Shown one piece after another: positions 1 to 64,000 of a stretch of 64,000 nt of DNA. The notes under the pieces were generated by a model, which was not told the origin of the DNA, made no database searches, and saw nothing but the letters and a program-made list of their open reading frames with translations. Each line of letters opens with the position of its first letter. Position 1 is the stretch's first letter. Made by a program: the position numbers and the translations under genes. Origin of the DNA: Pseudomonadota bacterium (lineage in GTDB: Bacteria; Desulfobacterota; Binatia; UBA9968); assembly GCA_021324155.1 (NCBI GenBank), contig JAJPJQ010000038.1, forward strand, positions 19,904 to 83,903, in the 5' to 3' direction.

Positions 1-268
1 AATCCGCAGTTACCGTCCCCATGATGATCGCGTCGAGGTCCTTGGGGTCGACGCCCGCATCGTGCAGGGCCCGCACAGCGGCGCGATGCGCCATGTCGGC
101 GTTGCCCTTGCCTTCTTCGAGGACGCGCCGCTCCTTGATCCCCGTCCGCGTCGTGATCCATTCATCGCTCGTGTCGACGAGCTCCTCGAGCGCCGCATTA
201 GTGACGACGCGCGCGGGCAGCTCGGAGCCGGTGCCGAGAACCACGCTGCGGTGATGGGATTGTCTCAC
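1..268 (-). CDS. fabH: 3-oxoacyl-ACP synthase III, N-terminal part (cut by window edge)
   Basis: Condenses acetyl- or acyl-CoA with malonyl-ACP to start fatty-acid synthesis in the cytosol. Only the first 89 codons are inside the window. The translation has the KASIII N-terminal hallmark [16 protein letters not shown] followed by the start of the core fold (DLDAIIMGT). The start is GTG at 268, with AGGAGG about six bases upstream. This start overlaps the fabF stop as GTGA, so translation is probably coupled. The catalytic Cys-His-Asn residues lie beyond the edge and cannot be checked. Confidence 0.9.
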
Positions 269-1518
269 TCGGGCCTCCTGAAGATAACGCACGCGTTCGT
301 GCCGCCGAAGCCGAAAGAATTGGAAAGCGCTACTTGAATGTCCGCTCGCCGCGCCTTGTTCGGCACATAGTCGAGGTCGCATTCGGGGTCGGGATTTTCA
401 TAGTTGATGGTCGGCGGAATCAAGCCGTTATGCAGCGCCAGGACGCTGAAGACGGCTTCGACGGCGCCGGCCGCGCCGAGCAGGTGGCCGGTCATCGATT
501 TGGTCGAGCTCACCGGAATTTTATATGCTTGCTCGCCGAAGACGGTCTTGATCGCCTGTGTCTCGTTCATGTCGTTGTATTCGGTGGAGGTGCCGTGCGC
601 GTTGATGTAGCTCACATCCTGCGGGCGAATGCCGGCGTCTTCGAGCGCGAGCTTCATGCAGCGCGCCGCACCCTCGCCTTCCGGCGCCGGCGCGGTGATG
701 TGGTGCGCGTCGCCGTTGGCGGCGTAGCCGATGATCTCGGCGTAAATCTTCGCGCCGCGCTTGAGCGCGCGCTCGCGCTCTTCGAGGATCAGCACACCCG
801 AGCCCTCGGCGATGACGAAGCCGTCGCGCTCCTTGTCGAACGGGCGGCTCGCGCGCTCCGGCTCGTCGTTGCGCGTCGAGAGCGCTTTCATCGAGGCAAA
901 GCCACCCACGCCGAGCGGCGTGATCGCCGATTCGGCGCCGCCGGCAATCACCGCGTCCTGCAAGCCGCGGCGGATCGACTGGAACGCCTCGCCGATCGCG
1001 TGATTGCCGGACGCGCAGGCCGACGTCGGGGTCCAATTGACGCCCTTCGCGTTGTGGCGAATCGCGATCTGTCCCGGCGCGAGGTTGGAGATGACTTTGG
1101 GTATAAAAAACGGCGATATCTTGCGCGGGCCGCCTTCCAGATAAGCCTTGTGATAGGTCTCGATCGTTTCCAGACCGCAGAGCCCCACGCCGATAATACA
1201 GCCGACGCGCGGCGCTTCTTCGGGGTCGACCTTGAAGGCCCCGTCCTTCGCCGCCATATCAGCGGCCGCGACGCTGTACTGGATAAAGAGATCCATTTTC
1301 TTGATCTCTTTCGGCTCGATGAAGTCCTCGGCGCGGAAATCCGGCACCTCGCCGGCGATGCGGCTGGCGAAGAATTCGGTGTTTTGAAACCGGCTGATGG
1401 GGCGGATGCCCGAGCGGCCGGCAGAGACCGCCTGCCAGTTCTTTTCCAACCCCGTGCCGAGCGGGCTCACGATGCCCAAACCGGTGACGACGACCCGTCG
1501 CGGTTCAGTTTCCCTCAT
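265..1518 (-). CDS. fabF: 3-oxoacyl-ACP synthase II (KAS II)
   Basis: Elongates acyl-ACP with malonyl-ACP in fatty-acid synthesis. The 417-residue length is normal for FabF. Residues 8-21 give the N-terminal [13 protein letters not shown] motif. The nucleophile is C168 in [12 protein letters not shown], where the usual form is TACATG, and the two catalytic histidines are H308 (NAHGTST) and H345 (TGHLLGAAG). The C-terminus has the [10 protein letters not shown] loop. AAAGGAAAGGATT precedes the ATG. It is the first gene of a fabF-fabH pair with a 4-base overlap. The upstream histone-deacetylase-like gene is on the same strand, but a separate promoter is visible between them. Confidence 0.95.
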
Positions 1519-1545
1519 AATCCTTTCCTTTAAAGCGGGTCCCTA

Positions 1546-1574
1546 AAAATAGAACAGAGAGGCCGGACATTCAA
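1546..1574 (-). promoter_or_regulatory. Predicted sigma70 promoter of fabF-fabH
   Basis: On the minus strand a TTGAAT -35 box (1569-1574) is followed after 17 bases by TATTTT (1546-1551), about 30 bases before the fabF start. The match is moderate. The placement fits a transcription unit separate from the upstream hydrolase gene. Confidence 0.45.
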
Positions 1575-1647
1575 GGCCGTCGGGGTGGTAAGAAGTATCC
1601 AATTATGCCCTGAAAACGCCTAATTATCATTCAAAGTTACATACTTG

Positions 1648-2673
1648 TTACAGCGACCAATATTTTTCCTGCACCCTTAATATATGCCGGACGAGCGGCT
1701 CGATGGCGGCTCCGCCGGGTGCCGGCGCGTCGCCGAGCTGCCGGTCGCGAAGCGATCGCAGGACCGCCGCGACCGATTCTTTGAGCGCCTTTAGATCGTA
1801 TCCCCCCTCGAGTAGAAGCGCGATGCGCCCGCCTGCATGGCTCTCGGCCAACCGGACGAGCATGTCGGCTATCGCGGCAAAGCCGCTTTCGCTTACATTC
1901 ATGCCGGCCAGCGGATCGCGCCGATGCGGGTCGAAGCCGGCCGAGACCAGCACCCATTCGGGCCGATATTTGTCCGCGATCGGCACGATGACATCGCGAA
2001 ATACCCTCAGGTATTCTTCGTCTCCGCAGCCGGCCGGCAGCGGCACGTTGACGGTAAAGCCCTCGCCTTCGCTGGCGCCGATTTCCTCCGCGGCGCCGGT
2101 CCCCGGATAAAACGGATATTGATGCGTCGACATGTAGAGCACCGACGAGTCGCGGTAGAACAGTTCTTGCGTGCCGTTGCCGTGATGTACGTCCCAATCC
2201 ATGATCAGGACCCGCTCCGCGCCGTAGCGGCGGCGCACGTACTGCGCGCCGATCGCGGCGGTGTTGAACAGGCAGAAGCCCATCGCCCGGTCCGGCAGCG
2301 CGTGATGGCCGGGAGGACGGACGAGCGCGAAGCCGTTGTCCGCCTCGCCCGCGGCAATGGCGTCGAGGAGCCGGAGAAAACCGCCGGTCGCGAGGAGCCC
2401 GACGCCGAACGAATCCCTCGAAGTCACGGTATCGCCGTCCAGCGCGAAGCCGTTCGTCTCCGAGGTCGAACGCACCAGCTCGATATATTCGCGCACGTGA
2501 CACATTTCGATCTCTTCGTGCGTCGCGGCGCGCGGCTCGATGCGCGCGAATGCCGCACCGAGCTCCGCGGCTAGATCGAGCAGGACCTTGATGCGCTGCG
2601 CCCGCTCGGGATGACCTCGGCCTGGATCGTGCTTCAAATATTCGGGATCGATAACGACGGCGGATCGCGCCAT
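1648..2673 (-). CDS. Histone deacetylase family (class II/AcuC-like) amidohydrolase
   Basis: A zinc-dependent deacetylase of the HDAC/AcuC/APAH superfamily; bacterial members act on acetylated lysines, polyamines or similar amides. In the 341-residue product the family motifs appear in order: RPPGHHA (119-125, catalytic His pair), GFCLFNTAAIGA, the zinc ligands in DWDVHHGNGT (D161, H163), SAGFDPHRRDPL (D248) and LLLEGGYD (Y292). I start at the MARSAVV methionine because MINKIA upstream adds nothing conserved. The substrate cannot be told from sequence. A polyamine-producing decarboxylase lies about 2 kb away on the same strand, but tatA and tatC lie between, so no functional link is claimed. 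Confidence 0.88.
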   Translation of the reverse strand: MARSAVVIDPEYLKHDPGRGHPERAQRIKVLLDLAAELGAAFARIEPRAATHEEIEMCHVREYIELVRSTSETNGFALDGDTVTSRDSFGVGLLATGGFLRLLDAIAAGEADNGFALVRPPGHHALPDRAMGFCLFNTAAIGAQYVRRRYGAERVLIMDWDVHHGNGTQELFYRDSSVLYMSTHQYPFYPGTGAAEEIGASEGEGFTVNVPLPAGCGDEEYLRVFRDVIVPIADKYRPEWVLVSAGFDPHRRDPLAGMNVSESGFAAIADMLVRLAESHAGGRIALLLEGGYDLKALKESVAAVLRSLRDRQLGDAPAPGGAAIEPLVRHILRVQEKYWSL

Positions 2674-2773
2674 TGCGATTTTATTTATCACGCGGCGGCT
2701 CCGCTGCCAATGTGAGCGCGCTTCGGTTGCCTCGCAGCGGTAAATGGATTAGCCTTACATCCGGAGGTTAACG

Positions 2774-3046
2774 ATGTTCGGCATTGGCATGCCGGAGCTG
2801 ATTTTGATCCTGGGCATCGCGCTGATCGTGCTCGGGCCGAAAAAGCTGCCTGAGATCGCGCGCGCGCTCGGTAAAGGAATGGCCGAGTTTCGCCGCGCCA
2901 CGGACGAGCTCAAGGACGAACTGACCCGCATCGAGCCGGAGCCCGAGACTTCGAAGACTCCGCCCCCGGACACGCAGCCGGCCGATACTGAGAGCCCGCA
3001 CCCGCAAGCCGCACCCGGCGAAGAGAGTGAGCGAAAAATCCACTAG
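2774..3046 (+). CDS. tatA: Sec-independent protein translocase TatA/TatB family
   Basis: Forms the protein-conducting part of the twin-arginine translocase, which exports folded proteins. The 90-residue protein has the TatA/B plan: one N-terminal membrane helix (about residues 5-20, [13 protein letters not shown]), the FGxxKLPE-type hinge (GPKKLPE), an amphipathic helix to about residue 50, then a Pro/Glu-rich acidic tail. CCGGAGG lies seven bases before the ATG. It overlaps tatC by 20 bases. With one TatA/B-type gene beside tatC it may do both jobs. The longer tail hints at TatB, so the A/B choice is uncertain. Confidence 0.9.
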
Positions 3047-3776
3047 CGCGAGCGTCGATGACGCCCGGATGCCGTTTACCGGGCATCTCGAAGAGCTGCG
3101 CTCGTGCCTGGTCAAGTCTCTGCTGGCGGTCGCGGTCGGTTTCGCCCTCTGCTACGCATACGTCGAAAAGATCTTCTTTTTTCTTACGCGGCCGCTAACG
3201 CGCGTCGAAGCGCCCGGCCTCACGCTTATCGGCACGGCGGTCGTCGAAGCGTTCTTTACCAAGATGAAGGTCGCGCTCATCGCGGGCCTGATCGCGGCGC
3301 TGCCGGTCGTGCTCTGGCAGGCCTGGCGCTTCATCTCGCCCGGTCTCTACGAGCACGAAAAACGCTACGCCCGCAGTTTTGTTTTCTTCGGAACGCTCTT
3401 TTTTCTCCTGGGCGCCTGGTTTTGCTACAGCGTCGTCTTCGATCTGGGGTTCAACTTACTGCTGCGCCGCTATCAAGCGATTCAGGTACGTCCCGCGATT
3501 CGCATCGGCGAATACCTCTCGTTCGCGGCGAAGCTCGTCCTCGCGCTCGGGGTCGCTTTCCAGCTGCCGGTCCTCGCCTACTTTTTCGCGCGCGTCGGAT
3601 TGATCGATCACCGCTTTCTCATCCGGCAGTTTCGCTACGCGGTCGTCATCATCTTCATCCTCGCCGCGATCCTCACCCCGCCCGACGTCATCTCGCAGGT
3701 GCTCCTGGCCGTGCCGCTGATGCTTCTATACGGCGTCAGCGTCGCGGTCGCTTATTTCGCCGGCAGAAGAAGGTAA
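3027..3776 (+). CDS. tatC: Sec-independent protein translocase subunit TatC
   Basis: The polytopic receptor of the Tat translocase, which recognises twin-arginine signal peptides. The 249 residues contain the TatC N-terminal signature ([14 protein letters not shown]), the first loop ending at a helix with [23 protein letters not shown], and six hydrophobic segments. The start is GTG at 3027, inside the 3' end of tatA, which couples the two genes. It converges on the arginine decarboxylase gene, with 33 bases between the stops that contain a small GC hairpin (3778-3794). Confidence 0.95.
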
Positions 3777-3809
3777 CCCGCTCGGAGCGAGCGGCGGACT
3801 GGCGGCAAT

Positions 3810-4376
3810 CTATTTGCCGTCGTGGTTGTTGTCGTCGTTGATGAAGACGCAGGCGGCGAACACGGTCGTCCAAAGGCCGTCCTTGTTGCCGATGGCGGAT
3901 TGCGTGATGTTGGTCGTGCGGACGATTTTCTCGGACATCTTGAAGATCTGCTCGCGCTCGTCCCACGCCGTGTCGGGATTGAACTCGATGCCGAGCGTCG
4001 TCGCGAGCATGCTCGCGGCCAGATCCTCGGCGTAGTCGCCGGCCTTCTCGTCGGTCTCGCCGAAAGAATGGTGCTCGGAGAGGTAGCCGTGCTGGCTTTC
4101 ATCGGCGGGAATCGCGACGCCGACCGACGCCGCAACGAGCCGGTTCGGCTCGTTGCTGCTCTCGCGGTCGTAGACGCAAAAGACGATCTCGCCGGGCCGC
4201 AGGAGCTTCACGCCCTCTTCTTTCGACACCCGCTTGCATCCGGGAGGAAAGATGCTGGACACGAGCACGAGGTTGCAGTGCGCCAGGCCGGCCATGCGCA
4301 GCGCCAACTCGAACGACGCGAGCTTCTCTTTGTGAACTCCGACGCCTTTAGTGAAGAAGCATTTCTTGGGAACCAT
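3810..4376 (-). CDS. Pyruvoyl-dependent arginine decarboxylase proenzyme
   Basis: Converts L-arginine to agmatine and CO2 with a covalently bound pyruvoyl group made by self-cleavage, typically for polyamine synthesis. The 188-residue size and motifs fit the PvlArgDC family: [24 protein letters not shown], the Ser-Ser cleavage site (S40-S41, in [11 protein letters not shown]), and C-terminal [17 protein letters not shown] and [13 protein letters not shown]. The family is best known from archaea, chlamydiae and scattered bacteria. I start at MVPKK because GAGGAAA precedes it directly. It is 60 bases downstream of the biotin-carrier gene on the same strand and probably ends that operon. Confidence 0.9.
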
Positions 4377-4436
4377 TTTCCTCGGGATATACCATAACAA
4401 AAAAAACGTGACAAACAAAAATCGCCGCGTCCGAAT

Positions 4437-4940
4437 TTATTCGACGACGGCAAGCACGGCGCCCGCCTCGACGGAGTCGCCGGTCTTGACCCGCACCTCT
4501 TTCACCTCGCCGTTGATCGGGCAGCGCACCTCGTTTTCCATCTTCATCGCCTCGACGATCACGAGTCCCTGCCCTTTCTCGACTTTATCGCCCTCGGAAA
4601 CGAGCACGGCGATTATTTTTCCGGGCATCGGCACCGAGACGTTCTGCCGGCCCTGGAGTTCGATTCCGGATTGCAGCCCGCCGAGCCGCACCCGGCGCTC
4701 GTCGACGAGATCGATATGATAATTTCTGCCGTCGACGAGCACGCGATACTCGTCTTCCTTGACGTCGACCTCGACTTCGAAGGAGCGGTTGTCGACAATC
4801 AAAGAATAGTTCGTGAGCCCGGTCTTTTTTCCGTCGACCTGAAACTCGCTGCCGTCGACCGAGACGCGATAAACCGACTTGCCGATCTCCTCGATCTCGA
4901 CGGTGTAAGTTTTTTCTCCAAGTCGGGCGATAAATGCCAT
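4437..4940 (-). CDS. Biotin carboxyl carrier subunit of an acyl-CoA carboxylase
   Basis: Carries carboxybiotin between the biotin carboxylase and carboxyltransferase subunits encoded upstream. The 167-residue protein has a beta-rich N-terminal domain (about 1-90) and a C-terminal biotinyl domain with the VEAMKMENEV motif; the biotinylated lysine is K133. The gap to the biotin carboxylase gene (4941-5030) contains an AT-rich inverted repeat. The start at MAFIARL has AGGA about ten bases upstream. A separate biotin carrier, as in two-part propionyl/methylcrotonyl-type or oxaloacetate decarboxylase-like systems, suggests a three-protein complex. Confidence 0.92.
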   Translation of the reverse strand: MAFIARLGEKTYTVEIEEIGKSVYRVSVDGSEFQVDGKKTGLTNYSLIVDNRSFEVEVDVKEDEYRVLVDGRNYHIDLVDERRVRLGGLQSGIELQGRQNVSVPMPGKIIAVLVSEGDKVEKGQGLVIVEAMKMENEVRCPINGEVKEVRVKTGDSVEAGAVLAVVE

Positions 4941-4976
4941 ATGAGCGATCCTAAAACAGCGGCTATTTTCGACTTT

Positions 4977-5014
4977 CGATTTTGGAGTTTCGATTGATCG
5001 AAAATTCAAAATCG
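4977..5014. repeat. AT-rich imperfect inverted repeat (intergenic)
   Basis: Two 18-base arms (4977-4994 and 4997-5014) pair at 16 of 18 positions around a 2-base centre. The element is AT-rich, unlike the flanking coding DNA, and lies between the biotin carboxylase stop and the biotin-carrier start. Similar TTGAGTTTT/CGATTTT-type elements occur at other gene boundaries in this window. In RNA it would form a strong hairpin and could lower readthrough within the operon. Confidence 0.75.
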
Positions 5015-5030
5015 CGAAATGTAGAATTCT

Positions 5031-6566
5031 TCAGCTCTTCCAACCTTTTCCCGGCGCTCCGGGAAGCGATCTGAGCGATACGCGCCGGCCGGAGTCGCGC
5101 CAGCGCGATTTCTCCGCCGCGCCGCGCGCGAGCATGAGGACCGCCCGCTCTTGCTCGCGGCCGAGCGCCGCGATCGCCGCGGATGCCAGCGCGATGTCCT
5201 TGTGCGGCAGGATTTCTTCCTTGTGCATGTAGCGGTACTCGTCGTCGATAAAGCCGGTGTTAAAGTCGCCCGCCATGAAGCGCGGGTGCCGAAGAATCCA
5301 CTGGTGGAACGGAATATTCGTCTTGATGCCGCGGACCTGGTACTCGCGCAGGGCCCGGCGCATGCGGATGATCGCTTCGACGCGGTCCTCGCCCCAGACG
5401 ATCAGCTTCGCGATCATCGGGTCGTAGTGGATCGGCACCTCGGCGCCCTCATAGACGCCGCAGTCGTTGCGCACGCCGAGCCCCTCGGGCAACCTGAGCC
5501 CTTCGATGCGGCCCGGACACGGCATGAAGTCGCTCTCCGGGTCTTCCGCATAAATGCGGCACTCGATGGCATGACCGGTCGGCTTGATGTGGCGCTGGCG
5601 CCACGGGAGATAGCTGCCCGCGGCGACTTCGATCTGCGCCTTGACGAGATCGATGCCGACGACGCGCTCGGTAACGGCGTGCTCGACCTGGAGGCGCGTG
5701 TTCATCTCGAGAAAATAAAAAGTCATGTTGCGGTCGAGCAGAAACTCGAGCGTGCCGACGCCGACGTAGCCGACGGCGCGCGCGCCCTGAATCGCCACGC
5801 GGCCGATATTGCGCCGGGCGCGGTAATCGAGCGCCGCCGCCGGGCATTCCTCGATGATCTTCTGGTGCCGGCGCTGGATCGAGCAGTCGCGATCGTAGAG
5901 ATGGACGACCTTGCCGTGCCTGTCGGCCAGAATCTGCACCTCGACGTGGCGCGGCCGGTCGATATATTTCTCGATATAGAGGCGCGGGTCGCCGAAGAAC
6001 GACGCGGCCTCGGAGCGCACCGCGCGGTATGCCGAGACGATCTCACGGCTCGAGCGCACCATGCGGAGTCCCTTGCCGCCGCCGCCGGCCGCCGCCTTCA
6101 GCATGAACGGATAACCGACGGTCTCGGCGGCTTTCTTGACCTCGTCTTCGGACTCGAGGATATCCGATCCGGGCACCACCGGTACCCCGGCAGCCTTCAT
6201 GACCGCGCGCGCCTTTACCTTGTCGCCCATCTGGTCGATGACTTTGGGCGACGGGCCGATGAAGGTGACGCCCGCGTCTTCGCAGGCGGCGGCGAACTCG
6301 CTGTTTTCGGCCAGGAAGCCGTAGCCGGGATGGACGGCGTCGGCGCCGCTTTTCTTTACGGCGTCAAGAATGCGATCGATCGCGAGATAGCTTTGAATCG
6401 ATGGCGGCGGGCCCACGAGATAAGCGTAATCGGCGTATTTGACGTGCAGCGATTCGCGGTCGGCCTCGGAATAAACGGCGACCGTCTCGATATCGAGCTC
6501 GCGGCACGCGCGCACGATGCGCACGGCGATCTCGCCGCGATTGGCGATCAGGATGCGCTTAAACAT
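5031..6566 (-). CDS. accC: Biotin carboxylase subunit of acyl-CoA carboxylase
   Basis: ATP-dependent carboxylation of biotin on its carrier protein. At 511 residues it is slightly longer than E. coli AccC, by a C-terminal tail of about 50 residues. Motifs: FKRILIANRGEIA at the N-terminus, the ATP-grasp glycine loop GGGGKG (161-166), HVEVQILAD, CSIQRRHQKIIEECP, and the catalytic EMNTRLQVEHAVTE region (from E286). It is the middle gene of the carboxyltransferase - biotin carboxylase - carrier operon. It could serve acetyl-, propionyl- or another acyl-CoA; the adjacent PccB-like subunit argues for an acyl-CoA carboxylase rather than the dedicated fatty-acid ACC. Confidence 0.94.
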   Translation of the reverse strand: MFKRILIANRGEIAVRIVRACRELDIETVAVYSEADRESLHVKYADYAYLVGPPPSIQSYLAIDRILDAVKKSGADAVHPGYGFLAENSEFAAACEDAGVTFIGPSPKVIDQMGDKVKARAVMKAAGVPVVPGSDILESEDEVKKAAETVGYPFMLKAAAGGGGKGLRMVRSSREIVSAYRAVRSEAASFFGDPRLYIEKYIDRPRHVEVQILADRHGKVVHLYDRDCSIQRRHQKIIEECPAAALDYRARRNIGRVAIQGARAVGYVGVGTLEFLLDRNMTFYFLEMNTRLQVEHAVTERVVGIDLVKAQIEVAAGSYLPWRQRHIKPTGHAIECRIYAEDPESDFMPCPGRIEGLRLPEGLGVRNDCGVYEGAEVPIHYDPMIAKLIVWGEDRVEAIIRMRRALREYQVRGIKTNIPFHQWILRHPRFMAGDFNTGFIDDEYRYMHKEEILPHKDIALASAAIAALGREQERAVLMLARGAAEKSRWRDSGRRVSLRSLPGAPGKGWKS

Positions 6567-6578
6567 GATGACAGACGG

Positions 6579-6617
6579 AGACAGAGTTGAGACGGAGATT
6601 TCTGTCCCGGTCTCTGT

Positions 6618-6619
<2 letters not shown>
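6579..6619. repeat. Purine/pyrimidine inverted repeat between carboxylase genes
   Basis: An AGACAGAG arm (6579-6586) is mirrored by CTCTGTCT (6612-6619), within a stretch of GACAGA/GGAGAC-like repeats. It fills the 50-base gap between the carboxyltransferase stop and the biotin carboxylase start and could fold as an mRNA hairpin. Confidence 0.5.
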
Positions 6620-8168
<1,549 letters not shown>

Positions 8169-8214
8169 CGCCGGTGTCTTCTCGCGGGGGAGCGACATGG
8201 TTAAAGTGCGCGCA

Positions 8215-8242
8215 ATAATAACAGACAGACGCCGTCTGTCAA
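8215..8242 (-). promoter_or_regulatory. Promoter of the acyl-CoA carboxylase operon with overlapping palindromic operator
   Basis: On the minus strand TTGACA (8237-8242) and TATTAT (8215-8220) are 16 bases apart, close to consensus. A 17-bp palindrome, GACAGAC-3-GTCTGTC (8224-8240), covers the end of the -35 box and most of the spacer. A bound protein there would block RNA polymerase, so repression by a dimeric regulator is likely. The regulator is unknown; TetR- or FadR-type acyl-CoA sensors are family precedents. Confidence 0.7.
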
Positions 8243-8302
8243 CATAAAAACGCTGGCATCCTTGATGTTCCATAGCGAAATTGCTAACTTAGCTGTCTCC
8301 CC

Positions 8303-9436
8303 ATGAATGTTCGCGAGAATTCTCTTCTGATTGTCGCCGCAAGCGAGAGCGACGCCAACATGTTGTATGCCACGGCGTTTTTCGCCCCCGACCCTTTCAT
8401 TTTTTTCCAGCATCGGGGCAAGAAGTACGTCGTGATGAGCGATCTCGAGATCGATCGCGCCAAGCGCCAAGCGGATGTCGATACGGTCCTTTCGCTGTCG
8501 CACTACGCCGCCGAAGCAAGAAAACGGGGCAAGCCGGCGCCGAACACGGCCGACATCATCGAGTTGATCTTCCGGGAGAAGCGCATCCGGCGCGTCGCCG
8601 TGCCGGCGACCTTTCCGACGCTCGTCGCCGACGAGCTCAGGTCGCGGGGCTTTACCCTGGACGTCAAGCGCGATCCGTTCTTCGCCGGGCGCGAGAAGAA
8701 GACCGACGACGAAGTGAAAAAAATCCGCGATTCGCTGGCGGCGGCCGAGGCCGGCCTGGACGCCGGCATCGCGGCGGTGAAGAAGGCGCGCATCGGGCGC
8801 GACCGGTATCTCTATCTCAACGGCGCGCGGCTCACGTCGGAAAAACTGAAGAGCATCGTCAATACGGCGATTATGGCGCGCGGCTGGGTGCCGAGCCATA
8901 CGATCATCGCCTCCGGCGATCAATGCTGCGATCCGCACAACGAGGGCACCGGACCGATCAAGGCCGACAGCTCGATCATCTTCGATATTTTTCCGCGCTC
9001 GCAGAAGACCGGCTATTTCGGCGATTTGAGCCGCACGATCGTGCGCGGCCGCGCTTCAGAGCGGCTGAAGGAAGCATACGCGACGGTGCAGGCGGGCCAG
9101 AAAATCGCCTACCGCGATATTCGAAACGGCGCGAGCGGCAAAGCCATTCATCAGAAGATTCTGGACCTGTTCGAGCGCCGGGGCTTCCCAACCGGGAAGA
9201 TCGACGGCCGCATGCAGGGATTTTTTCACGGCACAGGCCACGGCCTCGGCCTCGACATTCACGAGCCGCCGCGCATCTCGCCGGCCGAGGCGACGCTCAG
9301 GACCGGCCACGTCGTGACCGTCGAGCCGGGCCTTTATTATCTCGGCATGGGCGGCGTGCGACTTGAAGACGTCGTCGTCGTTACTGCGAAAGGTAACCGA
9401 AACTTAACCCGCGCGCCGCAATTTCTCGAAGTCTAG
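8303..9436 (+). CDS. M24 family metallopeptidase (Xaa-Pro aminopeptidase-like)
   Basis: Dinuclear-metal peptidase or pita-bread-fold hydrolase. The 377 residues comprise an N-terminal creatinase-like domain (about 1-140) and a C-terminal catalytic domain. All five metal ligands are in order: D228 (IIFDIFPR), D241 (FGDLSRT), H313 (FHGTGHGLGLDIHEP), E341 (VEPGLYY) and E355 (RLEDVVVV), so it should be active. It is transcribed divergently from the carboxylase operon and stands alone before a glycerophosphodiesterase gene 34 bases downstream. The exact substrate cannot be read from sequence. Confidence 0.9.
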   Translation: MNVRENSLLIVAASESDANMLYATAFFAPDPFIFFQHRGKKYVVMSDLEIDRAKRQADVDTVLSLSHYAAEARKRGKPAPNTADIIELIFREKRIRRVAVPATFPTLVADELRSRGFTLDVKRDPFFAGREKKTDDEVKKIRDSLAAAEAGLDAGIAAVKKARIGRDRYLYLNGARLTSEKLKSIVNTAIMARGWVPSHTIIASGDQCCDPHNEGTGPIKADSSIIFDIFPRSQKTGYFGDLSRTIVRGRASERLKEAYATVQAGQKIAYRDIRNGASGKAIHQKILDLFERRGFPTGKIDGRMQGFFHGTGHGLGLDIHEPPRISPAEATLRTGHVVTVEPGLYYLGMGGVRLEDVVVVTAKGNRNLTRAPQFLEV

Positions 9437-9469
9437 TGGAATAAAATAGCGGCGAGTTGTCCGTCCGTC

Positions 9470-10291
9470 GTGTTGACTTCGACGTTGCCAGAAACTCTCA
9501 AATTCTTCTCCGGCCCCAAGCCGCGGGTGATCGGCCACCGCGGCGCCGCCGGCGTCGCGCCGGAAAACACGGTCGCGGCCTTCGAGTGGGCCGTCGCCGA
9601 CCGCGCCGACATCGTCGAGCTCGACGTGCACGCGACCCGCGACGGCCAAATCGTCGTCATCCACGACGATACCGTAGACCGCACGACTGACGGCGTCGGC
9701 GCCGTCAAAAACCTATCGCTCGCCGAGCTCAAGCGCCTCGACGCCGGCTACCGCTTCCGCACCGATGCGGACAATTATCCCTTTCGCGGCCGCGGCGTGA
9801 CCATTCCGACGCTCGCCGAGCTCCTGCACCGATTGCGCGACATCAAAGCGATCGTCGAGATCAAGCAATCCGAGCCCTCGATCGTGGATCGCGTGCTAAC
9901 GAACGTTCGCGACGCCGGTAAGGAGGACGACGTTCTCCTTGCCACCGAACGCGACGATATCATGCGCGATATACGCGCGGCGCTCGGGCCGAATGCGCCG
10001 ATCGCCACCGGCTTTTGCCACGGTGAGGTCGCCGCATTTATCGAAGCGCTCGCGCGCGGCGCCGTGGCGGGCTACGCGCCGCCGGGCGGCGCCTTGCAGA
10101 TCCCGCCGGCCTTCGCCGGCGTCGAACTCGTCACCGCCGCGAGCGTCCGCGCCGCCCATGCGCTCGGTCTCGAGATTTACGTCTGGACGGTCAACGAACC
10201 GGCCGAGATCCAGCGCCTGCTCGATCTCGGCGTCGACGGCATCATCAGCGACTATCCCGCGCGCGTCGCAGCGGCCGCCGGGCGGCGCTAA
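9470..10291 (+). CDS. Glycerophosphodiester phosphodiesterase
   Basis: Hydrolyses glycerophosphodiesters to glycerol-3-phosphate and an alcohol, recycling phospholipid head groups. The 273-residue GDPD TIM barrel shows VIGHRGAAGVAPENT (catalytic HRG, family HR[GE]xxxxxPENT), VELDVHATRDGQIVVIHDD (metal-binding E and D plus the second catalytic His) and the C-terminal YVWTVNEPAEIQRLLDLGVDGIISDYP. The start is GTG at 9470, with a TTG codon directly after it. No signal peptide is seen, so it is probably cytoplasmic. It follows the M24 peptidase gene on the same strand. Confidence 0.9.
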   Translation: MLTSTLPETLKFFSGPKPRVIGHRGAAGVAPENTVAAFEWAVADRADIVELDVHATRDGQIVVIHDDTVDRTTDGVGAVKNLSLAELKRLDAGYRFRTDADNYPFRGRGVTIPTLAELLHRLRDIKAIVEIKQSEPSIVDRVLTNVRDAGKEDDVLLATERDDIMRDIRAALGPNAPIATGFCHGEVAAFIEALARGAVAGYAPPGGALQIPPAFAGVELVTAASVRAAHALGLEIYVWTVNEPAEIQRLLDLGVDGIISDYPARVAAAAGRR

Positions 10292-10364
10292 AAAACCCCT
10301 TTCCCGAGCGGACCCGGAATAAGGTATACTGCTGCCGCGCGGAAATACGCTTATCCGCTCCGGC

Positions 10365-11573
10365 ATGCTGAACAAGAAGCACACCATCGTCATCCTCCAG
10401 TGGCTGATCGCGATCGCCTCGTCTTATCTGATACTTTTCAGCAAGGGCGCGGTCGCAGGCGACGCCGTGTCGTACAGCCTGGTCGCTGTTTTGCTCGCGA
10501 GCGGCGTCGTTTTTTCGCGTCTGCCGGAGCGGATCTTTCACCATCGCTTCTTCGACCTGTTCATTTTCGGCGCGGACACCGTGCTCATCTCGGCGGCGAT
10601 TTATCGCAACCGCAACGCGCCATGGGACCTCTTCCTGCTTTATTTCTTCATCATCTTCCTCGCCGCCGTCGGCGAGACGGTTGGCAAGATCATCATCGGC
10701 TTCGCCGTTGTGAGCCTCGTCTATCTGGGCTTTCTCTTTCAGCAGGGACGGCCGTTCGTTGAAGTCGCGCCGGACTTCTTCCTCCGCATGACATTTCTTT
10801 TCGGCGTGGCGATCCTCTACGGCTATCTCTCGGCCGATGTCCGCCGCGAGAAAGTTCGCGCGGAGGCGGCGGAGCACAAGGAGCGCGTCAAAATGGATCT
10901 CGTCGCGGCGCTCGCGCACGACATCAAAAGCCCGCTCGGCATCATCATGGGCTACGCCGAGCGCCTCACCGACCAGCTCTCGGGCGATCGCGCGAATGCC
11001 GACAATATCGAGGCGCTCGGGCGGATTCAGGCCAACGCGCAACGGATCGTCAATCTCGTCACGGGATTTCTGGAAGCGAGCAAGGCGGAGGCGGGAAAGC
11101 TCGAGATCGCGCACCGGCCGGTCGCGATGAACGCTCTCCTCGAGCAGGTCGCGCGCCAGCTCGAGCCCGATATCCGGAAGAAAAATCTAGCGCTCGAGTT
11201 GCAGCTCGACGAGCGGCTGCCCGAACTGATCGGCGATAACGCGCAGCTCGAGCGGGTTTTCTGGAACCTCCTCGGCAACGCGATCAAATTCACACCCGCC
11301 GGCGGCAAAGTGACCGTAAGCTCCATGCGTCAGAACGGCAGCGTCGCCGTCAGCATCCGCGACACCGGCATCGGCATTCAGCCCGAGGAGCTGCCGCTCC
11401 TGTTTACGCAGTTCCGGCGCCTGAATAGCGCGGCGAAAATCGACGGCACCGGCCTCGGCCTCTTCATCGTCAAAACGATTGTCGAGGCGCACCGCGGAAC
11501 CGTCCAAGTCGAGAGCCCCCGCGAGGGCGGGTCGAATTTCACCGTGCGCATCCCGTTCCGCGACGGGCGCTGA
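10365..11573 (+). CDS. Membrane sensor histidine kinase
   Basis: Two-component sensor kinase of 402 residues. Five or six hydrophobic segments cover about residues 1-155, with no large periplasmic loop, so sensing is probably intramembrane. A short linker leads to the HisKA domain (LVAALAHDIKSPLGIIMGYAERL, phospho-acceptor H185), then a HATPase_c domain with N box (ERVFWNLLGNAIKFTP), G1 (IRDTGIGI) and G2 (GTGLGLFIVKTIVEAH). No response regulator gene is adjacent, so it is an orphan. The next gene, a HEAT-repeat protein, starts four bases later and may be a partner. A TATACT box lies at 10325-10330 upstream. Confidence 0.9.
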   Translation: MLNKKHTIVILQWLIAIASSYLILFSKGAVAGDAVSYSLVAVLLASGVVFSRLPERIFHHRFFDLFIFGADTVLISAAIYRNRNAPWDLFLLYFFIIFLAAVGETVGKIIIGFAVVSLVYLGFLFQQGRPFVEVAPDFFLRMTFLFGVAILYGYLSADVRREKVRAEAAEHKERVKMDLVAALAHDIKSPLGIIMGYAERLTDQLSGDRANADNIEALGRIQANAQRIVNLVTGFLEASKAEAGKLEIAHRPVAMNALLEQVARQLEPDIRKKNLALELQLDERLPELIGDNAQLERVFWNLLGNAIKFTPAGGKVTVSSMRQNGSVAVSIRDTGIGIQPEELPLLFTQFRRLNSAAKIDGTGLGLFIVKTIVEAHRGTVQVESPREGGSNFTVRIPFRDGR

Positions 11574-11576
11574 GCG

Positions 11577-12293
11577 ATGGCCGGAAAACCAGACCGCTTG
11601 GCCCGGCTAGTCGCAGCGCTCGATCATCCCGATAAAAAAATCATCCGCGAAGCCGTTGACGCGCTGGTCGCGCTCGCGCCGAGCCAGCCGGAGGTCGGCG
11701 GCGAAGTCGAGGCCGCGTTAATGCGGGCGCCGGTCTATAAACGCTGGCCGATGGCGTACGTGCTCGCGCAAATCGGGCCTCCGTCCGACGCGTGCTTCGC
11801 GGCGCTGGAGGGTGGATTGGACGCGCCCGATCCCGATATCCGCTGGGCGATCGTCGTGCTTTTCGCGCGGCTCGCAAGGGAATCAGGCGGAGCGACGCGA
11901 GAGCGGCTCGCGTCGCTTGCCCGCTCCGGCACGGCCACGCAGCGGCGCATGGCGATTTACACTCTGCGGGACATCGGCCCCGCCGATGCGCTGGCGCACG
12001 AGGCGGTGCGCGGCGCGCTCGCGGACACCGATCCGCTCGTGCGCGTCGCCGCTTTAACGAGTCTCAAAGTCTTTCCCGAAATCGCCCGCACCGCGGTCGG
12101 CGACATGCAGCGCATGCTGGAAAGCGACGACGACGCGCGCGTCCGCGCCGCCGCCGCCGTCGCGCTCGCACAAAGCGGCGCGCCGATGGCGGAGATTCGC
12201 GGCGCGCTGGAAGGCTCCGCGATGACCGGCGATCCGACGGTCGTCCGCGCCGTTCGCGCCGCGCTGGAGATGCTGGGGAAGAAGGCGACTTAG
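11577..12293 (+). CDS. HEAT-repeat protein
   Basis: A 238-residue alpha-solenoid protein with five or six HEAT-like units (for example LVAALDHPDKKIIREAVDAL, ALADTDPLVRVAALTSL and MLESDDDARVRAAAAVAL). Such proteins are scaffolds or phycobilin-lyase-like, but no catalytic residues are visible here. It begins four bases after the histidine kinase stop, so the two are almost certainly co-translated. It may relay or tether the kinase signal; that is inference. No signal peptide. Confidence 0.8.
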   Translation: MAGKPDRLARLVAALDHPDKKIIREAVDALVALAPSQPEVGGEVEAALMRAPVYKRWPMAYVLAQIGPPSDACFAALEGGLDAPDPDIRWAIVVLFARLARESGGATRERLASLARSGTATQRRMAIYTLRDIGPADALAHEAVRGALADTDPLVRVAALTSLKVFPEIARTAVGDMQRMLESDDDARVRAAAAVALAQSGAPMAEIRGALEGSAMTGDPTVVRAVRAALEMLGKKAT

Positions 12294-12396
12294 ATTACAG
12301 AGCTACGAGAATTGTCACATTGACATCAGAATGAGTCACAAAGAAAGTCTTTTTCTGTGACCGGCATCATCCTTCCTCAATATAGGGTTTTTCCCT

Positions 12397-12413
12397 GATT
12401 GTTGTAAACAATC
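12397..12413. promoter_or_regulatory. 17-bp palindrome in AT-rich gap upstream of large exported protein
   Basis: GATTGTT-3-AACAATC is a perfect 7+3+7 inverted repeat about 135 bases before the start of the 1193-residue exported protein. It looks like a dimeric-regulator operator. A second, imperfect hairpin (GTCACA near 12335, TGTGAC near 12361) lies 40 bases upstream and may end the preceding operon. The rest of the 12294-12546 gap is AT-rich with no gene. Confidence 0.4.
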
Positions 12414-12546
12414 GTCTTCATTTAGATTCCCAAACTTAAAAGCGCAGACGAGCTCTTCTTCGCGGCCATCCCCCTGACCTTCGAAAAAGCGCACGGGCTG
12501 AAGAATCTACTGGCGTCTCGAAAAACCCCGGGAGGAGGATCGCTGT

Positions 12547-15500
12547 ATGGGTGTGCGAAGATGGTGGATACTCGTTGGCATTCCAACGATTGTGCTGGGA
12601 TTAACTACATTGACACTTGCCGGTAACGTTAAGCCACCTGTTAATCCGGGATGGATTGAAAAGACAGACAGCGACGGCATCAGAATTAGACAAGATTCGC
12701 CGCTAGGAGCAAAAAATGCGAAACGTTTCGTTAAAGGAAAAGGCAAGCCGATATACTTTCCTGCGCCTTACAATACACTCGGTGTACGGCTCACCGACAA
12801 CAGTGACTGTCCTGGCAATACCGACTGCATTAGCTACGTGGGTTACTCATATTGGCGCAATACTAACAACCATGTCAATGATCCAACTATGCTGATTTTT
12901 ATCGGTGTAAACGGAAATGCGACGCTGTATCAATTTAATAAGACAACCAGGGCCGTCACGAATCTAGGAGAAGTCTTAGATCCGACAAGTAAGGGTCAAT
13001 TGAGCGGAGGGCCTCAAAACGGTTTGGGATGGTACTTCAGTGCGACATTATCAAAAACTATTTACCTGGATAATAGCGCTTTTCCATATACGACGGCCCC
13101 CCCCGACCTGATACAGTTCAATGCGACCAAACGAAAGCTATACCGCTACGATTTGAACAATCCGGTTCTCGTTCCCGTTTTCGACATCAACGATTATTTC
13201 AATAATGTTCCTGGTGCTACGGGTGATAAATACATTACTCAATCGCATTCAAGCAACGATGACAAAGTCCATTCCGCTTCGGTTGTGTGTCCAATAGCTC
13301 AAGCGGTGACGTGCCATGATGGTACGCGCACCGCCACTTTTCCACACGTAGATGCGAGGCAGGATGCGCCTGACGAGGTTATGGGGTGCATCGTCTATAA
13401 CGAGAGAACAACACCACCAACGTTTCTATATTTCCCTCGAAAAGGCGACACGATAACAGAAGGCGGTGTGCAAAAGATCAAGGCCATGAATGAATGCCAT
13501 GTGGACAAAAGCGGCAACTGGCTCGTAATTATCGAAAACGAAATTGTTGATACGACAAGAGACGTCACGATCGTGGACAACCGTATCATCAATTTACTGG
13601 CCTCAGATCCCGAGCTTCATGCAGGGGTTACGCTCAAATACACGGATGCGGCCAACTTGAAAGGCACCTGGTCGGCCAGCACGACCTACACCGCTAATGA
13701 CATCGTCTCCTTCGGCGGCACGTCCTACATCTCTCTTCAGGGAACGAACCTAAACCACCAACCCGACCTCTCGACTACGTGGTGGCAAACCGCGCCCTTT
13801 GGTTCAAGAGGTCACTTGGATACCGGTTTTGGATACTTAGCGGGTGGAGGAGCCGAAATCGACCCGCTGTTCGGATCGATCCCCGGCGTCGAGCGTATCG
13901 TCGGTCTGGATCAAAATCCTCTTATAGACGGACCTGTCGCTTACCACGACATAAGTTTTGACGGTGGAGCTGCAAACCATGTGAGTCACAGCAATGCAAA
14001 AGACACCAACGTCACTCCTCGCGAGCAACAACACGCCTGCGCAAGTAATGGCATAGAAAAGGCCAATGCCGCTCAGCCTCGCTCAGACGAAATCGTTTGT
14101 TTTCGCTTAGATCAATCAGGTGATGTTTTGGTCGTCGCGCCGACAATGGCAAGCATACGCGATAACGGAGGTGGACAGGCCGGCGATCCGACTGATACGT
14201 ATGGTCGATATCCGAAGGGAAATTTGGATATTACTGGTAAATATTTCATTTGGACCGCGAACATGTTCGGGGACCGCCTAGATGCCTTTCTGGTCGAAGT
14301 GCCATCGGATTTGTTAATCGGCGACACAAATCCCGGGCCTATTCCTGTGGACTGGACGGTGCACGACGTCGGCGATGCAAATGATGGCACGGGAACGCAG
14401 CCCACGCACGCAAAAGATACTTTCACGATACCTGTAGCGTCGTCGCAGGTAGGTGGCGCATCCGCGCCTGGATCGGATAACTTTCGCTTCATTTTTAAAA
14501 CACTAAATGGCGACGGCCAAATCGTGGCCCAAGTCGGGAGCCTGCTTAAGAAGACCTCCACAGGTGCAAATCAAGATCCTTTGGAGAGAGCCGGCGTCAT
14601 GATCCGCGAGACACTTGACCCTGACTCTAAGCACGCCTTTATGGCGTTGACGTGGTCCAAAATCCAAGGAGGCTGTTTTCAGACGCGGACATTTAGTGGA
14701 GTAGATGCTAGCGCCTGCACGGCTTTTAAAAGCATCGAAGCTCCTTACTGGGTAAAGCTTGTACGGAAAAACGGAACCTTTACAGGATACGTTTCGAGTG
14801 ATGGGGTGAAGTGGTCAAAAGTTGCGAAAACCAACATAACGATGACCACAAGCGTATTGATTGGCTTAGCGGTGACAAGCAATATGCAGCAAAACGATCC
14901 GGAGAACCCCATAACACCTACGGAACCGACACTGGCAACATTTAGTCGCGTATCTGTTACAGGCAATATAACGACAACTGGTGTGGAACTTCTCGCCGGT
15001 ACAGAGACTTGGGAATACGAAGATGTCGGCAGCGTCGGCGTAGCGGGTACGTCGACTTATACGAATGGCACTTACACCGTTAAGGGGTCCGGCGCGGACA
15101 TTGCCGGCACAGCAGATGCTTTTCAATTTCTGTATCGTACTGTCAATTACGACGCGACGATCATCGCACGTGTCACGGCTGTGCAAAATACGAATGCCTG
15201 GGCAAAAGCAGGGGTTATGATCCGCGAGTCGACAGATCCTGACGCACCCTTTGCCATGATGATGCTGACGCGCGGCAACGGCACGTCATTCGAACGCCGC
15301 GTAGAGACTGGAAATACAGCTACGTTGACCACACCAGCGGATGGTCGGACCGCTCCATATTGGGTGAAGCTCGTAAGGCAGGGTATGACGTTTACCGGCT
15401 ATAAATCGAGCGATGGCGTTAACTGGGTGCAAGTAGGTACCGATACAATTTCGATGCCAAGCGCCGTCCAGGTCGGATTAGCGGTAACTTCGCACAACAA

Positions 15501-16128
15501 TGCAGCCTTGAACACTTCTACATTCACTAACGTCCAGATATGGGAAACCGCCGGAGATCGAGCAACCGACGGCTTCGTCTTTTCCGATGATTTTAGTGAT
15601 GGCAATGCCAACGGCTGGACGCTTTATCCCAGCGGATATTGGACTGTCGTGAGCGGGGAGTTGAAGGCGACCGGGCAGCCATTAGGTGGTTTCGCAACTC
15701 ACTACGCTAGAAGCGCACTACCTATAGGGTCGACTGTCTGGGAGGCAAATATGGCCATACCTACTGTGGGCTCAGACGTATCAGGAATAAAGGTTTCGAC
15801 TGGTGATCTTCTTTATAGAGTCTTGGTCGGTGTGCAGCCGAATAACACTGGTGGTGTCATATTATGGTCTGTTGACGTCGATGGTGTATGGCAGGGGTGG
15901 CACAACGCAGGATCCGTGGCAACACCTGCTTCGATACATAGGTATACGGTTCAGATGGAAAACGATGCTACATTCACAATCCTACTCGATGGTGTCCCAA
16001 TAACTACTGGTATAAGCGCGGGGCCGCCAACGGTGTGGGCCGATGGAATCGCATCGGGCGATCTCTTTACACAAATAGGAGGTGGACAAATCGCCAATAC
16101 GCGCTTCGATAATATCGATGCGAAGTAG
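12547..16128 (+). CDS. Large exported multidomain protein with carbohydrate-binding-like and concanavalin-like modules
   Basis: A 1193-residue secreted protein of unknown function. An N-terminal signal peptide (about 1-26: charged MGVRRWW, hydrophobic core, cut near LAG-NV) is followed by a region of about 600 residues that alternates short beta-strands and resembles a propeller. Around residues 372-418 there is an insert with the pattern of a chitin/cellulose-binding CBM5/12 module (TYTANDIVSFGGTSYISL ... TWWQ). Two related domains follow (about 600-800 and 805-1000), each with AGVMIRE, APYWVKLVR and SSDGV(K/N)W motifs as in DUF1349-like concanavalin folds. A final lectin-like domain begins at DDFSDGNANGW. 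GGGAGGAGG precedes the ATG. Base composition is clearly more AT-rich than the flanks. Confidence 0.75.
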   Translation: MGVRRWWILVGIPTIVLGLTTLTLAGNVKPPVNPGWIEKTDSDGIRIRQDSPLGAKNAKRFVKGKGKPIYFPAPYNTLGVRLTDNSDCPGNTDCISYVGYSYWRNTNNHVNDPTMLIFIGVNGNATLYQFNKTTRAVTNLGEVLDPTSKGQLSGGPQNGLGWYFSATLSKTIYLDNSAFPYTTAPPDLIQFNATKRKLYRYDLNNPVLVPVFDINDYFNNVPGATGDKYITQSHSSNDDKVHSASVVCPIAQAVTCHDGTRTATFPHVDARQDAPDEVMGCIVYNERTTPPTFLYFPRKGDTITEGGVQKIKAMNECHVDKSGNWLVIIENEIVDTTRDVTIVDNRIINLLASDPELHAGVTLKYTDAANLKGTWSASTTYTANDIVSFGGTSYISLQGTNLNHQPDLSTTWWQTAPFGSRGHLDTGFGYLAGGGAEIDPLFGSIPGVERIVGLDQNPLIDGPVAYHDISFDGGAANHVSHSNAKDTNVTPREQQHACASNGIEKANAAQPRSDEIVCFRLDQSGDVLVVAPTMASIRDNGGGQAGDPTDTYGRYPKGNLDITGKYFIWTANMFGDRLDAFLVEVPSDLLIGDTNPGPIPVDWTVHDVGDANDGTGTQPTHAKDTFTIPVASSQVGGASAPGSDNFRFIFKTLNGDGQIVAQVGSLLKKTSTGANQDPLERAGVMIRETLDPDSKHAFMALTWSKIQGGCFQTRTFSGVDASACTAFKSIEAPYWVKLVRKNGTFTGYVSSDGVKWSKVAKTNITMTTSVLIGLAVTSNMQQNDPENPITPTEPTLATFSRVSVTGNITTTGVELLAGTETWEYEDVGSVGVAGTSTYTNGTYTVKGSGADIAGTADAFQFLYRTVNYDATIIARVTAVQNTNAWAKAGVMIRESTDPDAPFAMMMLTRGNGTSFERRVETGNTATLTTPADGRTAPYWVKLVRQGMTFTGYKSSDGVNWVQVGTDTISMPSAVQVGLAVTSHNNAALNTSTFTNVQIWETAGDRATDGFVFSDDFSDGNANGWTLYPSGYWTVVSGELKATGQPLGGFATHYARSALPIGSTVWEANMAIPTVGSDVSGIKVSTGDLLYRVLVGVQPNNTGGVILWSVDVDGVWQGWHNAGSVATPASIHRYTVQMENDATFTILLDGVPITTGISAGPPTVWADGIASGDLFTQIGGGQIANTRFDNIDAK

Positions 16129-16163
16129 GTAATAACATAAGGCGAACACAGGTAAAATCCTCA

Positions 16164-16191
16164 TTGAAATAGACATAAGTCGTCTTATTAT
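16164..16191 (+). promoter_or_regulatory. Predicted sigma70 promoter of beta-helix protein gene
   Basis: TTGAAA (16164-16169) and TATTAT (16186-16191) with a 16-base spacer lie just before the ATG at 16208, giving a leader of about ten bases. This supports independent transcription of the exported beta-helix protein. Confidence 0.55.
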
Positions 16192-16207
16192 CGCAGCTGG
16201 ATTACCT

Positions 16208-17785
16208 ATGAAGCCTGATCTGCATCTGCCGTCACGCAATAACATTGCTGCCGCTTGGGACAGTGCACTGTCCCAAGCGGCAGCTTCTTTTGTTGCAGAG
16301 CTCAGCACTAAACAGCGGCATGATCTATTTGAGTATTATTTCGCAGCATACAATTATCTATCTTTACTTCCACGTGTTGCACGTCGCGCCATGCAGCGAA
16401 AGCTTTTGCGCTCTGTTTCAGTATTCCCGACTGAAAGCCGACAGCGGCTTGTTCGGTCGGTAAGCGGCGCTGCACTGCTGCTGGCACTATCACAGTCTGC
16501 GCAACCAGCCATGATTCCCGTCACAACGAACATTCCCGCCCTCAATGACGGCGACAATCAATGTTCGCTGATAGAAGCGATTATTAATTCAAACAGCCAT
16601 GCAGCTACCCATCCGGATTGCGTAGCCGGCGATGGCGTGGACACGGTCGTTCTGCCGACGAATACCACCATCACGTTGAGCTCGATTTATGCTGATTACC
16701 AGGGCGATACAGCACTACCGGTAATTACCGGCAACATCACGATCCAGGGCAACGGCACCGCGATCGTTCGGAACAAGAAGAAGAAAACTCCTGGTCGTTT
16801 GCTTGCCGTAAGTGACACTGGATCTTTGCGGCTCGAGAACGTCATCCTGAGTGGTGGCAATCAAGCTCAAGGCGGCGCGATCTTCAACACAGGAGTTCTG
16901 GCGCTCGTCGACAGTGTTATCTCGGGTAATAAGGCCACCGACGGAGGAGGCATTTATAATGCCGGCGGCGCGATTCTAGATGTGGCGAATAGTCTGATTA
17001 CGAGAAACTCGGCTGCCTTTTACGGCGCAGGTGTATTCAACTGCGGTAGTTTTACCATTGCGAACAGCACAATTTCTGCGAATACCGCAGGAAGTTTAGG
17101 CGGTGGGTTCACACACCTACAGAAGCGGCACTCTGAGTATGGATCCCTATTCCCACGCTTCCCTGGTTGCTATGCGTCTACCGGTGGCACGATCGATAAG
17201 TCAACTATTTATAACAATAGAGCTGGCGCAGGCGGGGGCGTCGCGAATCTACAGGGAGGAATAGTCGTTTTAAATAGTACCATTTCAGGCAATACCGCCG
17301 CAGGGTCGGGCGGGGGATTGTTAAACAGTCAATACAGTGGGACAAGAATAGAAAATGGAACGATTACAGGAAATATTGTGAATTCGAAAGGTAGTGGTCA
17401 AGGGGGCGGCATTGCTAACGGATCGTTCGCCCAGCTCGATTTGAAGCTTTCGATTATATCGGGCAACAAGGCGACGATGGGTCCGGAGATAAAAAACTCT
17501 GCCGTAGGCACCGTTCATGCGGAGTCGAATATCTTCGGTCTTAATGGGAATTCGGGTGTCTATGGATTTTTCCCAACCCCTGGCGTTCCTGCTCCTGGCG
17601 TGAAATTAAAAAACATTCTTTCTCGGCTTGCCGACAACGGCGGCCCGACGCTCACGCATGCCCTCGTCCCAGGCAGCCCAGCGATTGATGCTGCGCCTGT
17701 TGATGCAGATTGCCCTGCAACAGATCAGCGCGGCGTCACGCGACCGCAGGGCGGCGGCTGCGATATCGGCGCGTTCGAGCAGTAA
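16208..17785 (+). CDS. Exported right-handed beta-helix protein with choice-of-anchor Q-type C-terminus
   Basis: A 525-residue surface or secreted protein of unknown target. From about residue 150 it consists of parallel beta-helix coils with recurring short motifs (GGAIFNTG, DGGGIYNAGG, NSTISGNTA, GSGGGLLNS) typical of pectate-lyase-like or polymorphic outer-membrane folds. The C-terminal DNGGPTLTHALVPGSPAIDAA ... CDIGAFEQ is the widespread ending of choice-of-anchor Q proteins. A hydrophobic export-like segment occurs only at residues 85-102, so ATG at 16391 may be the true start. In that case a 38-bp palindrome at 16247 would lie in the 5' UTR. Promoter position favours 16208. AT-rich relative to the flanks. 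Confidence 0.75.
   Translation: MKPDLHLPSRNNIAAAWDSALSQAAASFVAELSTKQRHDLFEYYFAAYNYLSLLPRVARRAMQRKLLRSVSVFPTESRQRLVRSVSGAALLLALSQSAQPAMIPVTTNIPALNDGDNQCSLIEAIINSNSHAATHPDCVAGDGVDTVVLPTNTTITLSSIYADYQGDTALPVITGNITIQGNGTAIVRNKKKKTPGRLLAVSDTGSLRLENVILSGGNQAQGGAIFNTGVLALVDSVISGNKATDGGGIYNAGGAILDVANSLITRNSAAFYGAGVFNCGSFTIANSTISANTAGSLGGGFTHLQKRHSEYGSLFPRFPGCYASTGGTIDKSTIYNNRAGAGGGVANLQGGIVVLNSTISGNTAAGSGGGLLNSQYSGTRIENGTITGNIVNSKGSGQGGGIANGSFAQLDLKLSIISGNKATMGPEIKNSAVGTVHAESNIFGLNGNSGVYGFFPTPGVPAPGVKLKNILSRLADNGGPTLTHALVPGSPAIDAAPVDADCPATDQRGVTRPQGGGCDIGAFEQ
16247..16284. repeat. Perfect 38-bp palindrome
   Basis: The arm gctgccgcttgggacagt (16247-16264) and its exact complement meet at a central GC with no unpaired bases. 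A TTCTTTTGTTG run follows at 16285-16295, as in an intrinsic terminator. It lies 118 bases after one exported-protein gene and inside the annotated 5' end of the next (codons 14-26). It may be a terminator, an attenuator or a protein-binding site. Confidence 0.85.
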
Positions 17786-17843
17786 TCCGATAACTTTCTT
17801 TACAGAACTGTGGCGGCGTGTTAAGAGCGCCGTTACGCGTTTT

Positions 17844-19340
17844 ATGATTGCGAATGAAGAGCAGCAAACAAAAGCACCCTTTCGACTCGATATCTGCGAC
17901 TGGATCTTTTTCGGAGTTCTTTTTGTCGCGATCCTGATTCGGGTCAACTACTTCCTCATTACCCAAGATCAGCCGCTCTGGTGGGACGAGGCGGAGTACA
18001 TGCTCAAGGCGAAAGCGCTGGCTTTCGGCACGCCTGAGACGGGCTGGTACAAATCTCGGCCGGTGCTTTTGCCGATCCTAGCGGCTGGGCTTCTCAAGCT
18101 CGGCGTCGGCGAAGTCGCCATCCGGCTTCTCTGGATCGCGCTTTCGACCGCGTCGTTGATTTTTCTGTACCGCCTCGGCGCACTGCTCTTTAATAAACGT
18201 GTCGGCCTTTACGCCGCGGCTCTCGCCTCAGCTTTTTATATCGATCTTTTCTATTCGATGCGCCTGCTCGTCGATCTGCCGCAGGTCTTCTTCGTCGTCC
18301 TCGCCGCGTATTTGCTCGTAAGAGCCGTCTACTTCAATGCAATCTATAGCGCGTGGGCGGTGCTGCCAGTGCTCTTTCTGGGAACCGCGATGCGCTTCAC
18401 AGTGGGAATTTTTATCGTCGTCGCGATAATTTTTCTAATCGTCGTTGAAAGAGACCGGCTGTGGAAGGATAAACGCTGGCTGGTCTCTTCGCTTCTCGGC
18501 CTCGCCGTATTGCTGCCGTTTCTGATCTACTACTGGGCCGCCTACGACAATCCCTTTTTTCCCTTCCTATCGCAACGCGCCCTCCGGACAGCGGGAAAAG
18601 CTGCGCTCGATCCGGGCCAGATCTTAATCCAGTACATTGTCTTCTTTCCGAACTACACGAACATACCTGTCACGGTCGTATTTATCGCCGGACTTGTTCT
18701 AGCCGTTGTCGTGCTCGCATGGCGGGGCGCCTTTAGCGACAAGACCGTCCAAAGTTATTTGCTGTTGCTTCTTTGGACGGTCGCTCCGTTTCTTTTTTTC
18801 GCTCTGCTCGTCGATCATTTCGAGGACCGCTACATAGCCATGATCTTCCCCGCGATTTTCCTGTTCACCGCTGTAGCGCTGGATGCGGGATACAAATACC
18901 TTAAGCGCTTTAATTTGCCGGCGGCGGTCGCCGCCGTCACATTGTTTCTGCTTTACGCGGCGGTTTCGATGGCGCTGCGCTCGGACGCCGAGATCGCCGC
19001 CAAGCTCGACTCGTTCGCCGCGATCCAGGGCGCCGGCCTGTGGATCAAGGCGCATTCCCAGCCGGGCGATTCGGTCATAACTTCGAGCGTGCCGCAAAAT
19101 ACTTATTATTCGGAACGCGCCTCCTATCCGATACCGAACCAGCCGGAAGTTTTCGAGCGAACGATCGCGGAGGGAAAGTCAAAATATCTGGTGCTTTCGC
19201 TATGGGAACAGTCGCCGTCTTGGGCTTATCGCTGGCCCGCCGCGAACCCGGGCAAAGCCAGCGCGGCCGCGGCATTCTTTTTCGACGCGGAACGGAAGCG
19301 CCCGGCGGCGATCGTTTACTCGTTGCACCCCCAAAATTAA
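17844..19340 (+). CDS. Glycosyltransferase family 39-like integral membrane protein
   Basis: A PMT/ArnT-type glycosyltransferase that would use polyprenyl-phosphate sugars on the outer face of the inner membrane. The 498 residues show about 10-12 membrane segments. The first loop contains QPLWWDEAEYMLKAKAL, the acidic motif of this superfamily. A soluble C-terminal part of about 100 residues follows the last helix. I start at ATG 17844, after the beta-helix gene's stop, because a longer reading would overlap that gene by about 160 bases. GC content returns to the window's norm here. The acceptor is unknown; the adjacent exported proteins are possible targets. Confidence 0.8.
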   Translation: MIANEEQQTKAPFRLDICDWIFFGVLFVAILIRVNYFLITQDQPLWWDEAEYMLKAKALAFGTPETGWYKSRPVLLPILAAGLLKLGVGEVAIRLLWIALSTASLIFLYRLGALLFNKRVGLYAAALASAFYIDLFYSMRLLVDLPQVFFVVLAAYLLVRAVYFNAIYSAWAVLPVLFLGTAMRFTVGIFIVVAIIFLIVVERDRLWKDKRWLVSSLLGLAVLLPFLIYYWAAYDNPFFPFLSQRALRTAGKAALDPGQILIQYIVFFPNYTNIPVTVVFIAGLVLAVVVLAWRGAFSDKTVQSYLLLLLWTVAPFLFFALLVDHFEDRYIAMIFPAIFLFTAVALDAGYKYLKRFNLPAAVAAVTLFLLYAAVSMALRSDAEIAAKLDSFAAIQGAGLWIKAHSQPGDSVITSSVPQNTYYSERASYPIPNQPEVFERTIAEGKSKYLVLSLWEQSPSWAYRWPAANPGKASAAAAFFFDAERKRPAAIVYSLHPQN

Positions 19341-19342
19341 AA

Positions 19343-19380
19343 GGGCCCGCCCCTTCGCTGCAAAACGAAGAAGCGGGCCC
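19343..19380 (-). terminator. Intrinsic terminator of the small RNA
   Basis: An 8-bp GGGCCCGC/GCGGGCCC stem (19343-19350 with 19373-19380) is extended by an inner CTTCG/CGAAG stem and followed on the minus strand by TTTTAATTTT. The stem is symmetric, so it may also stop transcripts from the glycosyltransferase gene that ends at 19340. Confidence 0.8.
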
Positions 19381-19441
19381 CGGTGACTGGGGGGATTTAC
19401 AGGCCTGAGCCCGAACCCCCGTCAATTGGCTGGCTCAGACG

Positions 19442-19486
19442 CTAGGTCCCAGCCACCTCACAGTCCGTACATTTGTCATTTATCAC
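19442..19486 (-). CDS. Micro-ORF (14 residues) with CxxC motif inside the small RNA
   Basis: GTG at 19486 reads 14 codons to TAG, giving VINDKCTDCEVAGT. AGGAGG ends exactly seven bases before the GTG, which is ideal spacing in a window where few genes have so good a site. The peptide has a C-x-x-C pair. An alternative ATG at 19479 in another frame gives MTNVRTVRWLGPSV but has worse spacing. Its small size and position upstream of hairpins suggest a leader or sensing peptide, or a metal- or redox-binding micropeptide; no function is known to me. Confidence 0.4.
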   Translation of the reverse strand: MINDKCTDCEVAGT

Positions 19487-19515
19487 TGGACCACCTCCTT
19501 TCCCTGCTGATTAAC

Positions 19516-19544
19516 AGTTTAAGGAAGCGATCTGGGTAAGTCAA
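19516..19544 (-). promoter_or_regulatory. Promoter of the small RNA/micro-ORF
   Basis: On the minus strand TTGACT (19539-19544) and TAAACT (19516-19521) are separated by exactly 17 bases. The transcript would start near 19509, just upstream of the strong ribosome site. The promoter begins 18 bases after the pgeF stop codon, so the unit is independent of pgeF. Confidence 0.65.
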
Positions 19545-19561
19545 TAAAAAACCGCCTTGCT

Positions 19562-20326
19562 CTATGACGGCCAACCGATAAAGCTCAGCTGACGGCCGGT
19601 GTCTTTGTCGCGACGGTAGGAAAAGAATTCTCGGTCGCACGCGTTGCACGGACCGGCGACGACGATGCGCTCGGGCGCGACGCCGGCGCCTTCGAGCTGG
19701 CGGCGGTTGAGCTCGCGGATGTCGAGATACTGTTTACCGACGCGCGACTGTATCGCGCTTTTCGCCGCGTCGCCCCACTTAACGGTAAGCGGCTCGGCAA
19801 CGTCCGCGCCGATCTCGTAGCAGCACACGCCAATTGTCGGTCCGAGCGCGGCCTCGATCTCTTCCGGCGCGACGCCGTAGCGTTCTTTCAAATGCCGCAC
19901 CATCTTCGGCGCGATGCCCGCGAGCGTACCGCGCCAGCCGGCGTGCACGACCGCGGCGAGCTTGCGCTCCGGCATCGAAAAAAGAATCGGCGCGCAGTCG
20001 GCTGTCAGCAGGCCGAGGAAAATCCCCGGCTTCTCGGCGACCATGCCGTCGGCCTCGCCGATCTCCTTGATCTTCGGATCGGCGACGTCAGCGATGTGAT
20101 CACCGTGCACCTGCTTCATGGTGACGACTTTGAGATTGTGCACGCCGACGGCTTTCTTCACGTCGCAGAAGTTGTCCTTGACGACCGCGGGATCGTCGCC
20201 GACGCGGAACGATAGGTTGAGGCCCATGAACGCGCCTTCGCTCTTGCCGCCGCGCCGGCCGAGAAAGCCGTGCAGCGGCGCGCCGCGGCGCTCCCATGCG
20301 GAAACTTTGATCCAGCGAAGCTCCAT
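19562..20326 (-). CDS. pgeF: Purine nucleoside phosphorylase / peptidoglycan editing factor (laccase-domain)
   Basis: YfiH/PgeF-family zinc enzyme, reported in family members to act on purine nucleosides and to edit cell-wall precursors. The 254 residues contain the family motifs in order: VTMKQVHGD, LLTADCAPILF, VVHAGWRGTLAGI, LGPTIGVCCYEIG (Cys pair) and the C-terminal FFSYRRD ... GRQLSFIGW. I start at MELRWIKV because the upstream 12 residues are low-complexity and unlike the family. It faces the divergent sigma54 activator gene across 83 bases. Confidence 0.92.
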   Translation of the reverse strand: MELRWIKVSAWERRGAPLHGFLGRRGGKSEGAFMGLNLSFRVGDDPAVVKDNFCDVKKAVGVHNLKVVTMKQVHGDHIADVADPKIKEIGEADGMVAEKPGIFLGLLTADCAPILFSMPERKLAAVVHAGWRGTLAGIAPKMVRHLKERYGVAPEEIEAALGPTIGVCCYEIGADVAEPLTVKWGDAAKSAIQSRVGKQYLDIRELNRRQLEGAGVAPERIVVAGPCNACDREFFSYRRDKDTGRQLSFIGWPS

Positions 20327-20409
20327 CGCCTCTATTATCGGCGCCGGCGACGCCGGTTGCAAGCGCCGGTTGCAAATCGGCCGCGAGCCGAGCAGAATTT
20401 CCGCTCACA

Positions 20410-22494
<2,085 letters not shown>

Positions 22495-22521
22495 AGAATC
22501 CGACGAACAGAAAAGCGTAAA

Positions 22522-23505
22522 TCAACGAAGGTCCGACAGGAATGTTTTTAGCTGCCGAAGAACTTCCTGGGGGCGTTCTTCCTGCGGCACGTGTCCCGTC
22601 TTTTCCAGAATGATTAATTTTGAGTTTTTAATATCGCTATGGAATCGATGAGCATTTTCGATCGGCATCCACGCGTCGGCCGCTCCCCATATGATTAAAG
22701 TGGGCACGTCGATGTCTTTAAAGCGAAGCTCATTGGACTCTGCGTCGGGAGGCTCGATCAGCTTCGCGGTCTGCTCCAATGGATATCTACTTTCTCGCAC
22801 ATCCATAAAATACGCGTAGCGGCAGACTCGATCCGGCGTAGCTCGCGCGTTGTCAGCGAAGAGCGCTTCGAGCATGAGCTTCGCGCGCAGCTGTGGAGGA
22901 ATTGAATACGACATAAAAAAACGAGAGAAGGGATTTTTTGTCGCCGCAACGATGGGTGGCTGTCTCTGTACATACCCGGCGCTATCGAGCAATACTAAAC
23001 CGTCGATGGTCAATGGCTGCGGGTGGTCCTTGACTCTAAGATACGTCAGCAATGCAATCTCGCCGCCGAGCGAGTGGCCGACAAGCACGACGCGCCTCAG
23101 TCCAAGTCTCGTTAGAAAGTGAATCAAGAATTCCGCTTGATCGTCGGGCGAATATTTTTGATCATGCGGCTTCGAGGTAAATCCGGAGCCTCTTAAATCC
23201 AACCGGACGGTCGAAAATTCCGCCGACAGCTCTGGATAAATGTCGTGCCACGTTTCGAGGCTAGCTCCGAAGCCGTGGATCAAAACGATCGTCGGAGATC
23301 GATTCGATTTCAGGTTGGCTTCAAAATTGACCGAGACGCCATCGACCTCCACTGACTGCGCAGGGCGAGGAACAGCGGCGCCACAGTTGTGCTCGATCTG
23401 TGCCGCCGTGCATCCGAATAAAATTAGGACGACACATCCGCATAAGGTAAGTACGGTTTTCGATGTATCAGCGACGCCCACAGCCACCCCCAACTCTAAT
23501 ATCAT
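22522..23505 (-). CDS. Alpha/beta-hydrolase lipoprotein
   Basis: A 327-residue lipid-anchored hydrolase. The signal peptide ends at a lipobox (LILFGC, Cys about residue 32), so the mature enzyme should sit on a membrane. The alpha/beta-hydrolase core shows IVLIHGFGASLETW (oxyanion HG), the nucleophile elbow VGHSLGGE, the acid in IWGAADAWMP and the histidine in KTGHVPQEERP, so the triad is complete. I start at ATG 23505; an upstream TTG is weaker. It converges on the sigma54 activator gene, and its promoter region shares the GCCTAA repeats with the PAP2 gene. Substrate unknown; an ester or lipid is likely. Confidence 0.85.
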   Translation of the reverse strand: MILELGVAVGVADTSKTVLTLCGCVVLILFGCTAAQIEHNCGAAVPRPAQSVEVDGVSVNFEANLKSNRSPTIVLIHGFGASLETWHDIYPELSAEFSTVRLDLRGSGFTSKPHDQKYSPDDQAEFLIHFLTRLGLRRVVLVGHSLGGEIALLTYLRVKDHPQPLTIDGLVLLDSAGYVQRQPPIVAATKNPFSRFFMSYSIPPQLRAKLMLEALFADNARATPDRVCRYAYFMDVRESRYPLEQTAKLIEPPDAESNELRFKDIDVPTLIIWGAADAWMPIENAHRFHSDIKNSKLIILEKTGHVPQEERPQEVLRQLKTFLSDLR

Positions 23506-23544
23506 ACCTATATTGGGCCACTCCGCCAAGACACTCAGCGTCAG

Positions 23545-23600
23545 CGCCTTAGACGTAACCGCCTAATGCGTTAGGCACTCCCTTAATCCCACCGCCTAAA
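23545..23600. promoter_or_regulatory. Putative enhancer (UAS) with three GCCTAA-type repeats
   Basis: The palindrome GCCTAATGCGTTAGGC (23561-23576) is flanked by CGCCTTA (from 23545) and CCGCCTAAA (23592-23600). The central copy lies 111 bases upstream of the -24 GG of a sigma54 promoter, the usual place for an activator's binding sites. CCGCCTAAT recurs at 27331, 114 bases upstream of the second sigma54 promoter. I infer that these bind the Fis-type activator encoded next door. Confidence 0.55.
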
Positions 23601-23668
23601 CAACTAGCCGCATCTTCCGATCTTGACGATATTTTTGCGATTTTTCGCCCCGTTTTTCGTCATCCGTG

Positions 23669-23684
23669 TGGCATGGACGTTGCT
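23669..23684 (+). promoter_or_regulatory. Sigma54 (-24/-12) promoter upstream of PAP2 gene
   Basis: TGGCATG-4-TTGCT matches the consensus TGGCACG-N4-TTGCW at all but one base, with the invariant GG (23670-23671) and GC (23682-23683) 12 bases apart. The start point would be near 23695, directly before the AGGAGG that serves ATG 23709. An activator gene and upstream repeats strengthen the call. Confidence 0.75.
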
Positions 23685-23708
23685 CCTCCACCTGCTCAGG
23701 AGGACGTC

Positions 23709-24299
23709 ATGAACTTCACCGATTACTCGCTCAATCTCATGCTCAGCGTCTTTCTCATCGTCGGCGCGTATCAGTTTTATTTCTGGTGCCAGAGCCATCC
23801 GCTTGCGATGCCGCGCGAGCTGAAGCTCAAACTTGACGAGCGCATCCCCTATCGTCCGAACTGGGTGTGGATCTATAGCTTCCTCTATTATCCGGCGATC
23901 CTTTACCTCAACTGGGTCGTCGATTCGCCCTCGGAGTTCACGCGCATGGCAGGGAGCTTTCTCCTGCTGCTCGGGCTCCAGATGGCGTTCTTCATCGCCT
24001 TTCCGGTGACGACGCCGGCGAGCTGGCGGCAGCTCAACGCGCGCCGAACGCTCGCCGAGCGCTTCCTCGCCTACGTGCAACGTGTCGACGCGCCGTCGAA
24101 TTGCTTTCCCAGCATGCACGTTTCGGTCGCGACGCTGACGGCGCTGCATCTCTATCCGGCGCTCGGCGCTTGGGCGCTGCTCTTTCCCGTACTGATCGCG
24201 GCGAGCGCGGTTTTCACGAAGCAGCACTATCTCGCCGATCTCCCGGCCGGCGCCGCCCTCGGCTGGGCGACATTCAAAATCTTTGCGCGGATGGCGTGA
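23709..24299 (+). CDS. PAP2-family membrane phosphatase
   Basis: Membrane phosphatase that dephosphorylates lipid phosphates such as phosphatidate or polyprenyl diphosphates. The 196 residues have five or six membrane segments and two of the PAP2 active-site motifs: CFPSMHVS (PSxxH, His near residue 131) and TKQHYLADLPAGAALG (SxxxHxxxD type). The first motif, KxxxxxxRP, is only loosely represented. An AGGAGG six bases before the ATG fixes the start; the upstream in-frame codons lie before the sigma54 start point. It overlaps the next gene as GTGA and is the first gene of the long co-directional run. Confidence 0.85.
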   Translation: MNFTDYSLNLMLSVFLIVGAYQFYFWCQSHPLAMPRELKLKLDERIPYRPNWVWIYSFLYYPAILYLNWVVDSPSEFTRMAGSFLLLLGLQMAFFIAFPVTTPASWRQLNARRTLAERFLAYVQRVDAPSNCFPSMHVSVATLTALHLYPALGAWALLFPVLIAASAVFTKQHYLADLPAGAALGWATFKIFARMA

Positions 24300-24967
24300 G
24301 CAAGGACATGCAAGCCGCGGATCGGAGAGCCGAGGTTTCGCTGCCGCTCAGGTTGCTCATCATCGGGATTCTCTTCGACGCCGCGGCGTTCGCTTACCCG
24401 CCGCTGTCTCTCGGCGCGGCGAACGGCCTTCGCATGCGCCTCTTTCGCCTCGCGCTCGTTGCCGCCGTCGCGCTGCCGCTGCTCGGAGTATTCATATCCG
24501 ATCTCGCAACGCGCTTTGGCGACGAAAACGGCAAAGCCGCCCGTGCGCGGCGCGCGATGATCTTCGGCGCCGCCGCGATGCCGCTGGCTCTAACGGCGGC
24601 GGCATTCACGCGCCTCGAATTCCGAATGCTTCTGCCGCTGCCGGCGCTCGCCGTCGTTTACGCGGCGGTTGCCGCGGCGCTTATGGCGCAGCGTTGCGCG
24701 CGCGGGCCGGAGCTGTGGGGCTGGCGGCTGGTCGCCGCGAGCACTGCGGCCGGCCTCGTCATGGGACTCTACGCCTTCGACGCGCCGCTGTTGGGAAACT
24801 TCGCCGGCGGATACGACGGAACGACGCGCGTTCTGATGCGCGCGGCGCACGAGCTAGCGATCGTCGCCGGCATGTCGCTGATTTCTCTTGGTCACTTCGT
24901 AACGAAAGGAGCCGCAGATGAAGATCGGCCTCGTCGCCATCGCCGGCGTCAAACTGCAGACGCGTAA
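24296..24967 (+). CDS. Integral membrane protein of unknown function
   Basis: A 223-residue protein with about six hydrophobic helices (LLIIGILFDAAAFAYPP, LFRLALVAAVALPLLGVFI, MIFGAAAMPLALTAAAF, and so on) and an Arg-rich cytoplasmic tail. No family recognised. The start is GTG at 24296, inside the stop of the PAP2 gene, so translation is coupled. Its last 50 bases overlap the radical-SAM gene. The position in the sigma54-driven run suggests a membrane step or transport role in the same pathway. Confidence 0.65.
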   Translation: MSKDMQAADRRAEVSLPLRLLIIGILFDAAAFAYPPLSLGAANGLRMRLFRLALVAAVALPLLGVFISDLATRFGDENGKAARARRAMIFGAAAMPLALTAAAFTRLEFRMLLPLPALAVVYAAVAAALMAQRCARGPELWGWRLVAASTAAGLVMGLYAFDAPLLGNFAGGYDGTTRVLMRAAHELAIVAGMSLISLGHFVTKGAADEDRPRRHRRRQTADA

Positions 24968-26345
24968 GTTCATCGACCTCGGCATCACGCTGCCGCAGTT
25001 CGTCAACCGCGGGCGCGTGATCGCGCAGCTGCCGAGCTTGGCGCTCTTGACGATCGCCGGCGCGACGCCCGAAGGCGTCGAGCTGGAGTATGTCGAAGTG
25101 GACGACGTCGCGTCTTTTGCGGCAAAGCCGACGCTCGATTTCGATTTCGTTGCGCTCTCGACCTACACTGCGCGCGCGTTCGACGCCTATCTCGTCGCCG
25201 ATGCGTACCGCGCGCGCGGCGTGCCGGTCGTCTTCGGCGGCCTGCATGCGACGGTGCTGCCCGAGGAGGCGGCGCTCCACGCCGACGCCGTCGTGGCCGG
25301 CGAAGCGGAAACGGTCTGGCCGGAGGTCGTGCGCGATTTCCAGCGCGGCGGGCGCTCACGACTGAAAAGAATCTATCGCGAGCCGGCGCCGGGAAGGCTT
25401 CGACTCGACGCGGCGCCGCTGCCGCGGTTCGATCTGCTCGCCGCGCCGGCCGCCGCATCGGCGGACATCGATCCGCGCGCGACCGGACAATTGAATCGCC
25501 TCGGGCCGTACAACCGCATCACCGTGCAGACGACGCGCGGCTGCCCGCTCGATTGCGAGTTTTGCGCGGCATCGCGGCTCTACGGCGGCTACCGCGTGAA
25601 GCCGGTCGAGCGCGTGCTCGAAGAAATCGACGCTATACGCGCGCTGTGGCGCCGGCCCTTCATCGAGTTCGCCGACGATAATACGTTCGTCAATAAGCGC
25701 TGGGCCAAACTCCTGCTGCGAGAGCTCGCGCCGCGCCGCATCCGCTATTTCACGGAGAGCGACGTTTCAATCGCCGACGACGACGAGCTGCTCGACCTGC
25801 TGTACCCGAGCGGCTGCCGCCAGATCCTGGTCGGCTTCGAGAGCCCGCGCCTTGCGAGCCTCGACGGTCTCGACCGCGTGAACTGGAAAGCGGGCCGGCT
25901 GCCGCAATATGTCGACGCGATCGAGAAGATCCAGAGCCGCGGCGTCAGCGTTTGCGGCTGCTTCATCGTCGGGCTCGACTCCGACACGCCGGACATCTTC
26001 GACGAGATCCGCGAATTCGTCGAGCGCTCGGGCCTGCTCGAAGTCCAGGTGACGATCCTCACGCCGTTTCCCGGGACGCGGCTTTACGACCGGCTCGCGC
26101 GCGAAGGCCGCCTGCTCTACCCCGGCGCGTGGGACCGCTGCACGCTCTTCGATGTCAACTTCCGCCCGCGCGGCATGTCGGTCGAGGAGCTGGAAGAGGG
26201 TGTGATGCGTTTGTGGCGCGACACCTGGAACGCAGAGCAGTTCGCCGCGCGCAAGCGCCGCTACCGCGACATCATGCGCAATTTGCACGGCCGGCGCTCC
26301 GAAGCCGAGAGCGAGGAGTACTTCGCGCTACCCGCCGCTGTGTAG
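24918..26345 (+). CDS. B12-binding-domain radical SAM protein
   Basis: A class B-type cobalamin/radical SAM enzyme of the kind that methylates or rearranges unactivated carbons. In the 475 residues the N-terminal B12-binding Rossmann-like part (about 1-150) includes VVFGGLHATVLPEEA and AVVAGEAETVWPEVV. The radical SAM core has the cluster motif C209-x3-C213-x2-C216 (TTRGCPLDCEFC) and IEFADDNTFVNKRWAKLL. A DUF4070-like C-terminus is plausible. AAAGGAG precedes the ATG. It sits third in the run, next to lipid-handling genes; hopanoid or lipid methylases are family precedents, but the substrate here is unknown. Confidence 0.9.
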   Translation: MKIGLVAIAGVKLQTRKFIDLGITLPQFVNRGRVIAQLPSLALLTIAGATPEGVELEYVEVDDVASFAAKPTLDFDFVALSTYTARAFDAYLVADAYRARGVPVVFGGLHATVLPEEAALHADAVVAGEAETVWPEVVRDFQRGGRSRLKRIYREPAPGRLRLDAAPLPRFDLLAAPAAASADIDPRATGQLNRLGPYNRITVQTTRGCPLDCEFCAASRLYGGYRVKPVERVLEEIDAIRALWRRPFIEFADDNTFVNKRWAKLLLRELAPRRIRYFTESDVSIADDDELLDLLYPSGCRQILVGFESPRLASLDGLDRVNWKAGRLPQYVDAIEKIQSRGVSVCGCFIVGLDSDTPDIFDEIREFVERSGLLEVQVTILTPFPGTRLYDRLAREGRLLYPGAWDRCTLFDVNFRPRGMSVEELEEGVMRLWRDTWNAEQFAARKRRYRDIMRNLHGRRSEAESEEYFALPAAV

Positions 26346-26380
26346 TTTTCATCCGCGTGGATATTCGCCGCAGCCGCCCA

Positions 26381-26386
26381 TATAAT
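26381..26386 (+). promoter_or_regulatory. Perfect TATAAT box, leaderless arrangement
   Basis: TATAAT ends seven bases before the GTG at 26394, so a transcript from it would start at about the start codon itself. The -35 region is weak. This may give internal expression of the amidohydrolase gene within the longer run. Confidence 0.45.
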
Positions 26387-26393
26387 CGAGGCC

Positions 26394-27323
26394 GTGATCG
26401 ACGTCCACGTGCATCTCGCTGCGCTCCCCGACGGCGACAACGGCTGCTACATCTCGCCCAAGATGCTGCGCCGGCCGCTCTCGCGTTTCATCATGTGGAA
26501 GTTCGGCATCGACTTCCGCAAGCCGGCCGAGTCGAACGCCTTCTACGTCGAGCGCCTGCTGCGCGAGCTCGGGCGCGCGACGCTGGTTGAAAAAGCGGTG
26601 CTGCTCGCGCTCGACGGCGTCTACGACGCCGGCGGAAATCTCGACGCGACGCGGACGGATTTTCTTATCTCGAATGCCTACGCGCTCGAGGTCGCGAGAA
26701 CATATCCCGACCGCTTTCTCGCCGGCGCGTCGGTGAACCCGCAGCGGCGCGACGCGCTCGACGAGCTGGAGCGCGCGGCGGCCGCCGGCGCGGCTCTGGT
26801 GAAGATTCTTCCCAACGCGCAGTGCTTCGATCCCGCCGAGAGCCGCTATCTGCCTTTTTATCGGGCGCTCGCGCGCTTGAAGCTTCCGCTCTTGAGCCAT
26901 GTCGGCTACGAATTCAGCCTCGCCGGGCGCGACCAGTCGGCCGGCAACCCCGCGCGGCTGCGCAATGCGCTTGAAGCAGGCGTGACCGTGATCGGCGCGC
27001 ACGGCTGCAGCGAGGGGCTATTCGGCTACGAGCCGCATCTCAATACCGTGCGCGAGTTCGTCTTCCGCTACCCGCACTTTTATCTCGACGCCTCGGCACT
27101 GACGCTGCCGAACCGGGCCGACATGCTTTTCATCCTGAAGCGCCATCCCGAGATTCAGGAGCGGTTGCTTTTCGGCACCGACTACCCGCTGCCGGTCTTC
27201 GCGCTTCCATCGATCGGCGGCGGCTACCTCGCGGCGGCGCGCGCGAGCTATTTCGACCGCCAAGCGCTGGTGCTGAAAAATCTCGGCATTTCGTTCCGGG
27301 ATTTCGCAGCCGTCAAACCGTAA
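26394..27323 (+). CDS. Amidohydrolase-family (amidohydrolase_2) TIM-barrel protein
   Basis: A metal-dependent hydrolase or decarboxylase-fold enzyme of 309 residues. Metal ligands typical of the family are visible: H5-x-H7 (DVHVH), a histidine in LLSHVGYE, one in IGAHGCSEG and the late aspartate in LLFGTDYPLP. The start is GTG at 26394 and no Shine-Dalgarno is present, but a TATAAT box lies directly upstream. It follows the radical SAM gene by 48 bases. The family includes hydrolases of lactones and amides and non-oxidative decarboxylases; a role in trimming the product of the cluster is inference. Confidence 0.82.
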   Translation: MIDVHVHLAALPDGDNGCYISPKMLRRPLSRFIMWKFGIDFRKPAESNAFYVERLLRELGRATLVEKAVLLALDGVYDAGGNLDATRTDFLISNAYALEVARTYPDRFLAGASVNPQRRDALDELERAAAAGAALVKILPNAQCFDPAESRYLPFYRALARLKLPLLSHVGYEFSLAGRDQSAGNPARLRNALEAGVTVIGAHGCSEGLFGYEPHLNTVREFVFRYPHFYLDASALTLPNRADMLFILKRHPEIQERLLFGTDYPLPVFALPSIGGGYLAAARASYFDRQALVLKNLGISFRDFAAVKP

Positions 27324-27330
27324 ATCGCCG

Positions 27331-27394
27331 CCGCCTAATCGGCTGCCGATCCGCGCACGCCGACCGCCCAAGCAGCCAGGCAGTTGGCGGGTCG
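27331..27394. promoter_or_regulatory. Second CCGCCTAAT element and inverted repeat upstream of sigma54 promoter
   Basis: CCGCCTAAT (27331-27339) matches the UAS at 23559-23567 base for base and lies 114 bases upstream of the -24 GG at 27445, against 111 bases for the first. It overlaps an ATCGG-3-CCGAT repeat (27338-27350), and a longer imperfect repeat pairs 27361-27371 with 27384-27394. This is probably an activator binding region. Confidence 0.45.
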
Positions 27395-27443
27395 AAACAT
27401 GAATCCATCCAGTAACCGTCTGGACTTTTCCGCGCCCTGCCTC

Positions 27444-27459
27444 TGGCACCATGCTTGCT
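27444..27459 (+). promoter_or_regulatory. Sigma54 (-24/-12) promoter inside the biosynthetic run
   Basis: TGGCACC-4-TTGCT fits the sigma54 consensus with one mismatch and correct GG-GC spacing (27445-27446 and 27457-27458). The predicted start point near 27470 is almost on the ATG codons at 27467 and 27473. With the shared upstream element it links the downstream lipid and carrier-protein genes to the same activator. Confidence 0.7.
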
Positions 27460-27472
27460 CATTGAGATGAAT

Positions 27473-28186
27473 ATGAATTCTTTGTTGCGTCCCGTTGCGC
27501 TTTCGCCTAAGGATTTGGGGCAGATGGAGTACACGGCTGCGGTCCGAGGCCGTCGCATTCCGATGATCGTCAAGCTGGCTTACAGCGCGTTTGTCGCCGT
27601 TCTCGTGCCCTACTACTGGAAGACCTATACGCCCTGGAATTTTTTATTTTTCTGCGACATCGCGCTGCTGCTCACTTGCGCCGGCCTTTGGCTCGAGAGC
27701 CCGTTTATCATCGGCGCGCAGGCAGTCGGGATACTGCTGCCGCAGACGCTCTGGATTGCAGATTTCGCCGCACGCCTCGCGACCGGCCATCACGTGACCG
27801 GCATAACGGCATACATGTTCGATGAGCGCATTCCGCTGTTCGTACGCGCGCTCTCGTCGTTTCACGGCTGGCTGCCGCTGCTGCTGCTATGGTTGTTGAG
27901 TCGACTGGGATACGACCGGCGGGCGTTCGGCGCAGAAGCGATTGTCATCGCGGCGGTGCTGATCGTGTGCTACGTCTTTGGACCTGTGCCGCCTGCGCCG
28001 GTGTCCAATCCTCAGGCGGCGGTCAACGTGAACTACGTGTACGGATTCAGCGATGAGAGCTCGCAGACGTGGCTGCCATCCGGGCTCTGGCTCGGCACCA
28101 TGATCGCCGGGACGCTCGTCTCCGCCGCCGCGACGCACGCGGCGCTCAAAAAGATTTTTCCCGAGCCGCGCCGCGTTATCTTATAG
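27473..28186 (+). CDS. Uncharacterised membrane protein
   Basis: A protein of about 237 residues with five or six membrane helices. Recognisable conserved-looking stretches are FFCDIALLLTCAGLWLESP, GILLPQTLWIADF, FHGWLPLLLLWLLSRLGYDRRA and NVNYVYGFS; they resemble a widespread hypothetical membrane-protein family whose function I do not know. ATG 27473 is chosen because the sigma54 start point falls at about 27470; ATG 27467 is the alternative. It ends seven bases before the acyltransferase fusion gene, so the two are probably co-transcribed. Confidence 0.7.
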   Translation: MNSLLRPVALSPKDLGQMEYTAAVRGRRIPMIVKLAYSAFVAVLVPYYWKTYTPWNFLFFCDIALLLTCAGLWLESPFIIGAQAVGILLPQTLWIADFAARLATGHHVTGITAYMFDERIPLFVRALSSFHGWLPLLLLWLLSRLGYDRRAFGAEAIVIAAVLIVCYVFGPVPPAPVSNPQAAVNVNYVYGFSDESSQTWLPSGLWLGTMIAGTLVSAAATHAALKKIFPEPRRVIL

Positions 28187-28192
28187 ACTCGC

Positions 28193-31100
28193 ATGGCCGC
28201 TGGAAAATACACGGATACTTTCAGGCTTCCGGGCTTCGCCGCCTTTTTCTGGACACAGTTTCTCGGCGCGTTCAACGATAATTTCTACAAGATGGCCGTC
28301 TCGCTCGTCGCGCTGAACGCCGTCGTGAGCGGCGCGGGCGGCTTTTACGTCGACCTCATTGCGCTGCTGTTCATCCTTCCGTCGGCGCTGTTTTCCGGCT
28401 ACGCCGGCCACCTAGCCGACGTCTACAGCAAAAGACGCGTGCTCGTCTCGGTGAAAGTGTTCGAGATCTTCGTAATGGCGCTCGCATTGATCGCCTTCGC
28501 GACCGGCGGCATCGATCCGATGCTCGCGATCGTTTTTCTCATGGGCGTGCACACGGCATTTTTCAGCCCGGCGAAATACGGCATTCTCCCCGAGATGGTT
28601 CCGAACGCAGATCTCTCGCGCGGCAACGGCCTCCTGGAGATGAGCACGTTTGTCGCGATCATTCTCGGCACATCGCTCAGCGGTCCCATCTACATGGTAT
28701 GGAAAGACCGGCCGGCATGGATCGGCGTCCTGCTGGTGGCGATCGCCGTGATCGGCACATGGACGAGCCTCGGGATTCCCAGAGTACCGCCGGCGTCCAC
28801 CGCGTCGCGGCGGCTGCGGCTCAATCCCTTCGGTGAGATCTGGGAGGGCATGAAGCGGCTCTATCCCGATCGCGCGCTCTGGCTGACGGTCCTCGGGATT
28901 TCCTATTTTTGGTTTGTCGGCGCGCTCGTGCAGCTCGATACACTGTTCTTCGGCAAAGAGCTGCTCGCGCTCGACGAATCGCACATCACGCTGCTGGGAA
29001 CTTTCCTCGCGATCGGCATCGGCGTCGGCAGCCTCGCTGCCGGCCGCCTCTCCGGAGACAAGGTAGAACTGGGCCTCGTGCCCGCGGGCTCGATCGCGAT
29101 GGGCATTTCCTTGGCGCTGCTCGCCTTCACGGGCCACTCTTACGCCGCGACCGCAGCGGCGCTGATCGCTCTCGGTTTTGCCGGCGGCCTTTTCGCCGTG
29201 CCGCTGAACGCGCTGCTGCAGCAGCGCAGCGGCCGCGATGAGAAAGGCCGGCTCATCGCCACCAACAATTTCCTCAATACGCTGGCGATCGCGCTGGCCG
29301 CCGGCGCGCATTGGCTTTTACGCAGCGCGCTCGGCCTCGCTCCCGACCGCATCGCGCTGCTGCTCGGAGCGTTTACGCTCGCAGCGACCGTGGTGGTCTT
29401 GCGGCTGGTGCCGGATTATTTCGCGCGTTTCGCCCTGTGGCTGCTCACGCATACGATGTACCGCATCCGCATCGTCGGCCAGGAGCATGTGCCGCTGCGC
29501 GGCCCGGCACTGCTGGTCTGCAATCACGTCTCCTTCGCCGACCCGCTGCTGGTCGGCGCGTCCGTGCAGCGCTTCATCCGCTTCATGATGTACGCGCCCT
29601 ATTACGAGATGCGTTCGATCAATTGGATTCTGCGTCTGATGAAGGCGATCCCGGTTTCGGCGCGCAGCCGGCGGGAGACCGTCGAATCGCTCAAGCGGGC
29701 GCGCGAGCAATTGGCCGAAGGCCACGTCGTGTGCATCTTCGCCGAGGGCGGCATCAGCCGCACGGGCAACCTGCTGCCGTTCAAGCGCGGCTTCGAAAAG
29801 ATCGTCGAAGACATGAACGTGCCCGTCATTCCGATCCATCTCGACCGCGTCTGGGGCAGTATCTTCAGTTTCAAACAAGGCCGTTTTTTCTGGAAGCGGC
29901 CCGAGCGGTTTCCCTATCCGGTGACAATCTCGTTCGGCGCGCCGCTGCCGCCGTCCGCGACGGCGCACGACGCGCGTCTAGCGGTCGCGGAGCTGGGGAG
30001 CGCGGCGGCGCGCTACCGCCGCGGGCCGCGCGAGACGCTGCCGCTGCGCTTCATCCAGACCGCGAAGCGCCATTGGTTCTCGTTCTGCATGGCGGACTCG
30101 ACCGGGCGCGCGCTCACCTACGGCCGGGCGCTCGTCGCCAGTCTGCTGCTCGCGCGGAGGCTCAAAGAAAAATGCGCCGGCGAGCCGATGATCGGCCTGT
30201 TGTTTCCGGCGTCCGCCGGCGGCGCGCTCGCGAACCTCGCCGTCTCGATCGCGGGCAAGACGGCGGTGAATTTGAATTTCACCGCGGGCGCCGAGGCGCT
30301 CGAACAGGCGCGGCAGCGCTGCGGCATCAAGACGATTCTCACTTCGCGCCAGTTCCTCGCTCGCACAAAGCTCGCGAAAGTCGACGGCATGATCGATCTC
30401 GAAGAACTGCTGAGCGACCTCAAGCCGAAGGAGAAAACCCGGGCGGCCGCGCGCGCGTTTATTTTGCCTGCGCACTTCTTGACGCGGATTTACGGCGACG
30501 ACAAGCTTGGCGCCGACGCCCTCGCCGCGGTGATTTTCTCCAGCGGCAGCACCGGCTCGCCGAAGGGCGTCATGCTCTCGCACGACAACGTGCTTTCCAA
30601 CATCGAATCGTTCGCGCAGCTCTTCCACGTCTCGCCGGAGGACCGCATGCTCGGCGTGCTGCCGTTTTTCCATTCCTTCGGCTTCACCGGCACGCTGTGG
30701 TTTCCGCTGATCACGGGCTTCGGCGCGGTCTACCATTCGAATCCGCTCGACGGCAAAACCATCGGCGAGCTCGCCGAAAAATACCGCGCGACGATCCTCA
30801 TCAGCACGCCGACGTTTTATGCGGCGTACCTGCGGCGAATTTCGCGCGAGCAATTCATGACGCTGCGCTACGCGGTCACCGGCGCGGAAAGGCTGCGCGA
30901 GTCGATCGCACGCGAATTCAAGGAAAAGTACGGTCTCGATCTCCTCGAAGGCTACGGCGCGACCGAGATGAGCCCGGTGATCTCGGTCAATATCCCGGAC
31001 GTCGCCGACGGCGCTGAGCATCAGACTGGCATGAAATCCGGCACCGTCGGCCATCCGCTGCCGGGAGTGGCGGCGAAAGTCGTCGATCCGGACACCGGCG

Positions 31101-31600
31101 CGCCGCTGCCGGCGAACGCCGAGGGATTGCTGCTCGTCAACGGGCCGAATCGGATGATCGGTTATCTCGACGACGCGGAGAAAACGCGCGAGGTCTTCCG
31201 CGACGGCTGGTATGTCACGGGCGACATCGCCGCGATCGATGACGACGGCTTCATCCGCATCACCGACCGCGCATCGCGCTTCAGCAAGATCGCCGGAGAG
31301 ATGGTGCCGCACGTCAAGATCGAAGAGACCGTGAATGAGATTTTGGGCGAGCGCAGCTCCGTCGTGGTGTCGGTCCCCGACGAGCAAAAAGGCGAGCGGC
31401 TGATTGTGCTGTATTCGCACCCGGGTTTTACGCCGGCGGAGCTTTGGGATAAGCTCTGCGAAACCGCGCTCCCGAGGCTCTGGATTCCGCGACGCGAAAA
31501 TTGCTTTCAGGTCGAGAGCCTCCCGGTGTTGCCGACGGGAAAAGTGGATTTGCAAGAAGTCAAAAAGCTGGCGGCGGAGTATTCGGAGAGCCGGACGTGA
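28193..31600 (+). CDS. LplT-PlsC-Aas fusion: lysophospholipid flippase / acyltransferase / acyl-ACP synthetase
   Basis: A 1135-residue protein joining three activities used to salvage or remodel phospholipids. Residues 1-405 form a 12-helix MFS domain like LplT (DNFYKM, FFSPAKYGILPEMV). Residues about 415-630 form a PlsC-type acyltransferase with NHVSFAD (H(x4)D motif near 443) and FAEGGISRTGNLLPFKRGFE. Residues about 640-1130 form an AMP-binding acyl-activating domain with SSGSTGSPKG (near 781), EGYGATEMSPV, YVTGDIAAIDDDGFI and the terminal PTGKVDLQ lysine. E. coli splits these between LplT and Aas. Here it may load acyl groups onto the carrier proteins of the cluster; that is inference. Confidence 0.92.
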   Translation: MAAGKYTDTFRLPGFAAFFWTQFLGAFNDNFYKMAVSLVALNAVVSGAGGFYVDLIALLFILPSALFSGYAGHLADVYSKRRVLVSVKVFEIFVMALALIAFATGGIDPMLAIVFLMGVHTAFFSPAKYGILPEMVPNADLSRGNGLLEMSTFVAIILGTSLSGPIYMVWKDRPAWIGVLLVAIAVIGTWTSLGIPRVPPASTASRRLRLNPFGEIWEGMKRLYPDRALWLTVLGISYFWFVGALVQLDTLFFGKELLALDESHITLLGTFLAIGIGVGSLAAGRLSGDKVELGLVPAGSIAMGISLALLAFTGHSYAATAAALIALGFAGGLFAVPLNALLQQRSGRDEKGRLIATNNFLNTLAIALAAGAHWLLRSALGLAPDRIALLLGAFTLAATVVVLRLVPDYFARFALWLLTHTMYRIRIVGQEHVPLRGPALLVCNHVSFADPLLVGASVQRFIRFMMYAPYYEMRSINWILRLMKAIPVSARSRRETVESLKRAREQLAEGHVVCIFAEGGISRTGNLLPFKRGFEKIVEDMNVPVIPIHLDRVWGSIFSFKQGRFFWKRPERFPYPVTISFGAPLPPSATAHDARLAVAELGSAAARYRRGPRETLPLRFIQTAKRHWFSFCMADSTGRALTYGRALVASLLLARRLKEKCAGEPMIGLLFPASAGGALANLAVSIAGKTAVNLNFTAGAEALEQARQRCGIKTILTSRQFLARTKLAKVDGMIDLEELLSDLKPKEKTRAAARAFILPAHFLTRIYGDDKLGADALAAVIFSSGSTGSPKGVMLSHDNVLSNIESFAQLFHVSPEDRMLGVLPFFHSFGFTGTLWFPLITGFGAVYHSNPLDGKTIGELAEKYRATILISTPTFYAAYLRRISREQFMTLRYAVTGAERLRESIAREFKEKYGLDLLEGYGATEMSPVISVNIPDVADGAEHQTGMKSGTVGHPLPGVAAKVVDPDTGAPLPANAEGLLLVNGPNRMIGYLDDAEKTREVFRDGWYVTGDIAAIDDDGFIRITDRASRFSKIAGEMVPHVKIEETVNEILGERSSVVVSVPDEQKGERLIVLYSHPGFTPAELWDKLCETALPRLWIPRRENCFQVESLPVLPTGKVDLQEVKKLAAEYSESRT

Positions 31601-32163
31601 GCTCAGCCGTCCTAGTCCTCTGTTGCTTGAATTTCGCCGCCGTCGGCGCGCTGCCCGCGGTGTTTTTTAGGAAAGACGGCCGCTTCAACGCGCTTTGGTG
31701 GCTTACCGCCGCGCCGTTTTTCCTCTGCCCGCCGGTTCTCCTTGCGATTTTTCTCGGTTATTTATCTCCGTTCGCGAACGGAACTTTGCAGGCGCTCTTT
31801 GAGCTTGTATCGGTCTGCTTCAGCACCGCCTCGCTGGCGTTGCTCTTTTTCACGCTGGGAACGCACCACATTCCCATCGCGCTCTGGCATCAAGAAAACG
31901 ACGCGCCGCGGCATATCGTCATGTACGGCGCGTACAAGCGCATTCGCCATCCGTTTTATGCTTCGTTCCTACTCGCATTCATCGGCGCTTTTTTGGCGGC
32001 GCCCCATTGGACGACGCTGACGCTCCTCGTTTATGCCTTCTCGATACTGAATTTCACCGCCTCGAAAGAGGAGGCGCGCCTGCGTCAATCCGCCTTCGGC
32101 GCTGAATATGAGACCTATATGCGAAACGCGGGACGCTTCTGGCCGAAATGGATCGACGCATGA
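31597..32163 (+). CDS. Isoprenylcysteine/phospholipid methyltransferase-like membrane protein
   Basis: A 188-residue integral membrane protein with about five helices and the ICMT/PEMT C-terminal signature: YGAYKRIRHPFYASFLL followed by SKEEARLRQSAFGAEYETYM. Family members methylate a carboxyl, amine or phenol of a membrane-bound lipid using SAM. The start is GTG at 31597, overlapping the acyltransferase stop as GTGA. It overlaps the KASIII-like gene by four bases. The context suggests methylation of a lipid product of the cluster; no substrate can be named. Confidence 0.82.
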   Translation: MSSAVLVLCCLNFAAVGALPAVFFRKDGRFNALWWLTAAPFFLCPPVLLAIFLGYLSPFANGTLQALFELVSVCFSTASLALLFFTLGTHHIPIALWHQENDAPRHIVMYGAYKRIRHPFYASFLLAFIGAFLAAPHWTTLTLLVYAFSILNFTASKEEARLRQSAFGAEYETYMRNAGRFWPKWIDA

Positions 32164-33128
32164 GGACGAGCGAAATCCTTGTCGATCATTTCTCTGTCGC
32201 CCTCGGCGAGTCCACGTTTACCGTCGATGACGCCGCCCGCGCGGGCAAGACGGTCTCTTCACCCGCGACGCTGAAGGAGTCCGGCTTCCGACTGCATCAC
32301 GTGTGCGGGGCCGGGACGACATCCTACGATCTGGCTTACCGCGCGGTGAACGAGATCCGCGGCGCGCTCGGTGATATCGGCGCGGTCGTGTACGCGACGT
32401 GCATTCCCGCCAACGGCAATGTGGGCGAAGAGAAAAAATTCCGCGACACCGGGGATGTCAAGCACCTGATGAATTTTCCCGCGAGCCGGTTGCAGTCGGC
32501 GTTCGCGATGGAGCGTGCGGTCGTGATCGGCCTCAACCAGCAGGCCTGCACCGGCATGCTCGGCTCGCTGCGGTTGGCGCGCATGATGCTCACGGAGGAG
32601 CCGGAGGTCGGCCGCGTTCTCTGCCTCACGGCTGACCGCTTTCCCGAGGGCGCGCTCTACGAACAATCATACAATCTCGTCTCCGACGGCGCGGCGGCCT
32701 GCGTCGTCTCACGCGGGCCGGGCGGTTTCCGTCTGCTGGCATGCCACGGCATCACGAACGGGGCGCTCGCCGTCGCCTCGGACGACGAAGTCGTGGGAAG
32801 TTATTTCAGCTACACGTATCGCGTCGTCCAGGAAACGCTGGCGAAGGCGTCGCTCGCCATCGGCGAGATCGATTGGATCGTGCCGCAGAACACGAATATC
32901 AAGGCGTGGCAGATCCTCGCACGGCTGCTCAAGTTCGACTTCGCGCGGGTCGCGATGCCGACTCTCGGCGACGTCGGCCATATGATCAGCGGCGACAACA
33001 TCGCCAATCTCAAGCGGCTGATGGAGGAGAAGAAAATCCGTCCGGGCGAGCGCGTCCTGCTCGTCACCGCCGGCTATGGCCTCAACTGGCAGTGCGCGAT
33101 CCTGGAAAGCGCGGCGGAAAATGGCTGA
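32160..33128 (+). CDS. KASIII-like enzyme (3-oxoacyl-ACP synthase III family) with altered catalytic residues
   Basis: A 322-residue thiolase-fold protein. The nucleophile is kept: C130 in NQQACTGMLGSLRLAR. The usual histidine of the PHQAN motif is replaced (VPQNTN, Q243), and where FabH has asparagine in GN(T/S) there is histidine (GHMISG, H274). Decarboxylative condensation may therefore be changed or lost, and acyl transfer or ester/amide formation is possible, as known for other KASIII-like enzymes. Start ATG 32160 overlaps the upstream stop as ATGA. It is distinct from the housekeeping FabH at the left edge and sits just before the diiron oxygenase, with an 8-base overlap. Confidence 0.85.
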   Translation: MRTSEILVDHFSVALGESTFTVDDAARAGKTVSSPATLKESGFRLHHVCGAGTTSYDLAYRAVNEIRGALGDIGAVVYATCIPANGNVGEEKKFRDTGDVKHLMNFPASRLQSAFAMERAVVIGLNQQACTGMLGSLRLARMMLTEEPEVGRVLCLTADRFPEGALYEQSYNLVSDGAAACVVSRGPGGFRLLACHGITNGALAVASDDEVVGSYFSYTYRVVQETLAKASLAIGEIDWIVPQNTNIKAWQILARLLKFDFARVAMPTLGDVGHMISGDNIANLKRLMEEKKIRPGERVLLVTAGYGLNWQCAILESAAENG

Positions 33129-33984
33129 GCTCAAGAGAACGGTCGAAAGGCTGTCGGAAATTTCGCGTAAGGAGTTTGCCGACCCCTATACTGCCTTGCG
33201 CGACTGGCCCGAGCGGCTCGATCCCGATCAATGGTTTACGAGCCCCGAATTCATCTCGCTCTGCGGCACCGAGGAATACGAGAGGCTCGCGCAGACCGAG
33301 AAAAAACGGCTGAGCTTTTTAGAAGCTGTCAATTTTTATAGTTTAAACATTCACGGGGAAAAATCGTTGATCGAAGGGTTAGCGCGGCGGCTCTACAGAA
33401 AGGACGACGAAGACCTCGCTCCGTACCTGCATCACTTCCTCGACGAGGAAAATAAGCACATGATCTATTTCGCCGCGTTCTGCGAACGATACGCCGGAAA
33501 GATTTATCCGGACAAAAAGCTCGCCTTTCCCCGCGATTACGCTGACGGCGAAGAAGACTTTCTGTTCTTCGCCAAGGTGCTCGTCTTCGAGGAGATCGTT
33601 GACGTGTACAACGTCCGCATGTCGCAGGACGCGAAGCTGGACGCGGTCGCGCGGCAGATCAACGCGATGCATCACAGAGACGAAGCGCGGCATCTCGTCT
33701 TCGGCCGCCAGGTTGTCAAGGAATTGTTTCAGCGCCACGCCTCGAAGTGGCCGCGCGAAGTGCTGGACGGCGTGCGCAGCTATTTATGCGACTACATCGT
33801 CGCGACGTGGCGGGAATACTACAACGCGGACGTTTACCGGGACATGGCCTTCGACGATCCGCGGGGCCTGCAGCTGAAGGCGTTTTCGCATCCCGTTCAG
33901 AAGCGGCAGCGTCAAACCGTCTCCGCCGGCTGTCTCCGCTTTCTCGTGGACAGCGGCATTTTGCCGGAAGAGCCGACGCTATGA
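33121..33984 (+). CDS. AurF-like diiron oxygenase
   Basis: A 287-residue non-haem diiron protein related to AurF, whose members N-oxygenate amines or hydroxylate carrier-bound substrates. The AurF ligand pattern is present: a likely E80, E110-x2-H113 (DEENKHM), E157 or E158 (FEEIVDVY), H184, E188 and H191 (HHRDEARHLV), with the H-x3-E-x2-H spacing of AurF. ATG 33121 lies inside the KASIII-like gene. The stop overlaps the carrier-protein start as ATGA. Immediately next to a carrier protein and an amino-acid ligase, it most likely oxidises a carrier-bound aminoacyl or acyl group. Confidence 0.85.
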   Translation: MAELKRTVERLSEISRKEFADPYTALRDWPERLDPDQWFTSPEFISLCGTEEYERLAQTEKKRLSFLEAVNFYSLNIHGEKSLIEGLARRLYRKDDEDLAPYLHHFLDEENKHMIYFAAFCERYAGKIYPDKKLAFPRDYADGEEDFLFFAKVLVFEEIVDVYNVRMSQDAKLDAVARQINAMHHRDEARHLVFGRQVVKELFQRHASKWPREVLDGVRSYLCDYIVATWREYYNADVYRDMAFDDPRGLQLKAFSHPVQKRQRQTVSAGCLRFLVDSGILPEEPTL

Positions 33985-34241
33985 AGACCGAAACCGAGGT
34001 TCGCCGCGCCCTGCGCGAGTGGGTCATTCGCACCAACGGCAAGATCGCCGCGGACGCGTTGACCGACCGGACGCCGATCATCGAGCAGCGCATCGTCACG
34101 TCGCTGCAGATAACCGATCTCTTGCTGTTTCTCGAAGAGCTCACCGGCCGCGCGATCGACGTGGAAAAATTAAAGCCGGGAATCTTCCGCGACATCGACG
34201 CGATCTATGAAAACTTTTTTGGGAAAGCCGATGGCGTCTGA
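33981..34241 (+). CDS. Acyl/peptidyl carrier protein (first of two)
   Basis: An 86-residue four-helix carrier. The phosphopantetheine serine is S41 in IVTSLQITDLLLFLEELTG; the usual DSL is TSL here. The following LxxxxxEELTGRxID helix-2 pattern is typical of ACPs. The product is acidic and small. ATG overlaps the diiron gene stop, and the coding end overlaps the ligase start by 11 bases. Carrier proteins beside aa:CP ligases lack the standard features of fatty-acid ACP. A phosphopantetheinyl transferase three genes on could activate it. Confidence 0.82.
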   Translation: MKTETEVRRALREWVIRTNGKIAADALTDRTPIIEQRIVTSLQITDLLLFLEELTGRAIDVEKLKPGIFRDIDAIYENFFGKADGV

Positions 34242-35100
34242 ACGATCAATCGATTGGAACCTCCTCCCGGGATACCGCTGGCATGAGAACGGCCAATCGA
34301 CTTTCAGCGGCGCGCCGTTAAAGCTTTATCAAAAACTCGACCGCCTGTTTCTCCAATGGGCCGGCGAGCGCGGCGCCGCCGAGCATCGCTTCCCGACTTT
34401 CATTCCGGCGCGCGAGCTCGACCGGCTGGACTATTTTCGCTCCTTCCCGCACCTCGTGACCTTCCCGGTCACGCTCGATCCGTCGAAAGACAATCTCGCC
34501 GCGTTCGTTCGCGGGGCACCGCTCGACGACGCAGGACATCTTCAACTTGCGGCGAGCGCCCCGATTGCCGACGTGCTGACGCCTGCCGCCTGTTATCACT
34601 TTTATATTCAATTCCAGGACGAGCGGCTCGCGCAGCCGAGGTACGTCACGACGCGCGCCACCTGCTTTCGCCGGGAGGATCATTACGCGCCGTTACAGCG
34701 CCAGTGGAGCTTCTCAATGCGCGAGATCGTCTGTCTCGGCACGGCGGATGAGGTCAAGGCGTTTCTCGCCGGCGGCCGGGCGACAGTAGAAGGCTTTTTC
34801 AAGAAAATCGGCCTGCCCATCGAATGGCAAAACGCCACCGATCCATTTTTCGAGCCGGCGCGGAGTTCGAAATATCTCATGCAGAAACTCGATCCGGTCA
34901 AGATTGAAATGGTTTTCAACGGCGATCTCGCGATCGGCTCGGTCAATTTTCATCGGAATTACTTCGGCGAAGCATTTCGCATCACGCGCGCGGGCGCCGA
35001 CGCTTATTCCGGCTGCATCGCCTTCGGCGTAGAACGATGGATATTCGCATTTTTAACGCACTTCGGAACCGACGAGGCTGGCTGGCCCGTTTTGACGTGA
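34231..35100 (+). CDS. Amino acid:[carrier protein] ligase (atypical seryl-tRNA synthetase homologue)
   Basis: A class II synthetase-fold enzyme that, in characterised homologues, activates glycine or alanine with ATP and loads it onto the phosphopantetheine arm of a carrier protein instead of tRNA. The 289 residues lack the tRNA-binding arm of SerRS. Class II motif 2 is visible (ATCFRREDHYAPLQRQWSFSMREIV), as is motif 3 (GCIAFGVERWIFAFL). Zinc ligands match the known Cys-Glu-Cys set: C121 (TPAACYHFY), E165 and C262. KLDPVKIEMVF is also characteristic. ATG 34231 is preferred over 34207, which would add a poorly conserved extension. It lies directly after its likely carrier partner. Confidence 0.9.
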   Translation: MASERSIDWNLLPGYRWHENGQSTFSGAPLKLYQKLDRLFLQWAGERGAAEHRFPTFIPARELDRLDYFRSFPHLVTFPVTLDPSKDNLAAFVRGAPLDDAGHLQLAASAPIADVLTPAACYHFYIQFQDERLAQPRYVTTRATCFRREDHYAPLQRQWSFSMREIVCLGTADEVKAFLAGGRATVEGFFKKIGLPIEWQNATDPFFEPARSSKYLMQKLDPVKIEMVFNGDLAIGSVNFHRNYFGEAFRITRAGADAYSGCIAFGVERWIFAFLTHFGTDEAGWPVLT

Positions 35101-35104
35101 GTTC

Positions 35105-36217
35105 ATGAACGCGGAATCGAAGACCGTTCTCATCACCGGCGGCGACGGTTATTTGGGATCGAGCCTCGCGGCAAGCTACCTTGAGAGCACAGACGCGTCC
35201 CTCATCCTTTGGCTCCGAGCCGGCGGCGCGGAGGAATTCGAAAATAAAAAGAGCGCGCTCCAGCGCCGTTTCGCGGGTCATGCCTCGCGCCTGAGCTACG
35301 CCGCGGGCGATCTGCTGGACGATGAGCCTTTCCGTGCGCTCGATCCGCGCGGGATCGGCGGCATCATTCACGCCGCAGCGGTCACACGATTCAACGTCGA
35401 CGAGACGACGGCGCGCGCGGTGAATCTGGAAGGTGCGTGCAAGCTCTTTCGATTCGCCACGGGCTGTCCTTCCCTGGAGGCCTTCGGCCTTCTCAGCACC
35501 GTTTACGCCTCGGGGCTCGCTCCGGGAGCCATCGCGGAAGCGCCGCTCGACGACGGCCACGGCTTCTCGAATTTTTACGAATGGTCGAAGTGGGCTTCGG
35601 AAGCCGCCTTGTTGAAACACTTCGGCGATCTGCCGTGGCGCATCTTCCGCGTCGCAACGATCATCGCGGACGACGAGCGCGGAACCGTACGGCAGCAAAA
35701 CGCGTTTCACAATACGCTGAAGCTTTTATATTACGGGCTGCTCTCCGTGATGCCCGGACTGCCCGAGACGCCCCTGTATTTGCTGTCGGGAGAATTCGTC
35801 AGCCGCGCGATCTTTGCCTTGATGCGCAGACCGTCGAACCGCGTCATTTACCACGTGTGCCATAAGCGGGAGGAAGCACTGCCGCTCCGTGACCTCGTCG
35901 ACATCGCTTTCGAAGTGTTTTCTCAGAGCGAAGACTTCAGGCTGCGCAGAATTTTGAAACCTCTCTACGCGGACCTCGGGTCGTTCGAGCTGCTGGCCGA
36001 CGGCGTCGAGAAGTTCAGCGGCGCCGTTGTCAGCCAGGCGGTCGCGAGCGTCGCGCCGTTCGCGCGCCAGCTCTTCATCGACAAAGATTTAAAAAATACC
36101 AACCTGACGGCGGCGCTCGGCCGTTATCCGGACCCCGAATTGCGGCGGCTCGCCGCCGAGACCTGCCGCCGTTTGGTCGAAAGTCGCTGGAAACCGCACG
36201 GCCATGACGCTCGATGA
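35105..36217 (+). CDS. NAD(P)-dependent thioester-reductase-like SDR protein
   Basis: A 370-residue extended short-chain dehydrogenase. It has the nucleotide-binding TGGDGYLG (11-18), GIIHAAAVTRFN and the catalytic Y158-x3-K162 (FYEWSKWASE), with a serine at the LLSTVYASG strand. It resembles the reductase domains that release carrier-bound thioesters as aldehydes or alcohols (NAD_binding_4), although an epimerase or ketoreductase is possible. The start is four bases after the ligase stop. It overlaps the phosphopantetheinyl transferase by 14 bases. Confidence 0.8.
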   Translation: MNAESKTVLITGGDGYLGSSLAASYLESTDASLILWLRAGGAEEFENKKSALQRRFAGHASRLSYAAGDLLDDEPFRALDPRGIGGIIHAAAVTRFNVDETTARAVNLEGACKLFRFATGCPSLEAFGLLSTVYASGLAPGAIAEAPLDDGHGFSNFYEWSKWASEAALLKHFGDLPWRIFRVATIIADDERGTVRQQNAFHNTLKLLYYGLLSVMPGLPETPLYLLSGEFVSRAIFALMRRPSNRVIYHVCHKREEALPLRDLVDIAFEVFSQSEDFRLRRILKPLYADLGSFELLADGVEKFSGAVVSQAVASVAPFARQLFIDKDLKNTNLTAALGRYPDPELRRLAAETCRRLVESRWKPHGHDAR

Positions 36218-36833
36218 GGCAAAGCTTGAGGTGGTGTTGAGCGAGCGGCTTGCAACACCTGTGAAAACCGCGGCCGCTCGCGAACCATTGCCTGCCGCGG
36301 CTCTGACCGACAGGGAATCAGATCGTCTGTTGAAATTCGAATCAGCGTCGAGGCGCGTCGAATGGCTCACCGGTCGGGCCGCGCTCAAACGCCTGCTTGC
36401 CGTGCTGGGCGAGGATGAGGATACTTCGAAGATCGATTTTCCGTGCGCGCGGATTTCTCTCACGCACAGCGGCGATTGCGCGCTCGCCGTGGCTTCACTT
36501 GCGCCTTCGCGCGGCATCGGCGTCGATCTGGAAAGGTATCGCGACGTCCATCCCGGCGTGGCGCGTTTTTTTCTCAATGACAAAGAACGGTGCTGGTGGA
36601 GCGAGATGGACGAATCGGAGCGCTCGCGGGAGCTGCTGCGCCTGTGGACGGTGAAGGAGGCGTTGTTCAAATCGCATCCGTATAACCATGATACGATGCT
36701 CGCTGATTACGCCGTCGAAAATCCCGCACAGCATACAGGCCGCGCTCGGCTGGACGGCGCAAAGGCCGCGACGCTGCGCTACGCCTCTTTGATTTTCCCC
36801 GATGCCATGCTCTCCGCGGCGATGTGTTTCTAA
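36204..36833 (+). CDS. Sfp-type 4'-phosphopantetheinyl transferase
   Basis: Transfers phosphopantetheine from CoA to the serine of carrier proteins. The 209 residues show the three family signatures: SLTHSGDCALAVAS, GIGVDLERYRD (metal-binding D-x-E) and LWTVKEALFKS (WxxKEA). The Sfp type is typical of secondary-metabolite pathways rather than of the housekeeping AcpS. It overlaps the upstream reductase and ends just before the ferritin-like gene; TAAAGGAG precedes that gene. Its presence in the run is strong evidence that the two neighbouring carriers are modified by a dedicated enzyme. Confidence 0.92.
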   Translation: MTLDEAKLEVVLSERLATPVKTAAAREPLPAAALTDRESDRLLKFESASRRVEWLTGRAALKRLLAVLGEDEDTSKIDFPCARISLTHSGDCALAVASLAPSRGIGVDLERYRDVHPGVARFFLNDKERCWWSEMDESERSRELLRLWTVKEALFKSHPYNHDTMLADYAVENPAQHTGRARLDGAKAATLRYASLIFPDAMLSAAMCF

Positions 36834-36845
36834 AGGAGTTTCAAG

Positions 36846-37418
36846 ATGCTGGACGAAAACGAGCTCTGGGTCCTCAGTTTTTATCGCACTTCGGAAATCA
36901 GCGGAGCGCTGTTTTTCGGCAACCTCGCGAAATCGATGAAGCCGGGATCGATCCAACGCGACATGACGAAGCATTTTTCCGACGAGGCGATGCACGCGTG
37001 GCATTGGAGCTCGTGCATCGAGAAGCTCGGCGCCCAGGCGCTAAAGCTGACCGAAGCCTATCAAGACCAATACGTTGCCGCTGCGGGAATGCCGGTCAAT
37101 TTGATGGAGGTCCTCGCCATCACGCAGGTCTTCGAGAAGCGGGTGATCAACCAATACGCCCGTCACAGCCGGATCCCCGGCATCCTACAAGAAGTCAAAG
37201 AAACGCTCGCGACAATTATGGCGGACGAGTCGTGGCATATCGAATGGGTGCAGGCGGCCTTGAAAGAAATGGAAAAAGAATACGGCGCCGACTTGATCGT
37301 TCAAACTCTGAAAAGATTCCGGCAGGCGGATGAAGAGGTCTATCAAAAGACGATAAAAGAGCACGAGGCACGCGTACTCCACCTGACGGACCGCTACAGA
37401 GCCGGAGGAAAAAAATGA
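36846..37418 (+). CDS. Ferritin-like diiron four-helix protein
   Basis: A 190-residue helical protein with a complete diiron set: E17 (SEISGALFF), E47-x2-H50 (SDEAMHAWH), E97 (QVFEKRV) and E128-x2-H131 (ADESWHIEW). This E, ExxH, E, ExxH order is that of ferritin-like oxidases, oxygenases and rubrerythrin-type proteins. AAAGGAG lies before the ATG. It is flanked by the phosphopantetheinyl transferase and a second carrier protein, which overlaps its stop as ATGA, so it may act on that carrier's cargo as a second oxidation step, or protect the cluster's enzymes from peroxide. Confidence 0.82.
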   Translation: MLDENELWVLSFYRTSEISGALFFGNLAKSMKPGSIQRDMTKHFSDEAMHAWHWSSCIEKLGAQALKLTEAYQDQYVAAAGMPVNLMEVLAITQVFEKRVINQYARHSRIPGILQEVKETLATIMADESWHIEWVQAALKEMEKEYGADLIVQTLKRFRQADEEVYQKTIKEHEARVLHLTDRYRAGGKK

Positions 37419-37648
37419 TCGACACGACTGTGCTCAGGGAAAATATAGCCAGCTTTCTACGGCAGCCGGTCGCAAAAATCACCGACGAGCGCCTGTTGTC
37501 AGATCTCGTGACGCAATCGTTCATGCTCGTCGAAATGATTATCGAGCTCCAGGAGGAACTCGGCATCCGCCTCGTTCAGGAGGATTTGAAAGACGTTCGC
37601 ACCGTGGGCGATCTGGTTCGAGTGATAGAGCGCCGGAGCGCCAAGTAA
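37415..37648 (+). CDS. Acyl/peptidyl carrier protein (second of two)
   Basis: A 77-residue carrier with the serine at S35 in LVTQSFMLVEMIIELQEELGIRL; the usual DSL is QSF. The C-terminal DVRTVGDLVRVI helix matches ACP helix 4. The start overlaps the ferritin-like gene's stop, making a translationally coupled pair. It is the last gene of the run: 48 bases later an independent promoter for biotin synthase begins. The divergence between the two carriers suggests each holds a different substrate. Confidence 0.8.
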   Translation: MIDTTVLRENIASFLRQPVAKITDERLLSDLVTQSFMLVEMIIELQEELGIRLVQEDLKDVRTVGDLVRVIERRSAK

Positions 37649-37672
37649 AGGCCGCGATCCTTCATCGCTTAG

Positions 37673-37702
37673 TTGCAAGCACCCGATTTCACGTGCTAGA
37701 AG
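37673..37702 (+). promoter_or_regulatory. Predicted promoter of bioB
   Basis: TTGCAA (37673-37678) and TAGAAG (37697-37702), 18 bases apart, lie 28 bases before the ATG. This separates biotin synthase from the upstream cluster. Confidence 0.4.
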
Positions 37703-37730
37703 CAATTTCTTGAAAGGTGACAAGCCACGC

Positions 37731-38711
37731 ATGACCTACGACCTCTTAGCCGAAAAATCCCTTGCCGGCGAGCTGCTCGCTCGGGAGGAGATGCAGGCGG
37801 TGCTCGATACGCCGGACGACGATTTGCCGGAGCTTTTAGCGGCGGCCTTCAAGGTGCGCCGGAAATATTTCGGCAAGCGCGTGCAGATCCACATGCTGAT
37901 GAACGCCAAGAGCGGTCTCTGCCCGGAGGATTGCCACTACTGCTCGCAGTCGTCAGTGTCGCACGCCCCCATCGAGAAGTATCCTTTCCTTACCAAGGAA
38001 AAACTGATCGACGGCGCGCTCAAGGCCAAGGCCGCAGGCGCCGTGCGCTTCTGCATCGTCAACAGCGGCCGCGGCCCGACGTCCAAGGAGATTCAGGACA
38101 TCTGCGGCGTCGTGCGCGACATCAAGAGCCGCGTCGACATCAACATCTGCTGCTCGCTCGGCTTGATGGACGAGGAGAAGATCGCGACGCTGAAAGACGC
38201 CGGCGTCGAGCGCATCAATCACAATTTAAATACGAGCGAGCGCCATCACCCAAATATCTGCACGACGCACACGTACGCCGACCGCGTGGACACGGTGACG
38301 AACGTCAAATCCGTCGGCCTTTCCTCCTGCTGCGGCGGCATCGTCGGCATGGGCGAGACCGACGACGATCTGATGGATTTGGCGGTCTCACTGAGAAAGC
38401 TCGGCGTCGATTCGATCCCGCTGAACTTCCTTCATCCGATCGACGGCACGCCGTTCGAAGGCGTGAAGACCCTGACGCCGCAGCGCTGCTTGAAAATCCT
38501 CTGCATGTTCCGCTTCGTCAATCCCGACAAGGAGCTGCGCGTCGGCGGCGGGCGCGAGATCAACCTGCGCTCGCTCCAGCCGCTGAGCCTCTACCCGGCG
38601 AACTCGCTGTTCGTGAACGGCTATCTCACCACGCCGGGCATGGAGACGAGCGAGACGCACAAGATGATCGCCGACATGGGCTTCGAGATCGAAGACCGGC
38701 TCCCGAATTAA
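37731..38711 (+). CDS. bioB: Biotin synthase
   Basis: Radical SAM enzyme that inserts sulfur into dethiobiotin. In the 326 residues the cluster motif is C64-x3-C68-x2-C71 (GLCPEDCHYCSQS), followed by FCIVNSGRGPT, NINICCSLGLM (Fe-S ligands), NLNTSERHHP, CCGGIVGMGET and GGREINLR. The last six bioB landmarks are intact. AAAGGTG lies about 12 bases before the ATG; a TTG at 37710 is in frame but upstream of the ribosome site. Its product is needed by the biotin-dependent carboxylase at 4.4-8.2 kb. No other bio genes are nearby. Confidence 0.95.
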   Translation: MTYDLLAEKSLAGELLAREEMQAVLDTPDDDLPELLAAAFKVRRKYFGKRVQIHMLMNAKSGLCPEDCHYCSQSSVSHAPIEKYPFLTKEKLIDGALKAKAAGAVRFCIVNSGRGPTSKEIQDICGVVRDIKSRVDINICCSLGLMDEEKIATLKDAGVERINHNLNTSERHHPNICTTHTYADRVDTVTNVKSVGLSSCCGGIVGMGETDDDLMDLAVSLRKLGVDSIPLNFLHPIDGTPFEGVKTLTPQRCLKILCMFRFVNPDKELRVGGGREINLRSLQPLSLYPANSLFVNGYLTTPGMETSETHKMIADMGFEIEDRLPN

Positions 38712-38712
38712 G

Positions 38713-39582
38713 TCACTTCCACAACGTAATCACCAACACGCCGCCGATGATCATCGACGCGGCGATGACGATGCGGAGCGTCACGCGCTCGACATCGCGG
38801 AGAAACAGCGCCGTGAAGATCAGCGAGAAGAACGGCCCCGTGCTGCTAAGCGGGATCACGACGGAGACTTTTCCTAAGTCGAGCGCGTAATAGATACACA
38901 CCATCGCGAGGCTCACCGTGACGCCCGCCGCGATGAACCAGCCGAAGCATTCGCGGTTCATCTTCCAGGTCTCCTGCGATTTCTCGACGTACCAGAGCGT
39001 CAGGATCGAGACCACGAAGGACGACGTGGCGGTCACCGCGGCGGCGAGGAACGGGTGCGGGATCGCTGCGAGGCCGAATTTGCGCACGACCTGCGACGCG
39101 CCCGCCAAAGCCGACGCCGCGATCGGATACCACAGAAACACCGCCGAGCTCTTGAGTTTCATCGACCCTACGCGCCACGAGAGCAGCGTGATGCCGGCGA
39201 TGATCATGAACGTCGCGACCACGATCGGCACCGTGATCTTCTCGCCGAGAAAAATGATCGCCATCGCCGCGCTGAAGATCGGCGTGGTCGCGCGAATCGG
39301 GTCGGTGATGGCGACGCCGAGCGCGTCGATACCCTTGTACGTGAGCAGACGCGTCAGCCCCGGCTGAAAAAAGCCGACGACCACGAAAATCAGGAGCGAC
39401 GCGCTCGCCACGGAAGCAATCGGCACGATCAGCAGCGCCACCGTCCAGAGAAAGACGATGTTGATGAGCAGGCTTGTGATCACGCCGGTCGCGGGATTCG
39501 ACGTGCGCAGCGCTTTCTTCGTGAAGAGATTGTGCAGCGCGAAAAGAAACGCGTTCGCGAGCGCGAAAGATTCCGCCGACAT
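38713..39582 (-). CDS. EamA/DMT-family transporter
   Basis: A 289-residue inner-membrane protein with ten predicted helices in two EamA repeats (for example GVAITDPIRATTPIFSAAMAIIFLGEKI and VSVVIPLSSTGPFFSLIFTALFLRDVE). The family exports or imports small metabolites by proton-coupled or exchange mechanisms. It is transcribed toward bioB with only a base or so between the stops. It could export a product of the neighbouring cluster, but nothing in the sequence fixes the substrate. Confidence 0.88.
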   Translation of the reverse strand: MSAESFALANAFLFALHNLFTKKALRTSNPATGVITSLLINIVFLWTVALLIVPIASVASASLLIFVVVGFFQPGLTRLLTYKGIDALGVAITDPIRATTPIFSAAMAIIFLGEKITVPIVVATFMIIAGITLLSWRVGSMKLKSSAVFLWYPIAASALAGASQVVRKFGLAAIPHPFLAAAVTATSSFVVSILTLWYVEKSQETWKMNRECFGWFIAAGVTVSLAMVCIYYALDLGKVSVVIPLSSTGPFFSLIFTALFLRDVERVTLRIVIAASMIIGGVLVITLWK

Positions 39583-39631
39583 GGAAACTCTTTTGTTCCA
39601 TGTTACGGAAAAAAGGGCAAATCGAAGCTTA

Positions 39632-39659
39632 TTGCAAAGCGGAAAGCGTCCGCTAAAGT
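39632..39659 (+). promoter_or_regulatory. Predicted promoter of HMA-like small protein
   Basis: TTGCAA (39632-39637) and TAAAGT (39654-39659), 16 bases apart, place the start point within a few bases of ATG 39669, another near-leaderless arrangement. Confidence 0.4.
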
Positions 39660-39668
39660 GGGAAGGCG

Positions 39669-39878
39669 ATGAAGAGCCGCACGGCGATTATCTCGATCAA
39701 GGACCTCAAGGCCGAGGCGTTGCCGGCGCTGAAGCAGGCGCTCAGCGCCGTCGCCGGCGTTCAGTCCATTGATTTCAACCTTGAGCGGAGCGTCGCCGTG
39801 GTCGAGTTCGAAGGCGAGCACACGATCGTCGACGACCTCATGCGCGCCGTCTTAAAGGCGGGTCATCAGTTAATTTAA
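39669..39878 (+). CDS. Small HMA-fold (heavy-metal-associated-like) protein lacking the CxxC motif
   Basis: A 69-residue protein with the beta-alpha-beta-beta-alpha-beta pattern of an HMA domain (AIISIKDLK, ALPALKQALSAVAGVQSIDFNLERSVAVVEF, DDLMRAVLKAGHQLI). The metal-binding CxxC that normally follows the first strand is absent (KDLKAEA), so copper or zinc binding by that site is not expected. It is alone on the plus strand, converging on tldE with a 4-base overlap of stops. Role unknown; a degenerate metallochaperone or a regulatory domain are options. Confidence 0.65.
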   Translation: MKSRTAIISIKDLKAEALPALKQALSAVAGVQSIDFNLERSVAVVEFEGEHTIVDDLMRAVLKAGHQLI

Positions 39879-41230
39879 TTTCCCGCGACGGTCATGCGGG
39901 AAAGCTTGAGCGTCGGCGCCGCGATCCTGCCGCGGAATTCCAAATCGCGGCCGACCATCTCGATGTTAGCGAGCATCTCTTTCAAGTTCCCGGCGATCGT
40001 GACTTCTTCGACCGGATAGGCGAGCTGCCCCTTCTCGATCCAGATGCCCGCGGCGCCGCGCGAGTAATCGCCGGTGACGAGGTTGACGCCGAAGCCCATG
40101 AGTTCGGTCACGTAGAAGCCGTTGTCGACGGACGCGACGATCTCCTCGGGCGCGTGCGCGCCCGCGGCGAGATAGAAATTCAGCGGGCCGACGCCGGGCG
40201 AATCGCCGATGCCGCGGCTCGCGTTGCCGGTCGAGGAGAGGTTCATTTTTTTTCCGCTGTAGGTGTCCAGCAGATAGCTCCTGAGCACGCCGCGGTCGAC
40301 GATCGTCTTTTTCGCCGTCGGCAGTCCCTCGCCATCGAACGGTTTGGAGCCGAGCGCGCCCGGAATCGTGCCGTCGTCGACGATCGTCACGTTCTCCGAC
40401 GCAATCTTCTCGCCCAGCCTGCCGACCAGGAACGACGCGCCCTTGTAGAGCGCATAGCCGGAGAGTGCCGAGGAGAGATGGCGCAGAAGATTCGCTGAGA
40501 TTTCGGGATCGAAGACGACTGGGCATTCGCGGGTCTTCACTTTGCGCGCTCCCAGGCGCCGCAGCGCGCGCTCCGCGGCGCGACGGCCGACCGCCTCGGG
40601 CGCTTCGAGCCGCGCGAATTTCCGCTGCGACGAGTACCAGTAGTCGCGCTGCATCGAGCCGTTCGAGCTCGCGACCGGCGCGACCGACACACCGTAGCTC
40701 GATCCGTGATACTCGCCGGTAAAGCCGTGGCTGTTCGCGTAAAGAACGCGGGCCGCGCTGGCGGAAAATTCGCCGCCCTCGGAGTTGGTAATGCGCGGGT
40801 CGAATTCGAGCGCGGCCTTCTCCGCCGCGAGCGCCAGCCGGATCTTGTCGTCGACCGACACGGCGCGATTCTGCCCGTCGTCGAGATCGAGATCCGGCAG
40901 ATCCTTCGCGAGCGCTTCGGGCGCCGGCAGCCCGCTGTACTCATCCTTCGCCGTGGCGCGCGCCAGCGCGCACGTATCGTCCACGAGGCGTTCGATCGCG
41001 GCGGTCGAAATGTCCGACGTCGACGCGCTCGCCGAGCTCGCGCCGAAAAACAGCCTGATACCGAGGCGCTTCTCCTGCGCCTGGCTGACCTTGTCGACGT
41101 CGCCCAGGCGCACGGCCACGAACGAGCTGTCGCTTTCAGCCATCATGACGTCGCCGGCGGTCGCGCCTTTTTGCTTCGCCTGCTTGAGAATGTCGAGCGC
41201 GAGCTCGGCGGACAATTCCAAACGCTCCAT
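39875..41230 (-). CDS. pmbA: TldE/PmbA-family metalloprotease partner
   Basis: The non-catalytic or co-catalytic partner in the TldD-TldE protease, which processes modified peptides and unfolded proteins. The 451 residues fit the PmbA/TldE branch: no HExxxH, but the family's IVDDGTIPGALGSKPFDGEGLP, STGNASRGIGDSPG, GFYVTELMGFGVNLVTGDYSRGAAGIWIE and AGNLKEM motifs. It follows tldD by two bases on the same strand, so the heterodimer is co-expressed. In other systems TldDE matures RiPP peptides; none is obvious in this window. Confidence 0.92.
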   Translation of the reverse strand: MERLELSAELALDILKQAKQKGATAGDVMMAESDSSFVAVRLGDVDKVSQAQEKRLGIRLFFGASSASASTSDISTAAIERLVDDTCALARATAKDEYSGLPAPEALAKDLPDLDLDDGQNRAVSVDDKIRLALAAEKAALEFDPRITNSEGGEFSASAARVLYANSHGFTGEYHGSSYGVSVAPVASSNGSMQRDYWYSSQRKFARLEAPEAVGRRAAERALRRLGARKVKTRECPVVFDPEISANLLRHLSSALSGYALYKGASFLVGRLGEKIASENVTIVDDGTIPGALGSKPFDGEGLPTAKKTIVDRGVLRSYLLDTYSGKKMNLSSTGNASRGIGDSPGVGPLNFYLAAGAHAPEEIVASVDNGFYVTELMGFGVNLVTGDYSRGAAGIWIEKGQLAYPVEEVTIAGNLKEMLANIEMVGRDLEFRGRIAAPTLKLSRMTVAGN

Positions 41231-41232
41231 GA

Positions 41233-42690
41233 TTACTTATTCTCCGCGGCCGTGCCGCCAACCGTGAGGCCGTCAATGCGGATCGTCGGCAGGCCGACGC
41301 CGACCGGCACGGACTGGCCGTCCTTGCCGCAGGTGCCGACGCCTTCGTCGAGCTTGAGATCGTGTCCCACCATCGAGACGCGCGTGAGCACATCGGGGCC
41401 GTTGCCGATCAGCGTCGCGCCCTTCACCGGACGCCCGATCCTGCCGTCCTCGATCAGGTAGGCTTCGCTCGCCGAAAACACGAACTTGCCGTTGGTGATG
41501 TCGACCTGCCCGCCGCCGAACGAGACCGCGTAAAGCCCCTTTTTCACGGAGCGGATGATGTCTTCCGGCGCGCTCTCGCCCGCAAGCATGAAGGTATTGG
41601 TCATGCGCGGCATCGGGATGTGCGCGTAGCTCTCGCGCCGGCCGTTGCCGGTCGGCGCCATTTTCATCAGGCCGGCGTTAAGCCGGTCCTGCAAATAGCC
41701 GCGCAGAATGCCTTTATCGATCAGGACGGTGCGCTGCGTCGGCGTCCCCTCGTCGTCCAGGTTGAGCGAGCCGCGGCGCGACGGCAGCGTGCCGTCGTCG
41801 ACCACAGTGCAGAGTTCGGACGCGACTTTCTGGCCGATACGCTCGCTGAACGCCGAGACCTTCTTCCGGTTGAAGTCGCCTTCGAGGCCGTGGCCGATCG
41901 CCTCGTGGAGCAGGATGCCGGGCCAGCCGGGCCCGAGCACGACGTCCATCGTCCCTGCCGGCGCGTCCTCGGCCTCGAGGTTCAAAATCGCCTGCCGCAC
42001 CGCCTCGCGCGTGAAGCGCTCGTAATTGTTCTTATCGAGGAAAAAGTCGAATGCCACGCGCCCGCCGCCGCCGTAGGTGCCGACTTGGCGGTTGCCGCGC
42101 TCCTCCGCAATGACCGTGACGTTCAAACGTCCGAGCGGCTGGATGTCGCCGGCGAGCCAGCCCTTGGAGGAGGCGACCAGGACGATTTTCTCCTCGCTCG
42201 CGAACGAGACGAAAACATTTTTCACGCGGGCGTCGAGCGAGCGCGCAAGCCGGTCGATCTCGTAGAGCAGCGCGGTCTTCTTCTCCAGGGCGACATCGGT
42301 CGGCGGCGTTTTTACCGGGTAAAGATCGTGCGCCGCGACGCGCTCGCCGCCGACTTTGACAGGCACATCTGCTGAGCGGTTCTGGGCGATCGCCTGCGCC
42401 GTGCGCGCGGCGAGCGCGAGGTTGTCGATCGTGATGTCGTCGGTGTAGGCGTAACCGGTCTTCGCTTCCGAGAGCACGCGCACGCCGACACCGTTCGAGG
42501 TCGAGCGCGAGCCCTGCTTGACGAGCCCCTCTTCCAGGCTAACGCCTTCGTTGACGCGGTACTCGAAATAAAGATCCGCGTAATCGGCCTTACGCGCGAG
42601 CGCCTGGGATAGCAGTTTCTCCACGTCATGGCCGGTAACGCCGAAGCGCCGGTCGAAAAAATTTTCAGCTCTGATGATCTCTTGTGCCAT
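41233..42690 (-). CDS. tldD: TldD-family metalloprotease
   Basis: The catalytic, zinc-binding subunit of the TldD-TldE protease. The 485 residues contain the H262-E-x3-H267 active site (LLHEAIGHGLEGD), preceded by MDVVLGPGWPG. They also show VVDDGTLPSRRGSLNLDDEGTPTQRTVLI, GRRESYAHIPMPRMTNTFM, VSFGGGQVDITNGKFVFSASEAYLIE and GTCGKDGQSVPVGVG-type C-terminal motifs. It is first in the tldD-tldE pair and is transcribed divergently from the GAPDH-like gene. Confidence 0.94.
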   Translation of the reverse strand: MAQEIIRAENFFDRRFGVTGHDVEKLLSQALARKADYADLYFEYRVNEGVSLEEGLVKQGSRSTSNGVGVRVLSEAKTGYAYTDDITIDNLALAARTAQAIAQNRSADVPVKVGGERVAAHDLYPVKTPPTDVALEKKTALLYEIDRLARSLDARVKNVFVSFASEEKIVLVASSKGWLAGDIQPLGRLNVTVIAEERGNRQVGTYGGGGRVAFDFFLDKNNYERFTREAVRQAILNLEAEDAPAGTMDVVLGPGWPGILLHEAIGHGLEGDFNRKKVSAFSERIGQKVASELCTVVDDGTLPSRRGSLNLDDEGTPTQRTVLIDKGILRGYLQDRLNAGLMKMAPTGNGRRESYAHIPMPRMTNTFMLAGESAPEDIIRSVKKGLYAVSFGGGQVDITNGKFVFSASEAYLIEDGRIGRPVKGATLIGNGPDVLTRVSMVGHDLKLDEGVGTCGKDGQSVPVGVGLPTIRIDGLTVGGTAAENK

Positions 42691-42788
42691 CTTGTGCCCT
42701 TATGTTCCTAACATCTTTACAAATGTCTTAAAATCCGACGAAAAGTTCGCGGTTTTCGTCGCCCACCCTTCCCCTTATGCCGTTTCTA

Positions 42789-42800
42789 TAGTATATACTA
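42789..42800. promoter_or_regulatory. 12-bp AT palindrome in the tldD/GAPDH divergent gap
   Basis: TAGTATATACTA is a perfect palindrome containing TATACT, a reasonable -10 box for the plus-strand gene starting at 42839. It lies in an AT-rich stretch between divergent genes and may serve as both promoter element and operator. Confidence 0.4.
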
Positions 42801-42838
42801 CTGGGTTTTTTAAACTTTACGAAGGGACTGAGGACGCC

Positions 42839-43909
42839 ATGTCGGGTACAAAAAAGAAAATCGTTCACGTCGTCGGTACCGGGACGATCGGCGAGCCGCT
42901 GATCGGCATTCTCTCGACCTTTCGCCAGCAATGGGGGCTCGACGACGTCACCTTCCACAAGCGGACTCCGCTTCTGACCGATCGTTCCAAAGTCCACGCC
43001 CTTGCTCACAAAGGCGCGAAGCTCGCCGTCGACAAGGACCGCTGGGGCAAATTCAAGGACATGGGCATGGAGCCCACTTTCGAGGCCGAAGAGGCGATCG
43101 AGCGCGCGAGCGTCATCATCGATTGCACGCCGGTCGGCAACGAAAACAAGGAAAAGCTCTACAATAAATACGCCGGCAACGGCCGCGGCTTCATCGCTCA
43201 GGGCAGCGAGTTCGGCTTCGGCAAAATGTACGCCCGCGGCATCAACGACAAGGCCTTCAACGGCAAAGACCAGTTCGTCCAGGTCGTCAGCTGCAATACG
43301 CATAATCTGGCGGTGTTGATCGACACGCTCGCCCTCGGCCCGGAAAAAGAAGACAACCTCGAAGAGGGCCTGTTCGTCTGCATGCGCCGCGCCAACGACC
43401 TCAGCCAAGAGGGCGACTTCATTCCCGCGCCCGAGGTCGGCAAGCACGAGGACTCGCGCTTCGGCACGCACCAGGGGCGCGACGCGCACCACCTGTTCGA
43501 GACCATGGGGCTCGATCTGCCGATCTACTCGTCCGCCATCAAGCTCAATACGCAGTACATGCACACGATCCACTTCAACCTGCGGCTAAAACGCACCGTG
43601 ACGATGGACGAGATCATGCGCCGGCTCAAAGCCAACGGCCGCGTCGCGCTCACGAACAAGAAATCTTCCGCGTCGGTCTTTTCGTTCGGCCGCGACCACG
43701 GCCTCTTCGGCCGCATCCTCAATCAGACGGTGATCGTAACCCAGGCCCTGGCGCTAAAGGGCGACAACGAGATCGTCGGCATGTGCTTCACGCCGCAGGA
43801 CGGCAACTCCTTGTCGAGCAGCCTCGCCGCGACGCTCCGGTTCCTCTATCCGGACAGCTTCGAGAAGCAGCTCGATGTGCTGAAGCCGTACTTTTTCCAG
43901 GAAATCTAA
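42839..43909 (+). CDS. Type II (archaeal-like) glyceraldehyde-3-phosphate dehydrogenase family protein
   Basis: A 356-residue dehydrogenase with an N-terminal Rossmann motif (VHVVGTGTIGEPL) and the probable catalytic cysteine C152 in VVSCNTHNLA, where archaeal type II GAPDH has SCNTT. Other type II features are DCTPVGNENKEKLYNKY, GTHQGRDAHH and MHTIHFN. Type II GAPDH is usual in archaea and rare in bacteria. The His after the Asn-Thr differs from classical enzymes, so a different phosphorylated or CoA substrate is possible. GAAGGGACTGAGGA precedes the ATG. It stands alone. Confidence 0.75.
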   Translation: MSGTKKKIVHVVGTGTIGEPLIGILSTFRQQWGLDDVTFHKRTPLLTDRSKVHALAHKGAKLAVDKDRWGKFKDMGMEPTFEAEEAIERASVIIDCTPVGNENKEKLYNKYAGNGRGFIAQGSEFGFGKMYARGINDKAFNGKDQFVQVVSCNTHNLAVLIDTLALGPEKEDNLEEGLFVCMRRANDLSQEGDFIPAPEVGKHEDSRFGTHQGRDAHHLFETMGLDLPIYSSAIKLNTQYMHTIHFNLRLKRTVTMDEIMRRLKANGRVALTNKKSSASVFSFGRDHGLFGRILNQTVIVTQALALKGDNEIVGMCFTPQDGNSLSSSLAATLRFLYPDSFEKQLDVLKPYFFQEI

Positions 43910-43931
43910 GCCGCATGATAAATTTTGAGTG

Positions 43932-43967
43932 TTGAGTTTTGAATTAGATTCACAACTTAAAACTCAA
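43932..43967. repeat. AT-rich imperfect inverted repeat between convergent genes
   Basis: TTGAGTTTTGAATT (43932-43945) pairs at 12 of 14 positions with 43954-43967. It sits exactly in the gap between the GAPDH-like and DUF192 genes, whose stops face each other, and could terminate both. Confidence 0.65.
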
Positions 43968-43968
43968 A

Positions 43969-44445
43969 CTATTCTTTTACGGCTTCCGCCGATACTCCCT
44001 CGAAAAGCACCTTATCGCCGACCTGGATGCCGCGCTTTTGTGCGCCGCCGCCGACAATCTCCAGCACGTAACGGCTCGGCAACCCGACCGTGCGCGGCGA
44101 TTCCGTGAAAGGCACCGCTTCGCGCACGATGCCGACAATTTTCATATCCGAGCCGATGAAGATCATGTCGAGCGGGATCGGCGTGTTCTTCATCCAGAAC
44201 GTGAGCACCGATTCGTCGGGAAAGATAAACAGCATGCCGTGACCGTCCGCGAGCTCGCGCCGGTACATAAGGCCCATCTCGCGCTTGGCGGGCGTATCGG
44301 CGAGCTCGACCTCAAACGCGGCCTCGCTTCCGCCGCGTGTGACGACGACGACGCGCGGATCGCCGCGGCACGCGGTCAACTGGAGCGCCATCGCGATCCA
44401 GCCGGCCAGCGCGAGCCGTGGAATTTTTGTTAGCGGCTTCGTCAA
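43969..44445 (-). CDS. DUF192 lipoprotein
   Basis: A 158-residue exported protein. The signal peptide ends in a lipobox (LQLTAC, C26), followed by a DUF192 domain: FEVELADTPAKREMGLMYRRELADGHGMLFIFPDE, FWMKNTPIPLDMIFI and VLEIVGGGAQKRGIQVGDKV. The family is widespread and often exported; its function is not settled. It lies 40 bases upstream, in transcription order, from no partner: the Fe-S oxidoreductase gene ends at 44485 and is read in the same direction, so the two may share a transcript. Confidence 0.88.
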   Translation of the reverse strand: MTKPLTKIPRLALAGWIAMALQLTACRGDPRVVVVTRGGSEAAFEVELADTPAKREMGLMYRRELADGHGMLFIFPDESVLTFWMKNTPIPLDMIFIGSDMKIVGIVREAVPFTESPRTVGLPSRYVLEIVGGGAQKRGIQVGDKVLFEGVSAEAVKE

Positions 44446-44484
44446 ATGTATGCGCCGGGCTGGTGTAGTTCGACCGGCGGCGCG

Positions 44485-46479
44485 CTACTTCGCCAGATTG
44501 CCCGCCACAATCTCCGCTATGTCCCGGATCGCCGGCGCGCCGGTCTCCTCCTGCGCCGCCTCTTCCGTGAACATGCGCATGCAGAACGGGCAGCCGGTCG
44601 CAACCGTCTTGGCGCCCGTGCTTTTGAGCTCGCGCCAGCGGTTGGCCGTCACTCGCTCGCGGCCGGGCTCTTCGGTCTTCCAGAACTGGCCGCCGCCCGC
44701 GCCGCAGCAGAAGCTGTTGCTCCGCGTGCGCGCCGGTTCGGCGAGTTTAACGCCGGATGAGGCGATCACCTGCCGCGGCTGGTCGAAGACCTGATTGTGG
44801 CGCCCGAGATAACAGGGGTCATGATAGGTCGCGGCGCCGTCCGCGGCTGCGTTGAGCTTCAACTTGCCGGATTTGATCAGCTCGTCGATGAATTCGGTGT
44901 GGTGCTTGACCGCATACTTACCGCCGAACTCCGGGTACTCGTTCTTGATCGTGTGCAGGCAGTGCGGGCAGGTCGTGACGATGAGCTTGGGCGCGAGACC
45001 GTTCAGGGTCTCGGTGTTCTCCGCCGCGAGCTGCGCAAAGAGGTACTCGTTCCCCGTCCGGCGCGCCGCGTCGCCGGTGCACTTCTCTCGTTTACCGAGC
45101 ACCGCCCAGCTCAAGCCCGCCGTGTGAAGAATCGACGCCATACTCTGGGCGATTTTTTGCGCGCGCGGGTCGAAGGCGGCGGCGCAGCCGACCCAGTAAA
45201 GGACGTCGGGTTCGGGATTTTTTTCGACCGTCGGCACCTCGAACGGCAGCCCCTTGGCCCAGTCGAGCCGCTGCTCCGGAGCCATCGCCCAGGGATTGGC
45301 TACTTGCTCCATGCCGTTGAAGGCTTTTTTCAGATTGTCCGGAAACTCCGCCGCCGAGAGCACGCGCTCGCGCCGGACGTCGATGATGTGGAGCATCTGC
45401 TCGTTCCCCACCGGACAGACCTCGATGCAGGCGTTGCATGTCGTGCACGCCCAGGCGGCCTCATCGTTCAGCGCGAACTCGAGCAGCGGCCGCGGGCTTT
45501 CCTTGCCTGCGCTGAATTCGGGGCGGATGCGATTCAACTCGAAGCGCTCGTTGATCAGAATCGCCGCCGGGCTCAGCGCCTTGCCGGTGGCGTAGGCCGG
45601 ACAGACGTCCTGGCAGCGGTTGCACATGATGCAGCTGTAGGCGTCGAGCAGCCGCGGCCAGGGGAAATCCTCGAGCTTCGCCGCGCCGAACGACTCCTCT
45701 TTTTCGAAATCCATGGTCGCGAGCGCGCCGGGGTTTTTCTTTTTGAGCGCGAGGTTGATCGGCGCGAGCATCAGATGGATGTGCTTCGAGCGCGGGAAAT
45801 AGGGTAGAAAGACGAGGATCGACCCCAGCGCGCCCCACCAGAATAAATGCTCGACGGCGGTCGTCGCACCGGGGCTGAGATTCGCAAAGAGCGCGGAAAA
45901 TGCAGATGCCACAGGCTGGAAAGGATCGGCGCCGTCCTGCGCCAGGACGGCGGCGCGCGACAGCAGCCGGCTGCCGACATGGAATAGGATGAACGCCGCG
46001 ACGATCGAAGAATCGCGCCGCACGCCGCCGCGCGCGTCCTCGTGCAGCGGCACGTTGGGCGCGAAAGAGAAATCGCGCGGACGCACGAAAAACCGCCTCA
46101 GGATGAGCCCGACCATGCCGATCAGCACGCCGGCGGTCAGGATGTCGCCCCCGAGATTGAACGCCGCCCAGGCGTCGCCGCGGGCGCGGAAGGGAAAAAA
46201 GCCCTCCAGCGCGTCCACCCCGTTGACCAGGAAGTAAAACATAAAACCGTAGAAGACGAGCGCGTGCAGGAACGAGACGAGTGGCCGCTTCTTGAACACC
46301 GATTGCTGCGTGACGACGATCCAGAGCGCGCGGCCGATGCGCTCGGACAGACGGTCCAAGCGGTCTTCCGGCTTGCCGCGCCGGATCGACTTAAACACCT
46401 GGAAGAAGCCGGTTCCCGCGAAATAAAATGCGCCTAGCGCGAGCGCGAGAAAAAGGATTGCTTCGATGGTCGTCAGCAT
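44485..46479 (-). CDS. Membrane-bound heterodisulfide-reductase-like Fe-S oxidoreductase
   Basis: A 664-residue fusion of an N-terminal membrane part (five or six helices, about 1-230, NarI/HdrE-like) with a cytoplasmic electron-transfer part. Two [4Fe-4S] motifs (CIMCNRCQDVCP and CTTCNACIEVCP) are followed by two CCG domains (GKREKCTGD ... CPHCLHTIKNEYPEF; then YHDPCYLGRHN ... SFCCGAGGGQFW ... GCPFCMRMF). Such proteins pass electrons between the quinone pool and partners such as electron-transfer flavoprotein. No etf genes are in the window. Two TATAAT boxes lie upstream of the ATG. Confidence 0.93.
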   Translation of the reverse strand: MLTTIEAILFLALALGAFYFAGTGFFQVFKSIRRGKPEDRLDRLSERIGRALWIVVTQQSVFKKRPLVSFLHALVFYGFMFYFLVNGVDALEGFFPFRARGDAWAAFNLGGDILTAGVLIGMVGLILRRFFVRPRDFSFAPNVPLHEDARGGVRRDSSIVAAFILFHVGSRLLSRAAVLAQDGADPFQPVASAFSALFANLSPGATTAVEHLFWWGALGSILVFLPYFPRSKHIHLMLAPINLALKKKNPGALATMDFEKEESFGAAKLEDFPWPRLLDAYSCIMCNRCQDVCPAYATGKALSPAAILINERFELNRIRPEFSAGKESPRPLLEFALNDEAAWACTTCNACIEVCPVGNEQMLHIIDVRRERVLSAAEFPDNLKKAFNGMEQVANPWAMAPEQRLDWAKGLPFEVPTVEKNPEPDVLYWVGCAAAFDPRAQKIAQSMASILHTAGLSWAVLGKREKCTGDAARRTGNEYLFAQLAAENTETLNGLAPKLIVTTCPHCLHTIKNEYPEFGGKYAVKHHTEFIDELIKSGKLKLNAAADGAATYHDPCYLGRHNQVFDQPRQVIASSGVKLAEPARTRSNSFCCGAGGGQFWKTEEPGRERVTANRWRELKSTGAKTVATGCPFCMRMFTEEAAQEETGAPAIRDIAEIVAGNLAK

Positions 46480-46500
46480 CGCGTGAGTTTTCGCCTCCGC

Positions 46501-46549
46501 ATTATATCGATATCGGGCGCATTATATAGAGTTGCGGGAGCTTTGCTAA
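46501..46549 (-). promoter_or_regulatory. Promoter region of Fe-S oxidoreductase with tandem TATAAT boxes
   Basis: GCATTATAT occurs twice on the plus strand, 20 bases apart (46499-46507, 46519-46527). Read on the minus strand each is a perfect TATAAT -10 box. The distal one has TTAGCA (46544-46549) at 17 bases. Two starts or a direct-repeat binding site are both possible. Confidence 0.5.
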
Positions 46550-46629
46550 ATTTCGTTCCGTAAGGGACGTCGACGATGTATGCCGCGGGAATCGAACTTG
46601 AAAAAATCACGGGGACGGGCTGCCGACGG

Positions 46630-47412
46630 CTATCTCTTGTATCCGAGGCGGCTCGAGAGACGGCTGCCGCCTTCTGTGATGAGCGGCACGATTTCCTTCT
46701 CAATGCGCTGGGGCGTCAGGCGTTGCGCCGGCCCCGCGATCGCGAGACTCCCCACTACGCCCCGCGTGTAGTCGCGAATCGGCACCGCGACGGAAGCGAC
46801 CTCGTTCATGTACTCGCCGTGGTCGGTCGCGTATCCCGCCCCCGCGACCTCGCGCACCTGCCGCAGCAGGGCGTCGCGGTCGACGATCGTCCGGTCGGTG
46901 AAGCGCGCGAGCTTATCGGGCAGCGCCTCGGCGGCGGCTTCGCCGGCCTCGAACGCGAGATGAACCTTCCCGGGCGCCGTGCAGTGAAGCGGCAGCGTTC
47001 GGCCGACCAGCGATACCAGCCGGATGGGATTCTGCGGCTCGACGAAGTCGAGCGGCACGATCGCCGCGCCTTTTTTGACCGCGACGTAGCAGCTCTCGTC
47101 GGCTGATTTCGCGAGCTCCTCGAGCATTCCTTTCGCCTGCAGCAAGAAGCCCATCTGGTTCACATAGGTCTGGCCGAGCTGAAAACATTTTAGTCCGAGC
47201 CGATAGTTTTCCGTCGCGCGGTTTTGCTCGATGTAACCGCGCGCCTCGAGCGTCGCGAGCAGGCGGAAGACATTGTTCTTGTGGAGCTTCAGCCGCTTGC
47301 TAAGCTCGGTGACCCCGATCTCCTCCGCGTTCTGGTTGAACTGCTCCAGCACATCGAGGGCATGCGACACCGATTGGATCGCATAGTTGGATTTTTCGCG
47401 CCGAATCATCAT
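46630..47412 (-). CDS. IclR-family transcriptional regulator
   Basis: A 260-residue regulator with an N-terminal winged helix-turn-helix (ALDVLEQFNQNAEEIGVTELSKRLKLHKNNVFRLLATLEARGYIEQN) and a C-terminal IclR effector domain (ESCYVAVKKGAAIVPLDFVEPQ, LHCTAPGKVHLA, GYATDHGEYMNEVASVAVPIRD). The family senses small organic acids or aromatics. It is read in the same direction as the downstream Fe-S oxidoreductase and divergently from the Rrf2 gene. An AAAACGTTTT palindrome (47451-47460) lies 38 bases upstream and may be its own operator. Confidence 0.92.
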   Translation of the reverse strand: MMIRREKSNYAIQSVSHALDVLEQFNQNAEEIGVTELSKRLKLHKNNVFRLLATLEARGYIEQNRATENYRLGLKCFQLGQTYVNQMGFLLQAKGMLEELAKSADESCYVAVKKGAAIVPLDFVEPQNPIRLVSLVGRTLPLHCTAPGKVHLAFEAGEAAAEALPDKLARFTDRTIVDRDALLRQVREVAGAGYATDHGEYMNEVASVAVPIRDYTRGVVGSLAIAGPAQRLTPQRIEKEIVPLITEGGSRLSSRLGYKR

Positions 47413-47450
47413 CCCTCCGACAACGCTTGCTCGGATTCCAGCGAAATCAA

Positions 47451-47460
47451 AAAACGTTTT
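47451..47460. promoter_or_regulatory. AAAACGTTTT palindrome between IclR and Rrf2 genes
   Basis: A 10-bp perfect palindrome in the 139-base divergent gap, AT-rich in a GC-rich neighbourhood. It is a candidate operator for either regulator. Confidence 0.3.
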
Positions 47461-47551
47461 AACTTATGCTCCAGCGCGGGCCTTTGTCAATCTCGCCGCC
47501 GACGGGTTTCCAACTTGACGTTCACCGGCGGTCATGTAAATGCTCCATACC

Positions 47552-47986
47552 ATGAAGGTCGGCTCCAAGGGCTACTACGGCATCCTCGCGCTCGTCGACC
47601 TGGCGCAGAACAGCAAAGGACGGCAGCTCGCGCAGGTGAAGGAGATCGCCAAGCGCCAGCGGATACCCGAAGAATACCTAGGTCAAATCATGGTGCTCTT
47701 GAAGCGCGCCAATCTCGTCCACGGAGCGCGCGGCCCGGGCGGAGGCTATCGACTCGCGCGCCCCGCGGAGAAAATCAGCGTGACCGAGGTGCTGAAGGTC
47801 CTCGAAGGTCCGCTGATGGGCGTCGATATCCGAAATCCGCGCGACCGCATGCCCGGCTCTTCGCCAGCGCGCCGGCTGATCGAAGCGTGGACGCGCGCCG
47901 TCGAGAGCGCGGAAAAAATTCTCGAAGAGGTCACCGTCGCCGATCTCTGCAAGCCCGAGGACCGGCCGCAGATGTACTACATCTGA
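47552..47986 (+). CDS. Rrf2-family transcriptional regulator
   Basis: A 144-residue winged-helix regulator: MKVGSKGYYGILALVDLAQ, VKEIAKRQRIPEEYLGQIMVLLKRANLV and GARGPGGGYRLARPAEKISVTEVLKVLEGPL are typical. Classical Fe-S Rrf2 proteins (IscR, NsrR) carry three cysteines in the following loop; here only one cysteine is present (DLCKPED), so an Fe-S cluster of that type is not expected. CymR-like cysteine-metabolism regulators are cluster-free precedents. A weak promoter (TTGACG 47515-47520) ends close to ATG 47552. Confidence 0.88.
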   Translation: MKVGSKGYYGILALVDLAQNSKGRQLAQVKEIAKRQRIPEEYLGQIMVLLKRANLVHGARGPGGGYRLARPAEKISVTEVLKVLEGPLMGVDIRNPRDRMPGSSPARRLIEAWTRAVESAEKILEEVTVADLCKPEDRPQMYYI

Positions 47987-47990
47987 GCAG

Positions 47991-48047
47991 TTTTGAGTTA
48001 TGAGATTTAAGTTTTTAGTTTCGAATTTCAAATTCAAAACTCAATAC
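47991..48047. repeat. AT-rich inverted repeat downstream of Rrf2 gene
   Basis: The core pairs 48017-48027 with 48031-48041 at 10 of 11 positions (AGTTTCGAATT with AATTCAAAACT). Outer TTGAG/CTCAA repeats extend it. It follows the Rrf2 stop by a few bases and precedes the trp promoter, so it may act as the terminator of the Rrf2 transcript. Confidence 0.6.
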
Positions 48048-48058
48048 TTTTCTTCAGC

Positions 48059-48087
48059 TTGACGCGAGCGCTCGGTTACGGTAAAAA
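48059..48087 (+). promoter_or_regulatory. Promoter of the trp leader and trpEG
   Basis: TTGACG (48059-48064) and TAAAAA (48082-48087) are 17 bases apart. The start point falls at about 48094, one base before the leader-peptide ATG, so the trp mRNA would be leaderless. Confidence 0.6.
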
Positions 48088-48094
48088 TGGTGCC

Positions 48095-48166
48095 ATGATT
48101 CGGCTGGAGAAGACCGCGAATGTTTGGTGGCGCCGGCGACTCTTGCGCCGTCTGCCGCTTGGCTAA
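48095..48166 (+). CDS. trpL: trp operon leader peptide
   Basis: A 23-codon ORF with tandem tryptophan codons (TGG TGG at 48125-48130) followed by an Arg/Leu-rich end and TAA. It lies between a promoter and an intrinsic terminator upstream of trpE, the standard layout for ribosome-mediated attenuation. GCTGGAG (48103-48109), before the Trp codons, can pair with CTCCAGC (48168-48174) after the stop, giving the 1:2 stem. The start codon coincides with the predicted transcription start, as in the leaderless trpL known from Sinorhizobium. Confidence 0.8.
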   Translation: MIRLEKTANVWWRRRLLRRLPLG

Positions 48167-48192
48167 GCTCCAGCTTTATTCAGCGATTTTCC

Positions 48193-48230
48193 AAAGGCCA
48201 TAGGCGGACGTCCTATGGCCTTTTTGTTTT
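48193..48230 (+). terminator. Attenuator terminator before trpE
   Basis: A 12-bp stem, AAAGGCCATAGG with its exact complement (48193-48204 and 48212-48223), has a 7-base loop and is followed by a T-rich run (TTTTTGTTTTT). It lies between the Trp-rich leader peptide and trpE, so low charged tRNA-Trp should prevent its formation. Confidence 0.88.
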
Positions 48231-48246
48231 TATCGAACCGTCAGAC

Positions 48247-49752
48247 ATGATGCATCCGTCTTTCGAAGAATTCGCGCGCCTGGCGAAGCAGGGAAACCTG
48301 ATACCGGTTTACCAGGAGCTGCTGATGGACCTCGAGACGCCGCTCTCGTTTTTCCGGCGCCTCGAGCGGGACCGCTACGCCTTTCTGCTTGAAAGTGTTG
48401 AGGGCAGCGAGCGCTGGGCGCGCTACTCGTTTCTCGGCACGCGGCCATACCTCGTCTTCAAGTCGCGCGGCCGGAATATCGAGATCGTCGAAGACGGAAA
48501 GAAACGAACGCTCGCGGCCGACGAGCCGCTGCGCGTTTTGGAACAATTGCTCAAGGAGCAGCGCCCGGTCGCGGTCGACGGCATCCCGCCGTTTTTCGGC
48601 GGCGCGCTCGGCTACGTCGCCTACGACGCGGTCGGAGCTTTCCACCGCATCGCTAACGCGAAGCGCGACCCGCACGGCCTGCCGGAGATTTTTTTCATCT
48701 TCGTCCAGACCCTCGTCGCCTTCGACAACCTGAAGCACACGATCAAGGTCATCGACAATGTGCGCGTGGCCGACGGCACGAATCTGCGGCAGAAATACGA
48801 CGCCGCGGCCGCGCGCATCCGACGCCTCGTTGCCGCGGTCGAGAAAACGGCGCGGAAAACCGAGTCGCGGGAGCTCGCCGCGCCCGAGCGCGAGAAAAAA
48901 TTCCGCTCGAATTTAACCCCGCGCGCTTTCAAAGGCGCGGTCGGCAAGGCGAAGCAATACATCCGGGCGGGCGACATTATTCAGGCGGTGCTCTGCCAGC
49001 GGCTGGAGACCACGACCGAGGCCGATGCCTTCGAGGTATACCGCGCTCTGCGGCTCATCAACCCGTCTCCCTATATGTATTACCTCGAGCTCGAAGGTCT
49101 CCGGGTAATCGGCTCCTCGCCCGAGACGATGGTGCGGCTGACCGGCGACACGATCGAGCTGCGGCCGATCGCCGGCACGCGCCGCCGCGGTACGACAGCA
49201 GACGAGGAGCGCGCGCTCGAGGCCGATCTCCTGGCCGACCCGAAGGAGCGCGCCGAGCACATCATGCTCGTCGATCTGGGCCGCAACGATGTCGGCCGGG
49301 TCGCCGCGATCGGCTCGGTCGAGGTCAACGAGCTGATGGCGATCGAGCGCTACTCGCACGTCATCCACCTCGTCTCCAACGTGCGTGGCAAGCTTGCGCC
49401 GGGAAAAAGCGCCTTCGATCTCTTCGTGTCGACTTTTCCGGCGGGCACGGTTTCCGGCGCGCCGAAGATCCGCGCGATGCAGATCATCGCCGAACTCGAG
49501 CCGGAAAAGCGCGGCCTCTATGCCGGCGCGATCGGCTACTTCGGCTTCAACGGCAATCTCGACACGTGCATCGTCATTCGCACGATCGTCATGCAGGGTA
49601 AGCAAGCGTTCATCAACGCCGGCGCGGGAATCGTCGCCGATTCGGACCCGGAAAGCGAATATCAGGAGACGCTCAACAAGGCGCGCGGCATGCTGAAGGC
49701 GATCGAGCTGGCGGAAAGCTGGAGGAAGGCAAAAGGCAGAATTAAAAAGTAA
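48247..49752 (+). CDS. trpE: Anthranilate synthase component I
   Basis: Makes anthranilate from chorismate with ammonia from TrpG, the first committed step to tryptophan. The 501 residues show the N-terminal feedback site (LLESVEGSERWARYSFLG), IQAVLCQRLETT, RLINPSPYMYYLE, SSPETMVRL, RPIAGTRRRG, HIMLVDLGRNDVGRVA, TFPAGTVSGAPKIRAM and INAGAGIVADSDPE. I start at ATG 48247, after the attenuator; earlier in-frame codons run through the terminator stem. It is followed by trpG after 33 bases. The other trp genes are not in the window. Confidence 0.96.
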   Translation: MMHPSFEEFARLAKQGNLIPVYQELLMDLETPLSFFRRLERDRYAFLLESVEGSERWARYSFLGTRPYLVFKSRGRNIEIVEDGKKRTLAADEPLRVLEQLLKEQRPVAVDGIPPFFGGALGYVAYDAVGAFHRIANAKRDPHGLPEIFFIFVQTLVAFDNLKHTIKVIDNVRVADGTNLRQKYDAAAARIRRLVAAVEKTARKTESRELAAPEREKKFRSNLTPRAFKGAVGKAKQYIRAGDIIQAVLCQRLETTTEADAFEVYRALRLINPSPYMYYLELEGLRVIGSSPETMVRLTGDTIELRPIAGTRRRGTTADEERALEADLLADPKERAEHIMLVDLGRNDVGRVAAIGSVEVNELMAIERYSHVIHLVSNVRGKLAPGKSAFDLFVSTFPAGTVSGAPKIRAMQIIAELEPEKRGLYAGAIGYFGFNGNLDTCIVIRTIVMQGKQAFINAGAGIVADSDPESEYQETLNKARGMLKAIELAESWRKAKGRIKK

Positions 49753-49785
49753 AAAACGAAAGCTTATTTTTTGTCTTTTTCACTT

Positions 49786-50352
49786 ATGATCTTATTGATC
49801 GACAATTACGATTCCTTCACCTACAACCTCTACCACTACCTGGGCGAGCTCGGCGCCGAGGTGAAGGTCTTCCGGAACGACGAGATCTCGCTCGAAGGGA
49901 TCGCCGCGCTCAAACCCGAGAAGATCGTCGTCTCGCCCGGTCCGTGCACGCCCAACGAGGCGGGCATCTCGTGCGACGCGATCCGGCGCTTCGGCCGAAC
50001 GACGCCGATTCTCGGCGTCTGCCTCGGGCATCAGTCGATCGGCGCCGCCTTCGGCGCGGACATCGTCCGCGCGCCGACGCTCATGCACGGAAAATTGTCC
50101 GAGGTGCGGCACGATGCGCGCACGATTTACAAATCGCTCAAAAATCCGTTCGCGGCGATGCGCTACCATTCGCTGGTGATCGATCCGCGGACCTGCCCAT
50201 CGGAGCTCGAAATCAGCGCACGCACCGAAGACGGCGTTATCATGGGCGTGCGCCATCGCTCGCTGCCAATCGAGGGCGTGCAGTTCCACCCTGAATCGAT
50301 TCTCACCGAAGAAGGCAAAAAGCTGCTCGAAAACTTCATCCGAGAGTATTGA
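49786..50352 (+). CDS. trpG: Anthranilate synthase component II (glutamine amidotransferase)
   Basis: Supplies ammonia to TrpE by hydrolysing glutamine; the same type can serve para-aminobenzoate synthase. The 188 residues have the class I amidotransferase triad: the nucleophile in GVCLGHQSIG and the His/Glu pair in GVQFHPESILT, plus IDNYDSFTYNL and VSPGPCTPNEAG. Start ATG 49786 follows an AT-rich spacer (AAAAAAC ... TTTTTTGTCTTTTT) that could form a weak hairpin. No trpD follows; an exported FG-GAP protein gene with its own promoter comes next. Confidence 0.94.
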   Translation: MILLIDNYDSFTYNLYHYLGELGAEVKVFRNDEISLEGIAALKPEKIVVSPGPCTPNEAGISCDAIRRFGRTTPILGVCLGHQSIGAAFGADIVRAPTLMHGKLSEVRHDARTIYKSLKNPFAAMRYHSLVIDPRTCPSELEISARTEDGVIMGVRHRSLPIEGVQFHPESILTEEGKKLLENFIREY

Positions 50353-50360
50353 TTTTCAAC

Positions 50361-50389
50361 TTGTCATTCAATCAGCGATCGCGTATGAT
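50361..50389 (+). promoter_or_regulatory. Promoter of the FG-GAP repeat protein
   Basis: TTGTCA (50361-50366) and TATGAT (50384-50389), 17 bases apart, each match consensus at five of six bases. The start point near 50396 leaves fewer than ten bases before ATG 50404. Confidence 0.65.
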
Positions 50390-50403
50390 CCCCGCGTTTG
50401 TCA

Positions 50404-52908
50404 ATGCACCACCGTTTTTTCAAGATCGCCGCGCTCATCTTCCTCTTCGCTTCCCTTCCCGCAGTGAGTGCCGCGCAACCCATCACTTTCGCCAAAGTGG
50501 TGAGTATAAAGGCCGGAACGGCGGCGCGTTCGATGGCCCTCGGCGATTTCAATCGCGACGGGAAGCCCGACGTCGCCGTCGCGAATTCCAACAGCAAGAC
50601 CGTCACGGTTTTGCTGGGCAACGGGAACGCCACGTTCACGCAATCGGCTAGCATTCCTTTCTCCACAGCTCCGATGTTCCTCGTCGCCGCGGATTTCGAC
50701 GGCGACGGCAAGCTCGATCTCGCGGTCGCCGACAGCAATACGACCGGCAATTGCACAGTCACGATTCTTCTCGGCGGCGGCAACGGGACGTTCTCAAGTC
50801 AGCCGGCTATATCTCTGGGATTGAGCTCTTTTAACTATTCGATGGTCGTCGGCGATTTCGATGGCGACGGCAATCTCGACATTGTCGTAACGAACGATCA
50901 GAGCAACATCGTTTCGATTCTTTTGGGCAATGGCGACGGCACGTTCGCACCGCCCGCGTCGCTGACGCTCCCGAATGAAAACAAGCCTCTGTCGGTCGCG
51001 GTCGGCGACTTCAACCGCGACGGCAATCTCGATCTAGCTTTCGCCGACGGCCACACCGTGCTCGTAACGCCCGGGCTGGGCAACGGCACTTTCGACCCGC
51101 CCGTCGATTTGTTGCAGGGCAGCTCACCGGGGTTCGTGACCGCCGCCGATTTCAACCGCGACGGCATCCCCGATCTCGCGGTCACGAGCCTCAGCAATAA
51201 GAAGGTCGTGATTCGTCTAGGCACCAGCGACGGCACATTTACGGGATCCTCGTTCAACCGCGACGTTCCCGCAATCCCGCAGTTCATCGTGGCCGCCGAC
51301 TTCAACGGCGACGGCAAACTCGACTTGGCGGTAACGCTGGCCGGCAGTTTTCTTTCCGTCTTGCAGGGCACGGGCGACGGCAATTTCAATTCCGGTCAAA
51401 ATCTCGTCGTCAAGGGCGCGTCGTTTTCGGCGGTCGCCGCGGACTTCACCGGCGACGGCAAGCCCGATATTCTTTCCGCCAATTTCCAGACCGGCGGCTT
51501 TTCGCTGCTGACGAACCTCACCGCGTTCGCGCTCGGCGGCGCATTCGGCGGTGCGACGGACTTCGCGATCACGGCGGATCAAAACACCTTCCCGGCGCAC
51601 GCGCCCGAGGCGCTGGCCGTGGGCGACTTCAACCGCGACGGCAAGCTCGATCTGGCGGTCGCGAACAACAGCAGCAATAATGTCTCGGTTCTCCTGGGCG
51701 ACGGGGCGGGCGCGTTTGCGCTCACGGGCGAGTCTCCGGTCGCCGCCGGCGGTGCGCCTAACGGAGTCGCTACGGGCGACTTTAACCGCGACGGCATCCT
51801 CGATCTCGCCGTCGCCAATACCGGTGGGGGCCTGTCTATTTTCATCGGCAACGGCGACGGCACGTTCGACCCGGCCTCGACACCGACCGTTGCGGCGGAC
51901 ACAACGCCTGCCGCCGTCGTCATCGGCGATTTCAACGGCGACGGCAAGCTCGATCTGGCGGTCGCCAACAACGGGAGCGACAACGTTTCCATCCTTGTGG
52001 GCAACGGTGACGGAACATTCCTATCTGCAATCAACACTGGCGTCGGCACAGGTCCGATTGCACTGGCGGCGGGCGATTTCGACCGCGACGGAGTCCCGGA
52101 TTTAGCGGTCGTCAACTCCGGTGGCGGCGTGTCAATTCTGCTCGGCGTGGGCGACGGCAACTTCACGCAGCCTCTGGGATCGCCGTTTGGCGTGGGAACG
52201 ACGCCCTCGGCTGTGGCCATAGGCGATTTCGACGGCGACGGCATTCCCGATCTCGCCGTCGCCAACAGCGGCAGCGGCAACGTCTCCGTTTTGCTCGGGA
52301 ATGGCGACGGCACGTTCGCCGCCGCGGTAAACTTCAGCGTCGGCAGTTCGCCTTCATCGGTCGCCGCCGCCGATTGGGACGGCGACGGCAAGCTCGATCT
52401 CGCGGTCGGAAACGCCGCAGACGACAACGTGTCGATACTTATCGGAGACGGCGACGGCGGCTTTTCCTCCTTTCTCGCGACCGCTTTCGGCTCGCCGTTC
52501 GCGGTCGGGAGCACACCGTCGGCGCTGGTCGCCGGCGACTTCAACCGCGACGGCAAGCTCGATCTCGCGGCAGCGAATGCGGATGGGGACAACGTCTCGA
52601 TTCTCCTCAACACCGCTCCGCCGCCTGTAGTGATCGCGCCGCTCGGCGGCGCGGTATGGACGATCGGCAGCACGCAGACGATCCGCTGGAGCAATGCCGG
52701 CGCCGGGACTACGGTGAATATTTGGCTGTCGCGCGACGGCGGCGCCACCTGGAAAACGATACTTAAGAATTCGCCGAACGACGGCAGCCAGACTTGGAAA
52801 GTGACGAAGCCCGCGACCGTCGGCAATAGCGCTATCATTCGCGTCTGCCCGAACGCCAAAGGCCCCGTCTGCGCGAGCCCGTCAAGCGATCCGTTCATGA
52901 TTCAATAG
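50404..52908 (+). CDS. Secreted FG-GAP/VCBS beta-propeller repeat protein
   Basis: An 834-residue exported protein. A signal peptide (about 1-23, ending AVSAAQ) is followed by 14 copies of a repeat of about 55 residues centred on a calcium-binding loop of the form DFNRDGKLDLAVA, with VSVLLGNGDGTF after it. That number suggests two seven-bladed integrin-like propellers. The C-terminal 95 residues form an Ig-like beta-sandwich (PPVVIAPLGGAVWTIGSTQ ... DPFMIQ) similar to the domain found on surface proteins. It probably acts in adhesion or binding outside the cell. Repeats are nearly identical in DNA over short stretches, so recombination or assembly collapse is possible. Confidence 0.85.
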   Translation: MHHRFFKIAALIFLFASLPAVSAAQPITFAKVVSIKAGTAARSMALGDFNRDGKPDVAVANSNSKTVTVLLGNGNATFTQSASIPFSTAPMFLVAADFDGDGKLDLAVADSNTTGNCTVTILLGGGNGTFSSQPAISLGLSSFNYSMVVGDFDGDGNLDIVVTNDQSNIVSILLGNGDGTFAPPASLTLPNENKPLSVAVGDFNRDGNLDLAFADGHTVLVTPGLGNGTFDPPVDLLQGSSPGFVTAADFNRDGIPDLAVTSLSNKKVVIRLGTSDGTFTGSSFNRDVPAIPQFIVAADFNGDGKLDLAVTLAGSFLSVLQGTGDGNFNSGQNLVVKGASFSAVAADFTGDGKPDILSANFQTGGFSLLTNLTAFALGGAFGGATDFAITADQNTFPAHAPEALAVGDFNRDGKLDLAVANNSSNNVSVLLGDGAGAFALTGESPVAAGGAPNGVATGDFNRDGILDLAVANTGGGLSIFIGNGDGTFDPASTPTVAADTTPAAVVIGDFNGDGKLDLAVANNGSDNVSILVGNGDGTFLSAINTGVGTGPIALAAGDFDRDGVPDLAVVNSGGGVSILLGVGDGNFTQPLGSPFGVGTTPSAVAIGDFDGDGIPDLAVANSGSGNVSVLLGNGDGTFAAAVNFSVGSSPSSVAAADWDGDGKLDLAVGNAADDNVSILIGDGDGGFSSFLATAFGSPFAVGSTPSALVAGDFNRDGKLDLAAANADGDNVSILLNTAPPPVVIAPLGGAVWTIGSTQTIRWSNAGAGTTVNIWLSRDGGATWKTILKNSPNDGSQTWKVTKPATVGNSAIIRVCPNAKGPVCASPSSDPFMIQ

Positions 52909-52915
52909 CCAACTC

Positions 52916-52945
52916 TTGTCATTGCCGTCCCGCTTCGCATAGAAT
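52916..52945 (+). promoter_or_regulatory. Promoter of D-2-hydroxyacid dehydrogenase gene
   Basis: TTGTCA (52916-52921) and TAGAAT (52940-52945) with an 18-base spacer. A CCGGAGG ribosome site lies between it and the TTG start at 52987. Confidence 0.6.
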
Positions 52946-52986
52946 TCTTTCGTTTCACGCTCCCACTTTCTCTTCCGGAGGTTCCC

Positions 52987-53982
52987 TTGGCGGAAAAACC
53001 ATCCGAGCGTTACCGCGTCGCCGTTTTCGACGACTACGAAGGGCTCGCCGAGCGCGCCGAAGCGTACGCAATGCTCACGCAGCGGACCGAAGTTCATGTT
53101 TATCGCGAAAAACTTGACAGCGATGCCGACTTCAAAACCGCGCTCGCGGGCATTCACGCCGTCCTGCTGATGCGCGAGCGCACGCGCTTCGGCGAAAAGC
53201 AGCTCGCGCTCGCCCCGGCGTTGAAGCTCATCTCGCAGACCGGCCGCACGACGGTGCATCTCGATGTCGCCGGCGCGACGAAGCGCGGCATCGCCATCTC
53301 GGTAACGCCGAGCGATACCGGCGGCTCGACCTTCGAGCTCACGACCGCCCTCATTTTTTCGGTGTTGCGGCGCATTCCCGAAGTCGACCGCCGCATGCGC
53401 ACCGAGCGCTGGCCCGCCGTCGCCGGCCACGTTCTGGAAGGAAAAACGCTCGGCGTCATGGGCTTGGGCCGGATCGGATCGCAGGTCGCGCGCATGGCGC
53501 GCCTCTTCAACGCGCGCGTGCTCGCGACCGCAAGAACGCTCACTCCCGAGCGCGCCCGCGAAGCCGGCGCCGAGGCGGTTCCGCTCGAGCGGCTGCTCCG
53601 AGAATCGGACATCATCTCCGTCCACGTGCCGCTGAACGAAAATACCCGCGGCATGATCGGCGCGAAGGAGTTCGCGCTCATGAAGCCGGGCGCGGTTCTC
53701 ATCAACACAGCGCGCGGACCGATCGTCGTCGAGCCGGCGCTGATCGAGGCGCTGAAAAGCGGCAAGCTCTCCGGCGCCGGCCTCGATGTCTACGACCAGG
53801 AGCCGCTGCCGATGGAGCATCCGCTGCGCAAATTGGACAATGTCGTTCTCCTCTCGCACCGCGGCTACGCGACGGAGGAAATCCTCATCGAGCGCTACCA
53901 CCACGCGATGGAGAACATCCTGAATTTCTTCGCGGGCAAAGAGATCAAACTGGTCAATCCGGAAGCGGTCAAGCATGATTGA
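52987..53982 (+). CDS. D-2-hydroxyacid dehydrogenase (NAD-dependent)
   Basis: A 331-residue dehydrogenase of the D-lactate/phosphoglycerate type. The NAD-binding motif is GLGRIGSQVARMA. The catalytic residues are Arg in NTARGPIVV, Glu in LDVYDQEPLP and His in LLSHRGY. The N-terminal FDDYEGLAERA and GRTTVHLDVAGATKRGIAI match a branch annotated as generic D-2-hydroxyacid dehydrogenases. TTG start at 52987 with CCGGAGG seven bases upstream. Two amidohydrolase genes follow on the same strand, which suggests a shared catabolic role. Confidence 0.88.
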   Translation: MAEKPSERYRVAVFDDYEGLAERAEAYAMLTQRTEVHVYREKLDSDADFKTALAGIHAVLLMRERTRFGEKQLALAPALKLISQTGRTTVHLDVAGATKRGIAISVTPSDTGGSTFELTTALIFSVLRRIPEVDRRMRTERWPAVAGHVLEGKTLGVMGLGRIGSQVARMARLFNARVLATARTLTPERAREAGAEAVPLERLLRESDIISVHVPLNENTRGMIGAKEFALMKPGAVLINTARGPIVVEPALIEALKSGKLSGAGLDVYDQEPLPMEHPLRKLDNVVLLSHRGYATEEILIERYHHAMENILNFFAGKEIKLVNPEAVKHD

Positions 53983-54031
53983 CACGCCTGCGGCGCTGGA
54001 CTAAAGGACTAAAAGACGGGAGGGGCGTTTT

Positions 54032-55066
54032 ATGGAAAGCAACGGCCATGAAATTTTAATTTCCGCCGACTCGCACGTGATGGAGCCGCACGATTTGTGG
54101 GAGAAGGGCGTGCCCGAGGCTCTGCGCGCCGACGCGCCGCGCTTCAAGCCGATTCCGGTCGGCGAAAGCTTCCAGAAACATCCCGGCGGCCAGGACCCGC
54201 ACGCGCGCATCAAAGAGATGGAGACCGACGGCCTGAGCGCCGAGGTCCTTTATCCCACGCTCGCGCTGAGCCTCTTCGGGCTCGATGACGCGCGCATGCA
54301 GGAGGCGTGCTTTCGCGTCTACAACGACTGGCTGATAAATTATTGCAGCATCGCGCCCAAGCGCCTGGTCGGAAGCGCTGCGATCTCGCTCTACGACGCC
54401 GACCACGGCATTGCAGAGATGGAGCGCTGCAAAAAGAGCGGCTTGAACGGCGTCACGATCTGGGAAGTGCCGCATCCCGACCTCCCCTTCCATTCCGATC
54501 ATTACAAAAAATTCTGGCAGGCGGCCGCCGACATGGAGATGCCGGTGAGCCTGCATATCCTTACCGGCCACAGCTACTTCAAGGACCCGAGCCGCAGGAA
54601 CGGCGTCGAGCATTATCGCGGCAGCGTGAATCTTAAGCTGCTCGATAACGCGAACGCGCTGTTCGAGCTTCTTTTCTACGGCATCCTAAAACAGCATCCG
54701 AAGCTCAAGATCGTCATCGTCGAGGCGGAGGTCGGCTGGCTGCCGTTCCTGCTGCAGCAGTGGGATTATTACTGGCGCCGCTTTAAGGACAGGAATCCGC
54801 CGCCAATCGACGAGGAGCCGAGCAAATATTTCAACCGCCAGGTCTACGCGACGTTCTTCAACGACACTGTCGGCGGCCATTGCCTCGAGTGGTGGGGCGC
54901 GGACAACTGCATGTGGTCGAACGATTTTCCGCACGAAAACTCGACCTGGCCGAACTCGCGCAAAGTCATCCAGCGCGATCTCGGCGCGCTGCCGCCCGAC
55001 CGCCGCGCGAAGCTCGTGTGTCTGAACGTCGCAAAGCTATACAACCTGGATATTCCGGCCGCCTGA
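54032..55066 (+). CDS. Amidohydrolase_2-family protein (ACMSD-like)
   Basis: A 344-residue TIM-barrel metalloenzyme. The N-terminal ligand motif is D13-x-H15 (SADSHVMEP). Later come VSLHILTGHSYF, IVIVEAEVGWLPFLLQQWDYYW and the late aspartate in WSNDFPHENSTWP. The latter two are typical of the large soil-bacterial branch of amidohydrolase_2. Such proteins are non-oxidative decarboxylases or hydrolases in aromatic breakdown. GGGAGGGG precedes the ATG. It is four bases upstream of a second amidohydrolase, so they form an operon. Confidence 0.85.
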   Translation: MESNGHEILISADSHVMEPHDLWEKGVPEALRADAPRFKPIPVGESFQKHPGGQDPHARIKEMETDGLSAEVLYPTLALSLFGLDDARMQEACFRVYNDWLINYCSIAPKRLVGSAAISLYDADHGIAEMERCKKSGLNGVTIWEVPHPDLPFHSDHYKKFWQAAADMEMPVSLHILTGHSYFKDPSRRNGVEHYRGSVNLKLLDNANALFELLFYGILKQHPKLKIVIVEAEVGWLPFLLQQWDYYWRRFKDRNPPPIDEEPSKYFNRQVYATFFNDTVGGHCLEWWGADNCMWSNDFPHENSTWPNSRKVIQRDLGALPPDRRAKLVCLNVAKLYNLDIPAA

Positions 55067-55070
55067 GGAA

Positions 55071-56006
55071 ATGATGCCTGCACTGATCGATTGGCATTCG
55101 CACCATACTCCTTCGGAGCTGGTCGACGACTTCGTGCGCCTGACCGGCAAAGCGCCTTCGCCGGATCCCTTCGACTCGCCCGACTTCGACCGCCGCAGCC
55201 GCGAGCTCGACGAAGCCGGCATCGACGTGCAGCTCGTCTGCCAGGGCGCCGGACTTTACGCCGACCGGCTGCCCGCGGATCAGGCGCTGGAGATCACCCG
55301 GCGCTCGAACGACGTACTCGCCGAGCGCATCGCGCCGCATCGCGGCCGCTTCCTCGGCACGATCGCGGTCTCGCTGAAAAACATCGACGCCTCGATCGAA
55401 GAAATCGAACGCATGGTTTCGAAAGGCTTCCGCGCCGTCCTGCTCTATCCGAAGCGGGACGACGCTTTTATGCTCGACTCTCCCGAGGCGGACCCGCTGT
55501 TCGCGAAGATCGCCGAGCTCAAGCTGCCGGTCTTTCTCCACGGCGCGACCAGCACGAAGGATCCGACGCTGAAAAGCCTCGAAGACGAGGGTGCCGGCGT
55601 CGTCTACGGCGTCGTCGCGGACGCAACCGTGAACGAATGCGTTCTCCGCATGATCGCCGGCGGCGTGTTCGACCGCCATCAGGAATTGAAGGTCGTCATT
55701 CGCAGCGGCGGCGGCGGGCTGCCGCTGCTGCTGAAGCGCCTCTCCTGGCGGCACAAGGGGCGCGACGACCGCAGCTACGCGGAAATCCTCTTCGACCATT
55801 TTCTGATCGACACCGCCAGCGTCGACGCGCGCACGCTCGGATTCTTGCTGGAGACGATGGGCGAGGAGCGTATCGTCTTCGGCTCGGATTATTGCGGCGG
55901 GCTCGGTCTGCTCAAAAAAGGGGTGGCCGTCGTCGAGCAGCAATCCGATCCCGCGCGCATCAAGACGATCACCGAGCGCAACTCGCGCGCCCTGCTCCAT
56001 CTCTAG
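55071..56006 (+). CDS. Amidohydrolase_2-family protein (ACMSD-like), second copy
   Basis: A 311-residue paralogue of modest similarity. H9-x-H11 (DWHSHHTPSE) provides the first metal ligands, and PVFLHGATS, VIRSGGGGLPLLLKRLSWRHKG and IVFGSDYCGG (metal aspartate) follow. The DWHxHxxP start resembles 2-amino-3-carboxymuconate semialdehyde decarboxylase and gamma-resorcylate decarboxylase. GAGGA lies before ATG 55071; a second ATG follows directly. The last gene of the pair; a promoter for the next gene lies in its 3' flank. Confidence 0.84.
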   Translation: MMPALIDWHSHHTPSELVDDFVRLTGKAPSPDPFDSPDFDRRSRELDEAGIDVQLVCQGAGLYADRLPADQALEITRRSNDVLAERIAPHRGRFLGTIAVSLKNIDASIEEIERMVSKGFRAVLLYPKRDDAFMLDSPEADPLFAKIAELKLPVFLHGATSTKDPTLKSLEDEGAGVVYGVVADATVNECVLRMIAGGVFDRHQELKVVIRSGGGGLPLLLKRLSWRHKGRDDRSYAEILFDHFLIDTASVDARTLGFLLETMGEERIVFGSDYCGGLGLLKKGVAVVEQQSDPARIKTITERNSRALLHL

Positions 56007-56014
56007 ATTTTTTC

Positions 56015-56044
56015 TTGACCGTCCCGGCGCCTGTCTAATAATAT
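56015..56044 (+). promoter_or_regulatory. Promoter of small lipoprotein gene
   Basis: TTGACC (56015-56020) and TAATAT (56039-56044), 18 bases apart, place the start point about four bases before ATG 56055. Confidence 0.5.
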
Positions 56045-56054
56045 CCGCACGATC

Positions 56055-56594
56055 ATGTCGGGAAACCGGTTGATGATCGCTGCGTTCGCGGCTTTTTGCG
56101 CCGCCGGCTGCGGCTCTGCCGCTCCGAAGATCGTCGACGCGACGCCGCCGAAAATCGTCCTCACTGCGATCGGCGCGGTCGGCAACCCGTTGTTCGCGAG
56201 CGACGAGCGCGGCGAAGCGCAGGACGGCTGTGCGAAATTCAAATCCTTCCCCGGCCGCTGGGCGCTGACGATCGACGACGCGGGCGGGGTCTCGCTGGCG
56301 ACGGTCCGCGTCGTCGCGGGCCGCATCGTCAAGGAGTCCGTCATCGTCGGGCCGGAAGCTCCGGAGTCCTCATGGCAGATCGGGCGCGGCGACGACCTCA
56401 GCGAGATACTGACCATTCGCACGCAGCCGCCGCGGCCGGGCGTCGTGCGCACGGGCCTGTTTGCGATGTTCACCATCGCGCCCCAGTCGGGCTCCGCGTC
56501 GATCGTCGCTTCGGCCTGGGATTTCGCCAACAACACGACGCATCTCTACCAGGTCGACGCCCGGCTCGTGAACGACGCGGTCGCCTGCCGCTAG
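56055..56594 (+). CDS. Lipoprotein of unknown function
   Basis: A 179-residue protein with a lipoprotein signal (MSGNRLMIAAFAAFCAAGC, lipidated Cys near residue 19). The mature part is beta-rich (RWALTIDDAGGVSLATVRVVAG, FAMFTIAPQSGSASIVASAWD) with a cysteine at each end (about 58 and 178) that could form a disulfide. No family recognised. It lies 32 bases before a DUF1152 gene on the same strand. Confidence 0.7.
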   Translation: MSGNRLMIAAFAAFCAAGCGSAAPKIVDATPPKIVLTAIGAVGNPLFASDERGEAQDGCAKFKSFPGRWALTIDDAGGVSLATVRVVAGRIVKESVIVGPEAPESSWQIGRGDDLSEILTIRTQPPRPGVVRTGLFAMFTIAPQSGSASIVASAWDFANNTTHLYQVDARLVNDAVACR

Positions 56595-56626
56595 GCGCGG
56601 CCCGCCAAATCGGATAAGTTTCAACG

Positions 56627-57589
56627 ATGGCGCTCTCGCTCGAAGCTCTCCTCCGCGGCGCTCGCCGCGCGCTTGTCATCGGCGTCGGCGGCGGCGGCGA
56701 CGTAGTCGGCGCGCTGGTGACCGCGCGTTTCCTCGAATTCTGCGGACTGGAGTTCCGCCTCGGCGGCTTATCGTGGGAGCGCTCGGTGTACGATCCGATC
56801 CCCGGCCCGCGCTCGCTCGACGAAGTCGAGGGCGTCCGTGCATTGCATCAGCGCGCGTGGCTCGCGAACGCGGGAAGCAAAACCAAGACCGGCGTCTATT
56901 TCGCCGAGTCGCGCATGGCGGCGGTCCGGCGCGAGGAGATAGTTTTGATCGACATCAACGGCGGCGTCGAAGGCGTGATCGAAGGCGTGGAAGCTGCGCT
57001 GAAGGAATTCGAAGCCGATCTGTTGGTCGGGGTCGACGTCGGCGGCGATTCGCTCGCCGAAGGCCATGAGTCGGGACTCAGAAGCCCGCTCGCGGACGCG
57101 GTCATGCTCGCGGCCTACGTCGCGCTCGAGCGCCGCGGCATTCCCGCGCTCTGGGCGATGTTCGGCTACGGCAGCGATGGCGAGCTGACGGTCGCCGAAA
57201 TCGAGGCGGCGCTCGCACGCCTCGCGAAGGCCGGCGGTCTATGGGGCGCGTGGGGATTGACGGCGCAAACGATCGATGAGCTCGAAGAAGTGATCAAGTC
57301 CGTGCATACCGAGGCGAGCGCGATTCCCGTCGAAAGCGCGCGCGGCGCTTGGGGCGAGCGCTCGATGCGCCAGGACCTCCGCCGCGTGAAGCTCACGCCA
57401 CTCACCGCCCTCACCTTCTTCATCTCGCCTGCGATTCTTTTCGAAACGCTCTCGCGTCCCGCGCGAGCAGTCGTCGGCACGCGCTCGCTCGACGCGGCCA
57501 ACGACGCGCTGCACGCGATCGGCGTCAAGAGCGAGCTCGACCTTGAGCGCGACAAATATGCGCGCGAGAGAGGCGGGGCGCGTGGCTGA
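56627..57589 (+). CDS. DUF1152 protein
   Basis: A 320-residue protein of the DUF1152 family. A nucleotide-binding-like start (ALVIGVGGGGDVVGALVTARFLE) and SWERSVYDPIPGPRS, LLVGVDVGGDSLAEGHESGLRSPLADAVML and WAMFGYGSDGEL are its hallmarks. The glycine-rich first strand suggests binding of a nucleotide or phosphate; biochemical function is not known to me. The stop overlaps the MFS transporter start by eight bases, so a joint role in uptake and use of one compound is likely. Confidence 0.82.
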   Translation: MALSLEALLRGARRALVIGVGGGGDVVGALVTARFLEFCGLEFRLGGLSWERSVYDPIPGPRSLDEVEGVRALHQRAWLANAGSKTKTGVYFAESRMAAVRREEIVLIDINGGVEGVIEGVEAALKEFEADLLVGVDVGGDSLAEGHESGLRSPLADAVMLAAYVALERRGIPALWAMFGYGSDGELTVAEIEAALARLAKAGGLWGAWGLTAQTIDELEEVIKSVHTEASAIPVESARGAWGERSMRQDLRRVKLTPLTALTFFISPAILFETLSRPARAVVGTRSLDAANDALHAIGVKSELDLERDKYARERGGARG

Positions 57590-58838
57590 GCGAATCGATC
57601 GTGACATCTGGGTGCTGATGGCGTCGCGCGGCGCGCGTTCGTTCGCCTATTCCTGTCTTAACGTCATCTTTGCGATCTATTTGACTCAGCTGGGATATTC
57701 GCCGATGACGATCGGGATCGTCATCTCCACCGCCTACGTCAGCAGCGCGATTCTCACCGTCGTGTGGGGATTTCTTTCCGACCGCTACGGCCGGCGGAAA
57801 ATCCTCATGCTGCTGGCCGTCCTGACGATCGTGTCGAACGCGATCTACGTTTTTTTCAGCCAGCTCGTTTTTATCTTCATCGCGGTCATCGTAACCAACA
57901 TCGGCGCCGGCGGCACCGGCGGGGGCGGCCAGGGCGGCGGCCCGTTCAATCCGGTCGAGCAGGCGCTGCTCGCGGAGAAGTCCACGCCGGAGAATCGCAA
58001 TCACATATTCTCGCTCAACGCCTTCGTCGGCTCCCTGCTGGGATCCCTCGGCGCGCTCTTCAGCAGTCTCCCGGAGTACCTCCAGCAGCACGGATGGGAT
58101 CCGATTCTCTCGTATAAACCCCTGTTCGTTATGACGATCGTAGTAAGCGTTGGACTGATTTACGCTTACGCGAAAATAAGCGAGCATCACGTCCCGCGCG
58201 CCCGCGAAATCGCGCGGGCGCCGATCTCGAAAAAATCCGGCGCTTTCGTGACCAAGCTCTCGCTGCTCGGCATGATCGACAACCTGGGCGCCGGAATGGT
58301 CGGCCCGTTGATCGCCTTGTGGTTCTATCTCCGGTTCGGCGTCGATCTGAAATCGCTTAGCTTCATGTTCTTCGTCTCCTATGTCCTCGCGGCGCTGTCG
58401 TTTCTCGCGGCGCCGATGATCGCGCGCCGCATGGGCGTGGTGCGTACGATAGCCGTGTCTCACGGTCTCGCGTCGCTCGTCTATTTCGTCCTGCCGCTTG
58501 CGCCGACGTTCTGGATAGGCGCGGGGCTCATCATGTTCCGCTCTTTCGTCGCGTACATGGACGGCCCGCTCAAGGGCTCGTTCGTCATGGGCATCGTGAA
58601 AGCCGAGGAGCGCGGCTCGGCCGCCGGCATTACCAACCTCGCGCGCTACGTTCCGATGGCCGTAAGCCCGTCGATCTCGGCGTATATGATGGAGGCGTTC
58701 TCGCTCAGCATTCCGATCTTCATCGGCGGCGTGTTCCAGCTCGCGCACGACGTCACGTTCTACTTTATCTTCCGCAACGTGCGCCCGCCGGAGGAAGAAG
58801 TGTTACAACCGTTGGGAGTCGAAGTCGCCAAAGGCTAA
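57582..58838 (+). CDS. MFS transporter
   Basis: A 418-residue, 12-helix major facilitator. The helix 2-3 loop carries GFLSDRYGRRKIL, the MFS signature. An unusual glycine-rich stretch (GAGGTGGGGQGGGPFNPVEQALLAE) sits after helix 4. The start is GTG 57582, overlapping the DUF1152 stop, with a GGCGGGG-like site; ATG 57558 further into the upstream gene is an alternative. Substrate unknown. Confidence 0.85.
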   Translation: MAERIDRDIWVLMASRGARSFAYSCLNVIFAIYLTQLGYSPMTIGIVISTAYVSSAILTVVWGFLSDRYGRRKILMLLAVLTIVSNAIYVFFSQLVFIFIAVIVTNIGAGGTGGGGQGGGPFNPVEQALLAEKSTPENRNHIFSLNAFVGSLLGSLGALFSSLPEYLQQHGWDPILSYKPLFVMTIVVSVGLIYAYAKISEHHVPRAREIARAPISKKSGAFVTKLSLLGMIDNLGAGMVGPLIALWFYLRFGVDLKSLSFMFFVSYVLAALSFLAAPMIARRMGVVRTIAVSHGLASLVYFVLPLAPTFWIGAGLIMFRSFVAYMDGPLKGSFVMGIVKAEERGSAAGITNLARYVPMAVSPSISAYMMEAFSLSIPIFIGGVFQLAHDVTFYFIFRNVRPPEEEVLQPLGVEVAKG

Positions 58839-58855
58839 ATCGTTGCGGAGTTTGC

Positions 58856-58885
58856 CGAGTTTTTAGTTTATTGAGTTAACACTCG
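58856..58885. repeat. Short AT-rich GAGTTT-type repeat/inverted repeat
   Basis: GAGTTT-like units (near 58849, 58857 and 58872) end in an ACTCG that pairs with CGAGT (58856-58860 with 58881-58885). It lies in the gap after the MFS gene and resembles the TTGAGTTTT elements at 43.9 and 48.0 kb. Confidence 0.4.
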
Positions 58886-58913
58886 AAAGCACAATCAGCC
58901 AACAAACAATATT

Positions 58914-59291
58914 ATGGCTTGGACATTTTTTCAGCGCGTCGTCGAAGAACGAATCTTAGAGGCGCAGCGCGCCGGCGCGTTCGACAACCTGCCGGGCAAG
59001 GGCAAGCCGCTCACGCTCGAAGACCAGAGCTGGGTCCCGGACGATCTCCGCGTCGCCTATCAGATCTTGAAGAACGCACACGTGCTACCGCCCGAGGCCG
59101 AGCTTCTAAAAGACATCCACACGCTCGAGGATCTGCTCAAGTACGTCGAGGACGAGGGCGAGCGCAAGGCGCTGGCGAAAACGATCCAAAACAAAATTAT
59201 ACGCCTCGATCTCCTGAAGCGCCGTTCGTTCTCCTACGACACCGCCCGCTACTACGGCGCGAGGTTCGTCGCGAAACTCACCCGCCGCTAG
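58914..59291 (+). CDS. DUF1992 (DnaJ-homologue subfamily C member 28-like) protein
   Basis: A 125-residue soluble helical protein. The family signature is intact: ERILEAQRAGAFDNLPGKGKPLTLED near the N-terminus, then VAYQILKNAHVLPPEAELLKDI. The family is related to a conserved part of eukaryotic DNAJC28, but no J domain with HPD is present here. Function unknown. The gene stands alone between the MFS gene and a solute-binding protein gene. Confidence 0.9.
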   Translation: MAWTFFQRVVEERILEAQRAGAFDNLPGKGKPLTLEDQSWVPDDLRVAYQILKNAHVLPPEAELLKDIHTLEDLLKYVEDEGERKALAKTIQNKIIRLDLLKRRSFSYDTARYYGARFVAKLTRR

Positions 59292-59299
59292 CCAATCGA

Positions 59300-59328
59300 T
59301 TGACAAGTTTCCGGCCCGGAACTAAGGT
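59300..59328 (+). promoter_or_regulatory. Predicted promoter of solute-binding protein gene
   Basis: TTGACA (59300-59305) and TAAGGT (59323-59328), 17 bases apart. The -35 is perfect and the -10 weak. The tctB gene has a similar TTGACA ... TAAGTT arrangement. Confidence 0.45.
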
Positions 59329-59353
59329 CCACTCGTCCCCGAACGGAAATGCC

Positions 59354-60430
59354 ATGACCTCTTCCCTTGTCCTCCGCAATGCTTTTATAGCGATGATTCT
59401 CGCCGTTGGCTGCGGCCGTGCGCTCGCCGCCGAGCGGAGCGTCGACGAATCGCTCGCCGCCATCAATCGACTCCCCGCCGCCGAGCGTCTCGCCGCGCTC
59501 GCCGACGGCGCGAAAAAAGAGCGCGAGCTGGTCTGGTACTCGACCATGAATCGGGAGAACTCGCTCGAGCTCGCGCAGGCGTTCGAGAAGGATTTTCCCT
59601 ATATCAGCGTCAAGATTTTGAACGGGAGCGCGGTCAACACCATGACGCGCATCACGTCCGAGTTCCGCGCCCGGACGCATTTGTTCGACGTGACGCACAT
59701 CCGCGGTCTGTTTCTCTCCGCCCTTAAAAAGAGCGCGATCATCGCCCGCTATCAGACGCCGCTGCGTGAGACGCTACGGCGCGAATACGTCGACGCCGAC
59801 GGCTATTTCAACGGCATTTTCACCCAGGCGAATCTCTTCATCGTGAACAAGAGCCTCGTGAAGCCGGAGAACTATCCGAAGAAGTTCGAAGACCTGCTTC
59901 TGCCGTTCTGGAAGGGCCGCATGGCGATGGAGCTCGAGTCCTACGACTGGCTCGCGGCGCTGCTCGATTACTACGGCGAAGAAAAAGGCAAGGCGCTGGC
60001 CGAGAAGCTCGGCGCGCAGCAGCCCGATTTCCGGCGCGGGTCGACGCTTCTCAGTCAGCTCACCGCAGCGGGCGAATTCGCCATTCACGTCGACGGCTAT
60101 AACCACACCGCCTATCAACTGAAGCAAAAAAAGGCGCCGGTCGAATACATTTTTCCCGAACCGTACATTCCCGCCAAAACGCCGACCGCCGTCTGGATCG
60201 CGGCCAACGCGCCGCACCGGTACGCGGCGGCGCTCTTCGCCGACTTCCTGTTATCCCGCAAAGGCCAGGAGCTGATGGCCGCGCAGGGGCGCTGGGTGAG
60301 CCGCAAGGACGTGCCGTACTTACTCGACCCGGGCGCGCGCAAGGTTCAGATGGTCTCGCTCAAATGGGGTGAGCGCGACGTCGAGCTGATCCATCTCTTC
60401 AACAAGTTGTTGCGGCGGCAGGGCGAATGA
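59354..60430 (+). CDS. ABC-type solute-binding protein (Fbp/iron-type fold)
   Basis: A 358-residue exported binding protein. A signal peptide (MTSSLVLRNAFIAMILAVGCGRALA) is cut near A27. The mature part has the class II periplasmic-binding pattern (KKERELVWYSTMNRENSLELAQAFEKDFP, FNGIFTQANLFIVNKSLVKPENYPKKFEDLL, WKGRMAMELESYDW). These resemble the iron(III)- or 2-aminoethylphosphonate-type binding proteins that are abundant in this kind of genome. No ABC permease or ATPase follows; the tct genes come next. It may be an orphan that borrows another transporter. Confidence 0.85.
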   Translation: MTSSLVLRNAFIAMILAVGCGRALAAERSVDESLAAINRLPAAERLAALADGAKKERELVWYSTMNRENSLELAQAFEKDFPYISVKILNGSAVNTMTRITSEFRARTHLFDVTHIRGLFLSALKKSAIIARYQTPLRETLRREYVDADGYFNGIFTQANLFIVNKSLVKPENYPKKFEDLLLPFWKGRMAMELESYDWLAALLDYYGEEKGKALAEKLGAQQPDFRRGSTLLSQLTAAGEFAIHVDGYNHTAYQLKQKKAPVEYIFPEPYIPAKTPTAVWIAANAPHRYAAALFADFLLSRKGQELMAAQGRWVSRKDVPYLLDPGARKVQMVSLKWGERDVELIHLFNKLLRRQGE

Positions 60431-60455
60431 CGGCGCGACGGTTTTACAAGCGGAT

Positions 60456-60485
60456 TTGACATCGGCGCCGCTCCGGCACTAAGTT
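60456..60485 (+). promoter_or_regulatory. Predicted promoter of the tctBAC genes
   Basis: TTGACA (60456-60461) and TAAGTT (60480-60485), 18 bases apart. The start point near 60492 excludes a start codon at 60484 and supports ATG 60502. Confidence 0.5.
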
Positions 60486-60501
60486 GCCGTCGGATTACGC
60501 C

Positions 60502-60945
60502 ATGGCGACCAAGGATCGCATCGCCGGCGCGGCGCTCGTGCTCTTCGCGCTCTTTGTCCTGTCCGAGAGCCGAGCGCTGCCACTCGGCACCGTCCGGCAG
60601 CCGGGTCCGTCCTTCGTGCCCGTGCTGCTCGCGGCGCTGCTGCTCGCTTTCGGCGCTCTTATCGCCGCTATCGGCGGGCGCTCGGAGCGCTTTCGCTCGC
60701 TTCGCTGGAGAGAGTTGCCGCATGGCATCGCCATCCTCGGCGCCTGCGCCTTTTCCGCGCTGGCGCTGGAACGGCTCGGCTACCGGATCACCGTCCTCAT
60801 CGTCCTTTTCTTCCTTATAAAGATCGTCGAGAAAAAAGCCTGGCTGGCGACTACGCTTGTCGCGCTCGCGCTCTCATTCGGTTCGTTCTATCTGTTTTAC
60901 ACTTTACTGCGCGTGCCGCTGCCGCTCGGCCCGTGGGGAATCTAA
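60502..60945 (+). CDS. tctB: Tripartite tricarboxylate transporter small membrane subunit
   Basis: The TctB subunit of a TTT-family secondary transporter. The 147 residues have four hydrophobic segments, and the family pattern GTVRQPGPSFVPVLLAALLLAFGALIA and RIATVLIVLFFLIKIVE-like third helix are visible. ATG 60502 is preferred because the alternative start overlaps the predicted -10 box. It is 75 bases before tctA, with an AT-rich repeat in the gap. Confidence 0.88.
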   Translation: MATKDRIAGAALVLFALFVLSESRALPLGTVRQPGPSFVPVLLAALLLAFGALIAAIGGRSERFRSLRWRELPHGIAILGACAFSALALERLGYRITVLIVLFFLIKIVEKKAWLATTLVALALSFGSFYLFYTLLRVPLPLGPWGI

Positions 60946-60973
60946 AAATGAATTTTCGATTGCCGATTCGATT

Positions 60974-61026
60974 TTAGATTGGGCAGCATTTTAACGAAAA
61001 TCTAAAGTCCAAAATCTAAAATGCTG
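60974..61026. repeat. AT-rich inverted repeats covering the tctA start codon
   Basis: CAGCATTTTA (60984-60993) pairs perfectly with TAAAATGCTG (61017-61026), which contains the tctA ATG at 61021. A second pair, TTTAGATT/AATCTAAA (near 60974 and 60999), can form an alternative stem. No Shine-Dalgarno is present between. The element resembles the AT-rich repeats elsewhere in the window and may control tctA translation. Confidence 0.6.
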
Positions 61027-62562
61027 GAGACGCTGCAAAATCTTTATCTCGGCTTTACCGTCGCCCTGTCGCCGGCGGTATTTCTCTACGCTGTGATCGG
61101 CTGCATCATCGGCACGCTCGTAGGGGTCCTGCCGGGCGTCGGCCCGCTCGCGGGCATCAGCCTACTTCTGCCGGCATCCTTCGGCATGGACGCGACCTCG
61201 GCGATCGTACTGCTCGCGGGCATCTATTACGGCGCGATGTACGGCGGGTCGACGACGTCGATTCTCATGCGCATTCCGGGCGAAGCCGCGTCCGTCATGA
61301 CCTGCATCGACGGCTACGCGATGACGCGCAACGGCCGCGCCGGCCCCGCGCTGGCGATCGCCGCCGTCGGCTCCTACATCGCCGGCACCGTGAGCGTCGT
61401 CGCGCTCATGCTGCTCGCGCCGCCGCTGGCGAACTTCGCGCTCCGCTTCGGCCCCCCGGAATACTGCGCGCTGCTGCTGCTCGGATTGCTCGCGCTCGCC
61501 TACATGAGCGGCGGGTCGATTCTCAAGGCGCTCGCGATGGCGACGCTCGGCCTTTTGTTCGGCATGATCGGCATCGATCCCATGACGGGATTTTTCCGCT
61601 TCGCTTACGGCGTCGTCGAGCTGGGCGACGGCATCGGCGTCGTGCCGGTCGCCGTCGGACTTTTCGGCCTGTCGGAAATCCTGCTCACGGCGGGCGAAGA
61701 GGCGCCGCCCGAGGTCAAGAAACCGCGCCTCGCCGATCTCCTCCCCTCGCGCCAGGAGTGGCGCGATTCGGTCTGGCCGATCGGGCGCGGCACCGTGCTC
61801 GGATTTCTCATCGGCATCGTTCCCGGCTCGGCGCACATCATCTCTTCCTTCGTGTCGTACGCCGTGGAGCGGCGCGTCTCAAAGCATCCGGAGCGCTTCG
61901 GCCACGGCGCGATCGAAGGTGTGGCCGGACCGGAATCGGCGAACAATTCCGCAACCTCCGGCGCGTTCGTGCCGATGCTCGCGCTCGGCGTCCCGTCGGG
62001 TCCGATCCCGGCGGTGATGCTCGCGGCGCTTATGGTTCACGGTATTTCGCCCGGCCCACTACTCATTCAGCAGCAGCCCCAGCTATTTTGGGGTTTCATC
62101 GCCAGCATGTACGTGGGCAACATCGTGCTGCTGATACTGAATCTGCCGCTGGTCGGCGTTTTCGTGAATATTCTCCGCGTGCCTTACCCGTATCTCTATC
62201 CGGCGATATTGATTTTCTGCGTGCTCGGCGTGTATGCGGTCAACGGCAGCGTCGTGGACGTCTGGATCATGATCGCGATGGGCGCGCTCGGCTACATTCT
62301 GCGCAAGCTCGACTTCGAGACGGCGCCGATCGTCCTCGGCGTCGTGCTCGCGCCGATGCTCGAGATGAGCTTCCGCCAGTCGCTGGCGATGTCGTCGGGC
62401 GATTATACGATTTTTCTCTCGCGGCCGATCGCGACGGCGATGCTCGCGGCCGGCGCGTGCTTGCTGCTGTTGAGCATGCTCTCTCTATTGCGGCGCGGCG
62501 CCGGCTGGCGTAGCGCGCTGGGCCTCGCAAACGTGGAAAAGGAGGATACCCATGAGACGTAG
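61021..62562 (+). CDS. tctA: Tripartite tricarboxylate transporter large permease
   Basis: The 12-helix TctA permease that moves carboxylates with a cation gradient. The 513 residues show the two glycine-rich family motifs: GTLVGVLPGVGPLAGISLLLP and the later GHGAIEGVAGPESANNSATSGAFVPMLALGVPSG, as well as YYGAMYGGSTTSILMRIPGEAASVMT. It overlaps tctC by 11 bases. Its start codon lies inside an AT-rich inverted repeat and has no ribosome site. Confidence 0.95.
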   Translation: MLETLQNLYLGFTVALSPAVFLYAVIGCIIGTLVGVLPGVGPLAGISLLLPASFGMDATSAIVLLAGIYYGAMYGGSTTSILMRIPGEAASVMTCIDGYAMTRNGRAGPALAIAAVGSYIAGTVSVVALMLLAPPLANFALRFGPPEYCALLLLGLLALAYMSGGSILKALAMATLGLLFGMIGIDPMTGFFRFAYGVVELGDGIGVVPVAVGLFGLSEILLTAGEEAPPEVKKPRLADLLPSRQEWRDSVWPIGRGTVLGFLIGIVPGSAHIISSFVSYAVERRVSKHPERFGHGAIEGVAGPESANNSATSGAFVPMLALGVPSGPIPAVMLAALMVHGISPGPLLIQQQPQLFWGFIASMYVGNIVLLILNLPLVGVFVNILRVPYPYLYPAILIFCVLGVYAVNGSVVDVWIMIAMGALGYILRKLDFETAPIVLGVVLAPMLEMSFRQSLAMSSGDYTIFLSRPIATAMLAAGACLLLLSMLSLLRRGAGWRSALGLANVEKEDTHET

Positions 62563-63532
62563 ACTCGCGCTCGCGCTGATGCTCTGCTGCATCCCGGTCG
62601 CGCCGGTCCTCGCACAGGAGAAATTTCCCGACCGGCCGATCACGATCGTCGCGCCGTTTCCGCCCGGCGGAGTCGCCGACCTGACGGCGCGGCCGGTCGC
62701 GGCGGCGATGGAGAAAATCCTCAAAAATCCCGTCGTCGTCGTCAACAAGACCGGCGCCGCCGGCGCCGTCGGGATGTCGTTCGTCGCCAACAGCAAGCCC
62801 GACGGCTACACGCTGCTGATGGCGCTATCGAGCATTTCGATCATCCCCGAGGCCGACAAGCTATTCGACCGCAAGCCGGCTTATACGGTCGACCAGCTCG
62901 TGCCGCTGGCGCTCTTCTCCGCCGATCCGACGATCCTCGCCGTCGGCGCGAACCACCCATGGAAGAACGTGAGGGATCTCGTGGCCGATGCCAAGAAACG
63001 GCCGGGCGCCATTTCGTACTCGTCTTCCGGCATCTACGGCACGCTGCACATGGCGATGGAGATGTTTAGCCATGCCGCCGGCATCAAATTGAATCATGTG
63101 CCGTACGGCGGCGCCGGACCTGCATTGACGGCGGTCCTGGGCGGTCACCAGGACATGCTCGCGTCCGGTCCGGCGGTCCTCATCCCGCATATCAAGGCCG
63201 GCAAGCTCCGCGCGCTCGCCGGCTGGGGCGCCAAGCGCGTCGCCGCTATGCCCGACGTGCCGACCTTCAAAGAATTAGGCTACGACATCGAGTTCTACAT
63301 CTGGGCCGGCGCGTTCGCGCCGAAAGGCACGCCGGAGGCGATCATGAAGAAGCTCCGCGAGACGATGAAGCAGGTCGTCCAAGAGCCCGAGTTCAAGGAC
63401 GCGATGGCGAAGCTCGAGACGCCGATTGCCTACATGGATGCGCCGGACTTCCAGAAGTTCTATGAGCGCGACGGCAAGATGCTCGCCGAAGCGACGCGCA
63501 GGATCGGACGGATCGAAGAGCCGGGCAAATAG
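62552..63532 (+). CDS. tctC: Tripartite tricarboxylate transporter substrate-binding protein (Bug/TctC)
   Basis: A periplasmic binding protein of 326 residues that feeds TctAB. The signal peptide (MRRRLALALMLCCIPVAPVLAQ) is cut near A21. The Bug pattern is clear: FPDRPITIVAPFPPGGVADLTARPVA, VVNKTGAAGAVGMSFVANSKPDGYTLLM, HVPYGGAGPALTAVLGGHQDM and LGYDIEFYIWAGAFAPKGTP. AAAGGAGG lies before the ATG. Bug ligands are carboxylates or small aromatics, and the exact one cannot be told. It ends the tct operon. Confidence 0.94.
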   Translation: MRRRLALALMLCCIPVAPVLAQEKFPDRPITIVAPFPPGGVADLTARPVAAAMEKILKNPVVVVNKTGAAGAVGMSFVANSKPDGYTLLMALSSISIIPEADKLFDRKPAYTVDQLVPLALFSADPTILAVGANHPWKNVRDLVADAKKRPGAISYSSSGIYGTLHMAMEMFSHAAGIKLNHVPYGGAGPALTAVLGGHQDMLASGPAVLIPHIKAGKLRALAGWGAKRVAAMPDVPTFKELGYDIEFYIWAGAFAPKGTPEAIMKKLRETMKQVVQEPEFKDAMAKLETPIAYMDAPDFQKFYERDGKMLAEATRRIGRIEEPGK

Positions 63533-63731
63533 AACCGCAGTCTCCGCGGGCTTTTTCATGGCCTTGCGCGAGCCGCGCTGCGCATTCGTTCAGCGATTGA
63601 AACGCGGGATACATGGGGTCCGATTCGTCGCGTATGACAATATAAAATTTACACACCTACACCGTTTACCTTCCACCGTAAGGAACGAGCATTCGTTTAG
63701 AATGATCGCATAATCTCCGCGCGGCGATTAT

Positions 63732-64000
63732 ATGCCATTCCTTCCCTCCGCCGCGTCGACGATGAGACCGATCATGGACGTCGTCGTCACACTCAAGCCC
63801 GAATGGTACGACAAGTTACTGGCGAGCGCGCGGCCGCAGTCCAAGGCCGAAGCCTGCCTGCAAAGCGCGACGAATCGCCAGGTCCCCGGCGGCACGGAAT
63901 CGGAGTTTGTCCTGCGCTGCGATGAGCATACGATCGCCCTCATTGCGGCACTCGCCGACGTCGCTTGCCCGGAGGCGATCCCCGCGATGCTGACCGCATA
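63732..64000 (+). CDS. Possible hypothetical gene cut by window edge
   Basis: An open frame from ATG 63732 (also ATG 63762 and 63774) runs to the edge, with TA as the last two bases, so it may stop there. The translation from 63774 (VVVTLKPEWYDKLLAS ... LRCDEHTIALIAALADVAC) looks protein-like with a reasonable GC-rich codon pattern, but I recognise no family and see no ribosome site. The 63533-63731 gap upstream is AT-richer than coding DNA and shows no clear promoter. Confidence 0.3.
   Translation, partial: MPFLPSAASTMRPIMDVVVTLKPEWYDKLLASARPQSKAEACLQSATNRQVPGGTESEFVLRCDEHTIALIAALADVACPEAIPAMLTA

Follow-up and report, generated by a model that had tools for sequence, protein, structure and literature searches.

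Layout, recurrence and neighbourhood of the block

The window analysed here is a stretch of 64,000 nucleotides (forward strand) from a Pseudomonadota bacterium (GTDB Desulfobacterota; Binatia; UBA9968), covering positions 19,904 to 83,903 of contig JAJPJQ010000038.1 in assembly GCA_021324155.1. All block coordinates are window positions. At 31597-37648 lie nine closely packed ORFs, all on the + strand, whose domains were matched by Pfam and NCBIfam models. A sequence-only reading had described a nine-gene block with these domains, and all of its ORFs and domains were recovered; as it also stated, no NRPS or PKS module is present among the nine genes. The tight packing that it noted was confirmed, but neighbouring ORFs overlap by 4 to 16 bases rather than 4-14, and there are two intergenic gaps, of 4 bases 5' of the short-chain reductase (SDR) gene and 12 bases 5' of the ferritin-like gene. 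Directly upstream, a gene for an MFS, PlsC-type acyltransferase and AMP-ligase fusion of the Aas type (28193-31600, + strand; Pfam MFS_1, Acyltransferase and AMP-binding) overlaps the start of the first block gene by 4 bases. The next gene downstream of the block is bioB, which was seen beside the block in none of the five non-sister loci within the stretches searched (the L003 contig ends about 1 kb past the last block gene); this count leaves out the sister genome G002, whose contig ends just past the same gene.

The block is collinear in six further bacterial genomes, giving seven loci with one gene order. Record titles of these genomes include Nitrospirae, Omnitrophota and Melainabacteria, thus at least three phyla. 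The nine-gene set is complete in four of the seven loci; the phosphopantetheinyl transferase (PPTase) gene is absent from two and the ICMT-like gene from one. The KASIII-like, AurF-like and ferritin-like proteins in the six other genomes are 47-72% identical to the window copies which, together with the single gene order, places the block far beyond chance. The window has 55 ORFs of at least 80 aa; of those outside the block, only the AMP ligase recurred in the stretches available for the five non-sister loci, apart from weak matches to an alpha/beta-hydrolase in two of the five. The distribution of the block is rare and patchy. The ligase was found in 2 of 58 genomes in a search of relatives (own genome counted) and in 1 of 297 genomes of its own phylum, that one being its own genome. 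For the phyla to which L004, L021 and L003 belong, the ligase counts were 2/193, 3/292 and 3/295 genomes, respectively (centre genomes counted), and 1, 3 and 1 of these genomes carried the block.

The gene set of nine stands, but the sequence-only reading missed an AMP ligase, encoded no more than 6 kb from the block at 7/7 loci and likely to be a tenth part, the acyl-activating partner. In L004, L015 and L022 it lies 4-6 kb away; in the sister genome it is a free-standing relative of the ligase domain of the window fusion (L022:9537-11153, E 1.5e-201). The AMP ligases of L015 and L016 are nearest to fatty acyl-AMP ligase (FAAL) models, although below their cut-offs; for the L021 enzyme, CoA-ligase models give the best score. 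The Aas-type fusion in the window could also serve plain phospholipid recycling. Exporter-family genes occur near four of the seven loci (MMPL in L016 and L022, HlyD-FtsX-ABC in L015 and FtsX/ABC in L021). In L022, a gene for a BtaA-like DUF3419 protein lies between the AMP-ligase and KASIII-like genes. In G000 and G002 the block is inherited at the same syntenic position.

These neighbours bear on the possibility that the product is not a secreted specialised metabolite but a housekeeping lipid or the head group of a membrane lipid. The PlsC domain of the upstream fusion, the DUF3419 gene and the shared syntenic place would all fit such a role, but the rare and patchy occurrence of ligase and block among the genomes searched and the MMPL or FtsX/ABC genes near 4/7 loci speak against it; we regard it as quite improbable.

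Ligase, carriers and diiron enzymes

The amino acid:[carrier protein] (aa:CP) ligase (34231-35100) matches PRK07080, the amino acid--[acyl-carrier-protein] ligase model, with E 1.4e-39 and 135.9 bits, below the equivalog cut-off of 357. Ligases of the broad aa:CP family are marked by a SerRS-like core with a Cys/Glu/Cys metal site. The block ligase aligns with Bll0957 (3mey) at E 6.8e-30, and has both the Cys/Glu/Cys core and an adjoining carrier gene. The three residues are also kept in 120/120 relatives among the matches listed, and the CFRRE and MRE motifs are retained. The predicted pairing of ligase and carrier is borne out by the family match and by the adjacent carrier protein 1 (CP1) gene in 7/7 loci. 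The amino acid that would be loaded on CP1 is likely to be glycine, although with a ligase score below the cut-off this is a guess from the family.

CP1 (33981-34241), the predicted aminoacyl carrier, has no match in Pfam, and its assignment as a putative carrier by domain model is weak. Its Ser is invariant within a (T/S)S(L/I) motif (7/7), its gene sits between the AurF-like and ligase genes at all seven loci, and an HMM built from the seven CP1 sequences recovers an annotated ACP at the equivalent place in L023 (E 7.2e-10). The second carrier that had been claimed, CP2 (37415-37648), a predicted acyl carrier, matches PF00550 with 29.6 bits (cut-off 20.8) and has an invariant Ser in 7/7.

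In the ligase tree, the 11 ligases that have an AurF partner group with the Streptomyces clavuligerus ligase in one branch (98/96); the tree also held ten ligases without AurF nearby, all off that branch. The S. clavuligerus ligase itself has no AurF gene nearby. AurF, carrier and ligase genes lie together on all four plasmids examined that carry both AurF and ligase, with a nitronate monooxygenase-family gene alongside in three and an FlK-type thioesterase gene in two. However, the conserved Glu80 is missing from the plasmid AurF relatives (6/6); transfer of the plasmid context to the block is therefore uncertain, and two enzyme types may exist.

The AurF-like protein (33121-33984) passes PF11583 with 121.7 bits (cut-off 29.6), and among solved folds the arylamine oxygenases CmlI and AurF score highest. 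In a PDB profile search the core AurF-like set did not reach AurF, and a wider set gave E 0.2. E80, E110xxH113, E157/E158 and H184xx(D/E)E188xxH191 are kept in 7/7, with Glu in the place of D135. The set of three His and four carboxylates typical of AurF and CmlI, with DExxH and HxxDExxH, is present, a likeness by motif rather than by residue-level alignment; the ligand-pattern rule follows the description of AurF-type enzymes in PMC12101540. The QExxH motif that defines CylC-type diiron halogenases there (PMC12101540) is absent, Glu standing instead of Gln in all seven. Fold and ligand pattern agree with the claimed AurF-like diiron oxygenase, and the enzyme is predicted to be an N-oxygenase.

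The ferritin-like protein (36846-37418) had been listed simply as a diiron protein. The matches listed for its model belong to ferritin-like proteins, ADO and MiaE among them, and it is now predicted to be ADO/MiaE/VlmB-like by fold. Its gene adjoins that of CP2 in 7/7 loci. This position would fit an alternative in which both diiron enzymes modify a fatty chain held on CP2 (by hydroxylation, desaturation or halogenation), while the amino acid escapes N-oxidation and serves only as head group. The AurF-like enzyme CylC is described as chlorinating an ACP-bound decanoyl chain (PMC12101540), and AMP ligases nearest to FAAL models are encoded near two loci. Nevertheless, the AurF-like gene adjoins CP1 and not CP2 in 7/7 loci, and a CP1-like carrier on the four plasmids; the Glu form of the motif with an intact four-carboxylate pattern and the two arylamine oxygenase folds likewise favour N-oxygenation, so that chain oxidation appears unlikely.

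The likely acyl-joining enzyme and the remaining enzymes

The KASIII-like protein (32148-33128; PF08541/PF08545) keeps C134, Q247, N248, H278 and D283 in 7/7 loci and in 120/120 relatives among the matches listed. Condensation by FabH/KAS III uses the His of PHQAN and the Asn of GNTSAAS. In an alignment with 2ebd/FabH these become Gln247 and His278, respectively. A canonical condensing FabH/KAS III was thus rejected: Cys134 is kept, but the Cys-His-Asn triad is absent from all seven proteins and from 120/120 relatives among the matches listed. Instead, the Cys134-His278-Asp283 triad with GHxxxxD that marks the acyltransferases CerJ, ChlB3 and AfcL was found. In a single-sequence search the best solved relatives were ChlB3, DpsC and CerJ, with matches that span the chain only in part, and the seven-sequence profile ranked Aquifex FabH first and ChlB3 second. 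The GHxxxxD element is common to CerJ, ChlB3 and DpsC, and aligns with ChlB3 and DpsC. ChlB3, with the triad Cys113-His296-Asp301, is described as an acyltransferase acting on an ACP, CerJ as acting on a sugar hydroxyl and DpsC as condensing (PMC9573744). AfcL, a KASIII-like Cys/His/Asp enzyme, is described as part of a lipopeptide route that has a FAAL and a single carrier but no condensation domain; there it transfers the peptidyl group to the Lys-CoA amine (PMC12186527). The joining role given to this protein in the sequence-only reading survives as that of a likely acyl-joining enzyme, but with an acyltransferase and not a condensing triad.

Because the related DpsC is described as condensing (PMC9573744), sequence cannot separate acyl transfer to N, O or C. 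The joining implied by the earlier reading, a C-C bond from the acyl group to the alpha carbon of the CP1 unit without decarboxylation, would gain from DpsC being among the three best solved relatives and from chemistry, the alpha carbon of an N-oxidised glycyl thioester being acidic. It is nevertheless very unlikely, given the exchange of the condensation His/Asn for Gln/His throughout the relatives among the matches listed and a triad that fits CerJ, ChlB3 and AfcL as they are described.

The SDR (35105-36217), predicted to catalyse reductive release, matches the thioester-reductase model PF07993 with 89.7 bits (cut-off 20.1) and TIGR01746 with 80 bits, below its cut-off of 213. YxxxK is present in 7/7 and GxxGxxG in 6/7, the first Gly being Ala in L004. 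The Sfp/HetI-type PPTase (36204-36833) matches PF01648 with 43.1 bits (cut-off 25), and the genome has four PF01648 matches, this one included; an Sfp-type gene is present as claimed, but it occurs in only 5/7 loci. The ICMT/PEMT-like membrane methyltransferase (31597-32163) falls just below the cut-offs of PF04191 and PF04140 (23.7 of 24 and 24.7 of 25) and reaches 64 of 160 bits with NF040696 (E 1.6e-17). Its gene is found in 6/7 loci, and the putative ICMT-like assignment is weak.

Proposed pathway and relation to known systems

We tentatively read the block, with a confidence a little short of even, as a dissociated, condensation-domain-free lipo-amino-acid line in which an amino acid is N-oxygenated on CP1, acylated from the second carrier and reductively released. 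The PPTase would prime both carriers, and the aa:CP ligase, judging by family and gene order, would charge CP1. The AurF-like enzyme would then N-oxygenate the tethered amine, while the AMP ligase would charge CP2, likely with a fatty acid. With AfcL as precedent, the KASIII-like enzyme may take the acyl group on Cys134 and hand it to N or O of the N-oxygenated aminoacyl-CP1. The SDR could reduce the thioester to an aldehyde or alcohol, the ferritin-like and ICMT-like enzymes might tailor the product, and an MMPL or ABC system would export it in some hosts. The product is likely to be a small N-oxygenated lipo-amino aldehyde or alcohol, such as an acyl hydroxamate for metal-binding or signalling. 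A highly improbable variant has the AurF-like enzyme oxidising CP1-glycine to a nitroacetyl thioester, whose acidic alpha carbon the KASIII-like enzyme C-acylates without decarboxylation; a long-chain alcohol, 2-nitro-3-oxo (later amino), would then be set free by the SDR. If true, it would be a PLP-free carrier-protein route to a sphingoid-like skeleton, with nitroacetyl replacing malonyl; a C16 acyl group and two glycine carbons would give the C18 backbone of 3-ketosphinganine.

The interpretation offered by the sequence-only reading is partly supported. As a check it had proposed co-occurrence, and had named as contrary outcome a ligase that is nowhere else accompanied by the oxygenase and KASIII genes; that outcome fails, since 7/7 loci with a close ligase carry both. 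To our knowledge, most aa:CP ligases have no assigned pathway. For one of their branches the block supplies a set of partners, conserved in order across uncultured bacteria: an AurF-type diiron enzyme, a reductase, a second carrier and a KASIII-fold protein that bears the triad of an acyltransferase. Ten small proteins make several points directly testable: aminoacyl carriers as substrates of this AurF branch, a KASIII-fold enzyme replacing a condensation domain on an aminoacyl carrier and the lipid made by block hosts.

As the earlier reading had held, no described cluster with this gene set was found in the open-licence literature. The block ligase resembles Bll0957-type aa:CP ligases in sequence, Cys/Glu/Cys site, CFRRE and MRE motifs and adjacent carrier gene. 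Its branch is separate from the Rhizobium, Azospirillum, Cupriavidus, Methylobacterium and Tsukamurella ligases. Where the loci of these ligases are annotated, acyl-CoA dehydrogenase or glycosyltransferase genes lie nearby, and no AurF match falls within the 5 kb flanks of any of the five.

The block resembles the ham/pvf systems and AFC-BC11 and matches neither. In ham/pvf (fragin, valdiazen; HamC/PvfB, HamD/PvfC), HamC, an AurF homologue, is described as oxidising valine while it is bound to HamD, and release as an aldehyde is proposed to fall to the R domain of HamD (PMC5878181, PMC11659414). The carrier-held amino acid, AurF-like N-oxidation and proposed reductase release are thus shared, and fragin also bears an acyl group (PMC5878181, PMC11659414); HamC and PvfB are likened to the block protein, itself an AurF-like predicted N-oxygenase, by description and not by sequence comparison. 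In those accounts, however, adenylation, carrier and reductase are in one NRPS-like chain and acylation falls to a starter C domain, whereas the block has ligase, CP1 and SDR as separate genes and, by prediction, a KASIII-fold enzyme in the acylating role. The described ham/pvf systems also include a heme-oxygenase-like enzyme, a cyclase and an aminotransferase; Pfam matches for HamA (heme-oxygenase-like) and HamE (cyclase/dehydrase) are absent among the nine block genes, which add a second carrier and ferritin-like and ICMT-like enzymes to what is described there. AFC-BC11 (AfcA FAAL, AfcK carrier, AfcQ A domain and AfcL) is likewise described as a lipo-amino-acid line built of separate enzymes without a condensation domain; an AMP ligase is among them, as is a KASIII-like acyltransferase of the Cys/His/Asp kind (PMC12186527). 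Its description, covering 25 genes, makes no mention of a thioester reductase, an AurF-like enzyme or an aa:CP ligase, and gives it a single carrier that is charged by a free-standing A domain and builds a tri-beta-alanyl chain (PMC12186527); the block has an aa:CP ligase and two carriers instead.

Gene content, conservation and distribution of the block

The nine genes that the sequence-only reading had placed at 31597-37648 were confirmed at these coordinates, all on the + strand, neighbouring genes overlapping by 4 to 16 bases except at two short gaps. By Pfam and NCBIfam matches they encode, in order, an ICMT/PEMT-like membrane methyltransferase (score just below the cut-off), a KASIII-fold protein, an AurF-family diiron oxygenase, CP1 (a small protein without a Pfam match, the predicted aminoacyl carrier), a SerRS-like amino acid:[carrier protein] ligase, a thioester-reductase-like SDR, an Sfp/HetI-like PPTase, a ferritin-like protein and CP2 (a PP-binding carrier, predicted to hold an acyl group). 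An MFS-PlsC-AMP ligase gene (28193-31600) overlaps the start of the block by 4 bases, and bioB lies downstream with a gap between. A biotin-type pathway (KASIII/BioZ-like plus bioB) was set aside, as bioB was not found beside the block in the stretches compared at the five non-sister loci; in the sister genome, G002, the contig ends just after CP2.

The block is a conserved unit. With the window, there are seven loci (the core loci): three came from a ligase scan of species genomes and three more from genome searches. L009/L022 is that of G002, of the same family as the window's genome (G000); L003 is labelled Nitrospirae, L004 Omnitrophota and L005/L021 Melainabacteria, and L015 and L016 turned up in the phylum of L021's genome. 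The KASIII, AurF, CP1, ligase, SDR, ferritin-like and CP2 genes occur in one order at all seven, the ICMT-like gene at six and the PPTase gene at five. At 7/7 loci an AMP-ligase gene is found no more than 6 kb from the block: immediately upstream in the window, L021 and L016, immediately downstream in L003, and 4-6 kb away in L004, L015 and L022. Top-scoring models, all below the cut-offs shown, were fatty acyl-AMP ligase for L015 and L016 and CoA-ligase for L021. Of the 55 ORFs of the window, those of the block and the AMP ligase recur in the stretches compared at the five non-sister loci; the rest give no match there beyond weak alpha/beta-hydrolase ones in L003 and L015. G000 and G002 have common flanking genes, thus the block occupies one syntenic place in both. 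In G002 (L022:11077-16655), DUF3419, radical SAM-SPASM and MMPL genes and an ORF (12243-13373) lie between the AMP ligase and KASIII genes; the ICMT-like gene was not found in this stretch.

The block is also rare and patchy in distribution. The ligase was present in two of 58 genomes in the search of relatives (G000 and G002) and in one of 297 of its own phylum, G000 itself. Centre genomes counted, it was found in 2/193, 3/292 and 3/295 genomes of the phyla of L004, L021 and L003, of which one, three and one respectively carry the block; the remaining ligases are 29-31% identical and stand without it. At E 0.001, protein databases yielded 1218 ligase, 1033 ferritin-like and at least 1472 KASIII relatives, including single relatives named Blastocatellia, Terriglobia, Nitrospiraceae, Candidatus Manganitrophaceae and one starting Nostoc. 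Co-occurrence was counted among the best 120 of each set on contigs >5 kb, two contigs of equal size being taken as the same. Among these listed matches, ligase and ferritin-like relatives had 15 contigs in common (of 58 and 47), ligase and KASIII 16 (of 58 and 60), and ferritin-like and KASIII nine (of 47 and 60). Among viral contigs, 73 pattern matches included no relative of the KASIII-like protein, and a plasmid tblastn search with this protein gave a single weak match (A. vitis, 23.7%).

The KASIII-like and ferritin-like proteins

The top solved relatives of the KASIII-like protein were ChlB3, DpsC and CerJ in a single-sequence search, and Aquifex FabH followed by ChlB3 with a seven-sequence profile. 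Aligned with Aquifex FabH, the His of PHQAN is replaced by Gln247 and the Asn of GNTSAAS by His278. Cys134, Gln247, Asn248, His278 and Asp283 are unchanged at 7/7 loci and in all 120 listed relatives (best 120 of at least 1472). ChlB3 has a Cys113-His296-Asp301 triad with the same His-to-Asp spacing (PMC9573744). AfcL, with a Cys/His/Asp triad, is described as holding a peptidyl thioester and then moving it to a Lys-CoA amine during assembly of the lipopeptide AFC-BC11, a route that uses no condensation domains (PMC12186527). Because of its invariant Cys-His-Asp residues and the ChlB3 and AfcL precedents, the KASIII-like protein is most likely an acyltransferase; a DpsC-type condensing activity is possible. 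A role as the housekeeping FabH was ruled out, since a higher-scoring KASIII is encoded elsewhere in the genome (C18:19182-19448, 126 vs 64 bits). On another contig of G000 (C27), two PPTase-family matches separated by about 3 kb (168545-172238) are followed about 34 kb on by a further KASIII match (205981-206238), possibly a second biosynthetic cluster.

Folds of the block proteins are predicted. The ferritin-like model (pLDDT 89.5) gave no Foldseek match at E 0.001 or better; its nearest folds, all within about two Z units of one another, are aldehyde-deformylating oxygenase, MiaE and VlmB, the last an azoxy synthase per its PDB title. Each residue of its Glu/Asp/His set is conserved in 119 or all 120 of the relatives listed (best 120 of 1033); the alignment behind the model drew on 28 of these together with the seven loci. 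With a predicted aldehyde-forming SDR nearby, the protein may be ADO-like, or may equally act in N-oxidation.

The AurF-like protein and its plasmid relatives

A CylC-type halogenase was rejected for the AurF-like protein of the window by the QExxH rule. In the AurF tree, the seven core proteins, those of four plasmid loci with AurF, carrier and ligase genes, and proteins from Nostoc and Azospirillum form one branch (support 93/95, not starred; several long branches flagged in this and the ligase tree); core and plasmid proteins as sole clade were rejected (p 1e-13). The Nostoc and Azospirillum genes have adenylation-domain or NRPS genes in their neighbourhood, and that of Azospirillum also a CP1-like carrier. 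The seven core ligases, the four plasmid ligases and one from S. clavuligerus likewise form one branch (98/96), while the core ligases alone reach just 40/22 and the 11 AurF-linked ligases minus S. clavuligerus were rejected as a clade (p 0.03). The S. clavuligerus plasmid (L026:11908-14092) carries ligase, carrier and PPTase genes, the ligase being nested in the AurF-linked branch; an AurF match is absent from the L026 stretch.

Twelve of the 16 plasmid records bearing an AurF match and 12 of the 87 bearing a ligase match were examined, four of them counted in both, and statements on partner genes cover the fetched stretches of 5-12 kb per side. The order AurF-CP-ligase is found in Streptomyces sp. 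NBC_00335, Tistrella mobilis and Streptomyces sp. NBC_01431; in A. vitis F2/5 it is CP, AurF, a nitronate monooxygenase-family gene and ligase. In the fetched stretches, partner genes were not seen at six more AurF relatives (L032-L037) or at ten ligase loci (L017-L019, L031, L038-L043). AurF-like, carrier, ligase, nitronate monooxygenase-family and FlK-type genes lie close together in Tistrella mobilis (L024:8067-14036) and A. vitis F2/5 (L028:11708-15072), and may constitute a small pathway of their own, leading to an electron-poor acetyl compound; in Tistrella the FlK-like gene stands on the opposite strand at a distance of about 2 kb, with an MFS gene in between. Another A. vitis plasmid, pRvVAR031a (L030:4938-20624), encodes three KASIII-like proteins, carriers, AMP ligases, acyl-CoA dehydrogenases and a P450, a cluster reminiscent of AFC-BC11.

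That CP1 would carry a nitroacetyl unit is a remote possibility. Nitronate monooxygenase-family genes (PF03060), which would favour it, adjoin AurF, carrier and ligase in three of the four plasmid loci and FlK-like thioesterase genes (PF22636) in two. However, the top NCBIfam match of the three monooxygenase-family proteins is FabK, of the same superfamily, at 88-121 of 453 bits, far below the cut-off, and nitronate monooxygenase also accompanies CylC-type halogenases in three cyanobacterial clusters (PMC8406957). Position 80 (33358-33360) is Glu in 7/7 core proteins but Ile in 6/6 plasmid relatives (L023, L024, L025, L027, L028, L029), so the hint of an electron-poor acetyl thioester is not safely transferable to the block. 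It is the sole column in 40-260 that is invariant within each group yet differs between them; this Glu/Ile switch, at a putative ligand position, separates two AurF groups of the same branch.

Proposed pathway and comparison with known systems

The sequences show the gene content, its order and conservation, and residues of catalytic type. The pathway built on them here is a likely one, with all of its reactions inferred, as are the amino acid used, the atom that accepts the acyl group and the end product. The PPTase would prime both CP1 and CP2, and the ligase would charge CP1 with an amino acid, presumably glycine judging from the ligase family. The AurF-like enzyme would N-oxygenate the tethered amino acid, and CP2 would be charged by the AMP ligase. 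The KASIII-like enzyme, acting as an acyltransferase, would then move the acyl group onto N-oxygenated aminoacyl-CP1, and the SDR would release the product as an aldehyde or alcohol. Tailoring would fall to the ferritin-like and ICMT-like enzymes, and export may fall to MMPL (L016, L022) or FtsX/ABC systems (L015, L021). For the N-oxygenation, HamC is reported to act on HamD-bound valine (PMC5878181, PMC11659414).

As far as excerpts of their published descriptions go, the nocuolin and fragin clusters do not match the block in gene content. No described cluster with this gene combination was found in the open-licence literature, which is not proof of absence; within that literature, the block appears to be a form of carrier-protein lipo-amino-acid pathway not previously described. 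The nearest described pathways are ham/pvf (fragin, valdiazen) and AFC-BC11. The block differs from ham/pvf in gene set, although part of the logic is common to both, and the same is true of its relation to AFC-BC11.
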